This document shows positions 1 through 52,194 of a stretch of DNA of 52,194 bases, piece by piece. The notes under the pieces were generated by a model. It was not told the origin of the DNA. It made no database searches and was given only the letters and a program-made list of their open reading frames with translations. Made by a program: the position numbers and the translations under genes. The stretch is from NCBI GenBank assembly GCA_002840275.1, contig PHAB01000023.1:1-52194 (forward strand), given 5' to 3'. Source of the DNA: Firmicutes bacterium HGW-Firmicutes-14. Lineage in GTDB: Bacteria; Bacillota; Thermincolia; Thermincolales; UBA2595. The stretch's first letter is position 1, and each line of letters begins with the position of its first letter.

Positions 1-28
1 CGTTCGTCCAACGGTTCTTTGTTTTTTA

Positions 29-205
29 TTAGGCTATACCAAGTATCCGGCAGCCTTCATTTTTGATATTGATGGCAGCGTTTACGTCCCTGTCCAGTTT
101 TGCTCCGCAACAGGGGCAGGTCCAGTTCCGGTCTGCCAGGGTCAGTTCCTTGTTTTCATGCTTGCATATATGGCAGAGTTTGCTGGATGGATACCATTTG
201 TCCGA
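29..205 (-). pseudogene. C-terminal remnant of TnpB (IS200/IS605 OrfB)
   Basis: Read on the minus strand, this stretch encodes the last ~57 residues of a TnpB-type protein. It starts with [13 protein letters not shown], continues through a second CPCCG pair, and ends [14 protein letters not shown] before a TAA at 29-31. The two Cys pairs are the OrfB zinc ribbon, and DRDxNAAxNI holds the last RuvC-type acidic residue of the family. Upstream (above 205) the frame meets a stop and runs into a hairpin repeat, so the N-terminal ~300 residues are missing. This is a dead insertion-sequence fragment. Confidence 0.85.
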
Positions 206-272
206 TGGCTAAGCGCCACTAAGATTCTCTATTCCATAAGTGGGAGATAAGTGGCGCTAAGCCCCTGGATAA
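201..272. repeat. IS200/IS605-like end hairpin, copy 1
   Basis: An imperfect inverted repeat pairs GGCTAAGCGCCACTAAGA (from 207) with GAGATAAGTGGCGCTAAGCC (ending near 267), around a short AT-rich loop. It directly abuts the truncated TnpB reading frame. A diverged copy with the same opening bases (TCCGATGGCTAA, then CGC and ACTAAGA) occurs at 3508. Such subterminal palindromes are typical of IS200/IS605 elements; assignment to that family is inference from the neighbouring TnpB tail. Confidence 0.55.
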
Positions 273-275
273 GTC

Positions 276-662
276 GCGATATTTATATGCTTTATTCACA
301 GCTTTTCACCCTGGCTTTCAACGCGGAATACGAACTTACGTTCCCATTTTACCATGATTTGAGCTATTTATCAATGTTTATTTGGAGGAAAATGGTTATT
401 TCGGAAAAAGGCAGCAATTCATCTCCCGCCTACGCTCTCACTAGCGTGAGCAAGGGGGAGAGGCGGGAGACTTCTTGCCGCACGTGGTTAAATTAGTATC
501 GCTTCTCTAAAATGACTTCAAAGAATACTCCGATAGCACAATTTCGCCTAACGCATTGGGGCTAAATGAACTTTTCTCGCCCATACAATCGGTATTTTTA
601 TATAGGATTTTTCGTTATCTTTTATCTAAATACATATTTTACCACAATATGCATACTATAAC
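276..662. other. Gene-free, degraded IS-derived spacer with one hairpin
   Basis: I see no credible gene here; the short plus-strand frame at 251-496 has no family resemblance and no good ribosome site. The spacer contains a nested inverted repeat: TCTCCCGCC at 422-430 pairs with GGCGGGAGA at 462-470, flanked by GGCA/TGCC and with an inner GCTC..GAGC stem. Bases 528-545 (ATTTCGCCTAAC) recur near 3473, again next to an IS-like hairpin, so the spacer probably derives from the same kind of element. Confidence 0.45.
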
Positions 663-929
663 ATGAAATGTATTGTCAATCATTTTGTGAGGTGGTACGG
701 CCTAATCCGCAGGGTACTTCCCAAAGGGACAGGCTTCAATCACTTGGTCCAGGAAGACATCACCCGGATGATGAACCATATCAATTCCTACAAAAGAAAA
801 AAGCTGAACAATCGTAGCCCCTACGAAACGTTCAGCTTCTACCACGGAGAAGAGGTTTTACACAAACTTGGATGTTCACCGGTTGCAGCCAATGACATCC
901 TGCTAAAACCAACGCTTCTCAAAAGATAG
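663..929 (+). pseudogene. IS30-family transposase, C-terminal fragment
   Basis: From about residue 12 onward the 88-residue frame matches the C-terminal end of IS30-type integrase-fold transposases. It has GLIRR, then PKGTGF, then QEDITRMMNHINSYKRKKLN and RSPYETF, followed by LLKPTLLKR at the tail. The motif NSYKRKKLNxRSPYE carries the last catalytic Glu region. Full-length proteins are ~330-350 residues, so the N-terminal three quarters (helix-turn-helix and the first two acidic residues) are absent. The residues before GLIRR do not fit the family, which suggests a frameshift or junction there. It cannot encode a working transposase. Confidence 0.8.
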
Positions 930-1063
930 AACTAAAAACTGCGCCGCCAACTATCCATGCTCATCCATAAAACAGGGGTGGATTCTCCGATTACAAAAAC
1001 ACCGAGAGGGAGTCGATCTCCGTTTGGCATGCCCATTTTTCTCATGATACGCCAGATAAACGA

Positions 1064-1206
1064 AAAAATCAAACTGCATTTGGGTTACAAAAGTGGCGTT
1101 TCGTTTTCAAAACTGGCTTTTCGGATACAAAAACTGCGTTTCGTTTACAAATATTCAGTTGTCCATTACAAAGACTGCATTTTGATTTACGAAGTGGCTC
1201 CTCGCC
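1064..1206. repeat. Degenerate tandem 20-21 bp repeat, about 7 units
   Basis: Units follow the pattern TTACAAAA(A/C)TGGC(G/T)TTTCG. Starts fall near 1064 (partial), 1085, 1105, 1125, 1145, 1166 and 1187, so the period is 20, 20, 20, 21, 21. An isolated unit start, TTACAAAAAC, lies at 991. The array follows the IS30 fragment and precedes TTTCAATT. Multiple ~20 bp terminal repeats are known as transposase-binding sites at the ends of IS21-type elements, which is one possible origin. No open frame here looks coding. Confidence 0.6.
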
Positions 1207-1330
1207 TTTCAATTTAGCCTAAAATTAAAAGGATATTTCTATAACAATAACAATATAATTAAAGTCGATAATAATATATTGTAAAACGATATATTTAGTG
1301 TTAAAATCAAATTAATAATAAATAAGTGAG
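1207..1330. promoter_or_regulatory. AT-rich promoter region of the DUF2975 operon
   Basis: This short, very AT-rich stretch separates the repeat array from the membrane-protein operon and must hold its promoter. Several TATAAT-like hexamers are present (for example AATATAATT near 1251 and ATAATATAT near 1269), so I cannot assign one with confidence. Confidence 0.35.
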
Positions 1331-1816
1331 GTGCTTTTTATAAAACGAGGAACAACACTCTTTTTAAAAATAGCTGTTGTTCTTATTGGAATTCCGGTTC
1401 TTGCTCTGTGTATATTTGGGTTGCCTTGGATAGCTAAAGAAGCAGCAGTACATTATCCGGCTTATTTGCTATATCCCGTTTTAATCGGTATGTATGCAGC
1501 GGCGATACCGTTTTTCTTTGCTCTGTATCAGGCTTTAAAACTTTTAAGCTATATTGACAAGAACAAAGCTTTCTCGGAATTATCAGTAAAGGCTTTAAAG
1601 AATATAAAATACTGTGCAATCACAATCAGTATTTTATATGCAGGCCTCATACCACTCTTAATTCCCATAGCGGATGCAGACGACGCCCCAGGTGCCGTAG
1701 GATTCCCAATCATCATTATTTTTGCTTCTTCTGTGATTGCAGTCTTTGCTGCTGTTCTTCAAAAGCTTTTAAAAGAAGCCATAGATATAAAATCAGAAAA
1801 TGATTTAACGGTTTGA
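1331..1816 (+). CDS. DUF2975 family membrane protein
   Basis: This is a 161-residue protein with four hydrophobic segments (about residues 9-33, 43-67, 93-115 and 124-145), matching the DUF2975 family of small four-helix membrane proteins of unknown function. These are usually encoded beside a Xre regulator, as here. The start is unclear. GTG at 1331 is usable, but the ribosome site GTGAGGTG (1325-1333) overlaps it. It would be ideally placed for codon 4, which reads ATA AAA CGA GGA, where relatives typically begin Met-Lys-Arg-Gly. The ancestral ATG may therefore have decayed to ATA at 1340. The stop at 1816 overlaps the ribosome site of the next gene, so the two are co-transcribed. Confidence 0.75.
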   Translation: MLFIKRGTTLFLKIAVVLIGIPVLALCIFGLPWIAKEAAVHYPAYLLYPVLIGMYAAAIPFFFALYQALKLLSYIDKNKAFSELSVKALKNIKYCAITISILYAGLIPLLIPIADADDAPGAVGFPIIIIFASSVIAVFAAVLQKLLKEAIDIKSENDLTV

Positions 1817-1826
1817 GGTGAATAAC

Positions 1827-2057
1827 ATGGCGATTATAATCAATATTGATGTAATGTTGGCTAAAAGAAAAATGAGCGTAACAGAACTTTCGGAGAGGGT
1901 TGGAATAACAATGGCTAACCTTTCTATATTAAAAAATGGAAAGGCAAAAGCTATTCGATTATCAACTCTGGAGGCGATTTGTAAGGCTTTAGAATGTCAG
2001 CCTGGAGATATTTTAGAATACAAATGTGACGAAGGGAGGGGATACCATGGACATTAA
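1827..2057 (+). CDS. Xre-family (Cro/CI) transcriptional regulator, YozG-like
   Basis: This 76-residue protein is a single helix-turn-helix domain. The core runs MLAKRKMSVTELSERVGI..ANLSILKNGKAKAIRLSTLEAICKALECQPGDILEY, the arrangement of the small Xre proteins paired with DUF2975 membrane proteins. I prefer ATG 1827 over the GTG at 1818 because GAGGTG sits 6 bases upstream of the ATG. The gene overlaps the downstream membrane-protein gene by 11 bases, suggesting coupled translation. The likely role is local autoregulation of the operon (inference). Confidence 0.88.
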   Translation: MAIIINIDVMLAKRKMSVTELSERVGITMANLSILKNGKAKAIRLSTLEAICKALECQPGDILEYKCDEGRGYHGH

Positions 2058-3294
2058 CAATCCGATTATTGAAAATATTGCTAACCCCCATGAGCTGGAA
2101 AGAATGTTCAGAAAAGAACCCGAAGCTTTTAAAAAGTCATTCTCATACGCCTGGGAACAAAACCCTGATTCGCAGGTTCTTGCCGTTTGGTATGAAAGAT
2201 TGCATTTCAGGGAGACGGCAAATACAGAAAAAGCTTCCTGGCTTCAGAAAGATTTCTTATCCATGGGCATTTTAGCAATTCTGGCCGGGATAAGCACCAG
2301 GGTTATTTTGCATTTTGCCGAACAGCAGGCAATAGCCCCTGTTAACCTGGTTTTTGGTATACTTCCCTTTATTGCCGCCTATTTTGTATACAATAATACC
2401 CCCAAGAAAAATGTTCTTTACACCCTTGCATCGTTATTCCTAATCTCCGGAGTTTATCTTAATATGCTGCCACTGGAGCTAAAAGACAGTATTATCCTGG
2501 CTTATCTGCACCTTCCCATTTTCTTATGGGTATTATTAGGGCTTGCATTTACAGGAAATGAATTTTCAAAAGGCAGCACAAGATTAGCCTATCTGAAATT
2601 TAATGGGGAATTTTGCATACTCTATGCCAGCATGGCAATCAGCGGAATGCTGCTGGCAGCAATTACCATGCAGTTATTTTCATTTGTCGGCATGGATATA
2701 GAAGAATTCTATTTTAGAAATGTCGTTTTATTTGGTGCTGCCGCTCTCGCTGTTGTGGCTGCATATCTGGTATCAAGGAACCTTAAACTTGCTAAAAATA
2801 TTGCACCATATATAGCCAAAATTTTTAGTCCTCTTGTACTGGCCACGTTGTTGGTCTATCTTATAACAGTTATTTGGGTCGGAAAAAATCCATTCCTGGA
2901 CCGCGATTTCCTCATATCCTTCAACGGAATACTCCTTAGTGTACTGGCCGTCACCATATTCTCCATTACCGAAAGCGGCACAGACGAGAAAAAGAACATT
3001 TCTGATTATATAAATTTTGCCCTGATTGTTCTTGCTCTTATCATTGACAGTGTGGCGTTATCAGCCATAGTGTTCAGGCTTTCTTCTTATGGGATTACAC
3101 CCAACCGGCTTGCTGTTTTAGGCGTAAACATACTTATCTGGGCCAATCTGATTTGGATTATGCTCTCCTATATGCGTTTTCTGCATAACAAAACCGGACC
3201 TTCAACCATCCAGGATACCGTTACTAAGTATTTGCCGGTCTACGGACTTTGGGCAGCTTTCGTAACATTTACTTTTCCTTTAATTTTTTATTAA
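2047..3294 (+). CDS. Polytopic membrane protein, DUF4153-like
   Basis: This 415-residue protein has a ~65-residue soluble N-terminus (a MDINNPIIENIANPHELERM start, rich in charged residues) followed by about a dozen hydrophobic segments. The region around VGKNPFLDRDFLISFNGILL resembles DUF4153 proteins, but I cannot confirm the assignment. The ATG at 2047 has a GGGAGGGG site close upstream and is preferred over the GTG at 2026. It overlaps the end of the Xre gene, so all three genes form one operon. The substrate or function is unknown. Flanking IS debris on both sides suggests an acquired or rearranged segment. Confidence 0.72.
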   Translation: MDINNPIIENIANPHELERMFRKEPEAFKKSFSYAWEQNPDSQVLAVWYERLHFRETANTEKASWLQKDFLSMGILAILAGISTRVILHFAEQQAIAPVNLVFGILPFIAAYFVYNNTPKKNVLYTLASLFLISGVYLNMLPLELKDSIILAYLHLPIFLWVLLGLAFTGNEFSKGSTRLAYLKFNGEFCILYASMAISGMLLAAITMQLFSFVGMDIEEFYFRNVVLFGAAALAVVAAYLVSRNLKLAKNIAPYIAKIFSPLVLATLLVYLITVIWVGKNPFLDRDFLISFNGILLSVLAVTIFSITESGTDEKKNISDYINFALIVLALIIDSVALSAIVFRLSSYGITPNRLAVLGVNILIWANLIWIMLSYMRFLHNKTGPSTIQDTVTKYLPVYGLWAAFVTFTFPLIFY

Positions 3295-3329
3295 AAGTTC
3301 CTTTTAGCAGCGACCCCGTATGGCCCCTC

Positions 3330-3356
3330 CCAAAAAGCAGGCCGATCGCTTTTTGG
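3330..3356 (+). terminator. Possible terminator after the DUF2975-Xre-membrane operon
   Basis: CCAAAAAGC (3330-3338) pairs with GCTTTTTGG (3348-3356), 36 bases after the operon's last stop. The run of T lies inside the 3' arm, so it could work as a weak intrinsic terminator. Confidence 0.4.
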
Positions 3357-3507
3357 TCACTTAAGTTCGCCTATAAGTACAATTGGCCTCAATTTTTGCC
3401 ACACTTCCCGAAACATGCCTTACCTTAGAACCACTGGCCTCGCGCTAAGTGTTTTCGACCCCATAGCTAGTATCATTTCGCCTAACACGTTCCTAAAAGA
3501 ATTTATC

Positions 3508-3560
3508 CGATGGCTAACCGCAACTAAGACTCCCTCTTAAATTGACGGGAGATAAAACAT
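3508..3560. repeat. IS200/IS605-like end hairpin, diverged copy 2
   Basis: It begins with TCCGATGGCTAA like the copy at 201, then CGCAACTAAGACTCCCTCTT and GGGAGATAA. The distal arm of the hairpin is eroded. It marks the right edge of the IS-rich segment. Confidence 0.45.
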
Positions 3561-3582
3561 GATTATCATCCCCGACTTTAAT

Positions 3583-3760
3583 CTACCCTGCCTCGTTCGT
3601 CTCTCGGCACTTGGGGTAATTCGTACATCCATAGAAATACTGTCCTTTGTTCAGCCCCTGTTTTGCCTGGCGGAGGGTCTATTGGTATCCCGCACTTCGG
3701 GCACATCGGAATACTGTTCTCTTCGTTTGAAGCTACCGCTTCTGTTTCTGTTAAGGCCTG
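3583..3760 (-). pseudogene. Broken zinc-finger gene (topoisomerase-type C4 finger)
   Basis: On the minus strand one frame reads EETSI-like coding and then MCPKCGIPID. After a one-base shift it continues RQAKQGLNKGQYFYGCTNYP and then KCRETNEAG, ending at a TAG at 3583-3585. CPxCG...GxFYGCxxYPxC is the C4 zinc finger found at the end of type IA topoisomerases and of several nuclease-like proteins. The shift at a CCC run and a stop upstream of 3760 show the gene is dead. The parent protein cannot be named from this fragment. Confidence 0.6.
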
Positions 3761-3867
3761 TGAATAATTTTTAAGTTAAATACCTCAAAATGCGGCTTAT
3801 ATGGTATGAAACACCGGATTTGGGGTGTGAAATCCGGGATTTAAGGCCTGAAAACAGGTTGCTGAAA

Positions 3868-3906
3868 GGAAAAAAAGGGGGCCCCATTTATTTATGGGAC
3901 ACCCCT
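3868..3906 (-). terminator. Intrinsic terminator of the Lys-rich protein gene
   Basis: On the minus strand, GGGGTGTCCCAT pairs with ATGGGGCCCCC around AAATAA and is followed by TTTTTTTCC. It lies just after the stop of the 3913-4230 gene. Confidence 0.8.
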
Positions 3907-3912
3907 TGATAT

Positions 3913-4230
3913 TTAAGCAATTACTTCCTGCAATGCGTTTTCTGCATACTCTGCATTCTCAGTATTTTCTACCTTTTTTGCTTTCTTTTCTTTTTTTCCT
4001 TTTTTCTCTTTTTTAACCGGTTGCATGTATTGGCTGTAATCGTATTTTGGAGGCCCATCTTTTTTCTTCTTCTCCTTGGGTGTCCTGTAAGTACCGCTGT
4101 AGGACCGGCCTTCTCCTTTAAGTGAACCCTCAAGACCATAGCCATTACATACTGCTTCTAATTTTTGCTTTAATTCAGCCGCTTTTTCAACAGCATCTTT
4201 GTCACCTTGAATATTAACCATTATACGCAT
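3913..4230 (-). CDS. Small Lys-rich protein of unknown function
   Basis: A 105-residue protein in two parts. Residues 1-50 look like a folded alpha/beta module (MRIMVNIQGDKDAVEKAAEL, then KQKLEAVCNGYG). Residues 53-92 are a strongly basic low-complexity tail with clusters such as KEKKKKDG and KKEKKGKKEKKAKK. The acidic C-terminus repeats ENAEYAENA. I do not recognise the family. The gene has a good ribosome site (GAAGGAGGT) and its own terminator, so it is probably expressed alone. The basic tail suggests nucleic-acid or ribosome contact, but that is only a guess. ATG 4230 or the ATG three codons later could be the start. Confidence 0.65.
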   Translation of the reverse strand: MRIMVNIQGDKDAVEKAAELKQKLEAVCNGYGLEGSLKGEGRSYSGTYRTPKEKKKKDGPPKYDYSQYMQPVKKEKKGKKEKKAKKVENTENAEYAENALQEVIA

Positions 4231-4347
4231 TTTTTTTAAAATACCTCCTTCTAATTAATTCTGCCCCTGGTATTTTACATGTAAATACGGTAGCTTCTTT
4301 AATAGAATATGCAGAGAGCATTTTTAATGTTAACATAATATAAAGAT

Positions 4348-5154
4348 TTAAGAATTCTTTTCCGAATTATTGCGGTCTTCTGCTGCAGTAGTCTTTGCCC
4401 ACGGACAGATCAACTTCTCCATCCAGGCTACAATCGAAAAAAGAGCTATTCCAACAAAGGCAAGTATGGTTACAACTGAGAAAGTTAAGGGGCCTTTTAG
4501 CTGGGAAGAAGAAACCAGCAAAGAATAGCCCAGCCCCTGGTCTGCACAGACGAACTCACTGATTATCGCTCCTATAACAGCCAAGCTGATGGAAACCCGC
4601 AGGCCGTTAAACAGGTGCGGGAGAGCGGCCGGAAACCGGATCTTCAGGAAAGACTGCAGCCAATCTGCCCCCATTACCTCTGCCAGGTCCAATAGCTCCC
4701 GGTTGACCGATTGCAGCCCCGAGACCATATTGACCATAATCGGAAAGAAACATAGCAGAAATACCATAATAATCTTTGGCGCCATACCCAGACCCAGCCA
4801 GACTACCAGCAGGGGGGTAATTGCTACTTTAGGCACTGATTGGGTGGCCACCAGAAATTTATACAGTGTTTTTCCCATTACAGGGGAATAGGCGATAACT
4901 ATCCCCAGGAGTGTCCCTGCCACGCAGGCCAAAACGAATCCCAGCAAAATCTCTTCTATAGTAACGAGAGTATTCTGCCAAAGATACCCGGCAGATTGGT
5001 ATATCTCGGTTACAATTGCCGTGGGTGGAGGAAGGAGCCACTGGGGAATACTGAACAGGCCGACCGCCATTTCCCAGGCAATGGCCGCAACACTGAAGCT
5101 CAGGACCATCGTGACAAATTCATTGTTGTAAAACTTTTTCCAATAACTGTTCAT
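4348..5154 (-). CDS. ABC transporter permease, SsuC/TauC type
   Basis: This 268-residue inner-membrane permease has about six transmembrane helices and the permease-ATPase coupling loop (EVMGADWLQSFLKIRFPAALP), the SsuC/TauC/NitT signature. I chose ATG 5154 because AAAGGAG lies at the right distance, not the ATG eight codons upstream. It is the last gene of the operon, 13 bases after the ATPase gene, and forms the membrane channel for the substrate delivered by the binding lipoprotein at 6009-7058. Related systems carry taurine, sulfonates, nitrate, pyrimidines or aromatic acids, so the sequence alone does not give the substrate. Confidence 0.9.
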   Translation of the reverse strand: MNSYWKKFYNNEFVTMVLSFSVAAIAWEMAVGLFSIPQWLLPPPTAIVTEIYQSAGYLWQNTLVTIEEILLGFVLACVAGTLLGIVIAYSPVMGKTLYKFLVATQSVPKVAITPLLVVWLGLGMAPKIIMVFLLCFFPIMVNMVSGLQSVNRELLDLAEVMGADWLQSFLKIRFPAALPHLFNGLRVSISLAVIGAIISEFVCADQGLGYSLLVSSSQLKGPLTFSVVTILAFVGIALFSIVAWMEKLICPWAKTTAAEDRNNSEKNS

Positions 5155-5167
5155 AACATTGACTCCT

Positions 5168-5938
5168 TTACAAGGCATTTAAGCCGAGGAGTTGATGGAT
5201 AGTTTCAGCACAGCTGCTAAAGGACGGGTCATAAAGGTGTTTTTCGGTTCTGGGTCTGGGCAGCGGTACATCTACGATCGAGGCGATTCTCCCGGGCCGG
5301 GGAGTCATGACAACTACCCGGTCAGCGAGAAATACCGCTTCCTGAATATTATGGGTCACAAACAGCACGGTATTTTTCTTCACACTCCAGATTTCCAGCA
5401 GCAAGCGGGAAATCTCAAAGCGCGTAATTGCATCCAGGGCCGCGAAGGGCTCATCCATCAGTAAAATCCTCGGATCGGAAATCAGCGCCCGGCAAATGGA
5501 AACACGCTGCTGCATACCATAGGAAAGCTCTCTCGGATTCCGGTTAATAAAATTATTGAGGCCAACCAATCCAAGCAATTCTTCTGCCAGGGCGCGGGCT
5601 TTATGCATGTCCTGCCCTTTTACTTCACAGGGCAGGAGCACATTGTCGAGCACCGTTCGCCAGGGAAGCAGGGCCGGCTGCTGGAATACCATTCCCAGCA
5701 GCTGCCGGTGGGAATTCTGAAGTGGAATACCCTCCACCAAAATGCGTCCCTTCGTGGGTTTGAGCACTCCGGAGATCAGTTTGAGTATCGTTGTTTTCCC
5801 GCAGCCGCTGGGTCCGACAATGGTTATAAATTCCCTGTCCTGTACTTCCAGGTCTATTTTCCCCAGTGCTGTTATGGTTTGATTGGAAGCCGGCCAATAG
5901 GTCTTTTTTATACCCTCTAAGGAAAGCAAAGTGGTCAT
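5168..5938 (-). CDS. ABC transporter ATPase, SsuB/TauB type
   Basis: This 256-residue ATPase has Walker A GPSGCGKTT (about residue 40), the Q-loop region MVFQQPALLPWRTV, a signature reading LSYGMQQRVSICRAL (Y in place of the usual G of LSGGQ), Walker B ILLMDEPFAALD and the switch His in VTHNIQEAVFL. The frame is open up to 6109, but that extension overlaps the binding-protein gene. ATG 5938 (MTTLLSLEGI) has a GGGGTG site and matches the family start. It powers the importer together with the 4348 permease and 6009 lipoprotein. Confidence 0.92.
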   Translation of the reverse strand: MTTLLSLEGIKKTYWPASNQTITALGKIDLEVQDREFITIVGPSGCGKTTILKLISGVLKPTKGRILVEGIPLQNSHRQLLGMVFQQPALLPWRTVLDNVLLPCEVKGQDMHKARALAEELLGLVGLNNFINRNPRELSYGMQQRVSICRALISDPRILLMDEPFAALDAITRFEISRLLLEIWSVKKNTVLFVTHNIQEAVFLADRVVVMTPRPGRIASIVDVPLPRPRTEKHLYDPSFSSCAETIHQLLGLNAL

Positions 5939-5965
5939 TGGTAACACCCCTTGGTTCAGATAATA

Positions 5966-5989
5966 GTGGGGGGCATTGAATCCCCCCAC
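5966..5989 (-). promoter_or_regulatory. Intercistronic stem-loop after the binding-protein gene
   Basis: GTGGGGGG pairs with CCCCCCAC around an 8-base loop between the binding-protein and ATPase genes, without a T-run. Such stems often stabilise the upstream message so that the binding protein is made in excess (inference). Confidence 0.55.
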
Positions 5990-6008
5990 CGGTTTAAAGT
6001 TAAGCCAG

Positions 6009-7058
6009 CTACTTCTTTGGGGGATAGACAGGGTGTTCGGGCAAAAACTCGGTAGTATATACAGTCTCCGGAGTGATGCCCTTTTCAAGGGTATAAGCCT
6101 TTGAGACAATTTCGATGGTTTGGGCCATCCTCTCCTCAGATATCCAGCCGAGCCCGTATTGCCGTGCTTCCTCAGAGGTTACGATATCGTTTTCCATATC
6201 TGCCTTCCAAGCCTTCAATATCCCTTCAGGGTCATTTTGAGGTGCATACTTCTTCACGATTTCTCCAACCTCCGCCGGGTGTTCCAGGCAGTACCTGAAC
6301 CCTTTCAGGTATCCGGCCACGAACCGCCTTACCAGATCGGGATTCTGGGCAATTGTATCTTCGTGAGCGAAGATTACATCCCCATAGCGGCCTAAATCGC
6401 CGTAATCCTTATATGCAAAGAATTCCAGGGGTTCCCCGGCGACCCTTTCCACCTGCGGAACATCACATAATTTTATAAAAAAGGCATCCACTTCACCCTG
6501 AATAAATATCGATCTCGTCAAAGACGGGTCTACAATTTTCAACTCGACTTTGCTCTTGTCAATCCCCGCGGCCTCGGCAAATGCCGGCCAGAAGGTGAGC
6601 ATGGGTGAAGTTGCCGTAGTTACAATACTTTTCCCTTCAAGATCCTTGGGTTCTTTGATACCGCTTGATTTTCTGAAAACAACTACGGATACAGTGCTGG
6701 CCTGGTAACTGGCGACAGCCTTTACCCTGACGCCCTCCCTGGCCCGCGCCAGGATCAGGTTACCGACATCTGCTTTGCCGAAGTCCGCCTTTTTTGCCCC
6801 TATCTTGGTTACGGTATCAACGGAACCGGTGCCCCTGAGGATTTTCACATCAAGGTTTTGTTCGGCCCAAAATCCCTTATCAATAGCCGCCCAGTAAATA
6901 GGTTCCTCAGGCAGCCAGTTCAACAGGAAAGTAACCTGGTCGGGCGCCCCGGTCTTTTTGGAGGATGCCGCCTTTTCTGAATTGCATCCAACTGTGCCTA
7001 ATGCCACAAAAACTAACATCGCCGCAATAATGAGGCAGGAAATACATTTACGGAACAT
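6009..7058 (-). CDS. ABC transporter substrate-binding lipoprotein, NMT1/TauA type
   Basis: This 349-residue exported lipoprotein has a signal MFRKCISCLIIAAMLVFVAL ending at a GTVGC lipobox. Its mature part has the NMT1/THI5-like fold: FLLNWLPEEPIYWAAIDKGF near the N-terminus, then a DFGKAD pocket motif and RRFVAGYLKGFRYCLEHP. ATG 7058 is chosen because AAAGGAG lies just upstream; the ATG at 7076 overlaps the amidohydrolase stop and has no site of its own. The position directly after ligase and amidohydrolase genes suggests the ligand is the acid those enzymes process, perhaps an aromatic carboxylate (inference). Confidence 0.9.
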   Translation of the reverse strand: MFRKCISCLIIAAMLVFVALGTVGCNSEKAASSKKTGAPDQVTFLLNWLPEEPIYWAAIDKGFWAEQNLDVKILRGTGSVDTVTKIGAKKADFGKADVGNLILARAREGVRVKAVASYQASTVSVVVFRKSSGIKEPKDLEGKSIVTTATSPMLTFWPAFAEAAGIDKSKVELKIVDPSLTRSIFIQGEVDAFFIKLCDVPQVERVAGEPLEFFAYKDYGDLGRYGDVIFAHEDTIAQNPDLVRRFVAGYLKGFRYCLEHPAEVGEIVKKYAPQNDPEGILKAWKADMENDIVTSEEARQYGLGWISEERMAQTIEIVSKAYTLEKGITPETVYTTEFLPEHPVYPPKK

Positions 7059-7072
7059 CTTTTTTACTCCTT

Positions 7073-7846
7073 TCATACACTTTGATTATCCGGCAGTTTC
7101 GTTAATTTCCGGATGTTATCACAGAGAATTTTGTCCAGCTCACCGTCTTTTAGATTGAGCAGCATAATTTTAACCAGTTCAACCTTGGGATGGGAGAGAG
7201 GGAATTCGGACCCGAAGATAACTTTCCCCGGCCCTGCTTTGGAAACAGCTTCCTTGATATGCAAAAAGCTGCCGGTTGATGTTTCCAGGAAGAAGTTATC
7301 CAGCTCAATAGCCGCCTTCAACCCTTCCTGGTCGGCAGGGCCAAACCCCATATGGCCAAGGATAAAGCTGGTCCGAGGAAACTGCCTGGCCAGGGTCACA
7401 AACTTAGCAGTAGAGGCCCCGGGGCTAAACACCACATGGGAATAAACGGGAAAACCGTAGTCGCCGCAGCAGGCCGCCAGCTCAGCCACAACCTTGCCGG
7501 CAAAGGAAAACTGGTGGGTTATAGGCGATAATTTTAACCCGCGAAAGCCTGCCTTAAGGCAGGATTCCAGTTGACCGGCAGCGTCTTCCTCATGAGGATC
7601 GATCATGGCAAAGCCGGTCAGAGCATTCGGATGTTTCTTACAAGCCCCGGCAATATAGGGGTTATTTGGGATCGTGTTTTCCGGCTTGACACGTCCGGAG
7701 ATATAGTCACTCATTTTCCTGACGTCAACTGTGCCGCCGGGGACGACTATGCCCTGATCGATGCCTGCCTCCTTCAATTGAGCCAGGTAAGTGTCAATAT
7801 TGCCATATGTGGTATCAGAAATATGCGCGTGAGCATCAATAATCAT
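7073..7846 (-). CDS. Amidohydrolase-family (TIM-barrel) metal-dependent hydrolase
   Basis: This 257-residue protein is of the Amidohydro_2 type. The N-terminal DAHAHISD gives the two metal-binding His, GFRGLKLSP follows strand 4, VYSHVVF and ILGHMGFG provide further His, and IFGSEFPLSHP carries the late acidic residue. Family members include decarboxylases and lactonases of the ACMSD group as well as hydrolases, and the reaction here is not predictable. The preceding gene encodes a PaaK-like ligase and the next an importer lipoprotein, so it probably acts on the same imported compound or its derivative. A good ribosome site (AGGAGGAATATAT) precedes ATG 7846. Confidence 0.85.
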   Translation of the reverse strand: MIIDAHAHISDTTYGNIDTYLAQLKEAGIDQGIVVPGGTVDVRKMSDYISGRVKPENTIPNNPYIAGACKKHPNALTGFAMIDPHEEDAAGQLESCLKAGFRGLKLSPITHQFSFAGKVVAELAACCGDYGFPVYSHVVFSPGASTAKFVTLARQFPRTSFILGHMGFGPADQEGLKAAIELDNFFLETSTGSFLHIKEAVSKAGPGKVIFGSEFPLSHPKVELVKIMLLNLKDGELDKILCDNIRKLTKLPDNQSV

Positions 7847-7877
7847 ATATATTCCTCCTTGATATCATACCACTGCT

Positions 7878-9203
7878 TTATTGTCGAACTACCCGAACCG
7901 TTTTTGATCCGGGCCGCGGCAGCTTGGTGACGAATTCGAATTCACATGGGATACCGATGGAAAATTCCATCCTGCTGGCGAGTTTTTCAGCCAGCTCCGG
8001 GGTCGGTTCAACCCCGGGCGCCGGTTCTGTGCGGATCTTTAACTGTTCATTGTTACCCGGCTGGACCACAAATTGATACCAGTTCCCCACTTCCGGCAGC
8101 CGCATTAAAAATTCTTCCAGGTAAAAGGGCGAAAAGTCTATCTCATTGACAGTGACATGATCTACCAGGCGGCCCCGCATGAAAAACCGCGGGAAGAAGC
8201 TGCCGCAGCTGCAGGGGTCAGGGTCAATGTATCCCAAATCCTGGGTCCGGTAGCGAATCAGGGGGCTGTCGAGATGAAGCAGGGGAGTGGCCACTACCTC
8301 GCCTATTTCCCCCGGCTCCAGGACCTCACCTGTTTGCGGGTCCACTATTTCCAGGATCACCTGGCTCAATGGGATATGGTAACCCGCATGGGCATCACAC
8401 TCGATACCGAGAACACCGGCTTCCAGCGACCCGTAGAAAAAGTTAGCCTTAGTGCCCCAGATTTTCTCTACCCGTTCACGGAAGGCCGGAGAGCAGCCCT
8501 CCCCTGTCAGCCAGATTTTTTTCAGTGGCAGGCCGGTCAGGTCAAAATTAATCTCAGCGGCCGCTTCGGCAAGAGTAATGGCATAGGAAGGGGTAGTAAT
8601 CATCACTGTCGGCTGCAAATCACGCATCACATTAACTGTTTTTTCCGGGGTCGAATAGGCTCCGCCTTTGCCAACCGAAACAACCGTGGCGGCACAAATA
8701 TCCATAAATACCTTGTGAAAAGATAAGCCCGCTGAACTCATTTCATAAGGGAGAGCATTGATACAGATATCGCCGCGCCCAAGGTTGATCAGCGGCTTGG
8801 TGCCGGCTGCAAATTCATTGATAAAACAGTCTTTCCAGGTCTGCATGATATAGATTTCTTCCCCGCCGGTGGTGCCTGTGGAAACACTGACCAGGCTGAC
8901 GTCTTTTTTGTCAGCAGTCAGCAGCGCCCACGGGTTGCCGCGCAGGTCCTCCTTGGCGGTAAACGGCAGTTTGGACAGATCCGCCAGGCTCTTAATATCC
9001 TCCGGTTTAAGACCGGTCTCCACCATTTTCCGCCGGTAAAATGTATCATGATTGTAAACCCTGTTCACCATTATTTTTAGAACCTCATCCTGAAACTCGG
9101 TCATCACAGGCAAAGACAGGTCGGCCTCCTCCATAGCGGAGAAGCGGCTAAGCCTGGGCTCCCTGGAGATAGACCGGAGTTGTTTTTCAAAAAGGAATTC
9201 CAT
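7878..9203 (-). CDS. PaaK-like acyl-CoA (aryl-CoA) ligase, paralogue B
   Basis: This 441-residue adenylate-forming enzyme resembles phenylacetate-CoA ligase. It has the nucleotide loop VSTGTTGGEE, a FFYGSLEAG core, the hinge region YRTQDLGYIDPDPCSCGSFF with a CSCG zinc-type motif, and RGRLVDHVT in place of the usual RGRSDDM. It ends at a C-terminal ligase lobe. It is closely similar along its whole length to the gene at 9218, so the two arose by tandem duplication. The nucleotide loop of this copy (GGEEIY) is less canonical than that of its partner (GGKPIY), so specificity or activity may have drifted. A carboxylic acid substrate imported by the downstream ABC system is plausible. Confidence 0.88.
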   Translation of the reverse strand: MEFLFEKQLRSISREPRLSRFSAMEEADLSLPVMTEFQDEVLKIMVNRVYNHDTFYRRKMVETGLKPEDIKSLADLSKLPFTAKEDLRGNPWALLTADKKDVSLVSVSTGTTGGEEIYIMQTWKDCFINEFAAGTKPLINLGRGDICINALPYEMSSAGLSFHKVFMDICAATVVSVGKGGAYSTPEKTVNVMRDLQPTVMITTPSYAITLAEAAAEINFDLTGLPLKKIWLTGEGCSPAFRERVEKIWGTKANFFYGSLEAGVLGIECDAHAGYHIPLSQVILEIVDPQTGEVLEPGEIGEVVATPLLHLDSPLIRYRTQDLGYIDPDPCSCGSFFPRFFMRGRLVDHVTVNEIDFSPFYLEEFLMRLPEVGNWYQFVVQPGNNEQLKIRTEPAPGVEPTPELAEKLASRMEFSIGIPCEFEFVTKLPRPGSKTVRVVRQ

Positions 9204-9217
9204 AACCCTTCACTCCT

Positions 9218-10546
9218 TTATTCGTGAACTACCCTGACAGCTTTTTGGTTCGTACGCTGGAGTTTTTCAACTAATTCAAATTCACAGGGCACTCCGGCAG
9301 ATGTTTCCATACCGGCAGCCAGTTTTGCCGCCAGTTCGGAAGACGGCCCAACCCCGGCAGCAACTTCGCAGCGAATCTTCAGCTTCTCATTATTGCCCGG
9401 TTTGACCACAAACTGATACCAGTTTCCCACTTCCGGCAGCTGCATCAGGAAATTTTCCAGGTAGTACGGGGAATAGCCTTTTCCCTTTAGAATTATCTGG
9501 TCAACCATCCGTCCCCTGAGGTGTAACCGCTGCAAGTGCAGTCCACAGGAGCAGGGCTTGGGATCGAAGCAGCCTATATCCTGGGTCCGGTACCGGAGCA
9601 GTGGAATATCAAAACGCAGCAGGCAGGTAAGCACAATTTCGCCGGTTTCCCCGGGTTCCAGCACTTTTCCTGTCCGTGGGTCAACGACTTCTACCAGGAC
9701 ATTACCCAGGGCGAGGTGATAACCGTTCTGGGCTTCACATTCAACACCGATTATGCTGGATTCTGTGGTGCCAAAGGAAAACCTGACCGAGGTCCCCCAG
9801 ATTTTTTCCAGCCTCTTCCGGAAGGCCGGGGAACAGCCTTCACCGGCCAGCCACATTTTCTTCAGGGGAAGAGAGGTCAGGTCCAGGGAGATTTCGGCAG
9901 CGGCTTCGGCGAGGGTGATGGCATAAGAAGGAGATGTAGTAATAATGGTGGGTTTTAAATCGGCCATCAATTTGACAGTTTTTTCCGGTGTTGAATAGGC
10001 GCCCCCTTTACCGACCGGCACGACCGCCGCCTGGTGACCGGTCATAAATTTATTATGTAAGCTCAGGCCGGCCGAACTCATCTCATAGGGCAGGGCAACA
10101 AAGCATATATCGTCCTGGGTCACGGGATAAAGCCTGGGATAAATGATCCGGTGGTGGAGGTAATATTCCTTCCAGGTATGCATCGTATAGATTGGTTTGC
10201 CACCTGTAGTTCCTGTGGAAACGTGAATCAGGCTGACATCTTCTTTGTCACAGGCCAGGAGCGTCCAGGGGTCCCGGCGCAGTTCGTCCTTGGTGGTAAA
10301 AGGCAGTTTGGCCAGATCACTCACGTTTTTGATATCCTCGGGTTTTACCCCTTTCTGAATCATCTTCTGCCGATAAAAAGGGGAATTATTATAGGCCCGG
10401 GAAACCACTTCCTGTAAGGCTTCTTTTTGAAATTCGGCCAGCTTTGCCGGAGGCATCTCGTCAGGACAGAACGACTGAGAAAAGTATCGTTTTAAAAAAG
10501 GGGGCAGGGTTTCTTCCCTGATGCGGTTTTCAAAACGGGAAGTCAT
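9218..10546 (-). CDS. PaaK-like acyl-CoA (aryl-CoA) ligase, paralogue A
   Basis: This 442-residue protein has the same architecture as the 7878 gene: STGTTGGKPIYTMHTW phosphate loop, SFGTTESSIIGVEC core, YRTQDIGCFDPKPCSCGLHL and RGRMVDQIILKGKGYSP, which fits phenylacetate-CoA ligase-type enzymes that make acyl-AMP then acyl-CoA. ATG 10546 (MTSRFENRIR) has TAGGAGTG upstream; the longer frame start at 10573 lacks support. It is the first gene of a five- to six-gene minus-strand operon (ligase, ligase, amidohydrolase, binding protein, ATPase, permease). Confidence 0.9.
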   Translation of the reverse strand: MTSRFENRIREETLPPFLKRYFSQSFCPDEMPPAKLAEFQKEALQEVVSRAYNNSPFYRQKMIQKGVKPEDIKNVSDLAKLPFTTKDELRRDPWTLLACDKEDVSLIHVSTGTTGGKPIYTMHTWKEYYLHHRIIYPRLYPVTQDDICFVALPYEMSSAGLSLHNKFMTGHQAAVVPVGKGGAYSTPEKTVKLMADLKPTIITTSPSYAITLAEAAAEISLDLTSLPLKKMWLAGEGCSPAFRKRLEKIWGTSVRFSFGTTESSIIGVECEAQNGYHLALGNVLVEVVDPRTGKVLEPGETGEIVLTCLLRFDIPLLRYRTQDIGCFDPKPCSCGLHLQRLHLRGRMVDQIILKGKGYSPYYLENFLMQLPEVGNWYQFVVKPGNNEKLKIRCEVAAGVGPSSELAAKLAAGMETSAGVPCEFELVEKLQRTNQKAVRVVHE

Positions 10547-10632
10547 TGTTTTCACTCCTACTGCAATCAGCATTTATTTTTTCTTCTTTAACATAATATT
10601 CTTATGTTTAGTTTTTGGTACAGTTAAAACCA

Positions 10633-10647
10633 GGGGGGATACCCCCC
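10633..10647. promoter_or_regulatory. Perfect G6/C6 palindrome upstream of the ligase operon
   Basis: GGGGGG-ATA-CCCCCC lies 87 bases before the first ligase gene, within the 10547-10750 spacer. It could be an operator, or the remains of a terminator (TGGTTTT follows it on the minus strand). No partner regulator is evident. Confidence 0.4.
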
Positions 10648-10750
10648 AATTGTGGACATCAACAGAGTTCTTAGCGGTGTTAAGCTGTCGGATAAAAAAA
10701 AGAGGCCAGAGGATATTTCCCCCGGCACTTAAAAGAAGTGGCCCTGTTCC

Positions 10751-11620
10751 CTATTTAATAGTTACATAATTCTCTGACACGATTGCCTGGCCTTCATCAC
10801 CAAGAATAAAGTCAATAAATGCTTTGGTGGCATCATCGGTTTCACCTTTGGTCAGGAACAGGAACGGCCTGGAAATTTTATATGAGCCATCAATTACTGT
10901 CTCTTCAGATGGTTTAACATCATCCACCTTAAGGGCTTTCACCGCACTGTCCACAGAACCGAGGGATATAAACCCAATGGCGTTCGGATCTTTAGTCACC
11001 GCTGTTTTAACAGCGCCCGTGGAATTCTGGACCACCGCATTGTCTATAAATTTACCGTCCTTACCCAGAACGATTTCTTCAAAGGCGCCTCTTGTGCCTG
11101 ACCCTTCTTCACGAACCACTACAGTAATGGGTGCACTGTCACCCCCAATTTCTCTCCAATCCTTGATTTCACCGGCAAATATTTTTTTCACCTGTTCCAT
11201 GGTCAGGGAAGAAACTTTATTGTCATTATTTATAACTATAGCGATACCATCTTTGGCGATAACAGTTTCAACAAGGCCATATCCCTTTTCTTCATCCTTT
11301 AGCTCCCGGGAAGAAGTACCGATTTGGGCAGTCGCTGTATTGGCGGATTCAACCCCGGCGCTGGAACCCCCGCCCTGCACGCTGATGGTGACTTCAGGAT
11401 TTTCCTCCATGAAAGCTTCTGCCAGTTCTTCAGCCAGCGGCTGTACAGATGTGGACCCGGCAACTTTTACCGTTCCGCTCAGGGTGGTCTCAGCATTTTG
11501 TCCCTCGGTCTCACTCCGAGCTGCCGTATCCTCTTTTTTGCCGCATCCGGCAATTGCAACAAAGGCTGCGAGAGCAATCACCAGCAATACAGCAAATTTA
11601 GTCTTTTTAAAACCCAGCAT
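10751..11620 (-). CDS. pstS: Phosphate ABC transporter substrate-binding lipoprotein PstS
   Basis: This 289-residue lipoprotein has signal MLGFKKTKFAVLLVIALAAF and lipobox AIAGC. The mature part begins LSGTVKVAGSTSVQPLAEEL and contains VQGGGSSAGVESA, IGTSSRELK and VVREEGSGTRGAFEE, the classic PstS phosphate-binding segments. ATG 11620 has AAAGGAGGAG upstream, so the longer frame to 11668 is not used. No pstC, pstA or pstB follows, so the rest of the transporter must lie elsewhere. It is transcribed from a promoter with a phased Pho box (11680-11733), and a PhoB-like regulator is the next gene upstream. Confidence 0.93.
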   Translation of the reverse strand: MLGFKKTKFAVLLVIALAAFVAIAGCGKKEDTAARSETEGQNAETTLSGTVKVAGSTSVQPLAEELAEAFMEENPEVTISVQGGGSSAGVESANTATAQIGTSSRELKDEEKGYGLVETVIAKDGIAIVINNDNKVSSLTMEQVKKIFAGEIKDWREIGGDSAPITVVVREEGSGTRGAFEEIVLGKDGKFIDNAVVQNSTGAVKTAVTKDPNAIGFISLGSVDSAVKALKVDDVKPSEETVIDGSYKISRPFLFLTKGETDDATKAFIDFILGDEGQAIVSENYVTIK

Positions 11621-11679
11621 TTCTCTTTCTCCTCCTTTGATTTGTTGGTATTTGGTTTGATGAATCAATCAACAATTGC

Positions 11680-11733
11680 ATTATACAGGTTGAATGTAAA
11701 ATCTAAATTTATTGTTGGTTAATTCCTTGTTAA
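11680..11733 (-). promoter_or_regulatory. pstS promoter with a four-unit Pho box
   Basis: On the minus strand, hexamers TTAACA (11733-11728), TTAACC (11722-11717), TAAATT (11711-11706) and TTTACA (11700-11695) are spaced exactly 11 bases apart, like the TT(A/T)ACA repeats bound by PhoP/PhoB regulators. An extended -10 box, TGTATAAT, follows at 11687-11680. The layout is that of a phosphate-starvation activated promoter. Confidence 0.78.
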
Positions 11734-11752
11734 CTGCTTATTAAAAAAAAAT

Positions 11753-11784
11753 CCTAAAACAAAAACGCCCCTGGGGCGTTTAGG
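11753..11784 (-). terminator. Intrinsic terminator of the PhoB-like gene
   Basis: AAACGCCCC/GGGGCGTTT stem on the minus strand, followed by TTGTTTTAGG, four bases after the phoB-like stop. It separates this gene from pstS. Confidence 0.85.
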
Positions 11785-11787
11785 AAT

Positions 11788-12492
11788 TTATACTGCTTTT
11801 GGGTCTTTGAACCGGTACCCAATCCCCCGGACAGTCTCAATGTATTCCGGGTTATTGGGGTCTTCTTCTATCTTTTTTCTGAGATGCCGTATATGGACAT
11901 CCACTGTCCTGGTATCGTAATAATAATCATAGTCCCATATCCGTTCCAGCAGGACTTCCCTTGAAAATACTTTCCCCGGATTGGTTATAAACAGCCTTAA
12001 AAGTTCGAATTCCTTAAGGGGAAAATCCTTTTTTACCCCATTGATCAGTACTTCGTATTTTTCAGGATAGACCGCAATATAGCCCATTTTGATTTCCTCC
12101 GGTGTCTTACCTGCCTGGTCATGGTTTTTCTTTCTTAGCCGGGCCTTAATCCTGGCAGTTAGTTCCCTTGGGCTGAAAGGCTTAACAATGTAATCATCAG
12201 CCCCCAGTTCCAATCCAAGCACCTTGTCAAACTCTTCTGCTTTTGCACTGAGCATTATGATCGGAATATCAGACGTTACCTTGTCAGCTTTTAATATACG
12301 GCATACATCAAGACCGTCTCTTTCCGGCAGCATTATATCCAAAATAATAAGGTCAGGTTTCCCAAGAACAGCACGGTCTATTGCATCCTGCCCGTCATAA
12401 GCGGCATCCACTGTCCACCCCATCTTGGCAAGATTATATTTGACCAGTTCAATTATATGTTTATCATCATCGACAACCAGAATGTTAAACAT
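11788..12492 (-). CDS. PhoB/PhoP-like OmpR-family response regulator
   Basis: This 234-residue regulator has a receiver domain with acidic residues VVDDD (8-10), phosphoacceptor Asp52 in ILDIMLPE and Lys in IVKPFS. It is followed by a winged-helix DNA-binding domain (RLFITNPGKVFSREVLLERI, then DTRTVDVHIRHLRKKIEEDP). It fits PhoP of Gram-positive bacteria, and its gene stands just upstream of pstS, which carries a matching Pho box. No PhoR kinase gene adjoins it. Its own upstream region has three ten-base-spaced TTAAC-like hexamers (12520-12545), so it may regulate itself. Confidence 0.88.
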   Translation of the reverse strand: MFNILVVDDDKHIIELVKYNLAKMGWTVDAAYDGQDAIDRAVLGKPDLIILDIMLPERDGLDVCRILKADKVTSDIPIIMLSAKAEEFDKVLGLELGADDYIVKPFSPRELTARIKARLRKKNHDQAGKTPEEIKMGYIAVYPEKYEVLINGVKKDFPLKEFELLRLFITNPGKVFSREVLLERIWDYDYYYDTRTVDVHIRHLRKKIEEDPNNPEYIETVRGIGYRFKDPKAV

Positions 12493-12519
12493 ATTATCGC
12501 CTCTTGTGCAATGACTTTA

Positions 12520-12545
12520 ATTTAATCTTAGTTAACCATTGTTAA
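12520..12545 (-). promoter_or_regulatory. Possible weaker Pho box upstream of the PhoB-like gene
   Basis: Minus-strand hexamers TTAACA (12545-12540), TTAACT (12535-12530) and TTAAAT (12525-12520) repeat at 10-base spacing. They are less regular than the pstS box and sit close to the start codon, so autoregulation is only a suggestion. Confidence 0.45.
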
Positions 12546-12595
12546 CTGCAGTTTACTATTCTATTAAATTCTTTTTAAGACTTTGTTAAAAGTAT

Positions 12596-12825
12596 GAATA
12601 AGAGGCCATTCCCAACCGCTAAGCATGTTGACAAAAATGGTTATTGGCCGAAGGACCGGGCCGGTATATTCCACGCTATGAGCGAAATCTCCATCGGGAT
12701 CGGCTCCCAGCTATGCGGCTCGCCGACCGATGGGCGATTTAAGCCCCGCTTAGGAACATACCAGCCCGCTCTTTTATCCAGAACTATTTTGTCAATACAG
12801 CCCAACGGGGAAGCCCCTCTTATTC
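12596..12825. repeat. 230-bp imperfect palindrome
   Basis: GAATAAGAGG (12596-12605) is mirrored by CCTCTTATTC (12816-12825), TTGACAAAA (12628-12636) by TTTTGTCAA (12787-12795), and GGGCCGGTATATTCC by GGAACATACCAGCCC, closing at CCATCGG/CCGATGG near 12711. The arms pair almost end to end around one centre, so the whole segment can form one long hairpin. It lies between the PhoB-like gene and amt; there is no credible gene in it. It could be a MITE-like element or a structured RNA. Confidence 0.75.
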
Positions 12826-12885
12826 CCTGAAACTGTTGGATTAGACAGCCGCTTCACCGGCTTCACCGGTCCTGCCGTTTAAGGC

Positions 12886-14247
12886 TTATTTTAGAACCCC
12901 TGCATCATGGGGCTTAACCGCTGCAGTTCGCATAACAAAATCACCATATGCAGACATACCGTGTTCACCGATATCCAGGCCTTCCACCTCTTCTGCAGCC
13001 GATACACGCAAACCTACAGTTACTTTAATAATACCGAAAAGAATAAAGGCAGCTGTAACCGTCCACAGGAATACCGAGCCAACTCCGATAACCTGGGTAA
13101 CCAGCTGGGCAGTTCCACCTCCATACAGCAGTCCGCCGTCAACAGCGAAGACACCCACCATAATCGTCCCAAAGGCCCCACAAACACCGTGAACGGAAAT
13201 TGCACCTACAGGGTCATCAATTTTCACAACTCTGTCAAAGAACTCTACTGAAAATACCACCAGGATGCCTGCCAGTGCGCCGATTAACGCTGCTCCTGCC
13301 GGGCTTACCGCCGCAGTTCCGGCAGTAATTGCCACCAGACCGGCCAAAGCGCCATTGAGGGTCATGCTGACATCAGGCTTACCATATTTGATCCAGGTAA
13401 CTATCATAGTCAGGACAGCCCCGGCTGCTGCTGCCAGGTTAGTGGTTACAGCAATGGCAGCAATATCAGGGGTAGTGCCGGAAACAGTGCTTCCCGGGTT
13501 GAACCCGAACCAGCCGAACCACAGAATGAACACACCCAGGGCTCCAAGAGTAATGCTGTGACCGGGAATGGCGTTCACTTTACCGTCTGCTGAATATTTG
13601 CCCATACGGGGTCCGAGAAGAAGCGCCCCTATCAAGGCTGCCCAGCCGCCTACTGAGTGGACAACGGTCGAACCGGCAAAATCGATCATACCTCTTTCAG
13701 CCAACCAGCCGCCTCCCCAGATCCAGTGGCCTACAACCGGGTAAATAACCGCACTGATAACAATACTGTAAATCAGGTAAGATGTGAACTTTGTACGTTC
13801 AGCCATGGCGCCTGATACAATGGTTGCAGCCGTGGCACAGAATACGGTCTGGAACAGCAGGAATGCCGGGAGGGGAATTGACAGCCCCAGGTGTTCAAAC
13901 AGCCCGGTGGTGCCAAAGCCGGTTGTACCAATGAAACCTGCCTTATCAAGACCAAACATGAGGGCAAAACCTACCAGCCAGTAAACAACGGAACCTGCCG
14001 CAAAATCCATCAGGTTTTTCATGATGATATTACCGGCATTCTTTGCCCTGGTAAACCCGGTCTCTACCATGGCAAAACCGGCCTGCATAAAGAACACCAG
14101 GAAAGCTGCAATCAGGGTCCAGACAGTATCCAAGGCTGCAGCATTGGATTCGGCAGTGGGGCCTTCATCAGCGGCCCAAGCAGCACCAATGCTAAACAGG
14201 AACAGAAGTATTGTAATAATAGCTGCACGCAAATACTTATTTTTCAT
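12886..14247 (-). CDS. amt: Ammonium transporter (Amt/MEP/Rh family), copy 2
   Basis: This 453-residue integral membrane protein has a cleavable-looking N-terminal signal (ending AWA) and eleven hydrophobic segments. Amt signatures include DTVWTLIAAFLVFFMQAGFA, GGWAALIGALLLGPR and WFGWFGFNPGS, with the channel His pair in FAGSTVVHSVGG and SVHGVCGAFG. It conducts ammonium or ammonia into the cell. A ribosome site (AAGGAGGAG) precedes ATG 14247. It lies 250 bases after the PII gene, and that spacer has two terminator hairpins with ANTAR-like loops, so its expression seems separately controlled from amt copy 1 and PII. Confidence 0.93.
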   Translation of the reverse strand: MKNKYLRAAIITILLFLFSIGAAWAADEGPTAESNAAALDTVWTLIAAFLVFFMQAGFAMVETGFTRAKNAGNIIMKNLMDFAAGSVVYWLVGFALMFGLDKAGFIGTTGFGTTGLFEHLGLSIPLPAFLLFQTVFCATAATIVSGAMAERTKFTSYLIYSIVISAVIYPVVGHWIWGGGWLAERGMIDFAGSTVVHSVGGWAALIGALLLGPRMGKYSADGKVNAIPGHSITLGALGVFILWFGWFGFNPGSTVSGTTPDIAAIAVTTNLAAAAGAVLTMIVTWIKYGKPDVSMTLNGALAGLVAITAGTAAVSPAGAALIGALAGILVVFSVEFFDRVVKIDDPVGAISVHGVCGAFGTIMVGVFAVDGGLLYGGGTAQLVTQVIGVGSVFLWTVTAAFILFGIIKVTVGLRVSAAEEVEGLDIGEHGMSAYGDFVMRTAAVKPHDAGVLK

Positions 14248-14285
14248 TAGAATCTCCTCCTTAAGTTTCGTTTATAGGTAAGCAG

Positions 14286-14365
14286 AAAACGCTCTCCAGG
14301 CCGGGAAGACGCCGGATTCCCGTCCCGTGAGAGCGCCACTGCTCTACCGGCAATAAGATAATCGC
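14286..14365 (-). promoter_or_regulatory. Leader of amt copy 2: hairpins plus terminator, ANTAR-type
   Basis: On the minus strand the order is stem GCGAT/ATTGC with loop TATCTT (14365-14350), then stem AGAGC/GCTCT with six-base loop AGTGGC (14345-14330), then a terminator CGCTCTC/GAGAGCG followed by TTTTC (14335-14286). The second hairpin has the A1 and G4 loop bases known for ANTAR targets, and its 3' arm is the terminator's 5' arm. The first loop does not fit the consensus. Confidence 0.6.
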
Positions 14366-14387
14366 TGAAAAGATACATCACGATATC

Positions 14388-14431
14388 AAAAAAGACGCTC
14401 TGCAGAGTATCCATATACCCCGGAGCGTCTT
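14388..14431 (-). terminator. Terminator after PII gene, possibly regulated
   Basis: GACGCTC (minus strand from 14429) pairs with GAGCGTC, followed by TTTTTT. Upstream is a perfect five-pair stem AATAC/GTATT with loop TACGAT (14455-14440) and an AAAGAC segment next to the terminator arm, so this too may be an attenuator. Confidence 0.7.
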
Positions 14432-14494
14432 TGCGGTTTAATACATCGTAGTATTATATATTCCATTTTTCAAAAAACCTTTCAGCAGGCGGTC

Positions 14495-16224
<1,730 letters not shown>

Positions 16225-16264
16225 CGGCGTCACCCCTAATGGAAAAATTTCTATTCAAACAAAA

Positions 16265-16341
16265 ATACTCTCTTCAGGAACCGGCGCCAATTCCTAAACG
16301 AGAGCATCTTTGCTCAAACCTGAAGCAAACTATAGTTTTGC
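16265..16341 (-). promoter_or_regulatory. Second attenuator in the amt-glnK leader
   Basis: On the minus strand: hairpin GCAAA..TTTGC (16341-16325, seven-base loop), then GAGC/GCTC with six-base loop AAAGAT (16315-16302; A1, G4), then a terminator CTCTCGTTTAGGAA / TTCCTGAAGAGAG followed by TATTTTTGTTT (16306-16265). The hexaloop stem shares GCTC with the terminator arm, so the two are mutually exclusive. Confidence 0.62.
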
Positions 16342-16367
16342 CTTGGTCAATGAAAACCCCAAAAACA

Positions 16368-16432
16368 AAAAACGCCTTAACGGGGGATACCCCATCAAAG
16401 CGTCAGTGCTTGCCTGATACATCAATGTACCG
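16368..16432 (-). promoter_or_regulatory. ANTAR dual-hexaloop antiterminator in amt-glnK leader
   Basis: On the minus strand the leader reads GGTAC-ATTGAT-GTATC (16431-16416), a short linker, then AAGC-ACTGAC-GCTT (16411-16398). Both loops are exactly six bases with A at position 1 and G at position 4, which is the established recognition motif for ANTAR RNA-binding proteins. The 3' arm GCTTTG is part of the following terminator stem (ACGC...GCGT then TTTTTT, 16403-16368). Binding would stabilise the hairpins and let transcription continue into amt-glnK. Confidence 0.82.
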
Positions 16433-16449
16433 GTATTTAATTTAGATTT

Positions 16450-16478
16450 ATTATAGCACGACTGAAATAGTGGGTCAA
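16450..16478 (-). promoter_or_regulatory. Promoter of amt-glnK
   Basis: TTGACC (16478-16473), 17 bases, then TATAAT (16455-16450). This is a near-consensus housekeeping promoter. Transcription would start just before the dual-hexaloop motif, which begins at 16432. Confidence 0.8.
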
Positions 16479-16572
16479 TACCCTTGGCAACATTTTGGCA
16501 ACTTTTCTCCACCTTTGGCATAAAATAATTGCAAAGTAGGTAATCCGGCACAACGGCGTACCGGACCGAAAC

Positions 16573-16620
16573 TGGCAATGAGGCCACAAGGAAGTATCCT
16601 TGTGGCCTTAAATATTTTGG
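16573..16620 (+). promoter_or_regulatory. ANTAR-type attenuator in the asnB leader
   Basis: TGGC-AATGAG-GCCA (16573-16586) is a four-pair hairpin whose six-base loop has A1 and G4. It overlaps GGCCACAAGG (16582-16591), which pairs with CCTTGTGGCC (16598-16607), followed by TTAAATATTTTGG. An upstream stem CCGG/CTGG (16561-16574) has a seven-base loop ACCGAAA, so the pair is not a perfect dual motif. The T-tract is also weak. Confidence 0.6.
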
Positions 16621-16647
16621 ACGTGCTCAAGGGAGGATTTGTTTTTA

Positions 16648-18492
16648 ATGTGTGGAATAACAGGTTGGATTGACTGGGAAAAGGACCTGACCCAACAGGC
16701 CAGGGTTCTGGCGGCAATGACAGGAATCCTGGCAAACCGCGGCCCTGATGCCGAAGGCTGCTGGATATCGCCCCGTGCTGCCCTGGGCCACCGCCGGCTG
16801 GCGGTAATCGATCCTGAAGGCGGAGGCCAGCCTATGTCCCGCAGGAGCGGAAACCGGCAATATATCATAGTCTATAACGGAGAACTCTATAATACTGCTG
16901 AACTCCGGCATGAACTGGCAGTCTGCGGGTATTCCTTCTCCGGACATTCGGATACTGAAGTCCTGCTTACCGCCTATATTGAATGGGGGCCGTCCTGTCT
17001 GGAAAAACTAAATGGGATATTTGCCTTTGGAGTCTGGAGTGAAGAAGACCAGAGCCTGTTCCTGGCCCGTGACCGGATGGGTGTTAAGCCCCTCTTTTAT
17101 GCCGAACGGAATAAGTCCTTCCTGTTTGGTTCCGAGTTAAAGGCCCTTCTGGCACATCCCGATATCGACCCGGTGATTGACAAAGAAGGCCTGTCAGAGA
17201 TATTTGTTCTTGGCCCTGCCCGGACTCCGGGACATGGTGTTTTCCGGGGAATCAGTGAACTCCGGCCAGGCTGCTGCCTGATACACAACCGGATGGGCAC
17301 CAAAATCCGGAAGTACTGGGAACTGGAAAGCAGGCCCCATGAAGATGACCTTGAGACTACCACCGAAAAAGTACGAGGTCTGGTCTTTGACGCCATTAAA
17401 AGGCAATTGGTGGCTGATGTGCCAGTCTGTACCTTTTTGTCCGGAGGCCTTGACTCCAGCGCCATAACGGCTGTAGCCGCCCAGCATTACAACGAAGAGA
17501 GAAAAGGTTCCCTTCATACTTACTCGGTGGATTTTGCCGGCAATGACCGTTTTTTCCGGGCCAGCCATTTTCAGCCCAATTCCGATGCCGATTGGGTTCA
17601 TAAGGTATCAGGTTTCTTCGGAACGGACCACCATTATGTTTGTTTTGATACTCCCCAGATGGCGGAGTCACTTAAAGAGGCAGTTGTCGCCCGTGACCTC
17701 CCCGGCATGGCTGACATTGACTCTTCTCTCCTGTTGTTCTGCCGGGAAATCAAAAAAAGTCATACGGTTGCCCTTTCAGGTGAATGTGCTGACGAGGTTT
17801 TTGGCGGGTATCCCTGGTACCGCTCAACAGAAAACATGGATACCGGTTCATTCCCATGGTCTGGTCATATTGATACAAAGATGCAGGTTTTTTCCCGTGA
17901 ATTGGTTAAATATATCCACCCGGAAGAATATATGGCACAGAGGTATTATGAAACCCTGGCCGATACACCCGCCCTGCCCGGAGAAAATCCCGCAGAAGCT
18001 GATAAACGGAAGATGTTTTACCTAAATTTCCACTGGTTCATGCAGACACTTCTGGATCGCAAGGACCGGATGAGCATGGCAGTCGGCCTCGAGGTAAGAG
18101 TCCCCTTCTGTGACCACCGGATAGTGGAATACGTATGGAATATCCCCTGGTTCATGAAGACATGTGGCAGCATGGAGAAAGGCATCCTGCGCCGCGCCCT
18201 GCAGGGCGTGCTGCCAGAGGGAGTCATCCGCCGGAAGAAAAGTCCCTATCCCAAGACTCACAATCCTTCATACCTGGCAGCAGTCAGGAAAGTCCTCCTG
18301 GATATATTGAATGACCCGGCTTCACCACTGCTCCGGGTAATTGACATAAAAACAGTCCGCAGGATGTGTGAAACAGAGAATGATACCTTTGACCGGCCGT
18401 GGTTCGGCCAGCTGATGACCGGACCCCAGCTGCTCGCGTACCTGATACAGGTCGATATCTGGATGAGAGAGTACAGGGTGCGAATCACGTAA
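16648..18492 (+). CDS. asnB: Asparagine synthase (glutamine-hydrolysing), class B
   Basis: This 614-residue enzyme starts at MCGITGW, whose Cys2 is the amidotransferase nucleophile; the start at 16639 is not used because processing requires this Cys at the N-terminus. The glutaminase domain (1-~200) shows RGPDAEG, LGHRRLAVID and NGELYN. The synthetase domain has the PP-loop SGGLDSSAI (~270), SGECADEVFGGYPWY and MAVGLEVRVPFCDHRIVEY. It makes asparagine from aspartate, ATP and glutamine. GGGAGG precedes the start. A leader hairpin with an ANTAR-type loop places it in the nitrogen regulon next to the divergent amt-glnK operon. Confidence 0.95.
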   Translation: MCGITGWIDWEKDLTQQARVLAAMTGILANRGPDAEGCWISPRAALGHRRLAVIDPEGGGQPMSRRSGNRQYIIVYNGELYNTAELRHELAVCGYSFSGHSDTEVLLTAYIEWGPSCLEKLNGIFAFGVWSEEDQSLFLARDRMGVKPLFYAERNKSFLFGSELKALLAHPDIDPVIDKEGLSEIFVLGPARTPGHGVFRGISELRPGCCLIHNRMGTKIRKYWELESRPHEDDLETTTEKVRGLVFDAIKRQLVADVPVCTFLSGGLDSSAITAVAAQHYNEERKGSLHTYSVDFAGNDRFFRASHFQPNSDADWVHKVSGFFGTDHHYVCFDTPQMAESLKEAVVARDLPGMADIDSSLLLFCREIKKSHTVALSGECADEVFGGYPWYRSTENMDTGSFPWSGHIDTKMQVFSRELVKYIHPEEYMAQRYYETLADTPALPGENPAEADKRKMFYLNFHWFMQTLLDRKDRMSMAVGLEVRVPFCDHRIVEYVWNIPWFMKTCGSMEKGILRRALQGVLPEGVIRRKKSPYPKTHNPSYLAAVRKVLLDILNDPASPLLRVIDIKTVRRMCETENDTFDRPWFGQLMTGPQLLAYLIQVDIWMREYRVRIT

Positions 18493-18518
18493 CAAACTGC
18501 TTTTAGACTTTTAAAATA

Positions 18519-18641
18519 GACGGAGGTGCAGGTACATTCCGGAAGGACAGTCTGATGTCAACTTGTCGGTGATCCGCGCAGCGGGAGCCGCTAACAAGTT
18601 GAATTGTTGCTGTCCTGGAGGAATGTACCTGCACCTCCGTC
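18519..18641. repeat. 123-bp near-perfect palindrome between asnB and uup
   Basis: The outer 22 bases (18519-18540, GACGGAGGTGCAGGTACATT then CC) are perfectly mirrored at 18620-18641. Next GGACAG pairs with CTGTCC and CAACTTGT with ACAAGTTG, around a ~25-base loop with a GC-rich inner part. It lies 27 bases after asnB and 3 bases after the uup stop, where the two genes converge. It may act as a terminator for both, but its length and perfection look more like a small mobile element. Confidence 0.8.
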
Positions 18642-18644
18642 CTG

Positions 18645-20519
18645 TCAATTTTTGCTCTTATTCCTTTCAATCTCTTCGACCAGTTCATTCAGATATGCCC
18701 ATCGTTCCAACAATTCATCCAACTGTTCTTCCAGATCCTGCTGCATACCGGTCAATTCCTGCAGGAGCAAGAAGTCACTCCCGGCAGCATTTATTTTGGC
18801 ATTCACCTCGTTTAGCTCCTTTTCCACCCCGGCTATTATTTCATCTATCTGTTCGAATTCTTTCTGTTCTTTAAAGGTTAATTTCAGGGGACGGGCTTTT
18901 TCCCTCCCGTAGTTGAGGTATACCCTCCCCCCTCCGGCTTCATCTGCAGCAGTATCGCTGGCAGAACCTGAGTCCTTAATTACGTTCGCGGATGCCTTTG
19001 ATTCCGATCTGGCAGCTTCCGCCGCCTCCGACCGGGCAGATTCCAGGTATTCTGAATAATTTCCGTGGTAACAGGCAACCCTGCCTTCTCCGGTAAATAC
19101 CAGTATTTTGTCTGCCATCCGATCCAGGAACCAGCGGTCATGAGAAACAGCAATAACCACTCCGGGGAATTCGTCCAGGTAGTCTTCCAGGATTGTCAAA
19201 GTCATTATATCCAGGTCATTGGTGGGCTCGTCCAGGAGCAGGACGTTTGGTGCACCCATCAATACCCGCAGTAAATACAGCCTCCTCCTCTCCCCGCCGG
19301 ATAATTTACCGATGGGGACCCACTGGAGTTCCGAAGGAAACAGGAACCGCTCCAGCATCTGGGCGGCGCTGATTAATTTACCGCCGACAGTTGGCAGATA
19401 CTCGGCCTCTTCTTTTATATATTCTATAACTCTCAGGTTGTCATCCATTTCCCTGCCTTCCTGGGAAAACAACCCGGTTTTCACGGTCAGGCCCTTATCT
19501 ACTATCCCGTCGTCAGGTTTAACCCTGCCGGAAATAATGTTCAGCAGAGTAGATTTTCCTGCGCCATTAGGTCCGATTATCCCCACCCGGTCTTCTTTTG
19601 AAAAAGTATAGCTAAAATCATCAATCAGTATATTTCCTGAGAATCCTTTACTTATATGATCCAGGGCAATTACCTTCTTACCCAGGCGGCTGGAACCGGC
19701 CGATATTTGAATATTACCGGGACCGGCTTCCGGTTTGTCCGCCTTGAGCCGTTCGAACCTGTCGGTTCTGGCCTTTTGTTTGGTAGTCCGGGCCTGGGCC
19801 CCCCTCTTAATCCACTTCAGCTCATTGCGCAGGAGGTTCAGCCGTTTCTGTTCAGTTGAATGTTCCTGTTCCTCCCGGTCTGCCTTCAATTCAAGAAAAT
19901 TCCGGTAGTTACCGGTATAGGTAAACAGCCTGCCGCGGTCCAGCTCTATTATACGGTTTACCACCCGGTCCAGAAAATACCTGTCATGGGTAACCATTAG
20001 CAGAGCGCCTTTGCGCCTGTTCAGATACTGTTCCAGCCAGGAAACGGTTTCATTGTCGATATGGTTTGTCGGTTCATCAAGGATCAACAGCTCTGCCGAC
20101 CTGATTAATGCCCCGGCCAGGGCCACTCTTTTTCTCTGCCCCCCGGAAAGGGTGCCTACCCTGGCATCGAAATCATAAATCCCGAGCCTGGTCAGGATGG
20201 TTTTGGCTTCACTTTCAACCTGCCAAAGGTCTGCCGCCGGTATGGAAACACCAAAAAAAACCTGCTGCAGGACTGTGGCTGCATCGTCAAAAACAGGATT
20301 CTGGGGCAGGTATTCAATGCGCGCAGAATTTGCAGCAACAACCCTGCCACTGTCAGTTGCCTCAACACCTGCCAGGACTTTCAATAAAGTTGACTTGCCT
20401 GTGCCATTAGTACCTATCAGGCCGATTTTATCTCCTTCGTCTATACCAAAAGATATATCCCGGAACAGGGTTTTTATCCCATATGCTTTTGCTATGTTTT
20501 CAACAGAAATCACATTCAT
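18645..20519 (-). CDS. uup: ABC-F ATPase, Uup type
   Basis: This 624-residue soluble protein has two ABC ATPase domains. The first has GTNGTGKSTL, LSGGQRKRVALAGAL, ILDEPTNHID and VTHDRYFL; the second GPNGAGKSTL, LSGGERRRLYLLRVL, LLDEPTNDLD and VSHDRWFL. Between them is a charged linker (~240-290) and after them a coiled-coil C-terminal domain (~540-624, rich in E, L and K), the mark of Uup. ABC-F proteins act on ribosomes, and Uup has also been linked to DNA replication and precise transposon excision. It has no membrane domain. The C-terminal start of the linker (a SARSEAAEAARSESKASANV-like stretch) is low complexity. Confidence 0.92.
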   Translation of the reverse strand: MNVISVENIAKAYGIKTLFRDISFGIDEGDKIGLIGTNGTGKSTLLKVLAGVEATDSGRVVAANSARIEYLPQNPVFDDAATVLQQVFFGVSIPAADLWQVESEAKTILTRLGIYDFDARVGTLSGGQRKRVALAGALIRSAELLILDEPTNHIDNETVSWLEQYLNRRKGALLMVTHDRYFLDRVVNRIIELDRGRLFTYTGNYRNFLELKADREEQEHSTEQKRLNLLRNELKWIKRGAQARTTKQKARTDRFERLKADKPEAGPGNIQISAGSSRLGKKVIALDHISKGFSGNILIDDFSYTFSKEDRVGIIGPNGAGKSTLLNIISGRVKPDDGIVDKGLTVKTGLFSQEGREMDDNLRVIEYIKEEAEYLPTVGGKLISAAQMLERFLFPSELQWVPIGKLSGGERRRLYLLRVLMGAPNVLLLDEPTNDLDIMTLTILEDYLDEFPGVVIAVSHDRWFLDRMADKILVFTGEGRVACYHGNYSEYLESARSEAAEAARSESKASANVIKDSGSASDTAADEAGGGRVYLNYGREKARPLKLTFKEQKEFEQIDEIIAGVEKELNEVNAKINAAGSDFLLLQELTGMQQDLEEQLDELLERWAYLNELVEEIERNKSKN

Positions 20520-20555
20520 TGATTATGGCGCTCCTTGTGTTGGGATTTTTTATTT

Positions 20556-22061
20556 TTACACCGGCAGGGTGATTATTACTTTTGTCCCTTTGTTCAGGGC
20601 ACTCTCAACAGCAATGCTGCCCCCATGTCTCTCAATAATCCACTTGGCTATGGAAAGTCCCAGTCCGGTACTGCCGCCCTCCCTGGTCCTTGATTTATCA
20701 CATTTATAAAAACGGTCAAAAATATGGGGTAAATCTTCACTTGATATACCGATACCGTTATCTTCGATTTCCACAACCCCCGTATTTCCTTTTACCCGGC
20801 CCTCTATTTTAATTGTGCCACCCGCGGGGGTGTACCTGATACTGTTATCAAGAAAAACCCTCAAAGCCTGTTTAATTAATTTCCTGTCGCCGTTGATAGA
20901 AACAATACCGGTTACCTCTCCTTTTACGGTATGTTCGGTGTCTATCAGTTTGGTTTCCTTCATTAATTCATTAACCAACTCACTCAGGGAAAATAATGTC
21001 TTCTCAATTTTTTGTGTGTTTTTGTCGGCCCTGGCCAGGAAAAGAAGGCGTTCCACCAGGTCCTTCATGTTTTCTGCCTCGTTCTTTATGGCGCTCACAG
21101 ATTCATCCAGAACAGCCTTATCCTCCTTGCCCCATCGCTGCAGGAGATTAGCATAACCCTGAATCACGGCGATAGGAGTCCGCAGTTCATGAGAGGCATC
21201 GGAAACAAACCGGTCCTGCTGTTCATAAGAGGCCTGAATCCGGTCAAGCATATCATTAAAGGTCTCAGCCAGGTCCTTCAGTTCATCATGGGAATCCACG
21301 ACACTGAGCCGGGTGTTCAGGTCTGCAGCAGATATGGCTTTTGCCGTGCCAATCATATTATCTATCGGTTTAAGCATTTTCCTGAGGATGCGGGAACCAA
21401 TCACCACTGTAAACAGAACAGCCGGAACAAAGCCGGCTAAAACTATACATGTCAGAATAACCAAAAATAATTTCCCTTCCCAAAGGGGTTTAGAGAGCTG
21501 CATATAGTAAATGTAATCACTACTAGAATTTCGGTCAACAAAAAGATGAACGTATTTGGCAGTAACCAAAAAACCGGGAGCAGTGTTGGTTTCATTGAAT
21601 ATGTCAGCCTGGTCGTGTTTTGCGGCAGTAGTGTATATAATATCACGCTGTTTGTCAAACAGGGTGATAATGATCCCCTCAATTTGAGCATATTTTTTCA
21701 ATCCGGATACAGGTATACCGCTGCTTTCAGGTATACCTGCGGTGTCAAGAGTACCGCCGGTGCCAGTCAGATAATTTTCCGTAACCAGGGCGTTTTTTTC
21801 CAGGACATTTCTATCCTCATACAAAAGAAAAGCGCCAAAAGCTGTTACCATTATGATACTCAGCACAAAAAGAACCGCAGAAAAGATAAGGGCATAGATA
21901 GCGGCAGTCTTAAAGGTTATTGAAAACCTTAACCTTTTGTTAATGCCCTTTTGCAGCTCTTTCAGCGCCTTTGCCGCAAGAGTGACCGCCAGTCTCAACC
22001 CGCGGGCTGTAAGAGTAACTATCAATTTAAGGGTTTTGGCAAATACGCTTGCTTTACTCAT
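20556..22061 (-). CDS. HAMP-containing sensor histidine kinase
   Basis: This 501-residue membrane kinase has TM1 at ~45-76, an extracytoplasmic sensor loop of ~110 residues, TM2 at ~193-222, HAMP, then HisKA with FVSDASHELRTPIAVIQGYA (phospho-His) and an HATPase domain with DNGIGISSEDL, DRFYKCDKSRTREGG and GLGLSIAKWI. The signal sensed is unknown. The N-terminus is unusually long (44 basic, helical residues before TM1). Its start overlaps the stop of the response-regulator gene by eight bases, so the two form one operon and a cognate pair. Confidence 0.92.
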   Translation of the reverse strand: MSKASVFAKTLKLIVTLTARGLRLAVTLAAKALKELQKGINKRLRFSITFKTAAIYALIFSAVLFVLSIIMVTAFGAFLLYEDRNVLEKNALVTENYLTGTGGTLDTAGIPESSGIPVSGLKKYAQIEGIIITLFDKQRDIIYTTAAKHDQADIFNETNTAPGFLVTAKYVHLFVDRNSSSDYIYYMQLSKPLWEGKLFLVILTCIVLAGFVPAVLFTVVIGSRILRKMLKPIDNMIGTAKAISAADLNTRLSVVDSHDELKDLAETFNDMLDRIQASYEQQDRFVSDASHELRTPIAVIQGYANLLQRWGKEDKAVLDESVSAIKNEAENMKDLVERLLFLARADKNTQKIEKTLFSLSELVNELMKETKLIDTEHTVKGEVTGIVSINGDRKLIKQALRVFLDNSIRYTPAGGTIKIEGRVKGNTGVVEIEDNGIGISSEDLPHIFDRFYKCDKSRTREGGSTGLGLSIAKWIIERHGGSIAVESALNKGTKVIITLPV

Positions 22062-22737
22062 GTTTCAATATATAGCCTACTCCTCTTACAGTGTGTATAA
22101 GTTTAACATTATACCTGTCATCTATCTTGCTTCTAAGGTACCGGATATACACATCAACCACATTGGTATCACCGTAATAATCATATCCCCAAACAGTTTC
22201 CAGGATTTTTTCCCTGGTCAGGACCACATTCCTGTTCTCCGCCATATATTTCAGCAGGTCATATTCCTTCTTTGTAAGTTCTACAGGTTCATTACGGAAG
22301 TTCACCGAATGCTGGTCCGGGTTTACCTGCAAATCGCCCACAGTGATCAAGGCGGTATTATGCGGAGAGGCTTTTTTCCTTTTGAGGGCCGTGCGAATCC
22401 TGGCCAGGAGTTCTTCAATGGCAAAGGGTTTGGTTATATAATCATCAGCCCCTATGTCCAGCCCCATCACCTTGTCAGTAACTTCATCTTTGGCCGTAAG
22501 CATAATTACCGGGGTTTCCGATGACTGCCGGAACCGCCGTAAAACTTCCATCCCATTAAGAGAAGGAAGCATGACATCCAGGATGACCAGGTCAAATTCA
22601 CCGCTCAAAGCCCTTTCCAGGCCGCCCCGGCCGTCATGCTGCCTCTCCACCGCATACCCTTCATATTGAAGTTCCAGTTCTATAAACCGGGCTATCTTAA
22701 CCTCATCTTCGATAATTAAAATCTTTTCACCCGCCAT
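22054..22737 (-). CDS. OmpR-family response regulator
   Basis: This 227-residue regulator has a receiver with IIEDE (8-12), phosphoacceptor Asp54 in ILDVMLPS and ITKPF, followed by a winged helix (YDLLKYMAENRNVVLTREKI and NVVDVYIRYLRSKID). It is the partner of the kinase at 20556. Start ATG 22737 follows GGAGGTTAAAAC. The 205-base upstream spacer carries an inverted TTTGTCCG/CGGACAAA repeat (about 22774 and 22833), a possible operator. Confidence 0.92.
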   Translation of the reverse strand: MAGEKILIIEDEVKIARFIELELQYEGYAVERQHDGRGGLERALSGEFDLVILDVMLPSLNGMEVLRRFRQSSETPVIMLTAKDEVTDKVMGLDIGADDYITKPFAIEELLARIRTALKRKKASPHNTALITVGDLQVNPDQHSVNFRNEPVELTKKEYDLLKYMAENRNVVLTREKILETVWGYDYYGDTNVVDVYIRYLRSKIDDRYNVKLIHTVRGVGYILKHE

Positions 22738-22942
22738 GTTTTAACCTCCGGAATATCTTGTTACTATTGTACCTCTTTGTCCGGAATCCATCAAATCAAA
22801 TGTTCCGGCACAACATACAAGGAGGCAGTCGGACAAATGATTCCGCCCCGCCCAGGGTGCAAAAATTATTCGACCGGCCGCCTTATTGAAAAGCAGTATG
22901 CTGTTATTACGGATTATTTATACGAATTTGTTTTACGGATTC

Positions 22943-23437
22943 TTATTGCTGATCCGTTTTTACCGCGCCAGCCACCTGATTGCTTACAGAAGTCATCGCA
23001 TCAGATATTTTATCCAGGGTTTTGTTAATCTCCATGTCTCGTCCGTCAGATTTCCGGAAGGAAATCCTGTGGCTTGTTAGCAATGCCAGTACAACACCGG
23101 CCACCGCTACAGGAAACGCCAGAACTGCAGTCAATATTACAATATTCACGGGGATGTCAACCACTGTTCTCTCAGCCTTATTTACCACAAATCTGATTTC
23201 ATTACCCTTCTTTATCAGCCTGCCTACCGATTTGAAAAACCCTTTCGTTGTTTTGCCTAAACCGCATTCGGAGCCGGCAGCCCCAATTCGAGCTGTCCTC
23301 ACTTTGCTCTGCCCTTCTAAGTAAATAAGCGCTTCTAAAACATCACCATTAAATTTTTCCAGTACTTCCTTTGCCTCCCCGTAGCTGACATGGGCTCTCT
23401 CCCTCAGCATCTCAATCTGCTCCAGATTAACTGTCAT
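22943..23437 (-). CDS. DUF4342 family protein with UBA-like N-terminus
   Basis: This 164-residue protein has three parts. Residues 1-45 (MLRERAHVSYGEAKEVLEKF, then NGDVLEALIYLE) form a UBA-like three-helix module as in EF-Ts and DUF4342 proteins. Residues 65-125 are the DUF4342 domain, ending in a hydrophobic helix (IPVNIVILTAVLAFPVAVAG). The C-terminal tail is charged. It is probably anchored at the membrane, and its function is unknown. It has its own GGAGGG ribosome site and is separate from the two-component operon. Confidence 0.82.
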   Translation of the reverse strand: MTVNLEQIEMLRERAHVSYGEAKEVLEKFNGDVLEALIYLEGQSKVRTARIGAAGSECGLGKTTKGFFKSVGRLIKKGNEIRFVVNKAERTVVDIPVNIVILTAVLAFPVAVAGVVLALLTSHRISFRKSDGRDMEINKTLDKISDAMTSVSNQVAGAVKTDQQ

Positions 23438-23552
23438 TGTTATCCCTCCAAAGATTATTTATATGTTATGAACTTATTATAGAACAGGAGGATTAAACAA
23501 TTTTTAGACCAACATTAGAATTTGATTAGAAAAATGAAGGGCTGAAAAAATT

Positions 23553-23582
23553 AAAAGCCACAAGGATATGCTTGTGGCTTTT
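23553..23582. terminator. Bidirectional-looking terminator after the MoaD-like gene
   Basis: AAAAGCCACAAG pairs with CTTGTGGCTTTT around GATATG. T-runs lie on either side, so it can end the minus-strand AOR-MoaD operon. The stem resembles the asnB leader terminator. Confidence 0.85.
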
Positions 23583-23611
23583 AATATCCATCGGGAATAA
23601 TCCTCTGGAAA

Positions 23612-23857
23612 TTATCCTCCTCCTATAGGAGGAAAAATTGAGACCTGGTCCCCGTCTATGAGGTCTTGGGTCAAAGGCTTAAACTGGCCGTTAACCAGGA
23701 TTATTTTCCCCATTTCGGCCGGAATCCCCAAAAAATCCAGCAATTGACCCAGGTTGGTACCGGTCTGTAATTCAATTATAAATTCCTTCTGTCCATAACA
23801 GGCCAACTCACGGTTTTCGCATTTTAAACCGGCAAAAAGGCGTACTGTTAAATCCAC
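23612..23857 (-). CDS. MoaD/ThiS-family beta-grasp sulfur carrier
   Basis: An 81-residue ubiquitin-fold protein beginning VDLTVRLFAG and ending DGDQVSIFPPIGGG. The terminal Gly-Gly is the site adenylated and thiocarboxylated in MoaD/ThiS proteins. I prefer GTG 23857 to GTG 23866, because the GGGGGTG site then lies at a proper distance and the protein starts like other MoaD proteins. It is third in the AOR operon and probably supplies sulfur for the pterin dithiolene of the aldehyde oxidoreductase (inference from context). Confidence 0.85.
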   Translation of the reverse strand: MDLTVRLFAGLKCENRELACYGQKEFIIELQTGTNLGQLLDFLGIPAEMGKIILVNGQFKPLTQDLIDGDQVSIFPPIGGG

Positions 23858-23899
23858 CTTATCCACCCCCGGAAATACTTAAAGCATCTTGTTCTATGC

Positions 23900-24175
23900 T
23901 TATTCATCATGTTTGGGAAAGTACTGCCTGTACAGGACAGACATCTCTATTGGGAAGATGGCCAAGCGGTCACCCGACCGCACAGGCCTTGTAAAAGCAG
24001 AATACTGGTGATTCAGGAAAACGTGGGCAACATCTTCGGGAGTTATAGACAGTCTGCCCATAATTGAAGCTATGGTGTCACCCTCCCGGTTTTCCATTTC
24101 CAGCATACATTCACCGTCAACGGAACAGTCAGGCACCTTCTCCCGGAATTTCCCATAAAGATAGACATTAATCAT
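23900..24175 (-). CDS. MoaD-like beta-grasp protein lacking a Gly-Gly tail
   Basis: A 91-residue protein: MINVYLYGKFREKVPD, then TIASIMGRLSITPEDVAHVF, then RSGDRLAIFPIEM, which is the beta-grasp pattern of MoaD/ThiS. Instead of ending in Gly-Gly it continues with ~13 residues (SVLYRQYFPKHDE). It therefore cannot be activated as a sulfur carrier unless processed. Its ATG overlaps the AOR stop (ATGA), so it is translated together with AOR. It may be a small accessory or assembly subunit. Confidence 0.82.
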   Translation of the reverse strand: MINVYLYGKFREKVPDCSVDGECMLEMENREGDTIASIMGRLSITPEDVAHVFLNHQYSAFTRPVRSGDRLAIFPIEMSVLYRQYFPKHDE

Positions 24176-25905
24176 GAGTGGACACTGTCTAGCACCTCAT
24201 CATCCACATCAAATACCTGATTATGAGGAGGCAGTTTTTCATAATACATAAATTCGGGCAGGCGGTCATCCTTGTTGGTAAAACCGGCCGCCTCGTTGAA
24301 TTTGCGCTCCACTGCAAGCCACTCGGCTCCCAGCCGGTTAAAGTCATCAGCGGTATATTCGGTACCCAGTACCCCGTTAACAGTATCCAGCATACCCTGG
24401 AAACCTTCCGGTATATCCAGGATGGCAAAGGCTATAAAAAGGCAATAGCCTGCGGAATCAATAAAAATGGTAGCACTCTGGAAGCCCTTGGCAAGAGCGC
24501 CCTTTTCGGCCGCATCCAGCGGATCGGCTTTGCCGCCGACACTGAGGATTTCGGTGGCCACAGTATAGCCGGCAGTATGGTCTGCCCCCATGGTAGAGGT
24601 GGCATAAGTTACTCCAATCCCTTTGACAGCTCTTGGGTCATACGCAGGCATCGCCTGACCCTTGACAACAGGTACCCTGGTGACACCCATCGCCCTGCCG
24701 GTAAAAGCAGCCCCATTACCGATTATCCTGCCCATGGGTGTTCCCTGCCCAACTTCCTTAAGGAGTTCAATGGCCTTTTTCCCATCCCCGAAAGACAGTA
24801 TCCCGGCTTCCATAGCCACACCCAGGGTAGCCCCTGCTTCAATGGTATCAAGCCCGACATCATTGCAAATACGATTCATTTCAGCCACATCGTCCATGTT
24901 GTCGATACCGCAGTTTGCACCCAAAGACCAGGCGGTCTCATACTCTACCGGGGAGCAGTGATAGGACCCGTCCGGATTTGTCACTACATTGGAACACTTG
25001 ATCACACAGCCCGGATGGCAGGCATGACCGACCTTGCCTCCCCTGGTCTTGGACCACTCGTTAATAACTTCACCACTTATCTTGCCCGCTCCTTCAAACC
25101 TTCCGGAACTAAAATTGCGTGTCGGCAGGCCACCCGCTTCGTTTAGAATATTGACAAGGACTGCGGTTCCATATGCAGGCAGCGCCTGGCCGGTAACGGC
25201 ATGTTCCTGCAAAGCCTTGGCAAGCTTCTGCTGGCCCTGTTTAAACAGGTCACGGTTGGCAATAACTACATCCCCGGTTCCTTTTTGGTCGATAATTATT
25301 GCCTTAAGGCCCTTGGAACCCATAACCGCCCCCAGGCCTCCCCTTCCTGCATAGCGGCCGGGGCCGTTTTCCGGGTCATTGCAGGATACCCCGGCGTTGC
25401 ACATCAGCATTTCACCGGCGGGTCCAATCCCTATTACCCCGACACCCTCTCCATACTTTTTCCAGATTATTTCATTGGAATCATACATGCCTTTTCCGGC
25501 AAGTTCTCCGGCTTCTTCAAGAATAGCCGTATCCTGAGCCAGTTTAAGAACAAAGAATTTACCCTTTTCCTTTGGCTCTCCTTCCACAATCAGGGCATGA
25601 ATACCAAGGCGGGCCAGTTTTTGTGCCGGAATCCCCCCGGCATTTGCTTCCTTGATGGTGCCCGTCAGAGGGCTTTTGGCCCCTACTGACAGCCTCCCTG
25701 AACTGGGGGCATTAGTACCTGTCACAATCCCCGGGGCAAACACAATCTTATTGTTGGGTCCCAACGGGTGACAGGCAGGGTTAACTTCATCGGCCACAAC
25801 TGTCGATGTCAGCACCCGGCCGCCCAGAAGCCGGTACTTTTCGGGCACGTCCTCCTTCTTTACGGAAAGGTCGCTCATGTTTACCCGCAAAATAAACTTA
25901 CCCAT
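24172..25905 (-). CDS. aor: Tungsten-type aldehyde:ferredoxin oxidoreductase
   Basis: This 577-residue enzyme of the AOR family has the N-terminal MGKFILRVNMSDLSVKKED, a GRGGLGAVMGSKGLKAI loop, and iron-sulfur ligands Cys296, Cys300, Cys304 (CHPGCVIKC) with a fourth Cys near residue 490 (SAGYC). Such enzymes oxidise aldehydes to acids, or reduce acids, with ferredoxin, using a tungsten-bis-pterin centre in the cytoplasm. ATG 25905 has GAAAGGATG upstream. It leads an operon with two beta-grasp proteins. The physiological aldehyde cannot be predicted. Confidence 0.93.
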   Translation of the reverse strand: MGKFILRVNMSDLSVKKEDVPEKYRLLGGRVLTSTVVADEVNPACHPLGPNNKIVFAPGIVTGTNAPSSGRLSVGAKSPLTGTIKEANAGGIPAQKLARLGIHALIVEGEPKEKGKFFVLKLAQDTAILEEAGELAGKGMYDSNEIIWKKYGEGVGVIGIGPAGEMLMCNAGVSCNDPENGPGRYAGRGGLGAVMGSKGLKAIIIDQKGTGDVVIANRDLFKQGQQKLAKALQEHAVTGQALPAYGTAVLVNILNEAGGLPTRNFSSGRFEGAGKISGEVINEWSKTRGGKVGHACHPGCVIKCSNVVTNPDGSYHCSPVEYETAWSLGANCGIDNMDDVAEMNRICNDVGLDTIEAGATLGVAMEAGILSFGDGKKAIELLKEVGQGTPMGRIIGNGAAFTGRAMGVTRVPVVKGQAMPAYDPRAVKGIGVTYATSTMGADHTAGYTVATEILSVGGKADPLDAAEKGALAKGFQSATIFIDSAGYCLFIAFAILDIPEGFQGMLDTVNGVLGTEYTADDFNRLGAEWLAVERKFNEAAGFTNKDDRLPEFMYYEKLPPHNQVFDVDDEVLDSVHS

Positions 25906-26141
25906 CCAAACACATCCTTTCATTTATTTTTACTCTTATAGTAAGAATAATCAATAAGGGTTCCAGAAAGGCAGGGGTAGAACAAATTTACCGGCTCCTA
26001 CATTTATTATTATACGTTATGGCGGTCCTGTTTCACAATACATTATCTAAAATAGCTATTTACATAAAAGGATATTTTGATGTTTGGTATAATTAATTAT
26101 TATACGATTGGTTGTCATATTAGGGTAAGGAGGTAAAATCA
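25906..26141. promoter_or_regulatory. Divergent promoter region, AOR operon and yeeE operon
   Basis: For the minus-strand AOR operon a TATAAT lies at 26014-26009, with TTGTGA 18 bases upstream (near 26038). For the plus-strand yeeE operon a TATAAT lies at 26088-26093 within TTTGGTATAATTAATTATTA. The AT-rich centre could hold sites for the nearby LysR regulator, but I cannot place them. Confidence 0.5.
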
Positions 26142-26795
26142 TTGAAAAGGTCATCCCAGCCGTTGCCAACTGCCCTGGCCATAATCTTTATCATATCTTA
26201 TGGAATAAATCTCTATGTTCAGCAGCAGCTTCTTAGCGCCTTATGGCTTATCGGGATTTCGTTAGGATATATCCTTTACCGTTCGGGCATATGTTTTTCT
26301 GCTATATGCCGTGACCCGTTTCTATTCAACGATTTCAGCACTGCCCGCGCCGTTTTGGTTTTACTGATAATCTCTTTTGCAGGAACATTCATGTTTCAGA
26401 TTTACTCAAATGTGAACGGCATGGATATCCCGGGGAAATTTCACTCCTGGGGAGTTCATACAGCAATAGGCGGAATTTTGTTCGGTATTGGCATGGTCCT
26501 GGCAGGAGGTTGCGCAGCCGGCACTCTGCAGCGGATAGGAGAAGGATTTATTCTGTTCTTGATAGTCTTATCCGGGTTAGTTTTGGGCTCCACTTTGGGG
26601 GCGGCCCATTTTTCCTGGTGGACAACCCGTTTTGCAAGTTTTAAACCATTGTTCCTGCCCGAAATTTTTGGCTGGGCAGCCGGTGGAATTTTGACCCTGA
26701 CCATATTGGGAGGCCTGTTTTACCTGACTTTTGTGTTGGAAAAATATCCATCCCTTCAAAACAAGGAGGACCAGACATGGGCGCAAAAAAATTAG
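26142..26795 (+). CDS. YeeE/YedE-family sulfur-compound transporter, first half
   Basis: This 217-residue membrane protein has about six hydrophobic segments. It carries two of the family's conserved Cys regions, YRSGICFSAICRD and LAGGCAAGTLQRIGEG. YeeE of other bacteria imports thiosulfate with the help of the small thiol protein YeeD/TusA. Here the transporter is split into two genes with the TusA-like gene between them. The start is TTG 26142, which has a perfect AAGGAGG at the right distance. It overlaps the TusA-like gene by 19 bases. Confidence 0.85.
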   Translation: MKRSSQPLPTALAIIFIISYGINLYVQQQLLSALWLIGISLGYILYRSGICFSAICRDPFLFNDFSTARAVLVLLIISFAGTFMFQIYSNVNGMDIPGKFHSWGVHTAIGGILFGIGMVLAGGCAAGTLQRIGEGFILFLIVLSGLVLGSTLGAAHFSWWTTRFASFKPLFLPEIFGWAAGGILTLTILGGLFYLTFVLEKYPSLQNKEDQTWAQKN

Positions 26796-27001
26796 ACCTT
26801 TTGGGAGAAGTCTGTCCCTTTTCTTTATTAAAGACCAGGCAGGAATTAGAGAAAATAAAACCTGGAGAAAAGTTAACGGTCGAAACTGATTTTAACCAAA
26901 GTGTCCGCAATATTCTAAAATGGTGTGATAACCAGGGTTATGGCTTAGACATTGCTGAAAAGGGCAGCGGGGTCTGGCAGATAACAATTACCAAAAAATA
27001 A
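26777..27001 (+). CDS. TusA/YeeD-like sulfurtransferase-fold protein
   Basis: A 74-residue protein: MGAKKLDLLGEVCPFSLLKT...LEKIKPGEKLTVETDF, then ILKWCDNQGYGLDI. Cys13 is the acceptor of persulfide in the TusA family. The usual CPxP motif reads CPFS here, so the second proline is replaced. A second Cys lies at about residue 57. It is sandwiched between the two halves of a YeeE transporter and probably takes up the sulfur group brought in. AAGGAGG lies before ATG 26777. Confidence 0.87.
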   Translation: MGAKKLDLLGEVCPFSLLKTRQELEKIKPGEKLTVETDFNQSVRNILKWCDNQGYGLDIAEKGSGVWQITITKK

Positions 27002-27053
27002 GACCGGTTCCCTGATTTGCGCTTCCAGGCGGGGGATAAGGAAGGTCAGCTTT

Positions 27054-27584
27054 ATGATAGGTAAGAAAGAATTTTTTTATTGGCTTATTAAAGGAAATTG
27101 GCCCCAGTGGTTCGGAGGAATTCTCCTGGCGTTCCTCAATATAATCCTGACAATTTTTTATAAAACTTGGGGAATAACCGGGGATACGGCTGATTGGGGG
27201 TTTCGGGTATGGTCTTTCCTGGGAGGCCACCCTGAACGCTGGACAGCATATTTTAATGAAGTAGGTTATAAATCACTGTATAAACACCCCATTTATAACG
27301 GGGATACAGTTCTCAACTTCGGGTTGGTAATCGGAGTGTTTCTTGCCGTAACATTGGCGGGAGAGTTCCGGATTAAGAAGATAAAATCTGCCCGGCAGGT
27401 GATCCTTGGATTGATTGGGGGTATTCTGATGGGCTATGGGGCGAGACTGGCCCTTGGCTGCAATGTCGGAGCCATGATAGGGGGTATTTCTTCACAATCA
27501 CCTCACGGCTGGATTTTCGCAGTATTTATGATTTTTGGGTCCCTGGCAGGATCCCTAATTATAAAAAAGTTTTTTATTCAATAA
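27054..27584 (+). CDS. YeeE/YedE-family sulfur-compound transporter, second half
   Basis: This 176-residue membrane protein has about four hydrophobic segments and the third conserved Cys region, GARLALGCNVGAMIGGISSQ, followed by HGWIF. It complements the 26142 protein: together they equal one full-length YeeE (~350-400 residues). It lies 52 bases after the TusA-like gene on the same transcript. It ends only five bases before the oppositely oriented LysR gene, with no clear terminator between. Confidence 0.85.
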   Translation: MIGKKEFFYWLIKGNWPQWFGGILLAFLNIILTIFYKTWGITGDTADWGFRVWSFLGGHPERWTAYFNEVGYKSLYKHPIYNGDTVLNFGLVIGVFLAVTLAGEFRIKKIKSARQVILGLIGGILMGYGARLALGCNVGAMIGGISSQSPHGWIFAVFMIFGSLAGSLIIKKFFIQ

Positions 27585-27589
27585 GATCA

Positions 27590-28504
27590 TCAACAAAAGG
27601 CCGTCTTCCCTGGTCCGACCATTGACCTGATAAACCTCCTGGCAGCGGTATTTAACTCTTTTTCGTCTTTACATATAATAAGATAATTAATTTTCACCTG
27701 TTTCCCTTCAATTACCAAAGGATGAATTGTACCGTTACGTATCTCTTTTCGTACAGCGAGCCTGCTGCAGAAGGAGATTCCCATTCCCGCTTCAACTGTG
27801 GATTTAATTGCATCAATACTACCCATTTCCGTCATTATGTTAAGCTCATCCATCGTCAGTCCCAGGGAGTTAATTATCTTTTCAAAAATTTTTAATATAC
27901 CCGATCCTTTCTCCCTGATAATGAGAGGGGCTTTTTTTAATTCTGACAGAGTAATTGTACTCTTATCAATCCAGGGTTTTTTGGGTGGGGCAATAACCAA
28001 TAGTTCATCATTGGATATTTGCTGGCTGCTATAGTGTTCGCCACTTCCTAAAAGGGCCTCTTCTTCCAGGAGGGCCAGGTGTATTTCATCCTGCCGGAGC
28101 ATGGATAAAACAGTGTCTGCATTGCTGACAATCAGCTTCATATTCACATGGGGGTATCTTTCCTTGTAATCCCATATACTACAGGGCAGAGCATAATTAC
28201 CGACCGTTGAACTGGCGCCGATAACCAGGTTTTTGTTTTTTTCCTCCAGGAGGGTGTCTATTTCTTTCTCAAGGGCTTCATGGAGTCCAAGAATCTCTTT
28301 CGCATACTTATGAACCACCTCACCTGCTTTGGTCAAACTCACTCCACTGGAACTGCGTTCAAAAAGCTGGACCCCGTAAAAATCCTCCAGGGAATGCATC
28401 TGACCACTGACAGCGGGCTGGCTCAGGTGAAGAAGCTTTGCTGCTTTGGAAAAACTCTTTACCCTGGTTATTTCACACAGCAGTTCAAGTTGTGAAAGAT
28501 GCAT
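27590..28504 (-). CDS. LysR-family transcriptional regulator, CysL/CysB-like
   Basis: This 304-residue regulator has a winged HTH at the N-terminus (FSKAAKLLHLSQPAVSGQMH, then SLEDFYGVQLFERSSSGVSL) and a two-lobed effector domain (IGASSTVGNYALP, IREKGSGI, VEAGMGISFCSRLAV). ATG 28504 (MHLSQLELL) is preceded by AAAGGAG; the frame upstream is not used. LysR proteins of this type often sense sulfur compounds. It sits tail to tail with the split YeeE/TusA genes and upstream of the split-Soret cytochrome, so it may control sulfur uptake. Confidence 0.88.
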   Translation of the reverse strand: MHLSQLELLCEITRVKSFSKAAKLLHLSQPAVSGQMHSLEDFYGVQLFERSSSGVSLTKAGEVVHKYAKEILGLHEALEKEIDTLLEEKNKNLVIGASSTVGNYALPCSIWDYKERYPHVNMKLIVSNADTVLSMLRQDEIHLALLEEEALLGSGEHYSSQQISNDELLVIAPPKKPWIDKSTITLSELKKAPLIIREKGSGILKIFEKIINSLGLTMDELNIMTEMGSIDAIKSTVEAGMGISFCSRLAVRKEIRNGTIHPLVIEGKQVKINYLIICKDEKELNTAARRFIRSMVGPGKTAFC

Positions 28505-28629
28505 CAGGTATCGTCTCCTTTTTCTTTGCTGGTACATATCATTTACATTATAAATCACGGCTGTAGGGACCTCAACCTCTTTCACAAATTAATTATTAAT
28601 TACCCGCGCAGAAAAATTAAACAATAAGT

Positions 28630-28663
28630 AAAGACCGGGCCAGCATTTTGCAGCCCGGTCTTT
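28630..28663. terminator. Strong terminator after the split-Soret cytochrome gene
   Basis: AAAGACCGGGC pairs perfectly with GCCCGGTCTTT, with AT-rich sequence on both sides, 24 bases after the cytochrome gene's stop. Confidence 0.88.
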
Positions 28664-28686
28664 AAGGTCATGTTTCTGTTTACGTA

Positions 28687-29520
28687 TTACTTATTTTTGG
28701 TATGGTCGTCATGACATGAGATACAATTCATTTTGCCCTGCTGGTTATCTAACTGACTCTTTTCCCCCTGGTGGCACTTCATACAGTGGTCAAATTCCCC
28801 CGGTACCGCATATGCTGCTGCAAATTTACCTTCGAGGGCCATATTTAACATTTCTGCCACGTGGGCTGCAGTATCCCCTGTAAGTTTGGCGCAACGTTCT
28901 TTTTTCGCTTCTTCATTTATCCGGGCACCGGCCTTATTAGCCCAAGTGCTGACAGAAACATGACAAAGGGGAGACTTGGAAACAGTTGTCATTTGTTTCG
29001 GAATCTTGCAATAGCTGTCATGCTTTTCAGAAGGGAACGGAAATTCAGTATACCATCCCATAAGTTCATTCCCTATATCTGCATGCTTTTCTGAAGCAAG
29101 GTTTATTACGGCCAGGGAACCGTTTAAAGCTCCACACAGAGTTCCCCAGCTGTAAGCCCCCCCTGCCCCGTATGCAAACATCTCCTGGGGAATCGTGCCC
29201 CATGATCCGCCTGAAGTTTCCGTCAGTGTGGTCAGCAGGGCTGATGCCGCCCCGTAACAGCAACCAAATTTATAATATCCTTCATAGCCCCTTTTCCTGA
29301 CCAGTTCAACATCGAGTTTTTGGTATTTCCACGGTAATGGCGCTGCACCTGACGAAGCTGTGGCAGATGTGTTCCCCCCTCCGCCTCCCGTTGAAGCACA
29401 GCCGGCAATCCCCCCGGTAACAGCCAGACCGGTTGCCAGGGCGCCGGCGCTTACCAGGAATTTTCTTCTGGTCAGGCCGCTATTGTCTTCCACAATCGGC
29501 CGATTTTTTGCCTTTGCCAT
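28687..29520 (-). CDS. Split-Soret-type dihaem cytochrome (C_GCAxxG_C_C family), Tat-exported
   Basis: This 277-residue protein carries a twin-arginine signal, LTRRKFLVSAGALATGLAVT, ending near GCAS, which could also be a lipobox. The mature domain has conserved Cys in FGCCYGAASALL, SWGTLCGAL and PLCH. Near the C-terminus are two c-type haem sites, CMKCH and CISCH. This is the layout of the Desulfovibrio split-Soret cytochrome c. It would sit on the outside of the membrane and carry electrons. Its neighbours are a rhodanese lipoprotein, a tetrahaem cytochrome and sulfur-uptake genes. Confidence 0.85.
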   Translation of the reverse strand: MAKAKNRPIVEDNSGLTRRKFLVSAGALATGLAVTGGIAGCASTGGGGGNTSATASSGAAPLPWKYQKLDVELVRKRGYEGYYKFGCCYGAASALLTTLTETSGGSWGTIPQEMFAYGAGGAYSWGTLCGALNGSLAVINLASEKHADIGNELMGWYTEFPFPSEKHDSYCKIPKQMTTVSKSPLCHVSVSTWANKAGARINEEAKKERCAKLTGDTAAHVAEMLNMALEGKFAAAYAVPGEFDHCMKCHQGEKSQLDNQQGKMNCISCHDDHTKNK

Positions 29521-29588
29521 TATTAGTCCCCTCCATCTTAGGAAAGATTGTTGGTTAAAGGTTCTTCAAATCTTATCTTTGCTGATGC

Positions 29589-30683
29589 TTATTTTTTTCC
29601 TGCCTCTTTCCATAATACCCCGGCCTTTTCTACCGTCTTGCTGAGGTCACCGCGGTAGTTCAGGAAATGTTCCTCCTCAACCGGGAGTTCAAGCCACATA
29701 TTCCAAACCACGAAGCTGTCTTCATAAACCCTGACATCCTTATATCCCAGGCTGCGGAGGGCAAGAAATGCAAAGCCGGTACGGCAGCCACGGTGGCAGT
29801 ACAGAATTACGGTCTTGTCTTTGGGAACATCTTTGTAAACTTCAGCCAGTTTATCACTGGACAGCAATGCTTTTGAATCTTTTTCCAGGTTGACTTCAGG
29901 CGGGAAATTTGTGGCACCCGGAATCCGGCCGGCACGGATACCCTGCATGCCTAACCCGTTAAATTCTGCCACACTTCGTGTATCAAGCAGGTAATACTGT
30001 GCATCACCGGCAGCAACTATTTCCGCCAACTGAGAAGTGGAAACATACATATTTTCATTCACCACTTGTGGAGTGAAAGTAACCGGAACCGGTGTAACCG
30101 CAGTGGTTTCAACAGTCTTGCCTGCGGCAACCCATGCTTCATAACCGCCGCTCAGATAATCCCATTCAGAAAGACCTATATATACCGGGCCCATTTCACA
30201 TGTCACATGATAATCGCCTGTCTTACCATAAATAATTACCTTTTTGTCATTACTGATTCCGTGTTCACCCAGTATTTTAGCCATCCTGTCCGCAGGGATT
30301 ACTCTTCCATCCATTGGATGTTTGAGAACTTTCCAGATACCGTCACCAAAATGCACCGCACCCGGAATATGGCCCTGTTCATATTCAGCTTTTTCCCTGC
30401 CGTCAACTATTACCCAGCTGGAGTCCCCAATCTTTGATTCTACAAAAGCCACGTCAACAATATTGGTTGCCCCTATTTCGTCAAGACTGAACGCCCCCAG
30501 GGGTTCGGTACTGGCAGCAACCGTGGAATTGCTGGCCGGATGCAGCGCCAGTTTGGGTTCTGATTTTGCCGGAGTATCCGAAGTGGTTTGAGAAGCAGAC
30601 CCACATCCTGTTAAACCGATTGCCATAATGAAAACCAACAGAACAAGCCATGCTGTTTTTTTCAATACAAATTTTCCTCGCAT
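29589..30683 (-). CDS. Two-domain rhodanese (sulfurtransferase) lipoprotein
   Basis: This 364-residue exported lipoprotein has a signal ending LTGC. Domain 1 (~70-200) has the fold (VIVDGREKAEYEQGHIPGAV) but lacks a catalytic Cys at the usual loop (YGKTGDYH). Domain 2 (~215-350) has LDTRSVAEFNG and the active loop CHRGCRTG, whose first Cys forms the persulfide. It would transfer sulfane sulfur outside the cell membrane, for example from thiosulfate. GAGGAGG lies before ATG 30683. The gene is directly upstream of the split-Soret cytochrome, 68 bases apart and probably in one operon. Confidence 0.9.
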   Translation of the reverse strand: MRGKFVLKKTAWLVLLVFIMAIGLTGCGSASQTTSDTPAKSEPKLALHPASNSTVAASTEPLGAFSLDEIGATNIVDVAFVESKIGDSSWVIVDGREKAEYEQGHIPGAVHFGDGIWKVLKHPMDGRVIPADRMAKILGEHGISNDKKVIIYGKTGDYHVTCEMGPVYIGLSEWDYLSGGYEAWVAAGKTVETTAVTPVPVTFTPQVVNENMYVSTSQLAEIVAAGDAQYYLLDTRSVAEFNGLGMQGIRAGRIPGATNFPPEVNLEKDSKALLSSDKLAEVYKDVPKDKTVILYCHRGCRTGFAFLALRSLGYKDVRVYEDSFVVWNMWLELPVEEEHFLNYRGDLSKTVEKAGVLWKEAGKK

Positions 30684-31005
30684 TAGTTTTCCTCCTCGCT
30701 TTTTAATAAAAATTCATCTTTGCTTTGAGGTATGACCAGGATTAACTTTTTCTAATAACCCCTCCTCCCCATTCAGAAAACAAAATATAATTGTGTGAAT
30801 ATTTACATAAATTGCTAATGATTCCTATTTATGTTCATACTAATTATAACATTCACAACCCCATATTGGTCATAAGAGTACATTATGTCCTAATTGGATT
30901 TGCTGATATGGTGACAGTTCCTTCCAAACAGATTACTTTAATTTACTTATTTCGACACTGTTCTATATTATTCTTCTTTGCTATAACATTTTTTACCATA
31001 ATAAA
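30684..31005. promoter_or_regulatory. AT-rich promoter region of the rhodanese-cytochrome operon
   Basis: I see no gene here. A minus-strand TATAAT lies at 30848-30843. Bases 30794-30807 read TGTGAATATTTACA, close to the TGTGA-N-TCACA half-site pattern of CRP/FNR-type regulators, and a second TTGTGAAT occurs in inverted orientation near 30858. An anaerobic or redox regulator could bind, but this is speculative. Confidence 0.4.
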
Positions 31006-31007
31006 TA

Positions 31008-31035
31008 AAGGAAGCCGGTAATTATTGGCTTCCTT
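31008..31035. terminator. Terminator after the tetrahaem cytochrome gene
   Basis: AAGGAAGCC/GGCTTCCTT stem with T-rich sequence (TTTATTTATT) following on the minus strand. Confidence 0.8.
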
Positions 31036-31079
31036 AAAAGTTCTAAATTTCACATAGATAGGTTATGCCCCATTAGTTT

Positions 31080-31547
31080 TTAGAAAGAATCATTACCTTT
31101 ATTCCCATGGGCCGTTTCCCTGTGACAATTAAGACAAGGTGTCTCATCAGCCAATATAGTTTTATGAACCTGTCCCCTTCTCTCATTACCAGATGTTATG
31201 TTTGGGGCCTGTGGGTATTTGGATTCTCTTTTGCCGCTGTGGCATATAAGGCAGTTTTCATAATTAACGTTGGCTTCCATTTCCCTGGGAACTTCACCGA
31301 AGAAGTGAACATATAATTCCTTGTAAGCCCCTGCCTTTCGCTTTATCACCCCTATTGGCCCCGGGTCTGCATGGCACTCCATACAGGATACTTCCTTATG
31401 GGAATATTGACGCCAGGATTCCACTGCCGGTGCTATTTCGTGGCATCGGGAACAGAAATCGGGCTGGGACGTTACTTCAACAGCCAATATTATTAATACC
31501 GCAAAAACTGCTAAACCGCTAATGATAATCCATGCCTTTTTCGACAT
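31080..31547 (-). CDS. NapC/NirT-type membrane-anchored tetrahaem cytochrome c
   Basis: This 155-residue protein has one N-terminal membrane anchor (AWIIISGLAVFAVLIILAVE) and four haem motifs, CSRCH, CMECH, CLICH and CLNCH, the NrfH/NapC short form. It would pass electrons from the quinone pool to a partner on the outer face, here plausibly the split-Soret cytochrome or another reductase. The start is ATG 31547 or the adjacent ATG 31550, both behind AAAGGGG; the open frame upstream to 31661 is not used. It is transcribed separately from the rhodanese operon but in the same direction. Confidence 0.87.
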   Translation of the reverse strand: MSKKAWIIISGLAVFAVLIILAVEVTSQPDFCSRCHEIAPAVESWRQYSHKEVSCMECHADPGPIGVIKRKAGAYKELYVHFFGEVPREMEANVNYENCLICHSGKRESKYPQAPNITSGNERRGQVHKTILADETPCLNCHRETAHGNKGNDSF

Positions 31548-31685
31548 CATCTTACCCCTTTCTTTAACATTGGAATGTGCCTGTGTCAATATTATTCCAT
31601 ATATCATAAGATATATCATCGAAATAAGGCATCTATGACGTCTGGCAGTATATCCAAACACCCCATATTTAAGGAGGTTGACAGC

Positions 31686-32807
31686 TTGTCAAAAGGCAGA
31701 TTCAGAAAGTTGTTCCCAGGCGGGAATACATCTGAAGGTTTCGTCTCATTATACGACCAAATCATCGGGCCTGATGCCACACGCATCTTCGTAATCAAGG
31801 GAGGCCCCGGAACAGGGAAATCAACATTTATGCGTTCCATTGGAGAAACAATGCTTGAAAGAGGCTATGATGTGGAATTCCACTGCTGTTCATCTGATAA
31901 CGGATCACTGGACGGAGTATGTATCCCTCAGATTAGGGTTGCCCTTCTGGACGGGACAGCGCCCCATGTTGTGGACCCCAAAAATCCCGGTTCTGTAGAC
32001 GAAATAGTGCATTTGGGGGACTTCTGGGATGAAGACCTGCTTAGACAACATAAGGAGTCAGTCCTCGAAACCAACAGGCGGATAAACCGCTTCTTCCAAT
32101 TAGCTTATCTCTCTCTAAATGAAGCCCGGGCTATCCGGGAAGAGTGGTCCAGCTATATCACTGAAGCAACTGATTTTGCCACCATAAACGAAGTTACTGC
32201 CGTAATAATGGATGAAATATTCTCCGGAACCATCCCTGATTTCCGGACCCCGGGGAAAACACGCCGTCTTTTCGCTACAGCAATCACCCCGGATGGCTCT
32301 ATGAATTACCTTGATACAGTATTCCGAAATGTGGCTAAACTTTTCGTTATTAAAGGCGAACCGGGCAGCGGCAAAGCCAGCCTGCTCGGCAGGATAGCAG
32401 ACCGGACCGGACTCCTGTGTCTGGATAGAGAGCTATATCATTGTTCCTTCAGACCTCAAAACATTGATATAGTTGTTATACCTCAGCTGGCCACTGCCGT
32501 GGCCAATCTGTCAGCACCCATTGATTTTGATCCCAACTCCCTGCCGTCCCTGGATACCCTGAAAGAAATTAACCTTTCATCATTCGCTGACCGGAGAGCC
32601 CTGGCCGGGTATTCCGCTGAAATCACCGCCTGCCGGGTTAGGTTCGAAGCTGCATTTAGCAGGGCAGTAAGCTTTTTAAACCGCGCCAAAAAGGAACATG
32701 ACCTGCTTGAATCCTACTATGTCCCGGCAATGGACTTCCAGGCTATTAATACGAAAAGAGAAGCAATATTGGCCCGTATAGAACGATATGCAGACGAATT
32801 AGAATAA
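31686..32807 (+). CDS. Double P-loop ATPase, PRK06851-like
   Basis: This 373-residue protein has two related halves. The first has FVIKGGPGTGKSTFMRSIGE (Walker A, ~45), the second LFVIKGEPGSGKASLLGRIA (Walker A, ~225). The start is the TTG at 31686, because AAGGAGG is eight bases upstream and the product then begins LSKGRFRKLFPGGNTSEG like its relatives. ATG codons further up lack ribosome sites. The family occurs widely in clostridia and is of unknown function. It is divergent from the NapC gene and followed by two terminators. Confidence 0.85.
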   Translation: MSKGRFRKLFPGGNTSEGFVSLYDQIIGPDATRIFVIKGGPGTGKSTFMRSIGETMLERGYDVEFHCCSSDNGSLDGVCIPQIRVALLDGTAPHVVDPKNPGSVDEIVHLGDFWDEDLLRQHKESVLETNRRINRFFQLAYLSLNEARAIREEWSSYITEATDFATINEVTAVIMDEIFSGTIPDFRTPGKTRRLFATAITPDGSMNYLDTVFRNVAKLFVIKGEPGSGKASLLGRIADRTGLLCLDRELYHCSFRPQNIDIVVIPQLATAVANLSAPIDFDPNSLPSLDTLKEINLSSFADRRALAGYSAEITACRVRFEAAFSRAVSFLNRAKKEHDLLESYYVPAMDFQAINTKREAILARIERYADELE

Positions 32808-32849
32808 GAAAAGGGCCCCTTGGGCCGTTTGGCAGACATCACTACAAAG

Positions 32850-32912
32850 AGAAGGCATATTTATTCACGTCTTCATGCGCCGACTTAGAATAAATATGCC
32901 TTCTTATTTCTT
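32850..32912 (+). terminator. Long-stem terminator after the P-loop ATPase gene
   Basis: AAGGCATATTTATTC (32852-32866) pairs perfectly with GAATAAATATGCCTT (32888-32902) and is followed by CTTATTTCTTG. The 21-base loop is unusually long. Confidence 0.7.
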
Positions 32913-32925
32913 GTAAGAGTTTGTC

Positions 32926-32960
32926 AAGCGTGCCCCCCTTAGGGCACGCTTTCTTTTTTT
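32926..32960. terminator. Terminator between convergent ATPase and ANTAR genes
   Basis: AAGCGTGCCC/GGGCACGCTT stem with TTCTTTTTTT on the plus strand. It lies just beyond the stop of the ANTAR gene on the minus strand and may serve both. Confidence 0.85.
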
Positions 32961-32963
32961 AAC

Positions 32964-33569
32964 TTACCTCTTTTTCTTCTTAATATTTTCCTCGGAAATC
33001 TCATAGGCCATAATTACCGCTTCGGCCACTTTTTTCATTGGTGTCCTTTTTTTCATACTCTGTTGCTGCATCTTTTTAAATGCTGCCCCCTCTGACAGGC
33101 CGTGAACCCTCATCAGGATACCTTTCGCTTTTTCGACGACCTTCCTTGTTTCCAGGTCACCCCTGAGGCGTAACACTTCATGCTCCAAATTAACCATTTT
33201 AGTATAGGCCATGTGGGAATACTCCAGAACAGAAAGCAGCTGAAACTCCTCAAAAGGTTTGACCAGGACGGGGAAGGTCCACCTGTCATGGTGGTTCCGG
33301 ACCAGTTCCTTTTCGGCATAATCCACCATAAGGACTACCGCCGCCAGCCTGCCTTCCTCGATTATATGGGCCAGTTCAAGTCCGGTCATACCGGGAAGAC
33401 CGGCTTCCGCCAGGACCAGTTCGGGCTGGATTGCCCGGACCATCTTCAGGGCAGACATACCATCCCCTGAATCACCTACTACCAAGTACCCTGACTGGGT
33501 AAGCATCTCTTTTAGGTTTTTTCGGAAAGTGTCATCCTGCTCAGCAATGACAACCCGTATGCGTTCCAT
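32964..33569 (-). CDS. ANTAR-domain antiterminator with degenerate receiver (Glu at phospho-site)
   Basis: This 201-residue protein has an N-terminal receiver-like domain, a coiled-coil linker (~120-145) and a C-terminal ANTAR RNA-binding domain (VEKAKGILMRVHGLSEGAAF, then KKMQQQSMKKRTPMKKVAEA). The usual phosphoacceptor Asp is Glu55 (LVLAEAGLPG), while the upstream acidic residues (QDD) and VLVKPF Lys remain. It therefore cannot be phosphorylated in the normal way and may mimic the active state. ATG 33569 follows CAGGAG. Its likely targets are hexaloop leaders of amt, asnB and the glutamate-synthase-like gene that directly precedes it. Confidence 0.9.
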   Translation of the reverse strand: MERIRVVIAEQDDTFRKNLKEMLTQSGYLVVGDSGDGMSALKMVRAIQPELVLAEAGLPGMTGLELAHIIEEGRLAAVVLMVDYAEKELVRNHHDRWTFPVLVKPFEEFQLLSVLEYSHMAYTKMVNLEHEVLRLRGDLETRKVVEKAKGILMRVHGLSEGAAFKKMQQQSMKKRTPMKKVAEAVIMAYEISEENIKKKKR

Positions 33570-33704
33570 TCTTTCACAACTCCTGTCCATGGCCGGCGCT
33601 TGTATTAATTATAATATAAGAGGTCCCAACATCCAAGGACAACAGGAATACAATACTACATGAGTTTTGAAAATCCTTCATTTTTCGTAACCGGTAATCT
33701 AAAA

Positions 33705-33733
33705 GGCAGCCGTGGCAAAATTCCCCGGCTGCC
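33705..33733 (-). terminator. Terminator after the glutamate-synthase-like gene
   Basis: GGCAGCCG/CGGCTGCC stem followed by TTTTAG on the minus strand, about 30 bases after the stop. Confidence 0.8.
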
Positions 33734-33761
33734 CGAAAACGAACCCATTTAACAGCAATGT

Positions 33762-35339
33762 TTAACCGATTATTTTATCAGCCTCTTCGGCATCGTGGTC
33801 CATTACGTACTTAATCCCGGTAATTTCAGATGCTTCTTTAGTCAGGGCAAAGATATCGTCCCTTTCGATAAACTCCAGGCCAAACTTCCGGGCACCGCAC
33901 ATCATCTGGCGCAGGCCCTGGGCCAGGCGCTCGAAATAGGTGTATACTCCAATAGCTCCTACAGGCAGCTTGGCAAAGTCTTTGCCCAGGTCGTTTTTGA
34001 GGTAAGAAGCCTGGATGAATATCTGTTCCATCTTTTCACCGTATTTTTTATACTCATTGGGTACCTTTCCTGCCTTAACAGCTTCACCGATATTCTTGCC
34101 GACCATGGCGGCTGTCAGCGGTGACCGGGCCATACCTACGGCCTTGATATAAGGCGCGGACATGGCTATAGCCTTGAACATGTGGTCCTCAAGAGTGAAG
34201 CCCCCGGCGATGGCAACCTTGGGTACAAAAGCGCCCTTTGCAGCAAGCCGGTCAAGATACCTGGTCAACAGAGCCTGGATATAGAGAGTCGGAATACCCC
34301 ACTCGTTCATCATTCTCCAGGGGCTCATACCTGTTCCGCCGCCTGCACCGTCAACAGTCAGCAGGTCTATTTTGGCATCAGATGCGAATTTTACGGCGCG
34401 GGCCAGGTCAGCAGCCCTGTATGCGCCGGTCTTCAGGAATACATATTTCGCTCCTAATTCACGGAGTTCTTTAACCCTGGCATGGAACCCGTCTTCAGTT
34501 ACCATACCAATGCGGGAATGTCTCTCAAACTCGGCGAATGCGCCGTCTTTGTATGCTTTCTGAACTGCGGGGTCATCAGGGTTGGGCAGAACAATGTATC
34601 CCCTGCTGTAAAGCTGTTGAGCACGCTCCAGGGTATTGAGCTTCACTTCGCCGCCGATATCCTTGGCGCCCTGGCCCCACTTTAGTTCAACAATTTCCAC
34701 ACCCAGTTTTTCAAGGGCATATTCCTGGACACCAAGCTTAGTATCCTCTACATTGGCCTGAACGGCAATAAAACCCTTGCCATTATACCAGTTGGTGAAG
34801 TCCTTTATCCTTCTTTCCAGGTTAGGAGCCTTGACCACACGACCGTTTTTGATCTCAGCTTTGGGGTCCATTCCGACAACGTTTTCCCCAATCACAATAC
34901 CGACTCCGGAAATAGCGGCACCGGCTGCCAGGTGATCCCAGTTGTCAGCAGCCACATTAGTGGAACCCATACCGGCAACCACGATAGGAAGACGGAGCGG
35001 GAGGTCGCCATATGCTCCCACAGCAGATTCCAGGTTTACAGCAGGGAAGGTTGCCACATCAGGGTCTGCCGCTACCCCATTTGCTCCTACGGCTGTTCCG
35101 GCGATATTAAAATGTGAATAATCGACCGGATAGGCTTTTTGAGCTGCCGCGGTAATCTTGCCAAAAGGCTGGGGATAGAGGGTTTCTTTACCCCTGATGG
35201 ATGATTTCCCGATTTCACAGAGGCCCGGGCAGCCATCGAGACAGGTCACACACATCCCGCTGAACGGGCAGCTGCTGTCTCCTGTACGGAGTTTTGTCAG
35301 TGTTGCTGCACTGGCATTGATCCCTTTGCTAAAATTCAT
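33762..35339 (-). CDS. Glutamate synthase-like FMN-binding protein
   Basis: This 525-residue protein matches the synthase (GltB central/FMN) domain of glutamate synthase, without an amidotransferase domain. Features are the Cys-rich N-terminus CPFSGMCVTCLDGCPGLC, PIVVAGMGSTNVA, ELKWGQGAKDIGG, TVDGAGGGTGMSPWRMMNEW and IAGGFTLEDHMFKA. Stand-alone forms occur in clostridia and archaea; they may use ammonia, or glutaminase and reductase subunits made elsewhere. ATG 35339 follows GGGAGGAAG. The gene has its own promoter and a leader with an ANTAR-type hairpin and terminator, and the next gene encodes an ANTAR protein. Confidence 0.88.
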   Translation of the reverse strand: MNFSKGINASAATLTKLRTGDSSCPFSGMCVTCLDGCPGLCEIGKSSIRGKETLYPQPFGKITAAAQKAYPVDYSHFNIAGTAVGANGVAADPDVATFPAVNLESAVGAYGDLPLRLPIVVAGMGSTNVAADNWDHLAAGAAISGVGIVIGENVVGMDPKAEIKNGRVVKAPNLERRIKDFTNWYNGKGFIAVQANVEDTKLGVQEYALEKLGVEIVELKWGQGAKDIGGEVKLNTLERAQQLYSRGYIVLPNPDDPAVQKAYKDGAFAEFERHSRIGMVTEDGFHARVKELRELGAKYVFLKTGAYRAADLARAVKFASDAKIDLLTVDGAGGGTGMSPWRMMNEWGIPTLYIQALLTRYLDRLAAKGAFVPKVAIAGGFTLEDHMFKAIAMSAPYIKAVGMARSPLTAAMVGKNIGEAVKAGKVPNEYKKYGEKMEQIFIQASYLKNDLGKDFAKLPVGAIGVYTYFERLAQGLRQMMCGARKFGLEFIERDDIFALTKEASEITGIKYVMDHDAEEADKIIG

Positions 35340-35373
35340 TTCTCTTCCTCCCTTTTTTTCAACAATGGACAAT

Positions 35374-35448
35374 AAAAAAACGCCCCCAAAAGAAGGTAAA
35401 ACTACCTTACTTATCGAGGACGTCATTGCCCTAACGACTGCCGTTGTG
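35374..35448 (-). promoter_or_regulatory. ANTAR-type attenuator in the glutamate-synthase-like leader
   Basis: On the minus strand a hairpin AACG/CGTT (near 35445-35433, five-base loop) is followed by GGGC-AATGAC-GTCC (35431-35418) with a six-base loop having A1 and G4. The GTCC arm also forms the base of a terminator: ACG..CCTC with inner AAGGTA/TACCTT, then GGGGGCGTTTTTTT (35422-35374). Confidence 0.65.
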
Positions 35449-35493
35449 ATATATAATGCCGTGTCAAACAGTCGTATTATTTCATTACATGTT

Positions 35494-35521
35494 ATTATAT
35501 CAAATTACTAGAAACTTTCAA
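35494..35521 (-). promoter_or_regulatory. Promoter of the glutamate-synthase-like gene
   Basis: TTGAAA (35521-35516), 16 bases, TATAAT (35499-35494) on the minus strand, giving a leader of about 145 bases. The rest of the 35522-35742 spacer is AT-rich and must hold the divergent gdhA promoter, which I cannot pinpoint; GCCGT..ACGGC near 35697-35716 is a small hairpin. Confidence 0.72.
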
Positions 35522-35742
35522 TACTTTTTTTGCAAAATACTGTATACATCAATTGTAACTTTTTTTACAATATATACTACGATATATAAACAATTATTGA
35601 ATTAATTCACATATTTGCTATAATTGGTATTGTGGTAATTATCCTTCCTTATATAGCCAGCAGTATTGCAGATTAACTATATTTGATTGTGTATAAGCCG
35701 TTATATTATATACGGCAAATTTTATAGAGGGAGAGAGAGCAA

Positions 35743-36987
35743 GTGAGTACAACTTTAAACCCATTCAAAATTGCCCAGCAACAGATAAGTGTTGCCGCAG
35801 AGAAACTGGGGCTTGACCCTAGTATTGAAGCAATGCTGAAGGAACCACAGCGGGTTCTCATCGTTAACTTCCCGGTCAAAATGGATGATGGGACGACAAA
35901 AATCTTCACTGGCTACCGGTCCCAGCACAATGATGCCGTAGGGCCAACCAAAGGGGGCATTCGCTTCCACCCCGGCGTAACCCTGGATGAGGTCAAAGCC
36001 CTGTCCATGTGGATGACTTTCAAATGTGGTGTGGTAGGCCTGCCCTATGGAGGAGGCAAAGGTGGTATATGCTGCAATCCCAAAGAACTCTCACCGAGGG
36101 AGCTGGAGACGCTGTCCAGGGCATATTTCAGCGCAATTTCACAGATCGTCGGTCCTGATAAAGACATACCGGCCCCCGATGTATATACCACGCCCCAGAT
36201 AATGTCCTGGATGATGGACGAATTCAGCAAAATCAAACAATCTAACCAGTTTGGAGTAATCACCGGCAAACCTTTAATCGTCGGAGGTTCACTTGGTCGT
36301 AACGAAGCAACAGCCAGAGGGTGTGCTTTTACTATTAAAAAAGCCGCCCAAGAGCTTGAGATCGATCTTAAAGGCGCTAAAGTTGCGATTCAGGGCTTCG
36401 GTAACGCCGGAAGTATCGCCGCTCGCCTGCTGGACGACATGGGCTGTCAGATCGTCGCTGTCAGTGACTCTAGAGGAGGCACATATAATCCCAACGGCAT
36501 CCATCCCCACGCCGTTCAGGCACACAAAGAACAAACCGGCTCTGTTTGCGGATTCTGCCAAAACGATATGGGTAATGATGAAATTCTGGAACTTGATATT
36601 GATATCCTGGTTCCGGCGGCTTTAGAAAATGTAATCACAGAAGCCAATGCTGCCAATATTAAGGCCAGGATAATCGCCGAAGCTGCAAATGGACCTACAA
36701 CTCCGGAAGCCGATAAAATTCTTTTTAAAAACGGGGTTATGGTAATTCCTGATATCCTGGCAAATGCCGGCGGAGTGACTGTTTCCTATTTTGAATGGGT
36801 ACAGAACCTGATGAATTATTACTGGTCCGAAGAAGAAGTCAACCTCAAGCTTGAAAAAGTAATGTTTAATGCTTTTGACAAGACTTATGACATGAGCAGG
36901 AAACACCATGTCGATATGCGGACTGCGGCCTATATGGTTTCAATTGACCGGGTTGCCGAAGCGATTAAGACACGGGGTTGGATATAA
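35743..36987 (+). CDS. gdhA: Glutamate dehydrogenase (Glu/Leu/Phe/Val family)
   Basis: This 414-residue enzyme has the N-terminal substrate domain with GYRSQHNDAVGPTKGGIRFH, VVGLPYGGGKGGI (catalytic Lys) and PAPDVYT. It also has the Rossmann domain with VAIQGFGNAGSIAARLL and DILANAGGVTVSYFEWVQN. It interconverts glutamate and 2-oxoglutarate plus ammonium. The start is GTG 35743 behind GAGGGAGAG. It is divergent from the glutamate-synthase-like gene, and convergent with the glutamine-synthetase-like gene, so three ammonium-assimilation genes sit together. Confidence 0.93.
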   Translation: MSTTLNPFKIAQQQISVAAEKLGLDPSIEAMLKEPQRVLIVNFPVKMDDGTTKIFTGYRSQHNDAVGPTKGGIRFHPGVTLDEVKALSMWMTFKCGVVGLPYGGGKGGICCNPKELSPRELETLSRAYFSAISQIVGPDKDIPAPDVYTTPQIMSWMMDEFSKIKQSNQFGVITGKPLIVGGSLGRNEATARGCAFTIKKAAQELEIDLKGAKVAIQGFGNAGSIAARLLDDMGCQIVAVSDSRGGTYNPNGIHPHAVQAHKEQTGSVCGFCQNDMGNDEILELDIDILVPAALENVITEANAANIKARIIAEAANGPTTPEADKILFKNGVMVIPDILANAGGVTVSYFEWVQNLMNYYWSEEEVNLKLEKVMFNAFDKTYDMSRKHHVDMRTAAYMVSIDRVAEAIKTRGWI

Positions 36988-37007
36988 GCTGTTCTCAAAA
37001 GAAATTA

Positions 37008-37048
37008 GCCGCTTTATGCCGTATGCATAAAGCGGCGTTTTGTTTGTT
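37008..37048. terminator. Terminator between convergent gdhA and glutamine-synthetase-like gene
   Basis: GCCGCTTTATGC/GCATAAAGCGGC stem around CGTAT, with GTTTTGTTTGTTTTG after it on the plus strand. Confidence 0.88.
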
Positions 37049-37078
37049 TTGCAATTGATTGTTGTTCCGATTGACAAA

Positions 37079-38410
37079 TTAATAAATTGGCAGGTATTTA
37101 TCTAGTTCCCACTGATGAACATGGCTCTCGAATCCGGCCCATTCGGTTTCCTTGGCTTCAATATATTTTTGGGCCAGAATTTCTCCAACAGTCTCTGTTA
37201 CCAGCCTGTCCTGTTTCATAAGCTGGACCGCTTCAAAGAGATTCCGCGGCATTTGATAAATACCCCGTTCCATACGCTCCTGTGGTGTCAGGCAATACAA
37301 GTTATCAGAAACAGCTGCGGGGGGAACGGTTTTATTTTTTACTCCTTCAAGTCCGGCCTTAAGCATTACGGCAATGGCAAGATACGGATTACAGGCTGAA
37401 TCAGGGTTACTCATTTCAACCATGGTATCATCACCTCTTTCAGAATGTATCCTGACCACAGCATTACGGCTTTCTGAAGACCAAGCCACATAACCCGGGC
37501 TAATGGCCCCCGGCACCAGTCTCTTATAGGAGTTGATAATAGGATTGGTAATAGCTGCAAATGAATGTGCATGCCTGATCAATCCGCCAATATAATAAAG
37601 AACGGTTTCACTCAATAGTGTTTCCCCTTCGGGGTCATAAAACACATTATCAAATTCCCTGAAAAAGGCCTGGTAAATATGAAGAGCAGAACCGTTATAT
37701 TTATTAACGGGTTTTGGCATAAATGAAGCATACAGGCCATGCCTCCTGGCAATTGTGCGCGCCACAAATCGGAATGTGACCAGTTTATCGGACATTGTAA
37801 GGGCATCATCACTTTTTAGTGATATTTCATTTTGTCCCGGAGCAAATTCGTGATGAGAAGAACTGATTTCAATCCCCATCTCCTCCAAAGTCAAAACCAT
37901 ATCACGCCGGGCATTTTCACCAAGGTCAATGGGTGAGACATCACAGAACCCTGCGAAGTCATGAGCTGCAGTGGTCGGTTTATCTTTTTCATCTACATGA
38001 AAAAGATAAAACTCCGATTCCGCTCCAACCATCGGCCTATAACCCTCTGATTCTATTTCAGCCACAACTCTTTTCAGAACACTGCGGGAACAGCATTCGT
38101 ATGGCGATCCGTCCGGGTTTACAACATCACATATAAGTCTGGCTACAGCGCCTTCCCTTGGCCTCCAGGGAAAAATCACAAAACTTGACAGGTCAGGTAT
38201 AAGGCAAATTTCCCGTTCTTTATTACTTACCTTACCGTCTATTATTGAACTGTCAAACCTTATTCTTCCCTGCAAGGCTTTATCAAGTTCTTCTACCGTT
38301 ATGGCAATATTTTTAAACACTCCAAAAATATCGGTGACCTGTAATCTGATAAACTTGACATTGTTCTTCTCGGCCTCTTCAAGAACATCCTTTTTGGTCA
38401 GGTCTTTCAT
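37079..38410 (-). CDS. Glutamine synthetase-like protein (GlnA family) with altered active site
   Basis: This 443-residue protein is clearly of the GSI family: start MKDLTKKDVLEEAEKNNVKF, AESEFYLF, HHEFAPGQ, NSYKRLVPG and C-terminal HVHQWELDKYL. Several normally invariant residues differ: DGSSIEG is DSSIIDG (53-59), GQHE is GQNE (Asn194), NGSGMHxHQSLF is NGSALHIYQAFF (239-250), TRVE is TMVE (Met330) and VELR is VEMS (Ser334). The last two Arg and the second His contact substrates or nucleotide in known enzymes. It may therefore use another amine or acid, or be regulatory. It lies 12 bases after an ANTAR gene, in one operon. Confidence 0.85.
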   Translation of the reverse strand: MKDLTKKDVLEEAEKNNVKFIRLQVTDIFGVFKNIAITVEELDKALQGRIRFDSSIIDGKVSNKEREICLIPDLSSFVIFPWRPREGAVARLICDVVNPDGSPYECCSRSVLKRVVAEIESEGYRPMVGAESEFYLFHVDEKDKPTTAAHDFAGFCDVSPIDLGENARRDMVLTLEEMGIEISSSHHEFAPGQNEISLKSDDALTMSDKLVTFRFVARTIARRHGLYASFMPKPVNKYNGSALHIYQAFFREFDNVFYDPEGETLLSETVLYYIGGLIRHAHSFAAITNPIINSYKRLVPGAISPGYVAWSSESRNAVVRIHSERGDDTMVEMSNPDSACNPYLAIAVMLKAGLEGVKNKTVPPAAVSDNLYCLTPQERMERGIYQMPRNLFEAVQLMKQDRLVTETVGEILAQKYIEAKETEWAGFESHVHQWELDKYLPIY

Positions 38411-38422
38411 TATATCCCACTC

Positions 38423-39013
38423 CTATCTCTTAGCCTTATTACCCTCCAAAGCCTTTATTATCTGTTTCGCCACATTCTGTACAGGCAGGCATTTGTCCAT
38501 ACTGACCTGTTGAATATATTTATAGGCCTGCTGTTCAGTCATGCCCTTGGCTTCAATCAGTAAACCTTTTGCCCGGTCAATGGTTTTACGTTTCTCTAAT
38601 ATTTGCTTTAGTTTCTGATTTATCTCTTCCAAATGGCGAATTCTTTTAAATACAGCCCCACAAACTTCAATAGCAGGATAAAGGTTTATTTCATCAACAG
38701 GTTTGAGAATATATGAAATGTTCCAATGCCCGAGGGCATGTATTATGTCATCCTGTTTGTCTGGCTCAGTAATCAAAATAACCGGAGCCACACGATGTTC
38801 ATCGATTATTTTCGCAACTTCCAGGCCGCTTCTGCCCGGTAAGTGCATGTTCATGATGGCCAGGTCCGGCAGGGTGTTAAAAACCACTTGCAGGGCCTTT
38901 CGTCCATCGGCAGCTTCCCCGATTATTAAGTGCCCGGCATTGATTAATTTCTCTTTTATGTGCTTTCTGAACACGGGATCGGGATCGGCCAGAACAATTC
39001 GCAAACCGTACAT
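38423..39013 (-). CDS. ANTAR-domain antiterminator with degenerate receiver (Asn at phospho-site)
   Basis: This 196-residue protein has the same layout as the 32964 protein: receiver-like domain, short coiled coil (IRHLEEINQKLKQILEKRKT) and ANTAR domain (DRAKGLLIEAKGMTEQQAYK, then YIQQVSMDKCLPVQNVAKQI). The phosphoacceptor Asp is Asn55 (LAIMNMHLPG), so phosphorylation is not expected. It is encoded between alanine racemase (its ATG overlaps that stop as TAATG) and the glutamine synthetase-like gene. In Clostridium saccharobutylicum an ANTAR protein, NitR, is likewise encoded beside glnA. It may regulate this or other nitrogen leaders. Confidence 0.9.
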   Translation of the reverse strand: MYGLRIVLADPDPVFRKHIKEKLINAGHLIIGEAADGRKALQVVFNTLPDLAIMNMHLPGRSGLEVAKIIDEHRVAPVILITEPDKQDDIIHALGHWNISYILKPVDEINLYPAIEVCGAVFKRIRHLEEINQKLKQILEKRKTIDRAKGLLIEAKGMTEQQAYKYIQQVSMDKCLPVQNVAKQIIKALEGNKAKR

Positions 39014-40155
39014 TACTGCACCTCATAATAAATACGCGGTACGCGTTCACTAATAGCACAAACTATTTCATAGTTAATCGTGCCGAGTAAATCTGCCAGT
39101 TCATCTGCAGTAACCCGGTTTTCTCCCTGTTTACCGACAAGTACAATTTCATCCCCGGTCCTGATATCCTGTATGCCGGAAACATCTATCATAAACTGGT
39201 CCATACATACTGTACCAATAACCGGTACCCGTTTTCCCCCGGCAAGGACATGGCTTTTATTGGACAGAAGCCTGGTATATCCATCTGCATATCCCACCGG
39301 AACGGTAGCTACAATTGTATCCCGTTCGGTAATAAAAGTCCGGCCATAGCTGATGCCGGTACCGGGCGGAACCTTCTTTATATGAGCTATTCTGGCCTTG
39401 AGGCTCATCGCGGGTCTTAAGCTCACCCGCTCCTTTTTCACCTGGTTGGAAGGATATAACCCATATATACTTATACCTGCCCTCACCATATCCAGGTGCA
39501 ATTCAGGCATATCAATTATGGCCGCGCTGTTGGCGGCATGCCTTATAACATTATTGATACCGGCTTCTTTCAGTCTGTCAGCTATTTGTTCAAACATTTT
39601 AAACTGTTGATAGGTATAATTTTTATCAATGGCATCTGCCACCGCAAAGTGAGTCATAATGCCTTCTATCTGCAGGCCCGGCAGGCGGGCAATCCGGTAA
39701 ATTTCTCCGGGAATATCAGTATTTCCGGCAAACCCCAGCCTGCCCATCCCTGTGTCAAATTTAACATGCACCCTGACCGTTTTACCTATTTTGACAGCTG
39801 CCTGGGATAAGGCTTCTGCCGCCTCAAATGTATATACCGTCTGGGCCAGATCAAGCTGAACCGTTTCTTCAGCCTGTTCCGGAGGGGTATACCCCAGAAC
39901 CAGTACAGGGGCTTCTATTCCAGCCTCCCGCAGTTCCCTTGCTTCGTCAAGGATTGCTACACCCAGGTAATCGGCACCGTTAGCCAAAACTGTCCGGCTC
40001 ACCGGGACAGCTCCATGACCATAGGCATTGGCTTTGACCACGGCCATTACCCGGGCATGAGGTTCTGTAACCCTGCGCAGCTCCTTTATGTTGTGAGCAA
40101 TGGCTGTGAGATCAATCTCCGCCCAAGCCGGTCTGATGTTCACTCTTTCGTTCAT
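39013..40155 (-). CDS. alr: Alanine racemase
   Basis: This 380-residue PLP enzyme has ARVMAVVKANAYGHGAVPVS, where the Lys binds PLP, HVKFDTGMGRLGF, IRHAANSAAII, and the C-terminal domain with VPVGYADGYTRLLSN and VIGTVCMDQFMIDVS, where YADGY and CMDQ supply the catalytic Tyr region. It makes D-alanine for peptidoglycan. It follows the CBS-protein gene by ten bases and overlaps the ANTAR gene downstream, so cell-wall and nitrogen genes share one transcript. Confidence 0.94.
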   Translation of the reverse strand: MNERVNIRPAWAEIDLTAIAHNIKELRRVTEPHARVMAVVKANAYGHGAVPVSRTVLANGADYLGVAILDEARELREAGIEAPVLVLGYTPPEQAEETVQLDLAQTVYTFEAAEALSQAAVKIGKTVRVHVKFDTGMGRLGFAGNTDIPGEIYRIARLPGLQIEGIMTHFAVADAIDKNYTYQQFKMFEQIADRLKEAGINNVIRHAANSAAIIDMPELHLDMVRAGISIYGLYPSNQVKKERVSLRPAMSLKARIAHIKKVPPGTGISYGRTFITERDTIVATVPVGYADGYTRLLSNKSHVLAGGKRVPVIGTVCMDQFMIDVSGIQDIRTGDEIVLVGKQGENRVTADELADLLGTINYEIVCAISERVPRIYYEVQ

Positions 40156-40165
40156 CTCCTTGTAA

Positions 40166-40615
40166 CTATTTCCTGGCCATAGACCTGATGATATCAGCCC
40201 TGCTGACGATCCCGGCCAGCTTTCCGTCCCTCAAGACCGGGAGCCTGTTGATTCCGGCTTCCGACATGATGGTAGCAATCTCCTCCACAGAGACATCTTC
40301 CTCAACTGTCAGGACGTTTTTTGTCATGATGTCCTCTACTTTAATGGCAACCGCCTTTCTTAGTTCTTCCCTGAACTCTTCAGGGTCATCAAGATATATT
40401 ATTCCACCAAGAATCTGAATGTACGAAGGAATATGAAGCTTTTGGCTCCTGACCAGCAGGTCTCCCTCAGTTACTATGCCAACCACTTTCTTTTCTTCAT
40501 TAACAACCGGAATCCCGCTTATCTTTTTTTCCACCATAAGGTTGATTACATCTTCAACAGTCTCCTCAGGGGTAACGGTTACCACATCGACAGTCATAAT
40601 TTCCTTTGCTAACAT
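40166..40615 (-). CDS. Tandem CBS-domain protein
   Basis: This 149-residue protein is a single Bateman module: CBS1 (IMTVDVVTVTPEETVEDVIN, then VEKKISGIPVVNEEKKVVGI) and CBS2 (IMTKNVLTVEEDVSVEEIAT, then GINRLPVLRDGKLAGIVSRA), with a ~30-residue insert between. Such proteins bind adenine nucleotides and act as cellular energy sensors. Its target is unknown. It starts an apparent operon with alr, the ANTAR gene and the glutamine synthetase-like gene, behind AAGGAGG. Confidence 0.9.
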   Translation of the reverse strand: MLAKEIMTVDVVTVTPEETVEDVINLMVEKKISGIPVVNEEKKVVGIVTEGDLLVRSQKLHIPSYIQILGGIIYLDDPEEFREELRKAVAIKVEDIMTKNVLTVEEDVSVEEIATIMSEAGINRLPVLRDGKLAGIVSRADIIRSMARK

Positions 40616-40651
40616 ATGGCTTTTTCCTCCTTAAATGGTTTTTCCCTCTTT

Positions 40652-40763
40652 AATATGAATGCAGCCTCTCGGAAATGGCCGGTGCGGAGCCGCCGCTGAG
40701 CCAGGACGGCGAATTGGCGGTTTGGTCCGTGGCTTCGCCAGGAGCAAGGTTAGATTCATATTG
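40652..40763. repeat. 112-bp imperfect palindrome upstream of the CBS gene
   Basis: AATATGAAT (40652-40660) is perfectly mirrored by ATTCATATT (40755-40763). Inside, GGCC..GGAGCCGCC pairs imperfectly with GGCGGTTTGG..GGCTTCGCC around a GC-rich centre. It fills the spacer between the nnr and CBS genes and holds no gene. It resembles a short MITE in layout. Confidence 0.6.
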
Positions 40764-40772
40764 TGAATATTT

Positions 40773-42320
40773 TCAGCAGAAATCTCTAGTTGCCTGGGGT
40801 AAATAATCCAACAGGTCACCGGCAACCAGGGATATCATCCCCTTTTGGGCTGCCGCCAGGTCCCCGGATAAACCGTGGAAATAGACACCGGCCACGGCGG
40901 CTTCGAGGGGGCTAAGCCTCTGCCCGAGCAACCCGGCGATAATCCCTGTGAGGACATCCCCGGTACCGCCGGAAGCCATCCCGGGGTTGCCGGTGGGATT
41001 TATGTATATTGCCCCTCCCGGGTCTGCTACCACGGTCCGGTGGCCCTTAAGAACCACAACGGCATTCCAGTTTTTTGCTGCTTCCGAAGCTGTTTCAACT
41101 CTATTGTTCTGTACTTCTTCCGTTTTTATCCCCATCAGTCTGGCCATTTCTCCGGGATGAGGTGTCAAAACCGGGCTCACCCCGCTGCTTTTCAGCACAT
41201 CAACATTCCCGGCCAGGGCATTAAGCCCGTCTGCATCAATTACCGCCGGTTTCTCTAACCCGGCCACCAGCTGCCTGACGAATTCAAAGGTGCTTTCACC
41301 TGTTGACATACCGGGCCCGACGGCCAAAACATCCATCCTTTCGAGAATTCCCCGCACATAGGGCAGGGCATCCCTGCTGATGCCAGTTTCCTCCGTTTCA
41401 GGCAGGGGTTTTGTCATTATTTCAGTCAGTTTTACTTCCATTAAATCATGCAGGCTTGCAGGCACAGCAAGGGTAACCAATCCGGCCCCTGCTTTCAGGG
41501 CAGCTGTGGCAGCCATGGCAGCAGCCCCTGACATCCCATCTGACCCTCCGACAACAAGTATACGGCCATATGTTCCTTTGTGCCCGTCAGGTTTTCTTAC
41601 AGGCATGATCTCCCTGACCAGGGATGAAGTTATAAGGAACCGGTTTATTCCCATGGATCTAATCAAATCCGGAGGTATGGAGATATCAGCAACTGTAAGT
41701 TCCCCGGCATACTCCGGCCCATGGCCTATCAACAGGCCAAGTTTGGCATAGGCAAAAGTAATTGTCCGGTTTGCCTTTATACACGGGCCGTGAACAGCAC
41801 CCGTATTGGCTTCAAGTCCTGAGGGGATATCCACGGAAACCACAGGTTTCCCGGATGAATTAATTATTTCGATGACATTCCCCACATGTCCGGATACAGC
41901 CCCCTTAAAGCCCGTCCCAAATATGGCATCAACAATCAAATCTGAATAAACCATAGCCAGTTTAACTATATTCAGGCTGTTAGGGTTAATAATGGGGTAG
42001 ACCTTATACCCCATTGACTGAAGAATGTTCAGGTTGACTTTTGCGTCACCGGCAATATCGACCAGGTCTGCAAACAGCATTACCTTGACTTCAGCCCCGG
42101 CATTTAGCAGGTGGCGGGCGACAACAAAGCCGTCTCCTCCGTTGTTGCCTTTTCCTGCGAAGATAGTTACAGTCTTCCCCCTGACCTCACCCAAAACCTC
42201 CAGGATCCCTTTCATTACCTGAAGTCCTGCATTTTCCATCAAAACCACACCCGGGATACCCAGGTCTTTTATGGCAGTCCGATCAAGGTTTTGCATTTCT
42301 TCTGCCCGCAGCAGATACAT
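40773..42320 (-). CDS. nnr: Bifunctional NAD(P)HX epimerase/dehydratase
   Basis: This 515-residue enzyme repairs damaged, hydrated NAD(P)H. The N-terminal YjeF domain (~1-210) has AEEMQNLDR, GKGNNGGDGFVVARHLL and VSVDIPSGLEA. The C-terminal ribokinase-like ADP-dependent dehydratase (~230-515) has HKGTYGRILVVGGSDGMSGA, VIDADGLNAL, LTPHPGEMARL and ASGGTGDVLTGIIAGLLGQ. ATG 42320 follows AGAGGTG; the longer frame to 42386 has no ribosome site. Confidence 0.94.
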   Translation of the reverse strand: MYLLRAEEMQNLDRTAIKDLGIPGVVLMENAGLQVMKGILEVLGEVRGKTVTIFAGKGNNGGDGFVVARHLLNAGAEVKVMLFADLVDIAGDAKVNLNILQSMGYKVYPIINPNSLNIVKLAMVYSDLIVDAIFGTGFKGAVSGHVGNVIEIINSSGKPVVSVDIPSGLEANTGAVHGPCIKANRTITFAYAKLGLLIGHGPEYAGELTVADISIPPDLIRSMGINRFLITSSLVREIMPVRKPDGHKGTYGRILVVGGSDGMSGAAAMAATAALKAGAGLVTLAVPASLHDLMEVKLTEIMTKPLPETEETGISRDALPYVRGILERMDVLAVGPGMSTGESTFEFVRQLVAGLEKPAVIDADGLNALAGNVDVLKSSGVSPVLTPHPGEMARLMGIKTEEVQNNRVETASEAAKNWNAVVVLKGHRTVVADPGGAIYINPTGNPGMASGGTGDVLTGIIAGLLGQRLSPLEAAVAGVYFHGLSGDLAAAQKGMISLVAGDLLDYLPQATRDFC

Positions 42321-42405
42321 TGAATAACACCTCTTCTGGATTAATAGCCGGGCACCTCTGTTACCAGATTTACCCTCCTTAATCATTTCTGCATAAATAC
42401 GAAAA

Positions 42406-42426
42406 ACCCTGCAAACTTTGCAGGGT
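42406..42426 (-). terminator. Terminator after cheW
   Basis: ACCCTGCA/TGCAGGGT stem followed by TTTTCG on the minus strand, 27 bases after the cheW stop. Confidence 0.8.
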
Positions 42427-42452
42427 CAATGTCTCCGGTTCTTGGCCGCCCT

Positions 42453-42938
42453 TTATCCTGCGGCCTCTTCCATTTCAGCCAGCTGAGCTCTTTCCTCATC
42501 ACTCAGAAGCTTATCCAGATCAAGCAGGATAAGCAGCCTGTCACCAACCTTGGCTACACCGGTAATGTATCTCGAATCAATACTGCAAACAATCTGAGGG
42601 GCGGGTTCAATATCGGAAGAATTTATCCTCAAAACCTCGGAAACCGAATCGACCTGGACCCCAAAAGTGTGGTTACCCAACTGGACCACAATAATCCGTG
42701 CATCACCCGTATATTCGGTGAGGGGCAGGTCAAAACGCTTTTTCATATCAACTATCGGTATTATCTGGCCCCGGAGATTTATAATACCTTCCACAAAAAC
42801 CGGGGACCTGGGAACTTTGGTGGGGCTGGTAAGCCTGTTAATTTCTTTAACCTGGGTGATAGGTACACCGTATTCCTCATTTCCCAGTTTAAACACAACA
42901 AACTGGAGTTCAGTTCCGGATACTGCCTGCTGCTCCAT
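42453..42938 (-). CDS. cheW: CheW chemotaxis coupling protein
   Basis: This 161-residue protein is a single CheW domain: QFVVFKLGNEEYGVPITQVK, EINRLTSPTKVPRSPVFVEG, INLRGQIIPIVDMKKRF and FGVQVDSVSEVLRI. It links chemoreceptors to CheA. No other chemotaxis gene is in the window, so it serves a complex encoded elsewhere or a non-motility array. ATG 42938 has GGGAGGTGAAG just upstream. The acidic C-terminal tail (EERAQLAEMEEAA) is typical. Confidence 0.93.
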   Translation of the reverse strand: MEQQAVSGTELQFVVFKLGNEEYGVPITQVKEINRLTSPTKVPRSPVFVEGIINLRGQIIPIVDMKKRFDLPLTEYTGDARIIVVQLGNHTFGVQVDSVSEVLRINSSDIEPAPQIVCSIDSRYITGVAKVGDRLLILLDLDKLLSDEERAQLAEMEEAAG

Positions 42939-43014
42939 AACTTCACCTCCCTGAATCAAAAGAACCTATGGGTCTTTATTATTAATTTTCGACACAGTTG
43001 TTAAATATCCTTTA

Positions 43015-43821
43015 TTACATACCCAATATCTTCCTAAGTTTTTTTGCCTGGGCACGGCTTACCGGAACTTCACTCTTCTCATTGTCTTCCACTATAAGAG
43101 TATAAGTTCCATTAAAGAAAGGTATTATTTCTTTTACTTTATGGAGGTTTGCCAGGTAACAGCGATGAGTCCGGAAGAAAATCGACGGGTTAAGGCGGCT
43201 TTCCAGTTCCTTAAGGGTAAACCTGGTAAAAAGTTTGTCATGATAAGTTTTAATGTAAACATAGTCCTGTTCAGTAAAGGCATAAATAATATCTGATTCA
43301 TTGACCAAAATGGTTTTTCCCTGCTTTTCAGCAGGAATCCTGTCGATCTTGATATGTTGAGGCCTCTGTCCACCCTGTGAGGTCCCCTCCTGGGATGAAG
43401 GCTGCTGGGCTTGTGCATCCTGAGAATCGGCTGAAGATTGTTTCTGCTGACGCTGCTGGTTAATTTTTACTATCTTATTTACGGTCTGGGTAAGTCTTTT
43501 TTCATCAAAAGGTTTTAAAATGTAATCTACCGCATTGACCTCAAAGGCCCGGACTGCATATTCATCATAAGCAGTCACAAACACCACGTGAGGCGGATTA
43601 GGCATTTCCTGTACCTTAGCCCCGACCTCCAGACCGTTCATCCCCGGCATCTCAATGTCAAGAAATAATATGGAATAATCGAGGGCCTTAATCAAAGTGA
43701 GTGCTTCCTGGGCATTGGTAGCTTCCCCAACTACCTCAATATTGTCGAACTTGTTGAGAAGAAACCTGAGTTCCTTCCGGGCCGGATACTCATCATCCAC
43801 AATCAATGCCTTAAGCTTCAT
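43015..43821 (-). CDS. LytTR-family response regulator
   Basis: This 268-residue regulator has a receiver with VDDE (8-11) and Asp55 in LFLDIEMPG, a Gln-rich linker (~125-160: QQRQQKQSSADSQDAQAQQP), and a LytTR DNA-binding domain (ESDIIYAFTEQDYVYIKTYH, then FFRTHRCYLANLHKVKEIIP). It is the partner of the LytS-like kinase directly upstream, whose 3' end it overlaps by 11 bases. Related pairs respond to pyruvate or membrane potential and activate cstA or lrgAB-type genes, none of which is nearby. Confidence 0.92.
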   Translation of the reverse strand: MKLKALIVDDEYPARKELRFLLNKFDNIEVVGEATNAQEALTLIKALDYSILFLDIEMPGMNGLEVGAKVQEMPNPPHVVFVTAYDEYAVRAFEVNAVDYILKPFDEKRLTQTVNKIVKINQQRQQKQSSADSQDAQAQQPSSQEGTSQGGQRPQHIKIDRIPAEKQGKTILVNESDIIYAFTEQDYVYIKTYHDKLFTRFTLKELESRLNPSIFFRTHRCYLANLHKVKEIIPFFNGTYTLIVEDNEKSEVPVSRAQAKKLRKILGM

Positions 43822-45139
43822 TTACCTGTCCCCTCCCATCATCATGTAAATCAAGAATTAAGGGCACCCTTACCTCAATTGACGTTCCCTGGTCTACATC
43901 GCTTATAATCTTAAGCCCATAATCCTCCCCAAACAAACTTTTTAACCTTTCATTGACATTACTGAGTCCGACCCCTGTGCCCGAACCCACCCCAAGCATA
44001 AGCACATGACCAATCCTGTCCCGAGGAATTCCGACCCCGTCGTCTTTAACCATGATCCGCAGTTCACCGTGTTCTTTCTTTATCACTATCTGAACGGCAC
44101 CCGGCCCTACCTTGGGAGTAATACCGTGTTTTACGGCATTTTCCACAAGCGGCTGCAGGGTAAGCACCGGTATCTGGTAATCCATAAGCTCCTGGTCAAT
44201 ATCCCTGAGTATCCTTAGTTTCTCCCTAAACCTGGCCTTTTCCAGGACAAGATATGTGTTGATATATTCCAATTCCTCCCTCAGGCTGTTAAAATGACCG
44301 TGTTTTTTGAGAGTCTGCCGGAAAAAGGCTGCCAGGCGGATCAGAAGCCTCCGGGCTGTCTCGGGATTTGTCCGGCTAAACATGATTATTGTATTAAGGG
44401 TGTTAAACAGGAAATGCGGGTTAATCTGGGCATGGAGCGCCTGCAGCTCTGCCTTGGTAACCAACTGGGTCTGCCTGTCAAGTTCGGCCAGTTCCATCTG
44501 GACCCCCAGTAACTGGGCAATACCCACAGCCAGTTTCACTACATGGGGCGGCATTTGGCCTTCTTTGGTCTGATAAAGCTTGACACAACCCTCTATCTGG
44601 CCCCGGCATTTCAATGGGGCTATAACAGCTGCCTCCAGTGGACATTCACAGTCCTTAACCGGACACTTAAGTTTTTCCTTATTATCAACTATCTTCAGTT
44701 CACCTGTCTGAATAACCTGTTTTGTGGCTTCTGTAAGGATCAGCCTGCCCGGCTGGTGGCGCTCACAACCTGCCCCCACATAAGCCAGCACCCGCTCGCG
44801 GTCGGTTATGGCCACAGCTGCCACATCACTGATCTTGAGGATAATCTCAGCGGCTTTCTGGGCAGTTTCTTCATTCAGGCCCTGCCTGAGAAACGGGAGG
44901 GTTTCATTGGCAATCAACAGGGTGGAATCAACATGCTCATTACCCTCATCCATCCGCACAGTAACTATATTGTGTTTTGACATATAATCAAGCAGAAGGG
45001 CTGACCCCAGGGCATTGAGTATGAAAAATACGGCTGCAATTGTCCATGGGTGTCCTACTTCCTTGGTTGCAATAAAAACAACCCCAAATTGGAGCAGTGT
45101 TAACCCGAAAGCAATGGCTGCCACTCTCATTAAAAACAT
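43811..45139 (-). CDS. LytS-like sensor histidine kinase (GAF, HisKA_LytS)
   Basis: This 442-residue kinase has two N-terminal transmembrane segments (~1-48), not the usual five to seven of LytS. It then has a GAF domain (~70-215, with Cys at CPVKDCECP), the phospho-His motif LHAQINPHFLFNTLNTIIMF and an HATPase domain with DDGVGIPRD and GTGVGLSNVNERL. The Cys cluster in the GAF region could bind metal or sense redox state. ATG 45139 has GGAGAGAGG upstream; the frame to 45175 is not used. Confidence 0.9.
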   Translation of the reverse strand: MFLMRVAAIAFGLTLLQFGVVFIATKEVGHPWTIAAVFFILNALGSALLLDYMSKHNIVTVRMDEGNEHVDSTLLIANETLPFLRQGLNEETAQKAAEIILKISDVAAVAITDRERVLAYVGAGCERHQPGRLILTEATKQVIQTGELKIVDNKEKLKCPVKDCECPLEAAVIAPLKCRGQIEGCVKLYQTKEGQMPPHVVKLAVGIAQLLGVQMELAELDRQTQLVTKAELQALHAQINPHFLFNTLNTIIMFSRTNPETARRLLIRLAAFFRQTLKKHGHFNSLREELEYINTYLVLEKARFREKLRILRDIDQELMDYQIPVLTLQPLVENAVKHGITPKVGPGAVQIVIKKEHGELRIMVKDDGVGIPRDRIGHVLMLGVGSGTGVGLSNVNERLKSLFGEDYGLKIISDVDQGTSIEVRVPLILDLHDDGRGQVNEA

Positions 45140-45484
45140 AAGCCTCTCTCCTTGAATATACATCAAATACACCAAAACATTACAATACTTCTGTCAAGTC
45201 CTTCTAATCTGTCAACTATATGCAAATTCATATATGATATTCTCAATTTTCTTAATATTAATAAATTATTCTACTTGTTTTCCTATTTTCCTTCATTTTT
45301 AAAGCCCAAAAATGTAATTGGAATTAACTCCAAATCAGTATTAAAATGATATTATATCTAAATATATTTTAAAACTCCAGAAAAAGACAGATTGTTATTG
45401 GATAAATATCCATCTCCTGGGAAACAATTACTGAAAATGGACTGGATATCCGGTTTGTCAAAGATATCCCGGGAGGTGATTAAA
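45140..45484. promoter_or_regulatory. AT-rich divergent intergenic region
   Basis: No gene is visible. It must carry the lytS promoter (minus; two TTGACA motifs lie near 45190 and 45215) and the promoter of the zinc-ribbon gene (plus; TATATTTTAAAA-like sequence near 45360). A GATATCC repeat occurs just before the zinc-ribbon gene (45446 and 45465). Confidence 0.35.
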
Positions 45485-45652
45485 ATGGCACGACAAAAAT
45501 ACGTCTGTGGTTCCTGTGAGAGAACTTCCGGTCTTCCAGATTTCTGCTGCGGCAGAGCAATGGTACAAAAGGGAAGTTTTTTCTGTAAATCCTGCGGTAC
45601 GGTCTCTGATTCCGCAGGCGACTGCTGCGGTCAGTCAATGGTCCAGCTGTAA
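45485..45652 (+). CDS. Small double zinc-ribbon protein
   Basis: A 55-residue protein: MARQKYVCGSCERTSGLPDF, then CCGRAMVQ, then FFCKSCGTVSDSAGDCCGQS. It is two repeats of a CxxC...CCG metal site, each probably holding zinc or iron. ATG 45485 follows GGGAGGTG, and the longer frame from 45392 is not used. I cannot give a function; similar mini-proteins accompany rubredoxin- or rubrerythrin-type proteins. It lies upstream of an unusual hairpin region and the cysteine synthase gene. Confidence 0.7.
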   Translation: MARQKYVCGSCERTSGLPDFCCGRAMVQKGSFFCKSCGTVSDSAGDCCGQSMVQL

Positions 45653-45681
45653 CATAAAATCTGCAACCAGTCCGCAAGATC

Positions 45682-45739
45682 AGGGAACTGTTTTTGATAA
45701 TTGGAAAAGCGCGCATATTTCAGTTCCCTATTCGCGCGC
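45682..45739 (+). ncRNA. Possible pseudoknot-forming RNA element
   Basis: Two perfect inverted repeats interlock: AGGGAACTG (45682-45690) with CAGTTCCCT (45721-45729), and GCGCGC (45709-45714) with GCGCGC (45734-45739). The second partner of each pair lies outside the first stem, the layout of an H-type pseudoknot. A short palindrome CCCATATGGG (45746-45755) and a terminator follow. It could be a small RNA or an untranslated control element; I know no matching family. Confidence 0.45.
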
Positions 45740-45752
45740 ATTCACCCCATAT

Positions 45753-45806
45753 GGGTAGGCCAAATGTTTTTGCGGGAGCGACGGGCCTGCCCTTTTATTT
45801 TGTTTT
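45753..45806 (+). terminator. Terminator upstream of the cysteine synthase gene
   Basis: GGGTAGGCC (45753-45761) pairs with GGGCCTGCCC (45783-45792), with a G-U pair, followed by TTTTATTTTGTTTTTTT. Confidence 0.75.
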
Positions 45807-45931
45807 TTTATTTTTAAAATGTTAAACAATTATCTTTTTGGCAAAAATGTAGTATAATTTTGACTAGGCTTATACAATTCCTTCTTCATTATATCTGATA
45901 AAATATATATTTTGCGGAGGTAAATCCTGTT

Positions 45932-46873
45932 ATGAACCAAATCAAAAACAGCGTCCTGGAGACAATTGGCAATACCCCCATGGTCAGAATTAACCGGCTG
46001 TGTCCGAATCCAAATGTGACAATCGCCCTTAAGCTTGAAGGTAATAATCCCGGGGGCAGTATAAAAGACAGGCCGGCCCTCTATATGCTGGAGATGGCTG
46101 AAAAAGCCGGGGAGCTAACAAAAGACAAGGTTATTATTGAACCTACCAGCGGCAACACAGGGATTGGACTGGCGATGGTTGCTGCCATAAAGGGGTACAA
46201 ACTGGTTGTCACCATGTCTGAGTGGATGAGTATGGAACGCCGCAAAACCCTTGCCGCTTTTGGGGCCGAAATTATTTTGACACCTGGAGAAAAAGGTACC
46301 GATGGGGCAATTGAAAAGGCCCACGAATTATGCCACAAAAACCCCGGCCTATATTTCATGCCTAACCAATTCGCTAATGAAAACAACCTTATGTCCCATT
46401 ATGATACCACAGCTGTGGAGATATGGGAGCAGACCGGGCGGGAAATCACCCACTTCGTTGCAGGAATGGGGACCACCGGCACTCTCATGGGGATTTCCAG
46501 ACGGCTTAAAGAACTTAATCCCAACATACAGATAATCGGAGTTGAACCAAACATGAACCATTCGGTCCAGGGCCTTAAAAACATGGAGGAAGCCAGGGTC
46601 CCTGAGATTTATGACATCAGCCGGCTGGATGAAAAGGTGCGGATAAAAGATGAGGATGCTTATGAAATGGCCCGTCTCCTGGCCAGAGAGGAAGGTATTT
46701 TTGCCGGTATCAGCTCCGGAGCTACCGTATATGTCGCTGTCGAAAAAGCCAAGGAACTGGATAAAGGGCTGATAGTTGTAATAATTCCTGACAGGGGTGA
46801 CAGGTATCTCTCCACTGATCTCTTTTGTTTCAACCCATGCGGCAACACCGAGTGTCAGCTTAAAGGAGACTAG
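45932..46873 (+). CDS. cysM: Cysteine synthase (CysM/CysK-type)
   Basis: This 313-residue PLP enzyme of the beta-substitution family has NPGGSIKDRPAL (Lys binds PLP), EPTSGNTGIGLAM, VAGMGTTGTLMGISR and GISSGATVYVA. It makes cysteine from O-acetylserine (or O-phosphoserine) and sulfide or thiosulfate. The C-terminal CFNPCGNTECQLKGD tail with three Cys is unusual for the family and could bind metal. ATG 45932 follows GCGGAGG. The enzyme fits with the sulfur-uptake genes elsewhere in the window. Confidence 0.9.
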   Translation: MNQIKNSVLETIGNTPMVRINRLCPNPNVTIALKLEGNNPGGSIKDRPALYMLEMAEKAGELTKDKVIIEPTSGNTGIGLAMVAAIKGYKLVVTMSEWMSMERRKTLAAFGAEIILTPGEKGTDGAIEKAHELCHKNPGLYFMPNQFANENNLMSHYDTTAVEIWEQTGREITHFVAGMGTTGTLMGISRRLKELNPNIQIIGVEPNMNHSVQGLKNMEEARVPEIYDISRLDEKVRIKDEDAYEMARLLAREEGIFAGISSGATVYVAVEKAKELDKGLIVVIIPDRGDRYLSTDLFCFNPCGNTECQLKGD

Positions 46874-46888
46874 AAATGTATCTGTTGA

Positions 46889-47578
46889 TTATGAATTGTT
46901 AATATAGCTCTTTTTTCTCCGGGGGGCCAGCAGAAACATTCCCACGGCTCCTGTCACAAATCCCCCGACATGAGCCCACCAGGCCACCATGTTCCCCGGT
47001 ATCCCAAGAGTGGCATATCCGCTGAGCCATTGAGTGATGAACCAGATAAAAAGAAAAACAAAGGCCGGTATTTCTATAAAGGTGATAAAAAAGAATATCG
47101 GGAAAAGGGTAAGCACCTTTGCCCGCGGGAAGCTTATAAAATATGCTCCAAGAACCCCGGCAATTGCCCCACTGGCACCGATAACCGGTTCAGCAGCTAC
47201 CGGGTTTGACCATATCTGGGCCAATGACCCGGCTGCTCCGGCTGCCAGGTAAAGAAATATAAACTTTCCTCTTCCCAGCCTGTCTTCCACATTGTCCCCG
47301 AATATCCAAAGGTAAAGCATATTGCCCAGTACGTGAAACAATCCCCCATGCAGGAACATGGAAGAAAACAGCGGAACCACGGCCTGGACCAAGGTACTCT
47401 CACCGTAGACCAGTCCGGATATGCGCCTGGGCACGATACCAAACTGGGAAACCAGAGCTTCCAGCTGCCCCTGGCTAAGAGACAGTTCATAAACAAAAAT
47501 AAGTACATTAATTATGATTATTGAAACACTGACTACCGGGAACCGCCTTGACCGGATATTATCTCTTATCGGTATCAT
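46889..47578 (-). CDS. Rhomboid family intramembrane serine protease
   Basis: This 229-residue protein has six transmembrane helices. The catalytic Ser lies in VIGASGAIAGVLGAY and the catalytic His in NMVAWWAHVGGFVTG, with an HGGLFHVLGNMLYLWIFGDN L1 region. It cleaves transmembrane substrates within the membrane; the substrates are unknown. ATG 47578 (MIPIRDNIRS) follows GGGAGG. Confidence 0.92.
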   Translation of the reverse strand: MIPIRDNIRSRRFPVVSVSIIIINVLIFVYELSLSQGQLEALVSQFGIVPRRISGLVYGESTLVQAVVPLFSSMFLHGGLFHVLGNMLYLWIFGDNVEDRLGRGKFIFLYLAAGAAGSLAQIWSNPVAAEPVIGASGAIAGVLGAYFISFPRAKVLTLFPIFFFITFIEIPAFVFLFIWFITQWLSGYATLGIPGNMVAWWAHVGGFVTGAVGMFLLAPRRKKSYINNS

Positions 47579-47696
47579 ACCTGCCTCCCAAACCATGATC
47601 TTCTTTTACATTATAATATATATAATACCCTTAAAAGGGGAATCTAAAAAGAGTATTTCCCCATTCCTTTAACATAAAACAACAATGGTAAGACAA

Positions 47697-47730
47697 AGGC
47701 TAGCGTTGTTAAAGCAGACAACGCTAGCCT
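47697..47730. terminator. Strong bidirectional terminator hairpin
   Basis: AGGCTAGCGTTGT and ACAACGCTAGCCT form a perfect 13-pair stem around TAAAGCAG. It lies after the 47811 gene on the minus strand. Confidence 0.75.
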
Positions 47731-47810
47731 CATTTGCCTGTTATTTTAAATACTGCAATACCACTTACGTTAAAAATTATACAACTACCCCATTCCCTCA
47801 TGGAGCGAGG

Positions 47811-48374
47811 TTATCTCTCATACTTTACAGGGACGAGTTCCCTGCTGACCCTGTGAATAACCCTGTCCACATCTTCGCCGATTGTATTTACACCAATGGT
47901 TTCTCTCAGGCTCTTAAGGGTGAAAAACTTGTCAAACACTTCCTGGGCCCAGTTTAGATCCCTTTTTCTATCAGCAAGCACAGTACAATGAAAATCACAC
48001 ACCGTCTTTATTTCATACTTATTTACTTCGCGCCATCCTCCGGTCAGGTCACTGTAATAATCCATCCGCCATTCCCAGTCCCAGATAGCAAAAGCAAACT
48101 TTCCATATTTTTCTAACATCTTACTGAGCTTCTCCCTGACAGCCTTGGCAAATCTTTCTTCTGCCCCGATAATACCGCTCCCCAAATCGTTGGCCAGCCT
48201 GGTAAGCTCCGGATCCCTGTTTTCCTCCAGGTATTTCTGATACCTGTCCAGGGCTATTTGTTCCAAAGCCTCTATTCCCATAAAAAGCCGGTTATATTGA
48301 TCGACCTCTTCCTGATTGAGGAATCCGAGTATTTTTCGTTCTTTTTCCGACAGCTGCCTTTTAGTCAACACCAC
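47811..48374 (-). CDS. Conserved hypothetical protein, helical
   Basis: A 187-residue soluble protein that I do not recognise. It starts VVLTKRQLSEKERKILGFLN, is predicted mainly helical with many charged residues, and has an aromatic stretch FAIWDWEWRMDYYSDLTGGW in the middle. The start is taken as GTG 48374, because GGAGGGG lies in front; ATG 48392 is possible but has no site. It has no operon partner; a strong terminator follows. The terminator hairpin at 48503 upstream belongs to the preceding HdrD-like gene. Confidence 0.6.
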   Translation of the reverse strand: MVLTKRQLSEKERKILGFLNQEEVDQYNRLFMGIEALEQIALDRYQKYLEENRDPELTRLANDLGSGIIGAEERFAKAVREKLSKMLEKYGKFAFAIWDWEWRMDYYSDLTGGWREVNKYEIKTVCDFHCTVLADRKRDLNWAQEVFDKFFTLKSLRETIGVNTIGEDVDRVIHRVSRELVPVKYER

Positions 48375-48502
48375 CTTAATACCCCTCCACATCTACAGTT
48401 TTTTCTAACTGTCTTGAATTTACAATACACTATTTTCACAAGACATGCAACCGTTAGCTTGATTTTAACACTTGGCCCTTATTTGTCAACAATCAGAAAG
48501 AA

Positions 48503-48551
48503 CCGCTCTACCATAGTACCCAAAGGATAGCGGTGTCGTTAACAGAGCGGA
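48503..48551 (-). terminator. Terminator after the ancestral end of the HdrD-like gene
   Basis: On the minus strand CCGCTCT (from 48550) pairs with AGAGCGG and is followed by TTCTTTCTG. It stands just after the stop (48563) of the displaced C-terminal frame, supporting that frame as the original end of the gene. Confidence 0.55.
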
Positions 48552-48562
48552 GGGATTCCCTG

Positions 48563-48709
48563 TCAATCCTCAACGACTCCATTCTTATTCAGGCCCATTG
48601 AGGAGGATACCAGTTCAGCCAGGTGGCGGACCCTGATGGATGCCCCTGCCTGGGCAGCTCCCCCTGACAGCCCGGAAAAACATGTCGGGCATTGGAATAC
48701 TGCCGGTTC
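48563..48709 (-). pseudogene. Displaced C-terminal frame of the HdrD-like gene
   Basis: In another minus-strand frame this segment encodes [20 protein letters not shown], then [20 protein letters not shown] and a stop at 48563. That is the normal end of an HdrD-type second CCG domain (CxxC, then the helical tail ending with an AELV motif). It is out of frame with the main body because bases upstream have been lost. Confidence 0.75.
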
Positions 48710-49719
48710 CTGTCCATCTCCACAAGTTCCAGGCCCGGTATCGCCCGGATTATTCTCCGCGGCGGTTCATATATACCGTTATGTCTCCCCAGCAGGCACG
48801 GGTCATGGTATGTTATCTTTCCGGGTACCGGGTTGTCAAATCTTATCCTGCCCTGCTCATGCAGCAGGTCCAGATATTCTGCCAGGTGGTATACCCGGAA
48901 ATTCAGTTTCGCCAGTTTGGGGTAGTCATTGTTCAGGGTCTTGTAACACCCCGCACAAGCCGTTACCAGGGTTTCTATCCCCAGGTTGTTCAGCTTGTCT
49001 GTGTTTTTGCAGGCCATCTCCGGAAATTCCGGGTCCCCGATCCTCCTGAGTTTCCCATAGCAGCAGTCTTCATCAGGTCCCAGGATGCCGAACTGCACCC
49101 CTGCCTCATTCAGGATGTTTGCCGCATGCTGGGATACCAGGCTGACATTCTCTTCAAAACTGGCGTTACACCCAAGAAACAGCAGTACCGGTGCCAGGTT
49201 GTCTGTTATGAATTCCGGCCTCTCCAGCAGGGTTCCTTTGGCCAGGCCGGTCTCTATCCAGTCAGCCCTGGTCTCCTGGGGTTTCTTCTGGGGGTTCCCG
49301 TATTCTTTCAGGGTTCTGCAGTATGTTTCCAGGTTCGCCAGGGGCAGCTGTCCTGATTCATATACCGCTTCCCGGGTATTCTCCCACAGTTCCACCGTAT
49401 CCAGTCGTACCGGGCATACGAAATGACACTGGTTACAGCATGAACAGTCATACAGGCTTTTTATGAATTTGTTTATCACTGCCGGTCCGGTTTTGGGCCT
49501 GAACAGGCCCAAAAAACCCGGCTGGCTGCTCCTCAATATGTCCCTGAGATACTTTATCTTGGCCCGCGGGGTGACGTCCTCCCTGCTGTCCAGGGTATAT
49601 ATGGGACACCATTTCTGGCATTCCCCGCACCTGGTACATGCATCAAGGCTCATCAGCTGCCGCCGGCTTAATCTCCCGGTATTAAGTCCGGCCGTATTTT
49701 TCGTTTCAGGCTGTGTCAT
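48589..49719 (-). CDS. HdrD-like iron-sulfur protein, damaged C-terminal CCG domain
   Basis: This 376-residue reading frame has two [4Fe-4S] motifs ([12 protein letters not shown] and [12 protein letters not shown]). CCG domain 1 follows ([29 protein letters not shown]), then the start of CCG domain 2 (YHDPCLLGR). After EMDRNR, where family members have the second CCG followed by ~35 residues, the frame instead reads 45 unrelated residues. The normal tail lies in another frame (48563-48709), so an internal deletion with frameshift has removed the second CCG. It overlaps the NarI-like gene by four bases. Intact relatives pass electrons from a membrane cytochrome b to disulfide or ferredoxin partners. 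Confidence 0.82.
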
Positions 49720-50492
49720 GCGTATAGGTCACCCCTCATGTGTTCCTCTGATGCGTTTAATACTATTTCAACCGGACTGTTAACTATATGCAGAAACTTG
49801 CTGTGGGGGATATATGCCAGGAGCATGGCATTCAGGGTGGCATGGAATACCCACAGGCCTGATGCCAGGCCTGGCAGCCCCTCCATACCCCTGAAGATGC
49901 CGGCCAGGCCGTATCCCGCAAAAGAATAATGCAGTTCAGGGACCGGCGCCGTCAGCGCAATCCTCACCGCCTCCAGCATAAACCCCGTCACCACCAGGAT
50001 CAGCAGGGATACCAGGGTAACTGTGTCACCCGGTTCGGTGTAAAGCTGGCTGTCTCTGATCACATAACGCCTGATAAATGCTGTCACCAGGCCTATAAGG
50101 ATTATGATTCCGAAAAAATCCCCCGCCAGTTTGTAGTAGTTATGGCCCTGCCCTGCCGTCATATATATCCTGACTGCTGACCCCTCAGGGATGAATTTCA
50201 GTATGACGGCTATCGCCGATAAAAGAAGCAGGCCCATGAAACCGTAAAATATCCCTAAATGGGCGGCCCACCTCATTATGCTCTTTTCCGCTATCTGTTT
50301 CTGCAGTATTACTTCCCTGATGAAGGCCCTCACCATCATCAGGATGTCAGGCCTCCCATACAGTGACTGTTTTCCGGCCCTGGCATAAAACGAGACCTTC
50401 CAGGCTATCCCGGCCGCCAATAGGATAATACCTGTCGACTGAACCACCCAGAAGTAAATCCACGGTTTATAGTAAAGCTCTGCGGCTTCCAT
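49716..50492 (-). CDS. NarI/DsrM-like cytochrome b membrane subunit
   Basis: This 258-residue membrane protein has five transmembrane helices (~11-32, 71-98, 122-142, 155-176 and 205-232). Haem-ligand His sit in [12 protein letters not shown] and [20 protein letters not shown], the pattern of the NarI/HdrE/DsrM family. It would exchange electrons with the quinone pool and pass them to the HdrD-like protein, whose gene it overlaps by four bases. Since that partner is damaged, the complex may be inactive or altered. GGGGAGG precedes ATG 50492. Confidence 0.88.
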
Positions 50493-50557
50493 TTTTCAGA
50501 CCTCCCCCATTCACCGGCTTCCTCCGCTGAACCCTTCCAAGGTGGTTCGAAACCGGT

Positions 50558-51445
50558 TCAATGAACTCCAATGGCTCCTTCCAGTTTTGCCCGGTCGATG
50601 TCCCGGCCGATGAATACCAGCCTGTTCTCAACAGCTTCCGCTATCTTGCCAAATTCAAACCGGCCATTCACATAATCAAAAGTCACCGGGCCGTCACAAG
50701 TCAGAATTATCCCCTTGGCCCTGAAAATATCACCATATCCCCCGGTTTTAAGGTCCTTCAGCAGAGTTTCTATCCTGTCCCGGTCCACTTTACCACTAAA
50801 CCGGAATACTTCCGAACTGTACCGGGGACTGAAGTGAAAGTGCACCACTTCCCCTTTAGCCTCAACTTCCGGTATCTCAGCCCGGCAGTATACCGTGGGA
50901 ATAAGCACAGCCGCAGGGTTTAAGGCAGTTATCTCCTCTCTGCAGCGATCAATGGTATCCCCTATAACCAGGTCCGCCTTGTTCAGGAGGATGATATCGG
51001 AATTCATAATCTGGTCCTTGAAGAACTCTCCAACATCTTCCACATCACCGTCCCTGATTATCTCAATAAAGAAAGTCAAGTCAATCACCCCTATCACAGG
51101 GGCCAGTTTCAACTTCTCCGCATAGTCTGCCTTTTTCAGGCCGAGGATGATTGATGACGGTGATGCTATTCCGGTAGGTTCGATAATGAGTTGTGACGGA
51201 TTATATTTTTCCATAATCTCCCGGACACCATCCACCAGGCTCTCCCTCAGGGAACAGCATATACACCCGCTCGGCATTTCCACCACATTAAGGTTACAGC
51301 CCTGGGAAACCAGGGTCCCGTCTATGCCCAGTTCTCCAAACTCGTTTACCAGTATCGCCGTATCAGCAGCCGCGTTCTGCAGCAGGTTCTTCAGCAGGGT
51401 GGTCTTGCCTGCTCCCAAAAACCCGCAGATTACCTGTACCTTCAT
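50558..51445 (-). CDS. COG0523/CobW-family metallochaperone GTPase
   Basis: This 295-residue G3E-type GTPase has Walker A GFLGAGKTTLLKNLL, the metal motif SGCICCSLRE (CxCC), Walker B EPTGIASP, and NKAD. A C-terminal CobW-C domain with HFHFSPRYSSE follows. Family members deliver metal or cobalamin to a target. The neighbours (small conserved protein and a QueG-like iron-sulfur protein) recall corrinoid methyltransferase clusters, though no methyltransferase is visible here. The start is ATG 51445; GGCAGGTG is upstream. Confidence 0.9.
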   Translation of the reverse strand: MKVQVICGFLGAGKTTLLKNLLQNAAADTAILVNEFGELGIDGTLVSQGCNLNVVEMPSGCICCSLRESLVDGVREIMEKYNPSQLIIEPTGIASPSSIILGLKKADYAEKLKLAPVIGVIDLTFFIEIIRDGDVEDVGEFFKDQIMNSDIILLNKADLVIGDTIDRCREEITALNPAAVLIPTVYCRAEIPEVEAKGEVVHFHFSPRYSSEVFRFSGKVDRDRIETLLKDLKTGGYGDIFRAKGIILTCDGPVTFDYVNGRFEFGKIAEAVENRLVFIGRDIDRAKLEGAIGVH

Positions 51446-51507
51446 AGAAATCACACCTGCCTTCTAATTAATTACCAACCATCCAGGTTGGTTTGGTTTT
51501 GTTAATC

Positions 51508-51843
51508 TCAGCAATCTTCCTCAATCTTATTCACTTTTATAGATACCTCCTGTTCCACAGCAGCACCCACCAGCACCTGGATTGTTTTCATTACCGCGCT
51601 GGGCACGGGACAATCAGGATGAGTCAGGTGTTCGGAACATACCTTATATACATATGAATCAAGCATCTTAGAAAAGATGCCTTTTTTCCAGTTTATGTTC
51701 TTAAACTCGTCATTCATACTCATAACAGGCTCACATGCACTGTGAAAATCAATATTCAGCTTTTTTTGCTCATCGAGTTCGGCTGTGAGCATCACATTTA
51801 ATCCGCAGGCTCCCGGTTTAACAACCGCCTTGGCCTTTTTCAT
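51508..51843 (-). CDS. Small conserved protein, DUF6951-like
   Basis: A 111-residue protein: MKKAKAVVKPGACGLNVMLT, then DFHSACEPVMSM, then SEHLTHPDCPVPSAVMKTIQ and IEEDC. It has four conserved-looking Cys. I believe it fits the DUF6951 family but cannot confirm that. Such genes sit beside COG0523 GTPases and corrinoid-linked iron-sulfur proteins. Its ATG overlaps the stop of the upstream QueG-like gene (ATGA), so the genes are co-translated. Confidence 0.72.
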   Translation of the reverse strand: MKKAKAVVKPGACGLNVMLTAELDEQKKLNIDFHSACEPVMSMNDEFKNINWKKGIFSKMLDSYVYKVCSEHLTHPDCPVPSAVMKTIQVLVGAAVEQEVSIKVNKIEEDC

Positions 51844-52194
51844 CTTTTTTTACCTCCTAACGGGCAGGCTAAAATACACATCCCACAGATATATTTCCTA
51901 AAAGCTCTTACTGTATAGGTCATATAATCGGCACAGGCCCCGGTATCGATGAAGGCCTCTGCTGTTTCTCCCCGCTTCCAGTTGACATCCCTTATGGCAG
52001 ACGAAGGGCATGCATTAACACAACGGGAACAGTTCCCACACTTGCTTTCGATGTATGGGGTCCGGCAGACCTCCAGCGGGGCATCGGTCAGGACAGTGGC
52101 CCAGCTCAGGCGCGGGCCGTAAAGGGGATTGACCAGGAGTCCGCTTTTCCCAATCCAGCCCAGTCCGGCACAGGTAGCAGCCGTCTTGTGGGGA
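51840..52194 (-). CDS. QueG-like 4Fe-4S double-cluster protein (partial, runs off the window)
   Basis: Only the last 117 residues are present. They read AATCAGLGWIGKSGLLVNPL, YGPRLSWATVLTDAPL, a first cluster CGNCSRCVNACP, a stretch VNWKRGETAEAF, and a second cluster CGMCILACP before a TGA. This is the ferredoxin portion of epoxyqueuosine reductase-like proteins. The non-canonical tail lengths and the operon with a COG0523 GTPase favour a corrinoid-related reductase over true QueG, but the N-terminal half is needed to decide. Confidence 0.82.
   Translation of the reverse strand, partial: PHKTAATCAGLGWIGKSGLLVNPLYGPRLSWATVLTDAPLEVCRTPYIESKCGNCSRCVNACPSSAIRDVNWKRGETAEAFIDTGACADYMTYTVRAFRKYICGMCILACPLGGKKR

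Follow-up and report, generated by a model that had tools for sequence, protein, structure and literature searches.

The RNA targets of ANTAR antiterminator proteins were defined as dual-hexaloop elements by Ramesh et al. 2012, with matches upstream of genes for P-II proteins, ammonium transporters, nitrogenase, and glutamine and glutamate synthases, and Desulfotomaculum acetoxidans has at least 13 ANTAR elements distributed among six transcription units (PMC3369931). The criteria for such targets are stems of at least 3 bp in each hairpin and a linker that spans 5–12 nt in the eut leaders of Enterococcus faecalis and 2–25 nt in actinobacteria (PMC3369931, PMC8164766). EutV binds to a single hexaloop, yet antitermination requires both hairpins with a limited linker between them (PMC8934654).

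The locus described here lies within a window of 52,194 nucleotides, the whole stretch of DNA that was analysed, from Firmicutes bacterium HGW-Firmicutes-14 (all coordinates without a contig name refer to this window). Its organization closely follows that of the nitrogen-gene RNAs of Ramesh et al. 2012 (PMC3369931): there are two hairpins whose six-base loops have A at position 1 and G at position 4 (A1/G4), the second hairpin (P2) overlaps a terminator, the element precedes genes for an ammonium transporter and a P-II protein, and there are several elements per transcription unit. It departs from them in being found in Thermincola-group genomes, in the relaxed first position of the loop of the first hairpin (P1), in a second tandem unit that is often a lone hexaloop, and in a divergent element upstream of asnB. 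With EutV/EutW and the eut leaders of E. faecalis (PMC3369931, PMC8934654) it shares the same RNA logic and EutV-related receiver-ANTAR proteins, but the targets here are amt and glnK, the ANTAR proteins encoded in the window lack a phospho-acceptor Asp, and no kinase was found to be linked to these proteins. As in the AmiR/AmiC and NasR/NasT systems (PMC3369931), it is nitrogen genes that are under ANTAR antitermination; beside the ANTAR genes examined here, no AmiC, NIT or NasS partner was noticed. The first-pass annotation of this region had linked ANTAR antitermination to ammonium uptake and PII; the link is supported but is not new, as the type of system was already known from the ANTAR targets listed by Ramesh et al. 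2012 upstream of ammonium transporters and P-II genes. In the literature searched we found no connection between ANTAR and Thermincola. The new features are the tandem attenuators of the amt1 and amt2 leaders (two in each), of which the second is often a lone A1/G4 hexaloop set on a terminator, and the divergent asnB element. The unit noted in the first-pass annotation is thus one of about five around the amt genes, and these belong to a wider nitrogen regulon.

The first element, A1, is located in the amt1 leader on the minus strand; the first-pass annotation named no strand, and folding of the plus strand gave nothing. There are several parts. First, a sigma-70-type promoter at 16450..16478 (TTGACC-17 nt-TATAAT, with an extended -10 TG) matches the consensus at 11 of 12 positions, and its -35 and -10 hexamers and the TTAAATA that follows are kept in relatives. 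Such a near-consensus promoter had been noted before, and its placement within about 10 bases of the hairpins holds approximately, with P1 beginning 18 nt past the -10 hexamer and about 11 nt past the likely transcription start site. Second, the predicted recruitment hairpin P1 (GGTAC-ATTGAT-GTATC; 16416..16431) is followed after 4 nt by the predicted antiterminator hairpin P2 (AAGC-ACTGAC-GCTT; 16398..16411), so that the two adjacent six-base loops, ATTGAT and ACTGAC, both with A1 and G4, are present as first described. The stems are of 5 bp and 4 bp, above the 3 bp minimum, and the linker is short, being 1 nt under the range seen in E. faecalis. Third, the 3′ half of P2 forms the 5′ arm of an intrinsic terminator with a 15 bp stem and a U tract (16361..16404), bearing out the shared arm that had been proposed; TTTTTTGTTTTT directly follows the stem (16404..16371). 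P2 is recognized in the sequence, in the fold, in orthologous leaders and by the covariance model described below, and the terminator is indicated by compensatory changes in relatives. None of the 4227 families in Rfam gave a match at gathering score.

The strict form of this motif requires P1 of at least 5 bp, P2 of at least 4 bp, A1/G4 in both loops and an overlapping terminator. There is a single occurrence of it in the window, whereas 0.017 would be expected in a shuffled window. When the terminator requirement is dropped there are two occurrences in the window versus 1.2 expected in shuffles, and it is therefore the coupling to a terminator, not the hairpin pair, that is improbable. In free-RNA folding the terminator is far more stable than the dual hairpin, which is favored only marginally in the leader RNA: it forms at one RNA length, and a shorter transcript folds otherwise, suggesting that a switch between the two states would need a protein. 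That the pair taken alone is no rarer than chance in 52 kb, and that free-RNA energies so strongly prefer the terminator, would both fit with a plain intrinsic terminator, or an attenuator that works without a factor, near which two small hairpins occur incidentally. This explanation nonetheless seems highly improbable to us, since P1 and P2 are kept in all ten orthologous leaders even though the terminator makes no use of P1, and since a model built on both hairpins finds nitrogen genes throughout the genome and the phylum.

The order to which this genome belongs is represented by 10 genomes, all of which have an amt1 orthologue, and the promoter, P1, P2 and the terminator are present in 10/10 of the orthologous amt leaders of this Thermincola group. 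The G4 of the loop is found in every leader in both P1 and P2, as is the A1 of P2; A1 of P1 is found in eight of the ten, with G at this position in the two others and U in the A2 elements described below. P2 stems are short, at 2–4 bp, and the upper terminator stem varies with compensatory changes among relatives. P1 is nearly invariant among the amt1 orthologues; G-C/A-U changes in P1 are seen across 26 elements, some of which were chosen for their pairing. In a pattern scan, most of the named records that share this leader are MAGs of the Thermincola group, and two further matches have the appearance of chance.

The same 26 elements of the order, which include the second sites before amt2, were used to build a 32-nt covariance model (R2), with which A1 scores 36.6 bits. 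A search of this kind, which the first-pass annotation had proposed as a check, returned independent matches before amt, glnA, nifH, asnB and ANTAR genes. Within the same genome, sites outside the training set are located before a nifH-family gene (C2:6771), before the gene for the ANTAR protein ANTAR3 followed by glnA (C15:291085), and before another glnA (C15:279604), placing the element in a nitrogen-assimilation regulon of which an ANTAR gene is itself a member. Relatives have matches before the same gene classes and also before asnB. Among 398 genomes of the phylum, 25 outside the order have matches at E<=0.003, and of 20 loci examined outside the order 18 are before genes of these kinds (five glnA, five ANTAR genes, three amt, three nifH, one nitrogenase component-1 gene and one asnB); the other two are a pyridine-nucleotide oxidoreductase gene and a site with no usable ORF. 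The matches are independent evidence for a nitrogen-gene ANTAR target as predicted from sequence. Three matches were judged to be due to chance: one before a prismane/CO dehydrogenase-family gene (C39:198047) and two in the window (20004–20063 and 21964–21994). The anatomy of the leader, its ten orthologues, the presence of four ANTAR proteins in the genome and the matches before nitrogen genes uphold the proposal that an ANTAR-target antiterminator precedes amt-glnK, and it is very probable, by every sequence criterion that could be applied, that the amt leader carries such an element, which is evolutionarily conserved.

Two further sites stand apart. A weak ANTAR-element match (21 bits; C23:15641, locus L133), with a GC-rich hairpin and a T-tract, lies before a sigma-54 activator gene. 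In another genome (G005:C22:18275-18303, locus L036) an ANTAR-type dual hexaloop is located upstream of a uroporphyrinogen-decarboxylase-family gene that is divergent from amt1, an unusual target.

The genes downstream of A1 are all on the minus strand and include amt1 (14830..16224), an ammonium transporter gene whose profile match (TIGR00836, 489 bits) was obtained on ORF 14830-16233; glnK (14495..14833), whose product is a P-II family protein with matches below the equivalog cut-offs; and a second ammonium transporter gene identified by profile match, amt2 (12886..14247). The comparison of leaders places the amt1 start at the ATG at 16224, which follows the Shine-Dalgarno (SD) sequence AGGGGTG; there is an in-frame GTG upstream at 16233. 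The leader of amt2 contains an element similar to A1, denoted A2 (AATAC-TACGAT-GTATT and CGC-AAAGAC-GCT; 14424..14455), in which P1 has G4 but U1 and the P2 stem is of 2 bp. It scores 37.9 bits with R2, of which it is a training sequence, and similar elements precede amt2 in relatives. Its intrinsic terminator is GACGCTC...GAGCGTC-TTTTTT (14388..14429).

Behind each of these elements is a second attenuator. In the amt1 leader this is B1, a lone hexaloop hairpin (GAGC-AAAGAT-GCTC, A1/G4; 16302..16315) lacking an intact P1 and matched by a separate model, R1, in 10/10 genomes of the order. In the predicted fold its 3′ arm doubles as the 5′ arm in a second intrinsic terminator (16257..16305), the apical loop of which contains an invariant GGCGCC, and the 16253-16322 region as a whole has a folding z score of -7.6. 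In the B1 of the window the P1 position has no G4 hexaloop hairpin of at least 3 bp, and P1 is degenerate or absent at this place in relatives; because the P1 hexaloop upstream of P2 is missing, we class B1 as ANTAR-like and not as a full ANTAR-target member. In the amt2 leader the corresponding unit, B2 (14332..14387), has two hairpins, GATAT-CGTGAT-GTATC and, after a long linker, GAGC-AGTGGC-GCTC, and scores 22.1 bits with R2 (E 0.0011) although it is outside the training set. It is joined to a terminator-like hairpin (GCTCTC...GAGAGC-GTTTTCTGCTT; 14280..14334) with the loop CGGCGTC and a folding z score of -4.8. All of these are on the minus strand.

The high conservation of B1, which within the order equals that of element A and extends to an invariant apical loop, raises the question of a small-molecule riboswitch (e.g. 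for glutamine) with B1 as its aptamer. However, there is no Rfam family match, and element A has two hexaloops and the regulon membership of an ANTAR target. In the amt leaders of other families (loci L166 and L175) the hexaloop behind element A again stands alone, as GAGC-AxxGxx-GCTC, and has a terminator of its own but not the GGCGCC apical loop, which is specific to the order. We consider a riboswitch very unlikely. As the other families keep both hexaloop and terminator without the GGCGCC loop, these two parts represent the core of B, and this core fits with a reduced ANTAR unit as far as its sequence goes.

An alternative is that element A is an ANTAR target while B1 and B2 are further terminators or sites of RNA-RNA interaction. 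The P1 of B1 is, as noted, missing or degenerate, and the apical loop of B2 (CGGCGTC; 14308–14314, minus strand) is the exact complement of GACGCCG, the spacer between the SD sequence and the AUG of amt1 (16225–16231, minus strand), which is kept in 10/10 amt1 start regions. Against this, the B1/B2 hexaloop has A1/G4 in every copy and overlaps a terminator arm as does an ANTAR P2, the distant matches of R1 include amt, glnA-type and ANTAR genes, and the B1 loop pairs with its own start site less well than does the B2 loop. Pairing of the loop with the start codon region is retained solely as a rival function for B1 and B2 because of this poorer fit and the absence of covariation; the alternative as a whole is a sizeable possibility short of an even chance. 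The B2 loop is also nearly complementary to the apical loop of B1 (GGCGCCG; 16282–16288, minus strand), possibly reflecting an RNA-RNA interaction.

We tentatively propose, as a reading that is rather less likely than not, that the second of the two attenuators in both amt leaders would be a ‘half-site’ ANTAR switch. It would consist of one A1/G4 hexaloop joined to a terminator, would have no hairpin for recruitment, and would stand some 90 nt past a full dual-hexaloop unit. The first unit might pass its protein on, or a different (pseudo-receiver) ANTAR protein might act here. If so, expression of the ammonium transporter would require two consecutive decisions.

On the opposite strand, an ANTAR element precedes the divergent asnB (16639..18492, plus strand; TIGR01536), which codes for a glutamine-hydrolysing asparagine synthase, and the amt1/asnB intergenic region thus has ANTAR units on both strands. 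In the minimum free energy fold of this element (16545..16586) both hexaloops are formed, P1 being CCGGCAC-AACGGC-GTACCGG with one C-A mismatch and P2 TGGC-AATGAG-GCCA, and the sequence of a terminator overlapping P2 follows (16579..16610). It scores only 7.7 bits with R2, probably as a consequence of the C-A mismatch in P1 and the GC-rich stems, and its identification therefore rests on the fold and on alignment with the ANTAR elements of asnB leaders in four other genomes.

The four ANTAR proteins of this genome are ANTAR1, ANTAR2, ANTAR3 and a EutV-like protein, and each of the 10 genomes of the order encodes between three and seven. Two are encoded in the window, both on the minus strand: ANTAR1 (32964..33590), a receiver-ANTAR protein with Glu at the phospho-acceptor position, and ANTAR2 (38423..39013), a receiver-ANTAR protein with Asn at this position, whose gene is upstream of a glnA-family gene (37079..38410, minus strand; TIGR00653 above cut-off). 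ANTAR3 is encoded on contig C15 between amt3 and glnA. All three have orthologues across the order, in which the position is Asn in ANTAR2, Glu, Ala or Ser in ANTAR1, and Asp in ANTAR3 (Glu in one). The two proteins of the window are pseudo-receivers, as are their Asp-lacking orthologues order-wide. The receiver-ANTAR proteins are related to EutV (ANTAR3 matches 6wsh with E 4e-29), and the positions aligned to Lys143 and Met172, the RNA-contacting residues of EutV (PMC8934654), are invariant in all four proteins of this genome. An ANTAR3 orthologue directly follows the amt cluster in 8/10 genomes and an element precedes its own gene, and for these reasons ANTAR3 is the likelier candidate partner of the amt leader, as judged from gene context. 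ANTAR1 and ANTAR2, without a phospho-acceptor Asp, may not be that partner, and may act through partner binding. AmiR is controlled through a partner protein, not by phosphorylation. The EutV-like ANTAR protein is encoded at C5:70000-82000 (locus L029) in a eut cluster that also codes for a kinase; a quick scan covering two intergenic regions of this cluster revealed no convincing dual hexaloop with a terminator.

We infer the following course of events at the amt genes. By default, RNA polymerase would start about 11 nt upstream of P1, the terminator would take up the 3′ arm of P2, and transcription would end before amt1. An active ANTAR protein, presumably under nitrogen limitation, would bind to the A1/G4 hexaloops of A1, hold P2 together, block the terminator and so allow read-through into amt1. 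The polymerase would then meet the second attenuator, B1, in which a single A1/G4 hexaloop hairpin is joined to another terminator; B1 may respond to an ANTAR protein in turn. The amt2 leader would repeat this pair as A2 and B2, and the divergent asnB would be served by an element of its own.

ANTAR antitermination thus appears to be wired to core nitrogen assimilation in the Thermincola group – ammonium uptake, P-II, glutamine and asparagine synthesis, and nitrogen fixation – which offers a ready regulon. With the tandem units and three conserved ANTAR paralogues, of which two groups are without a phospho-acceptor, it becomes testable what the nitrogen signal is and whether one hexaloop suffices for antitermination, the latter a question that the EutV structure left open.
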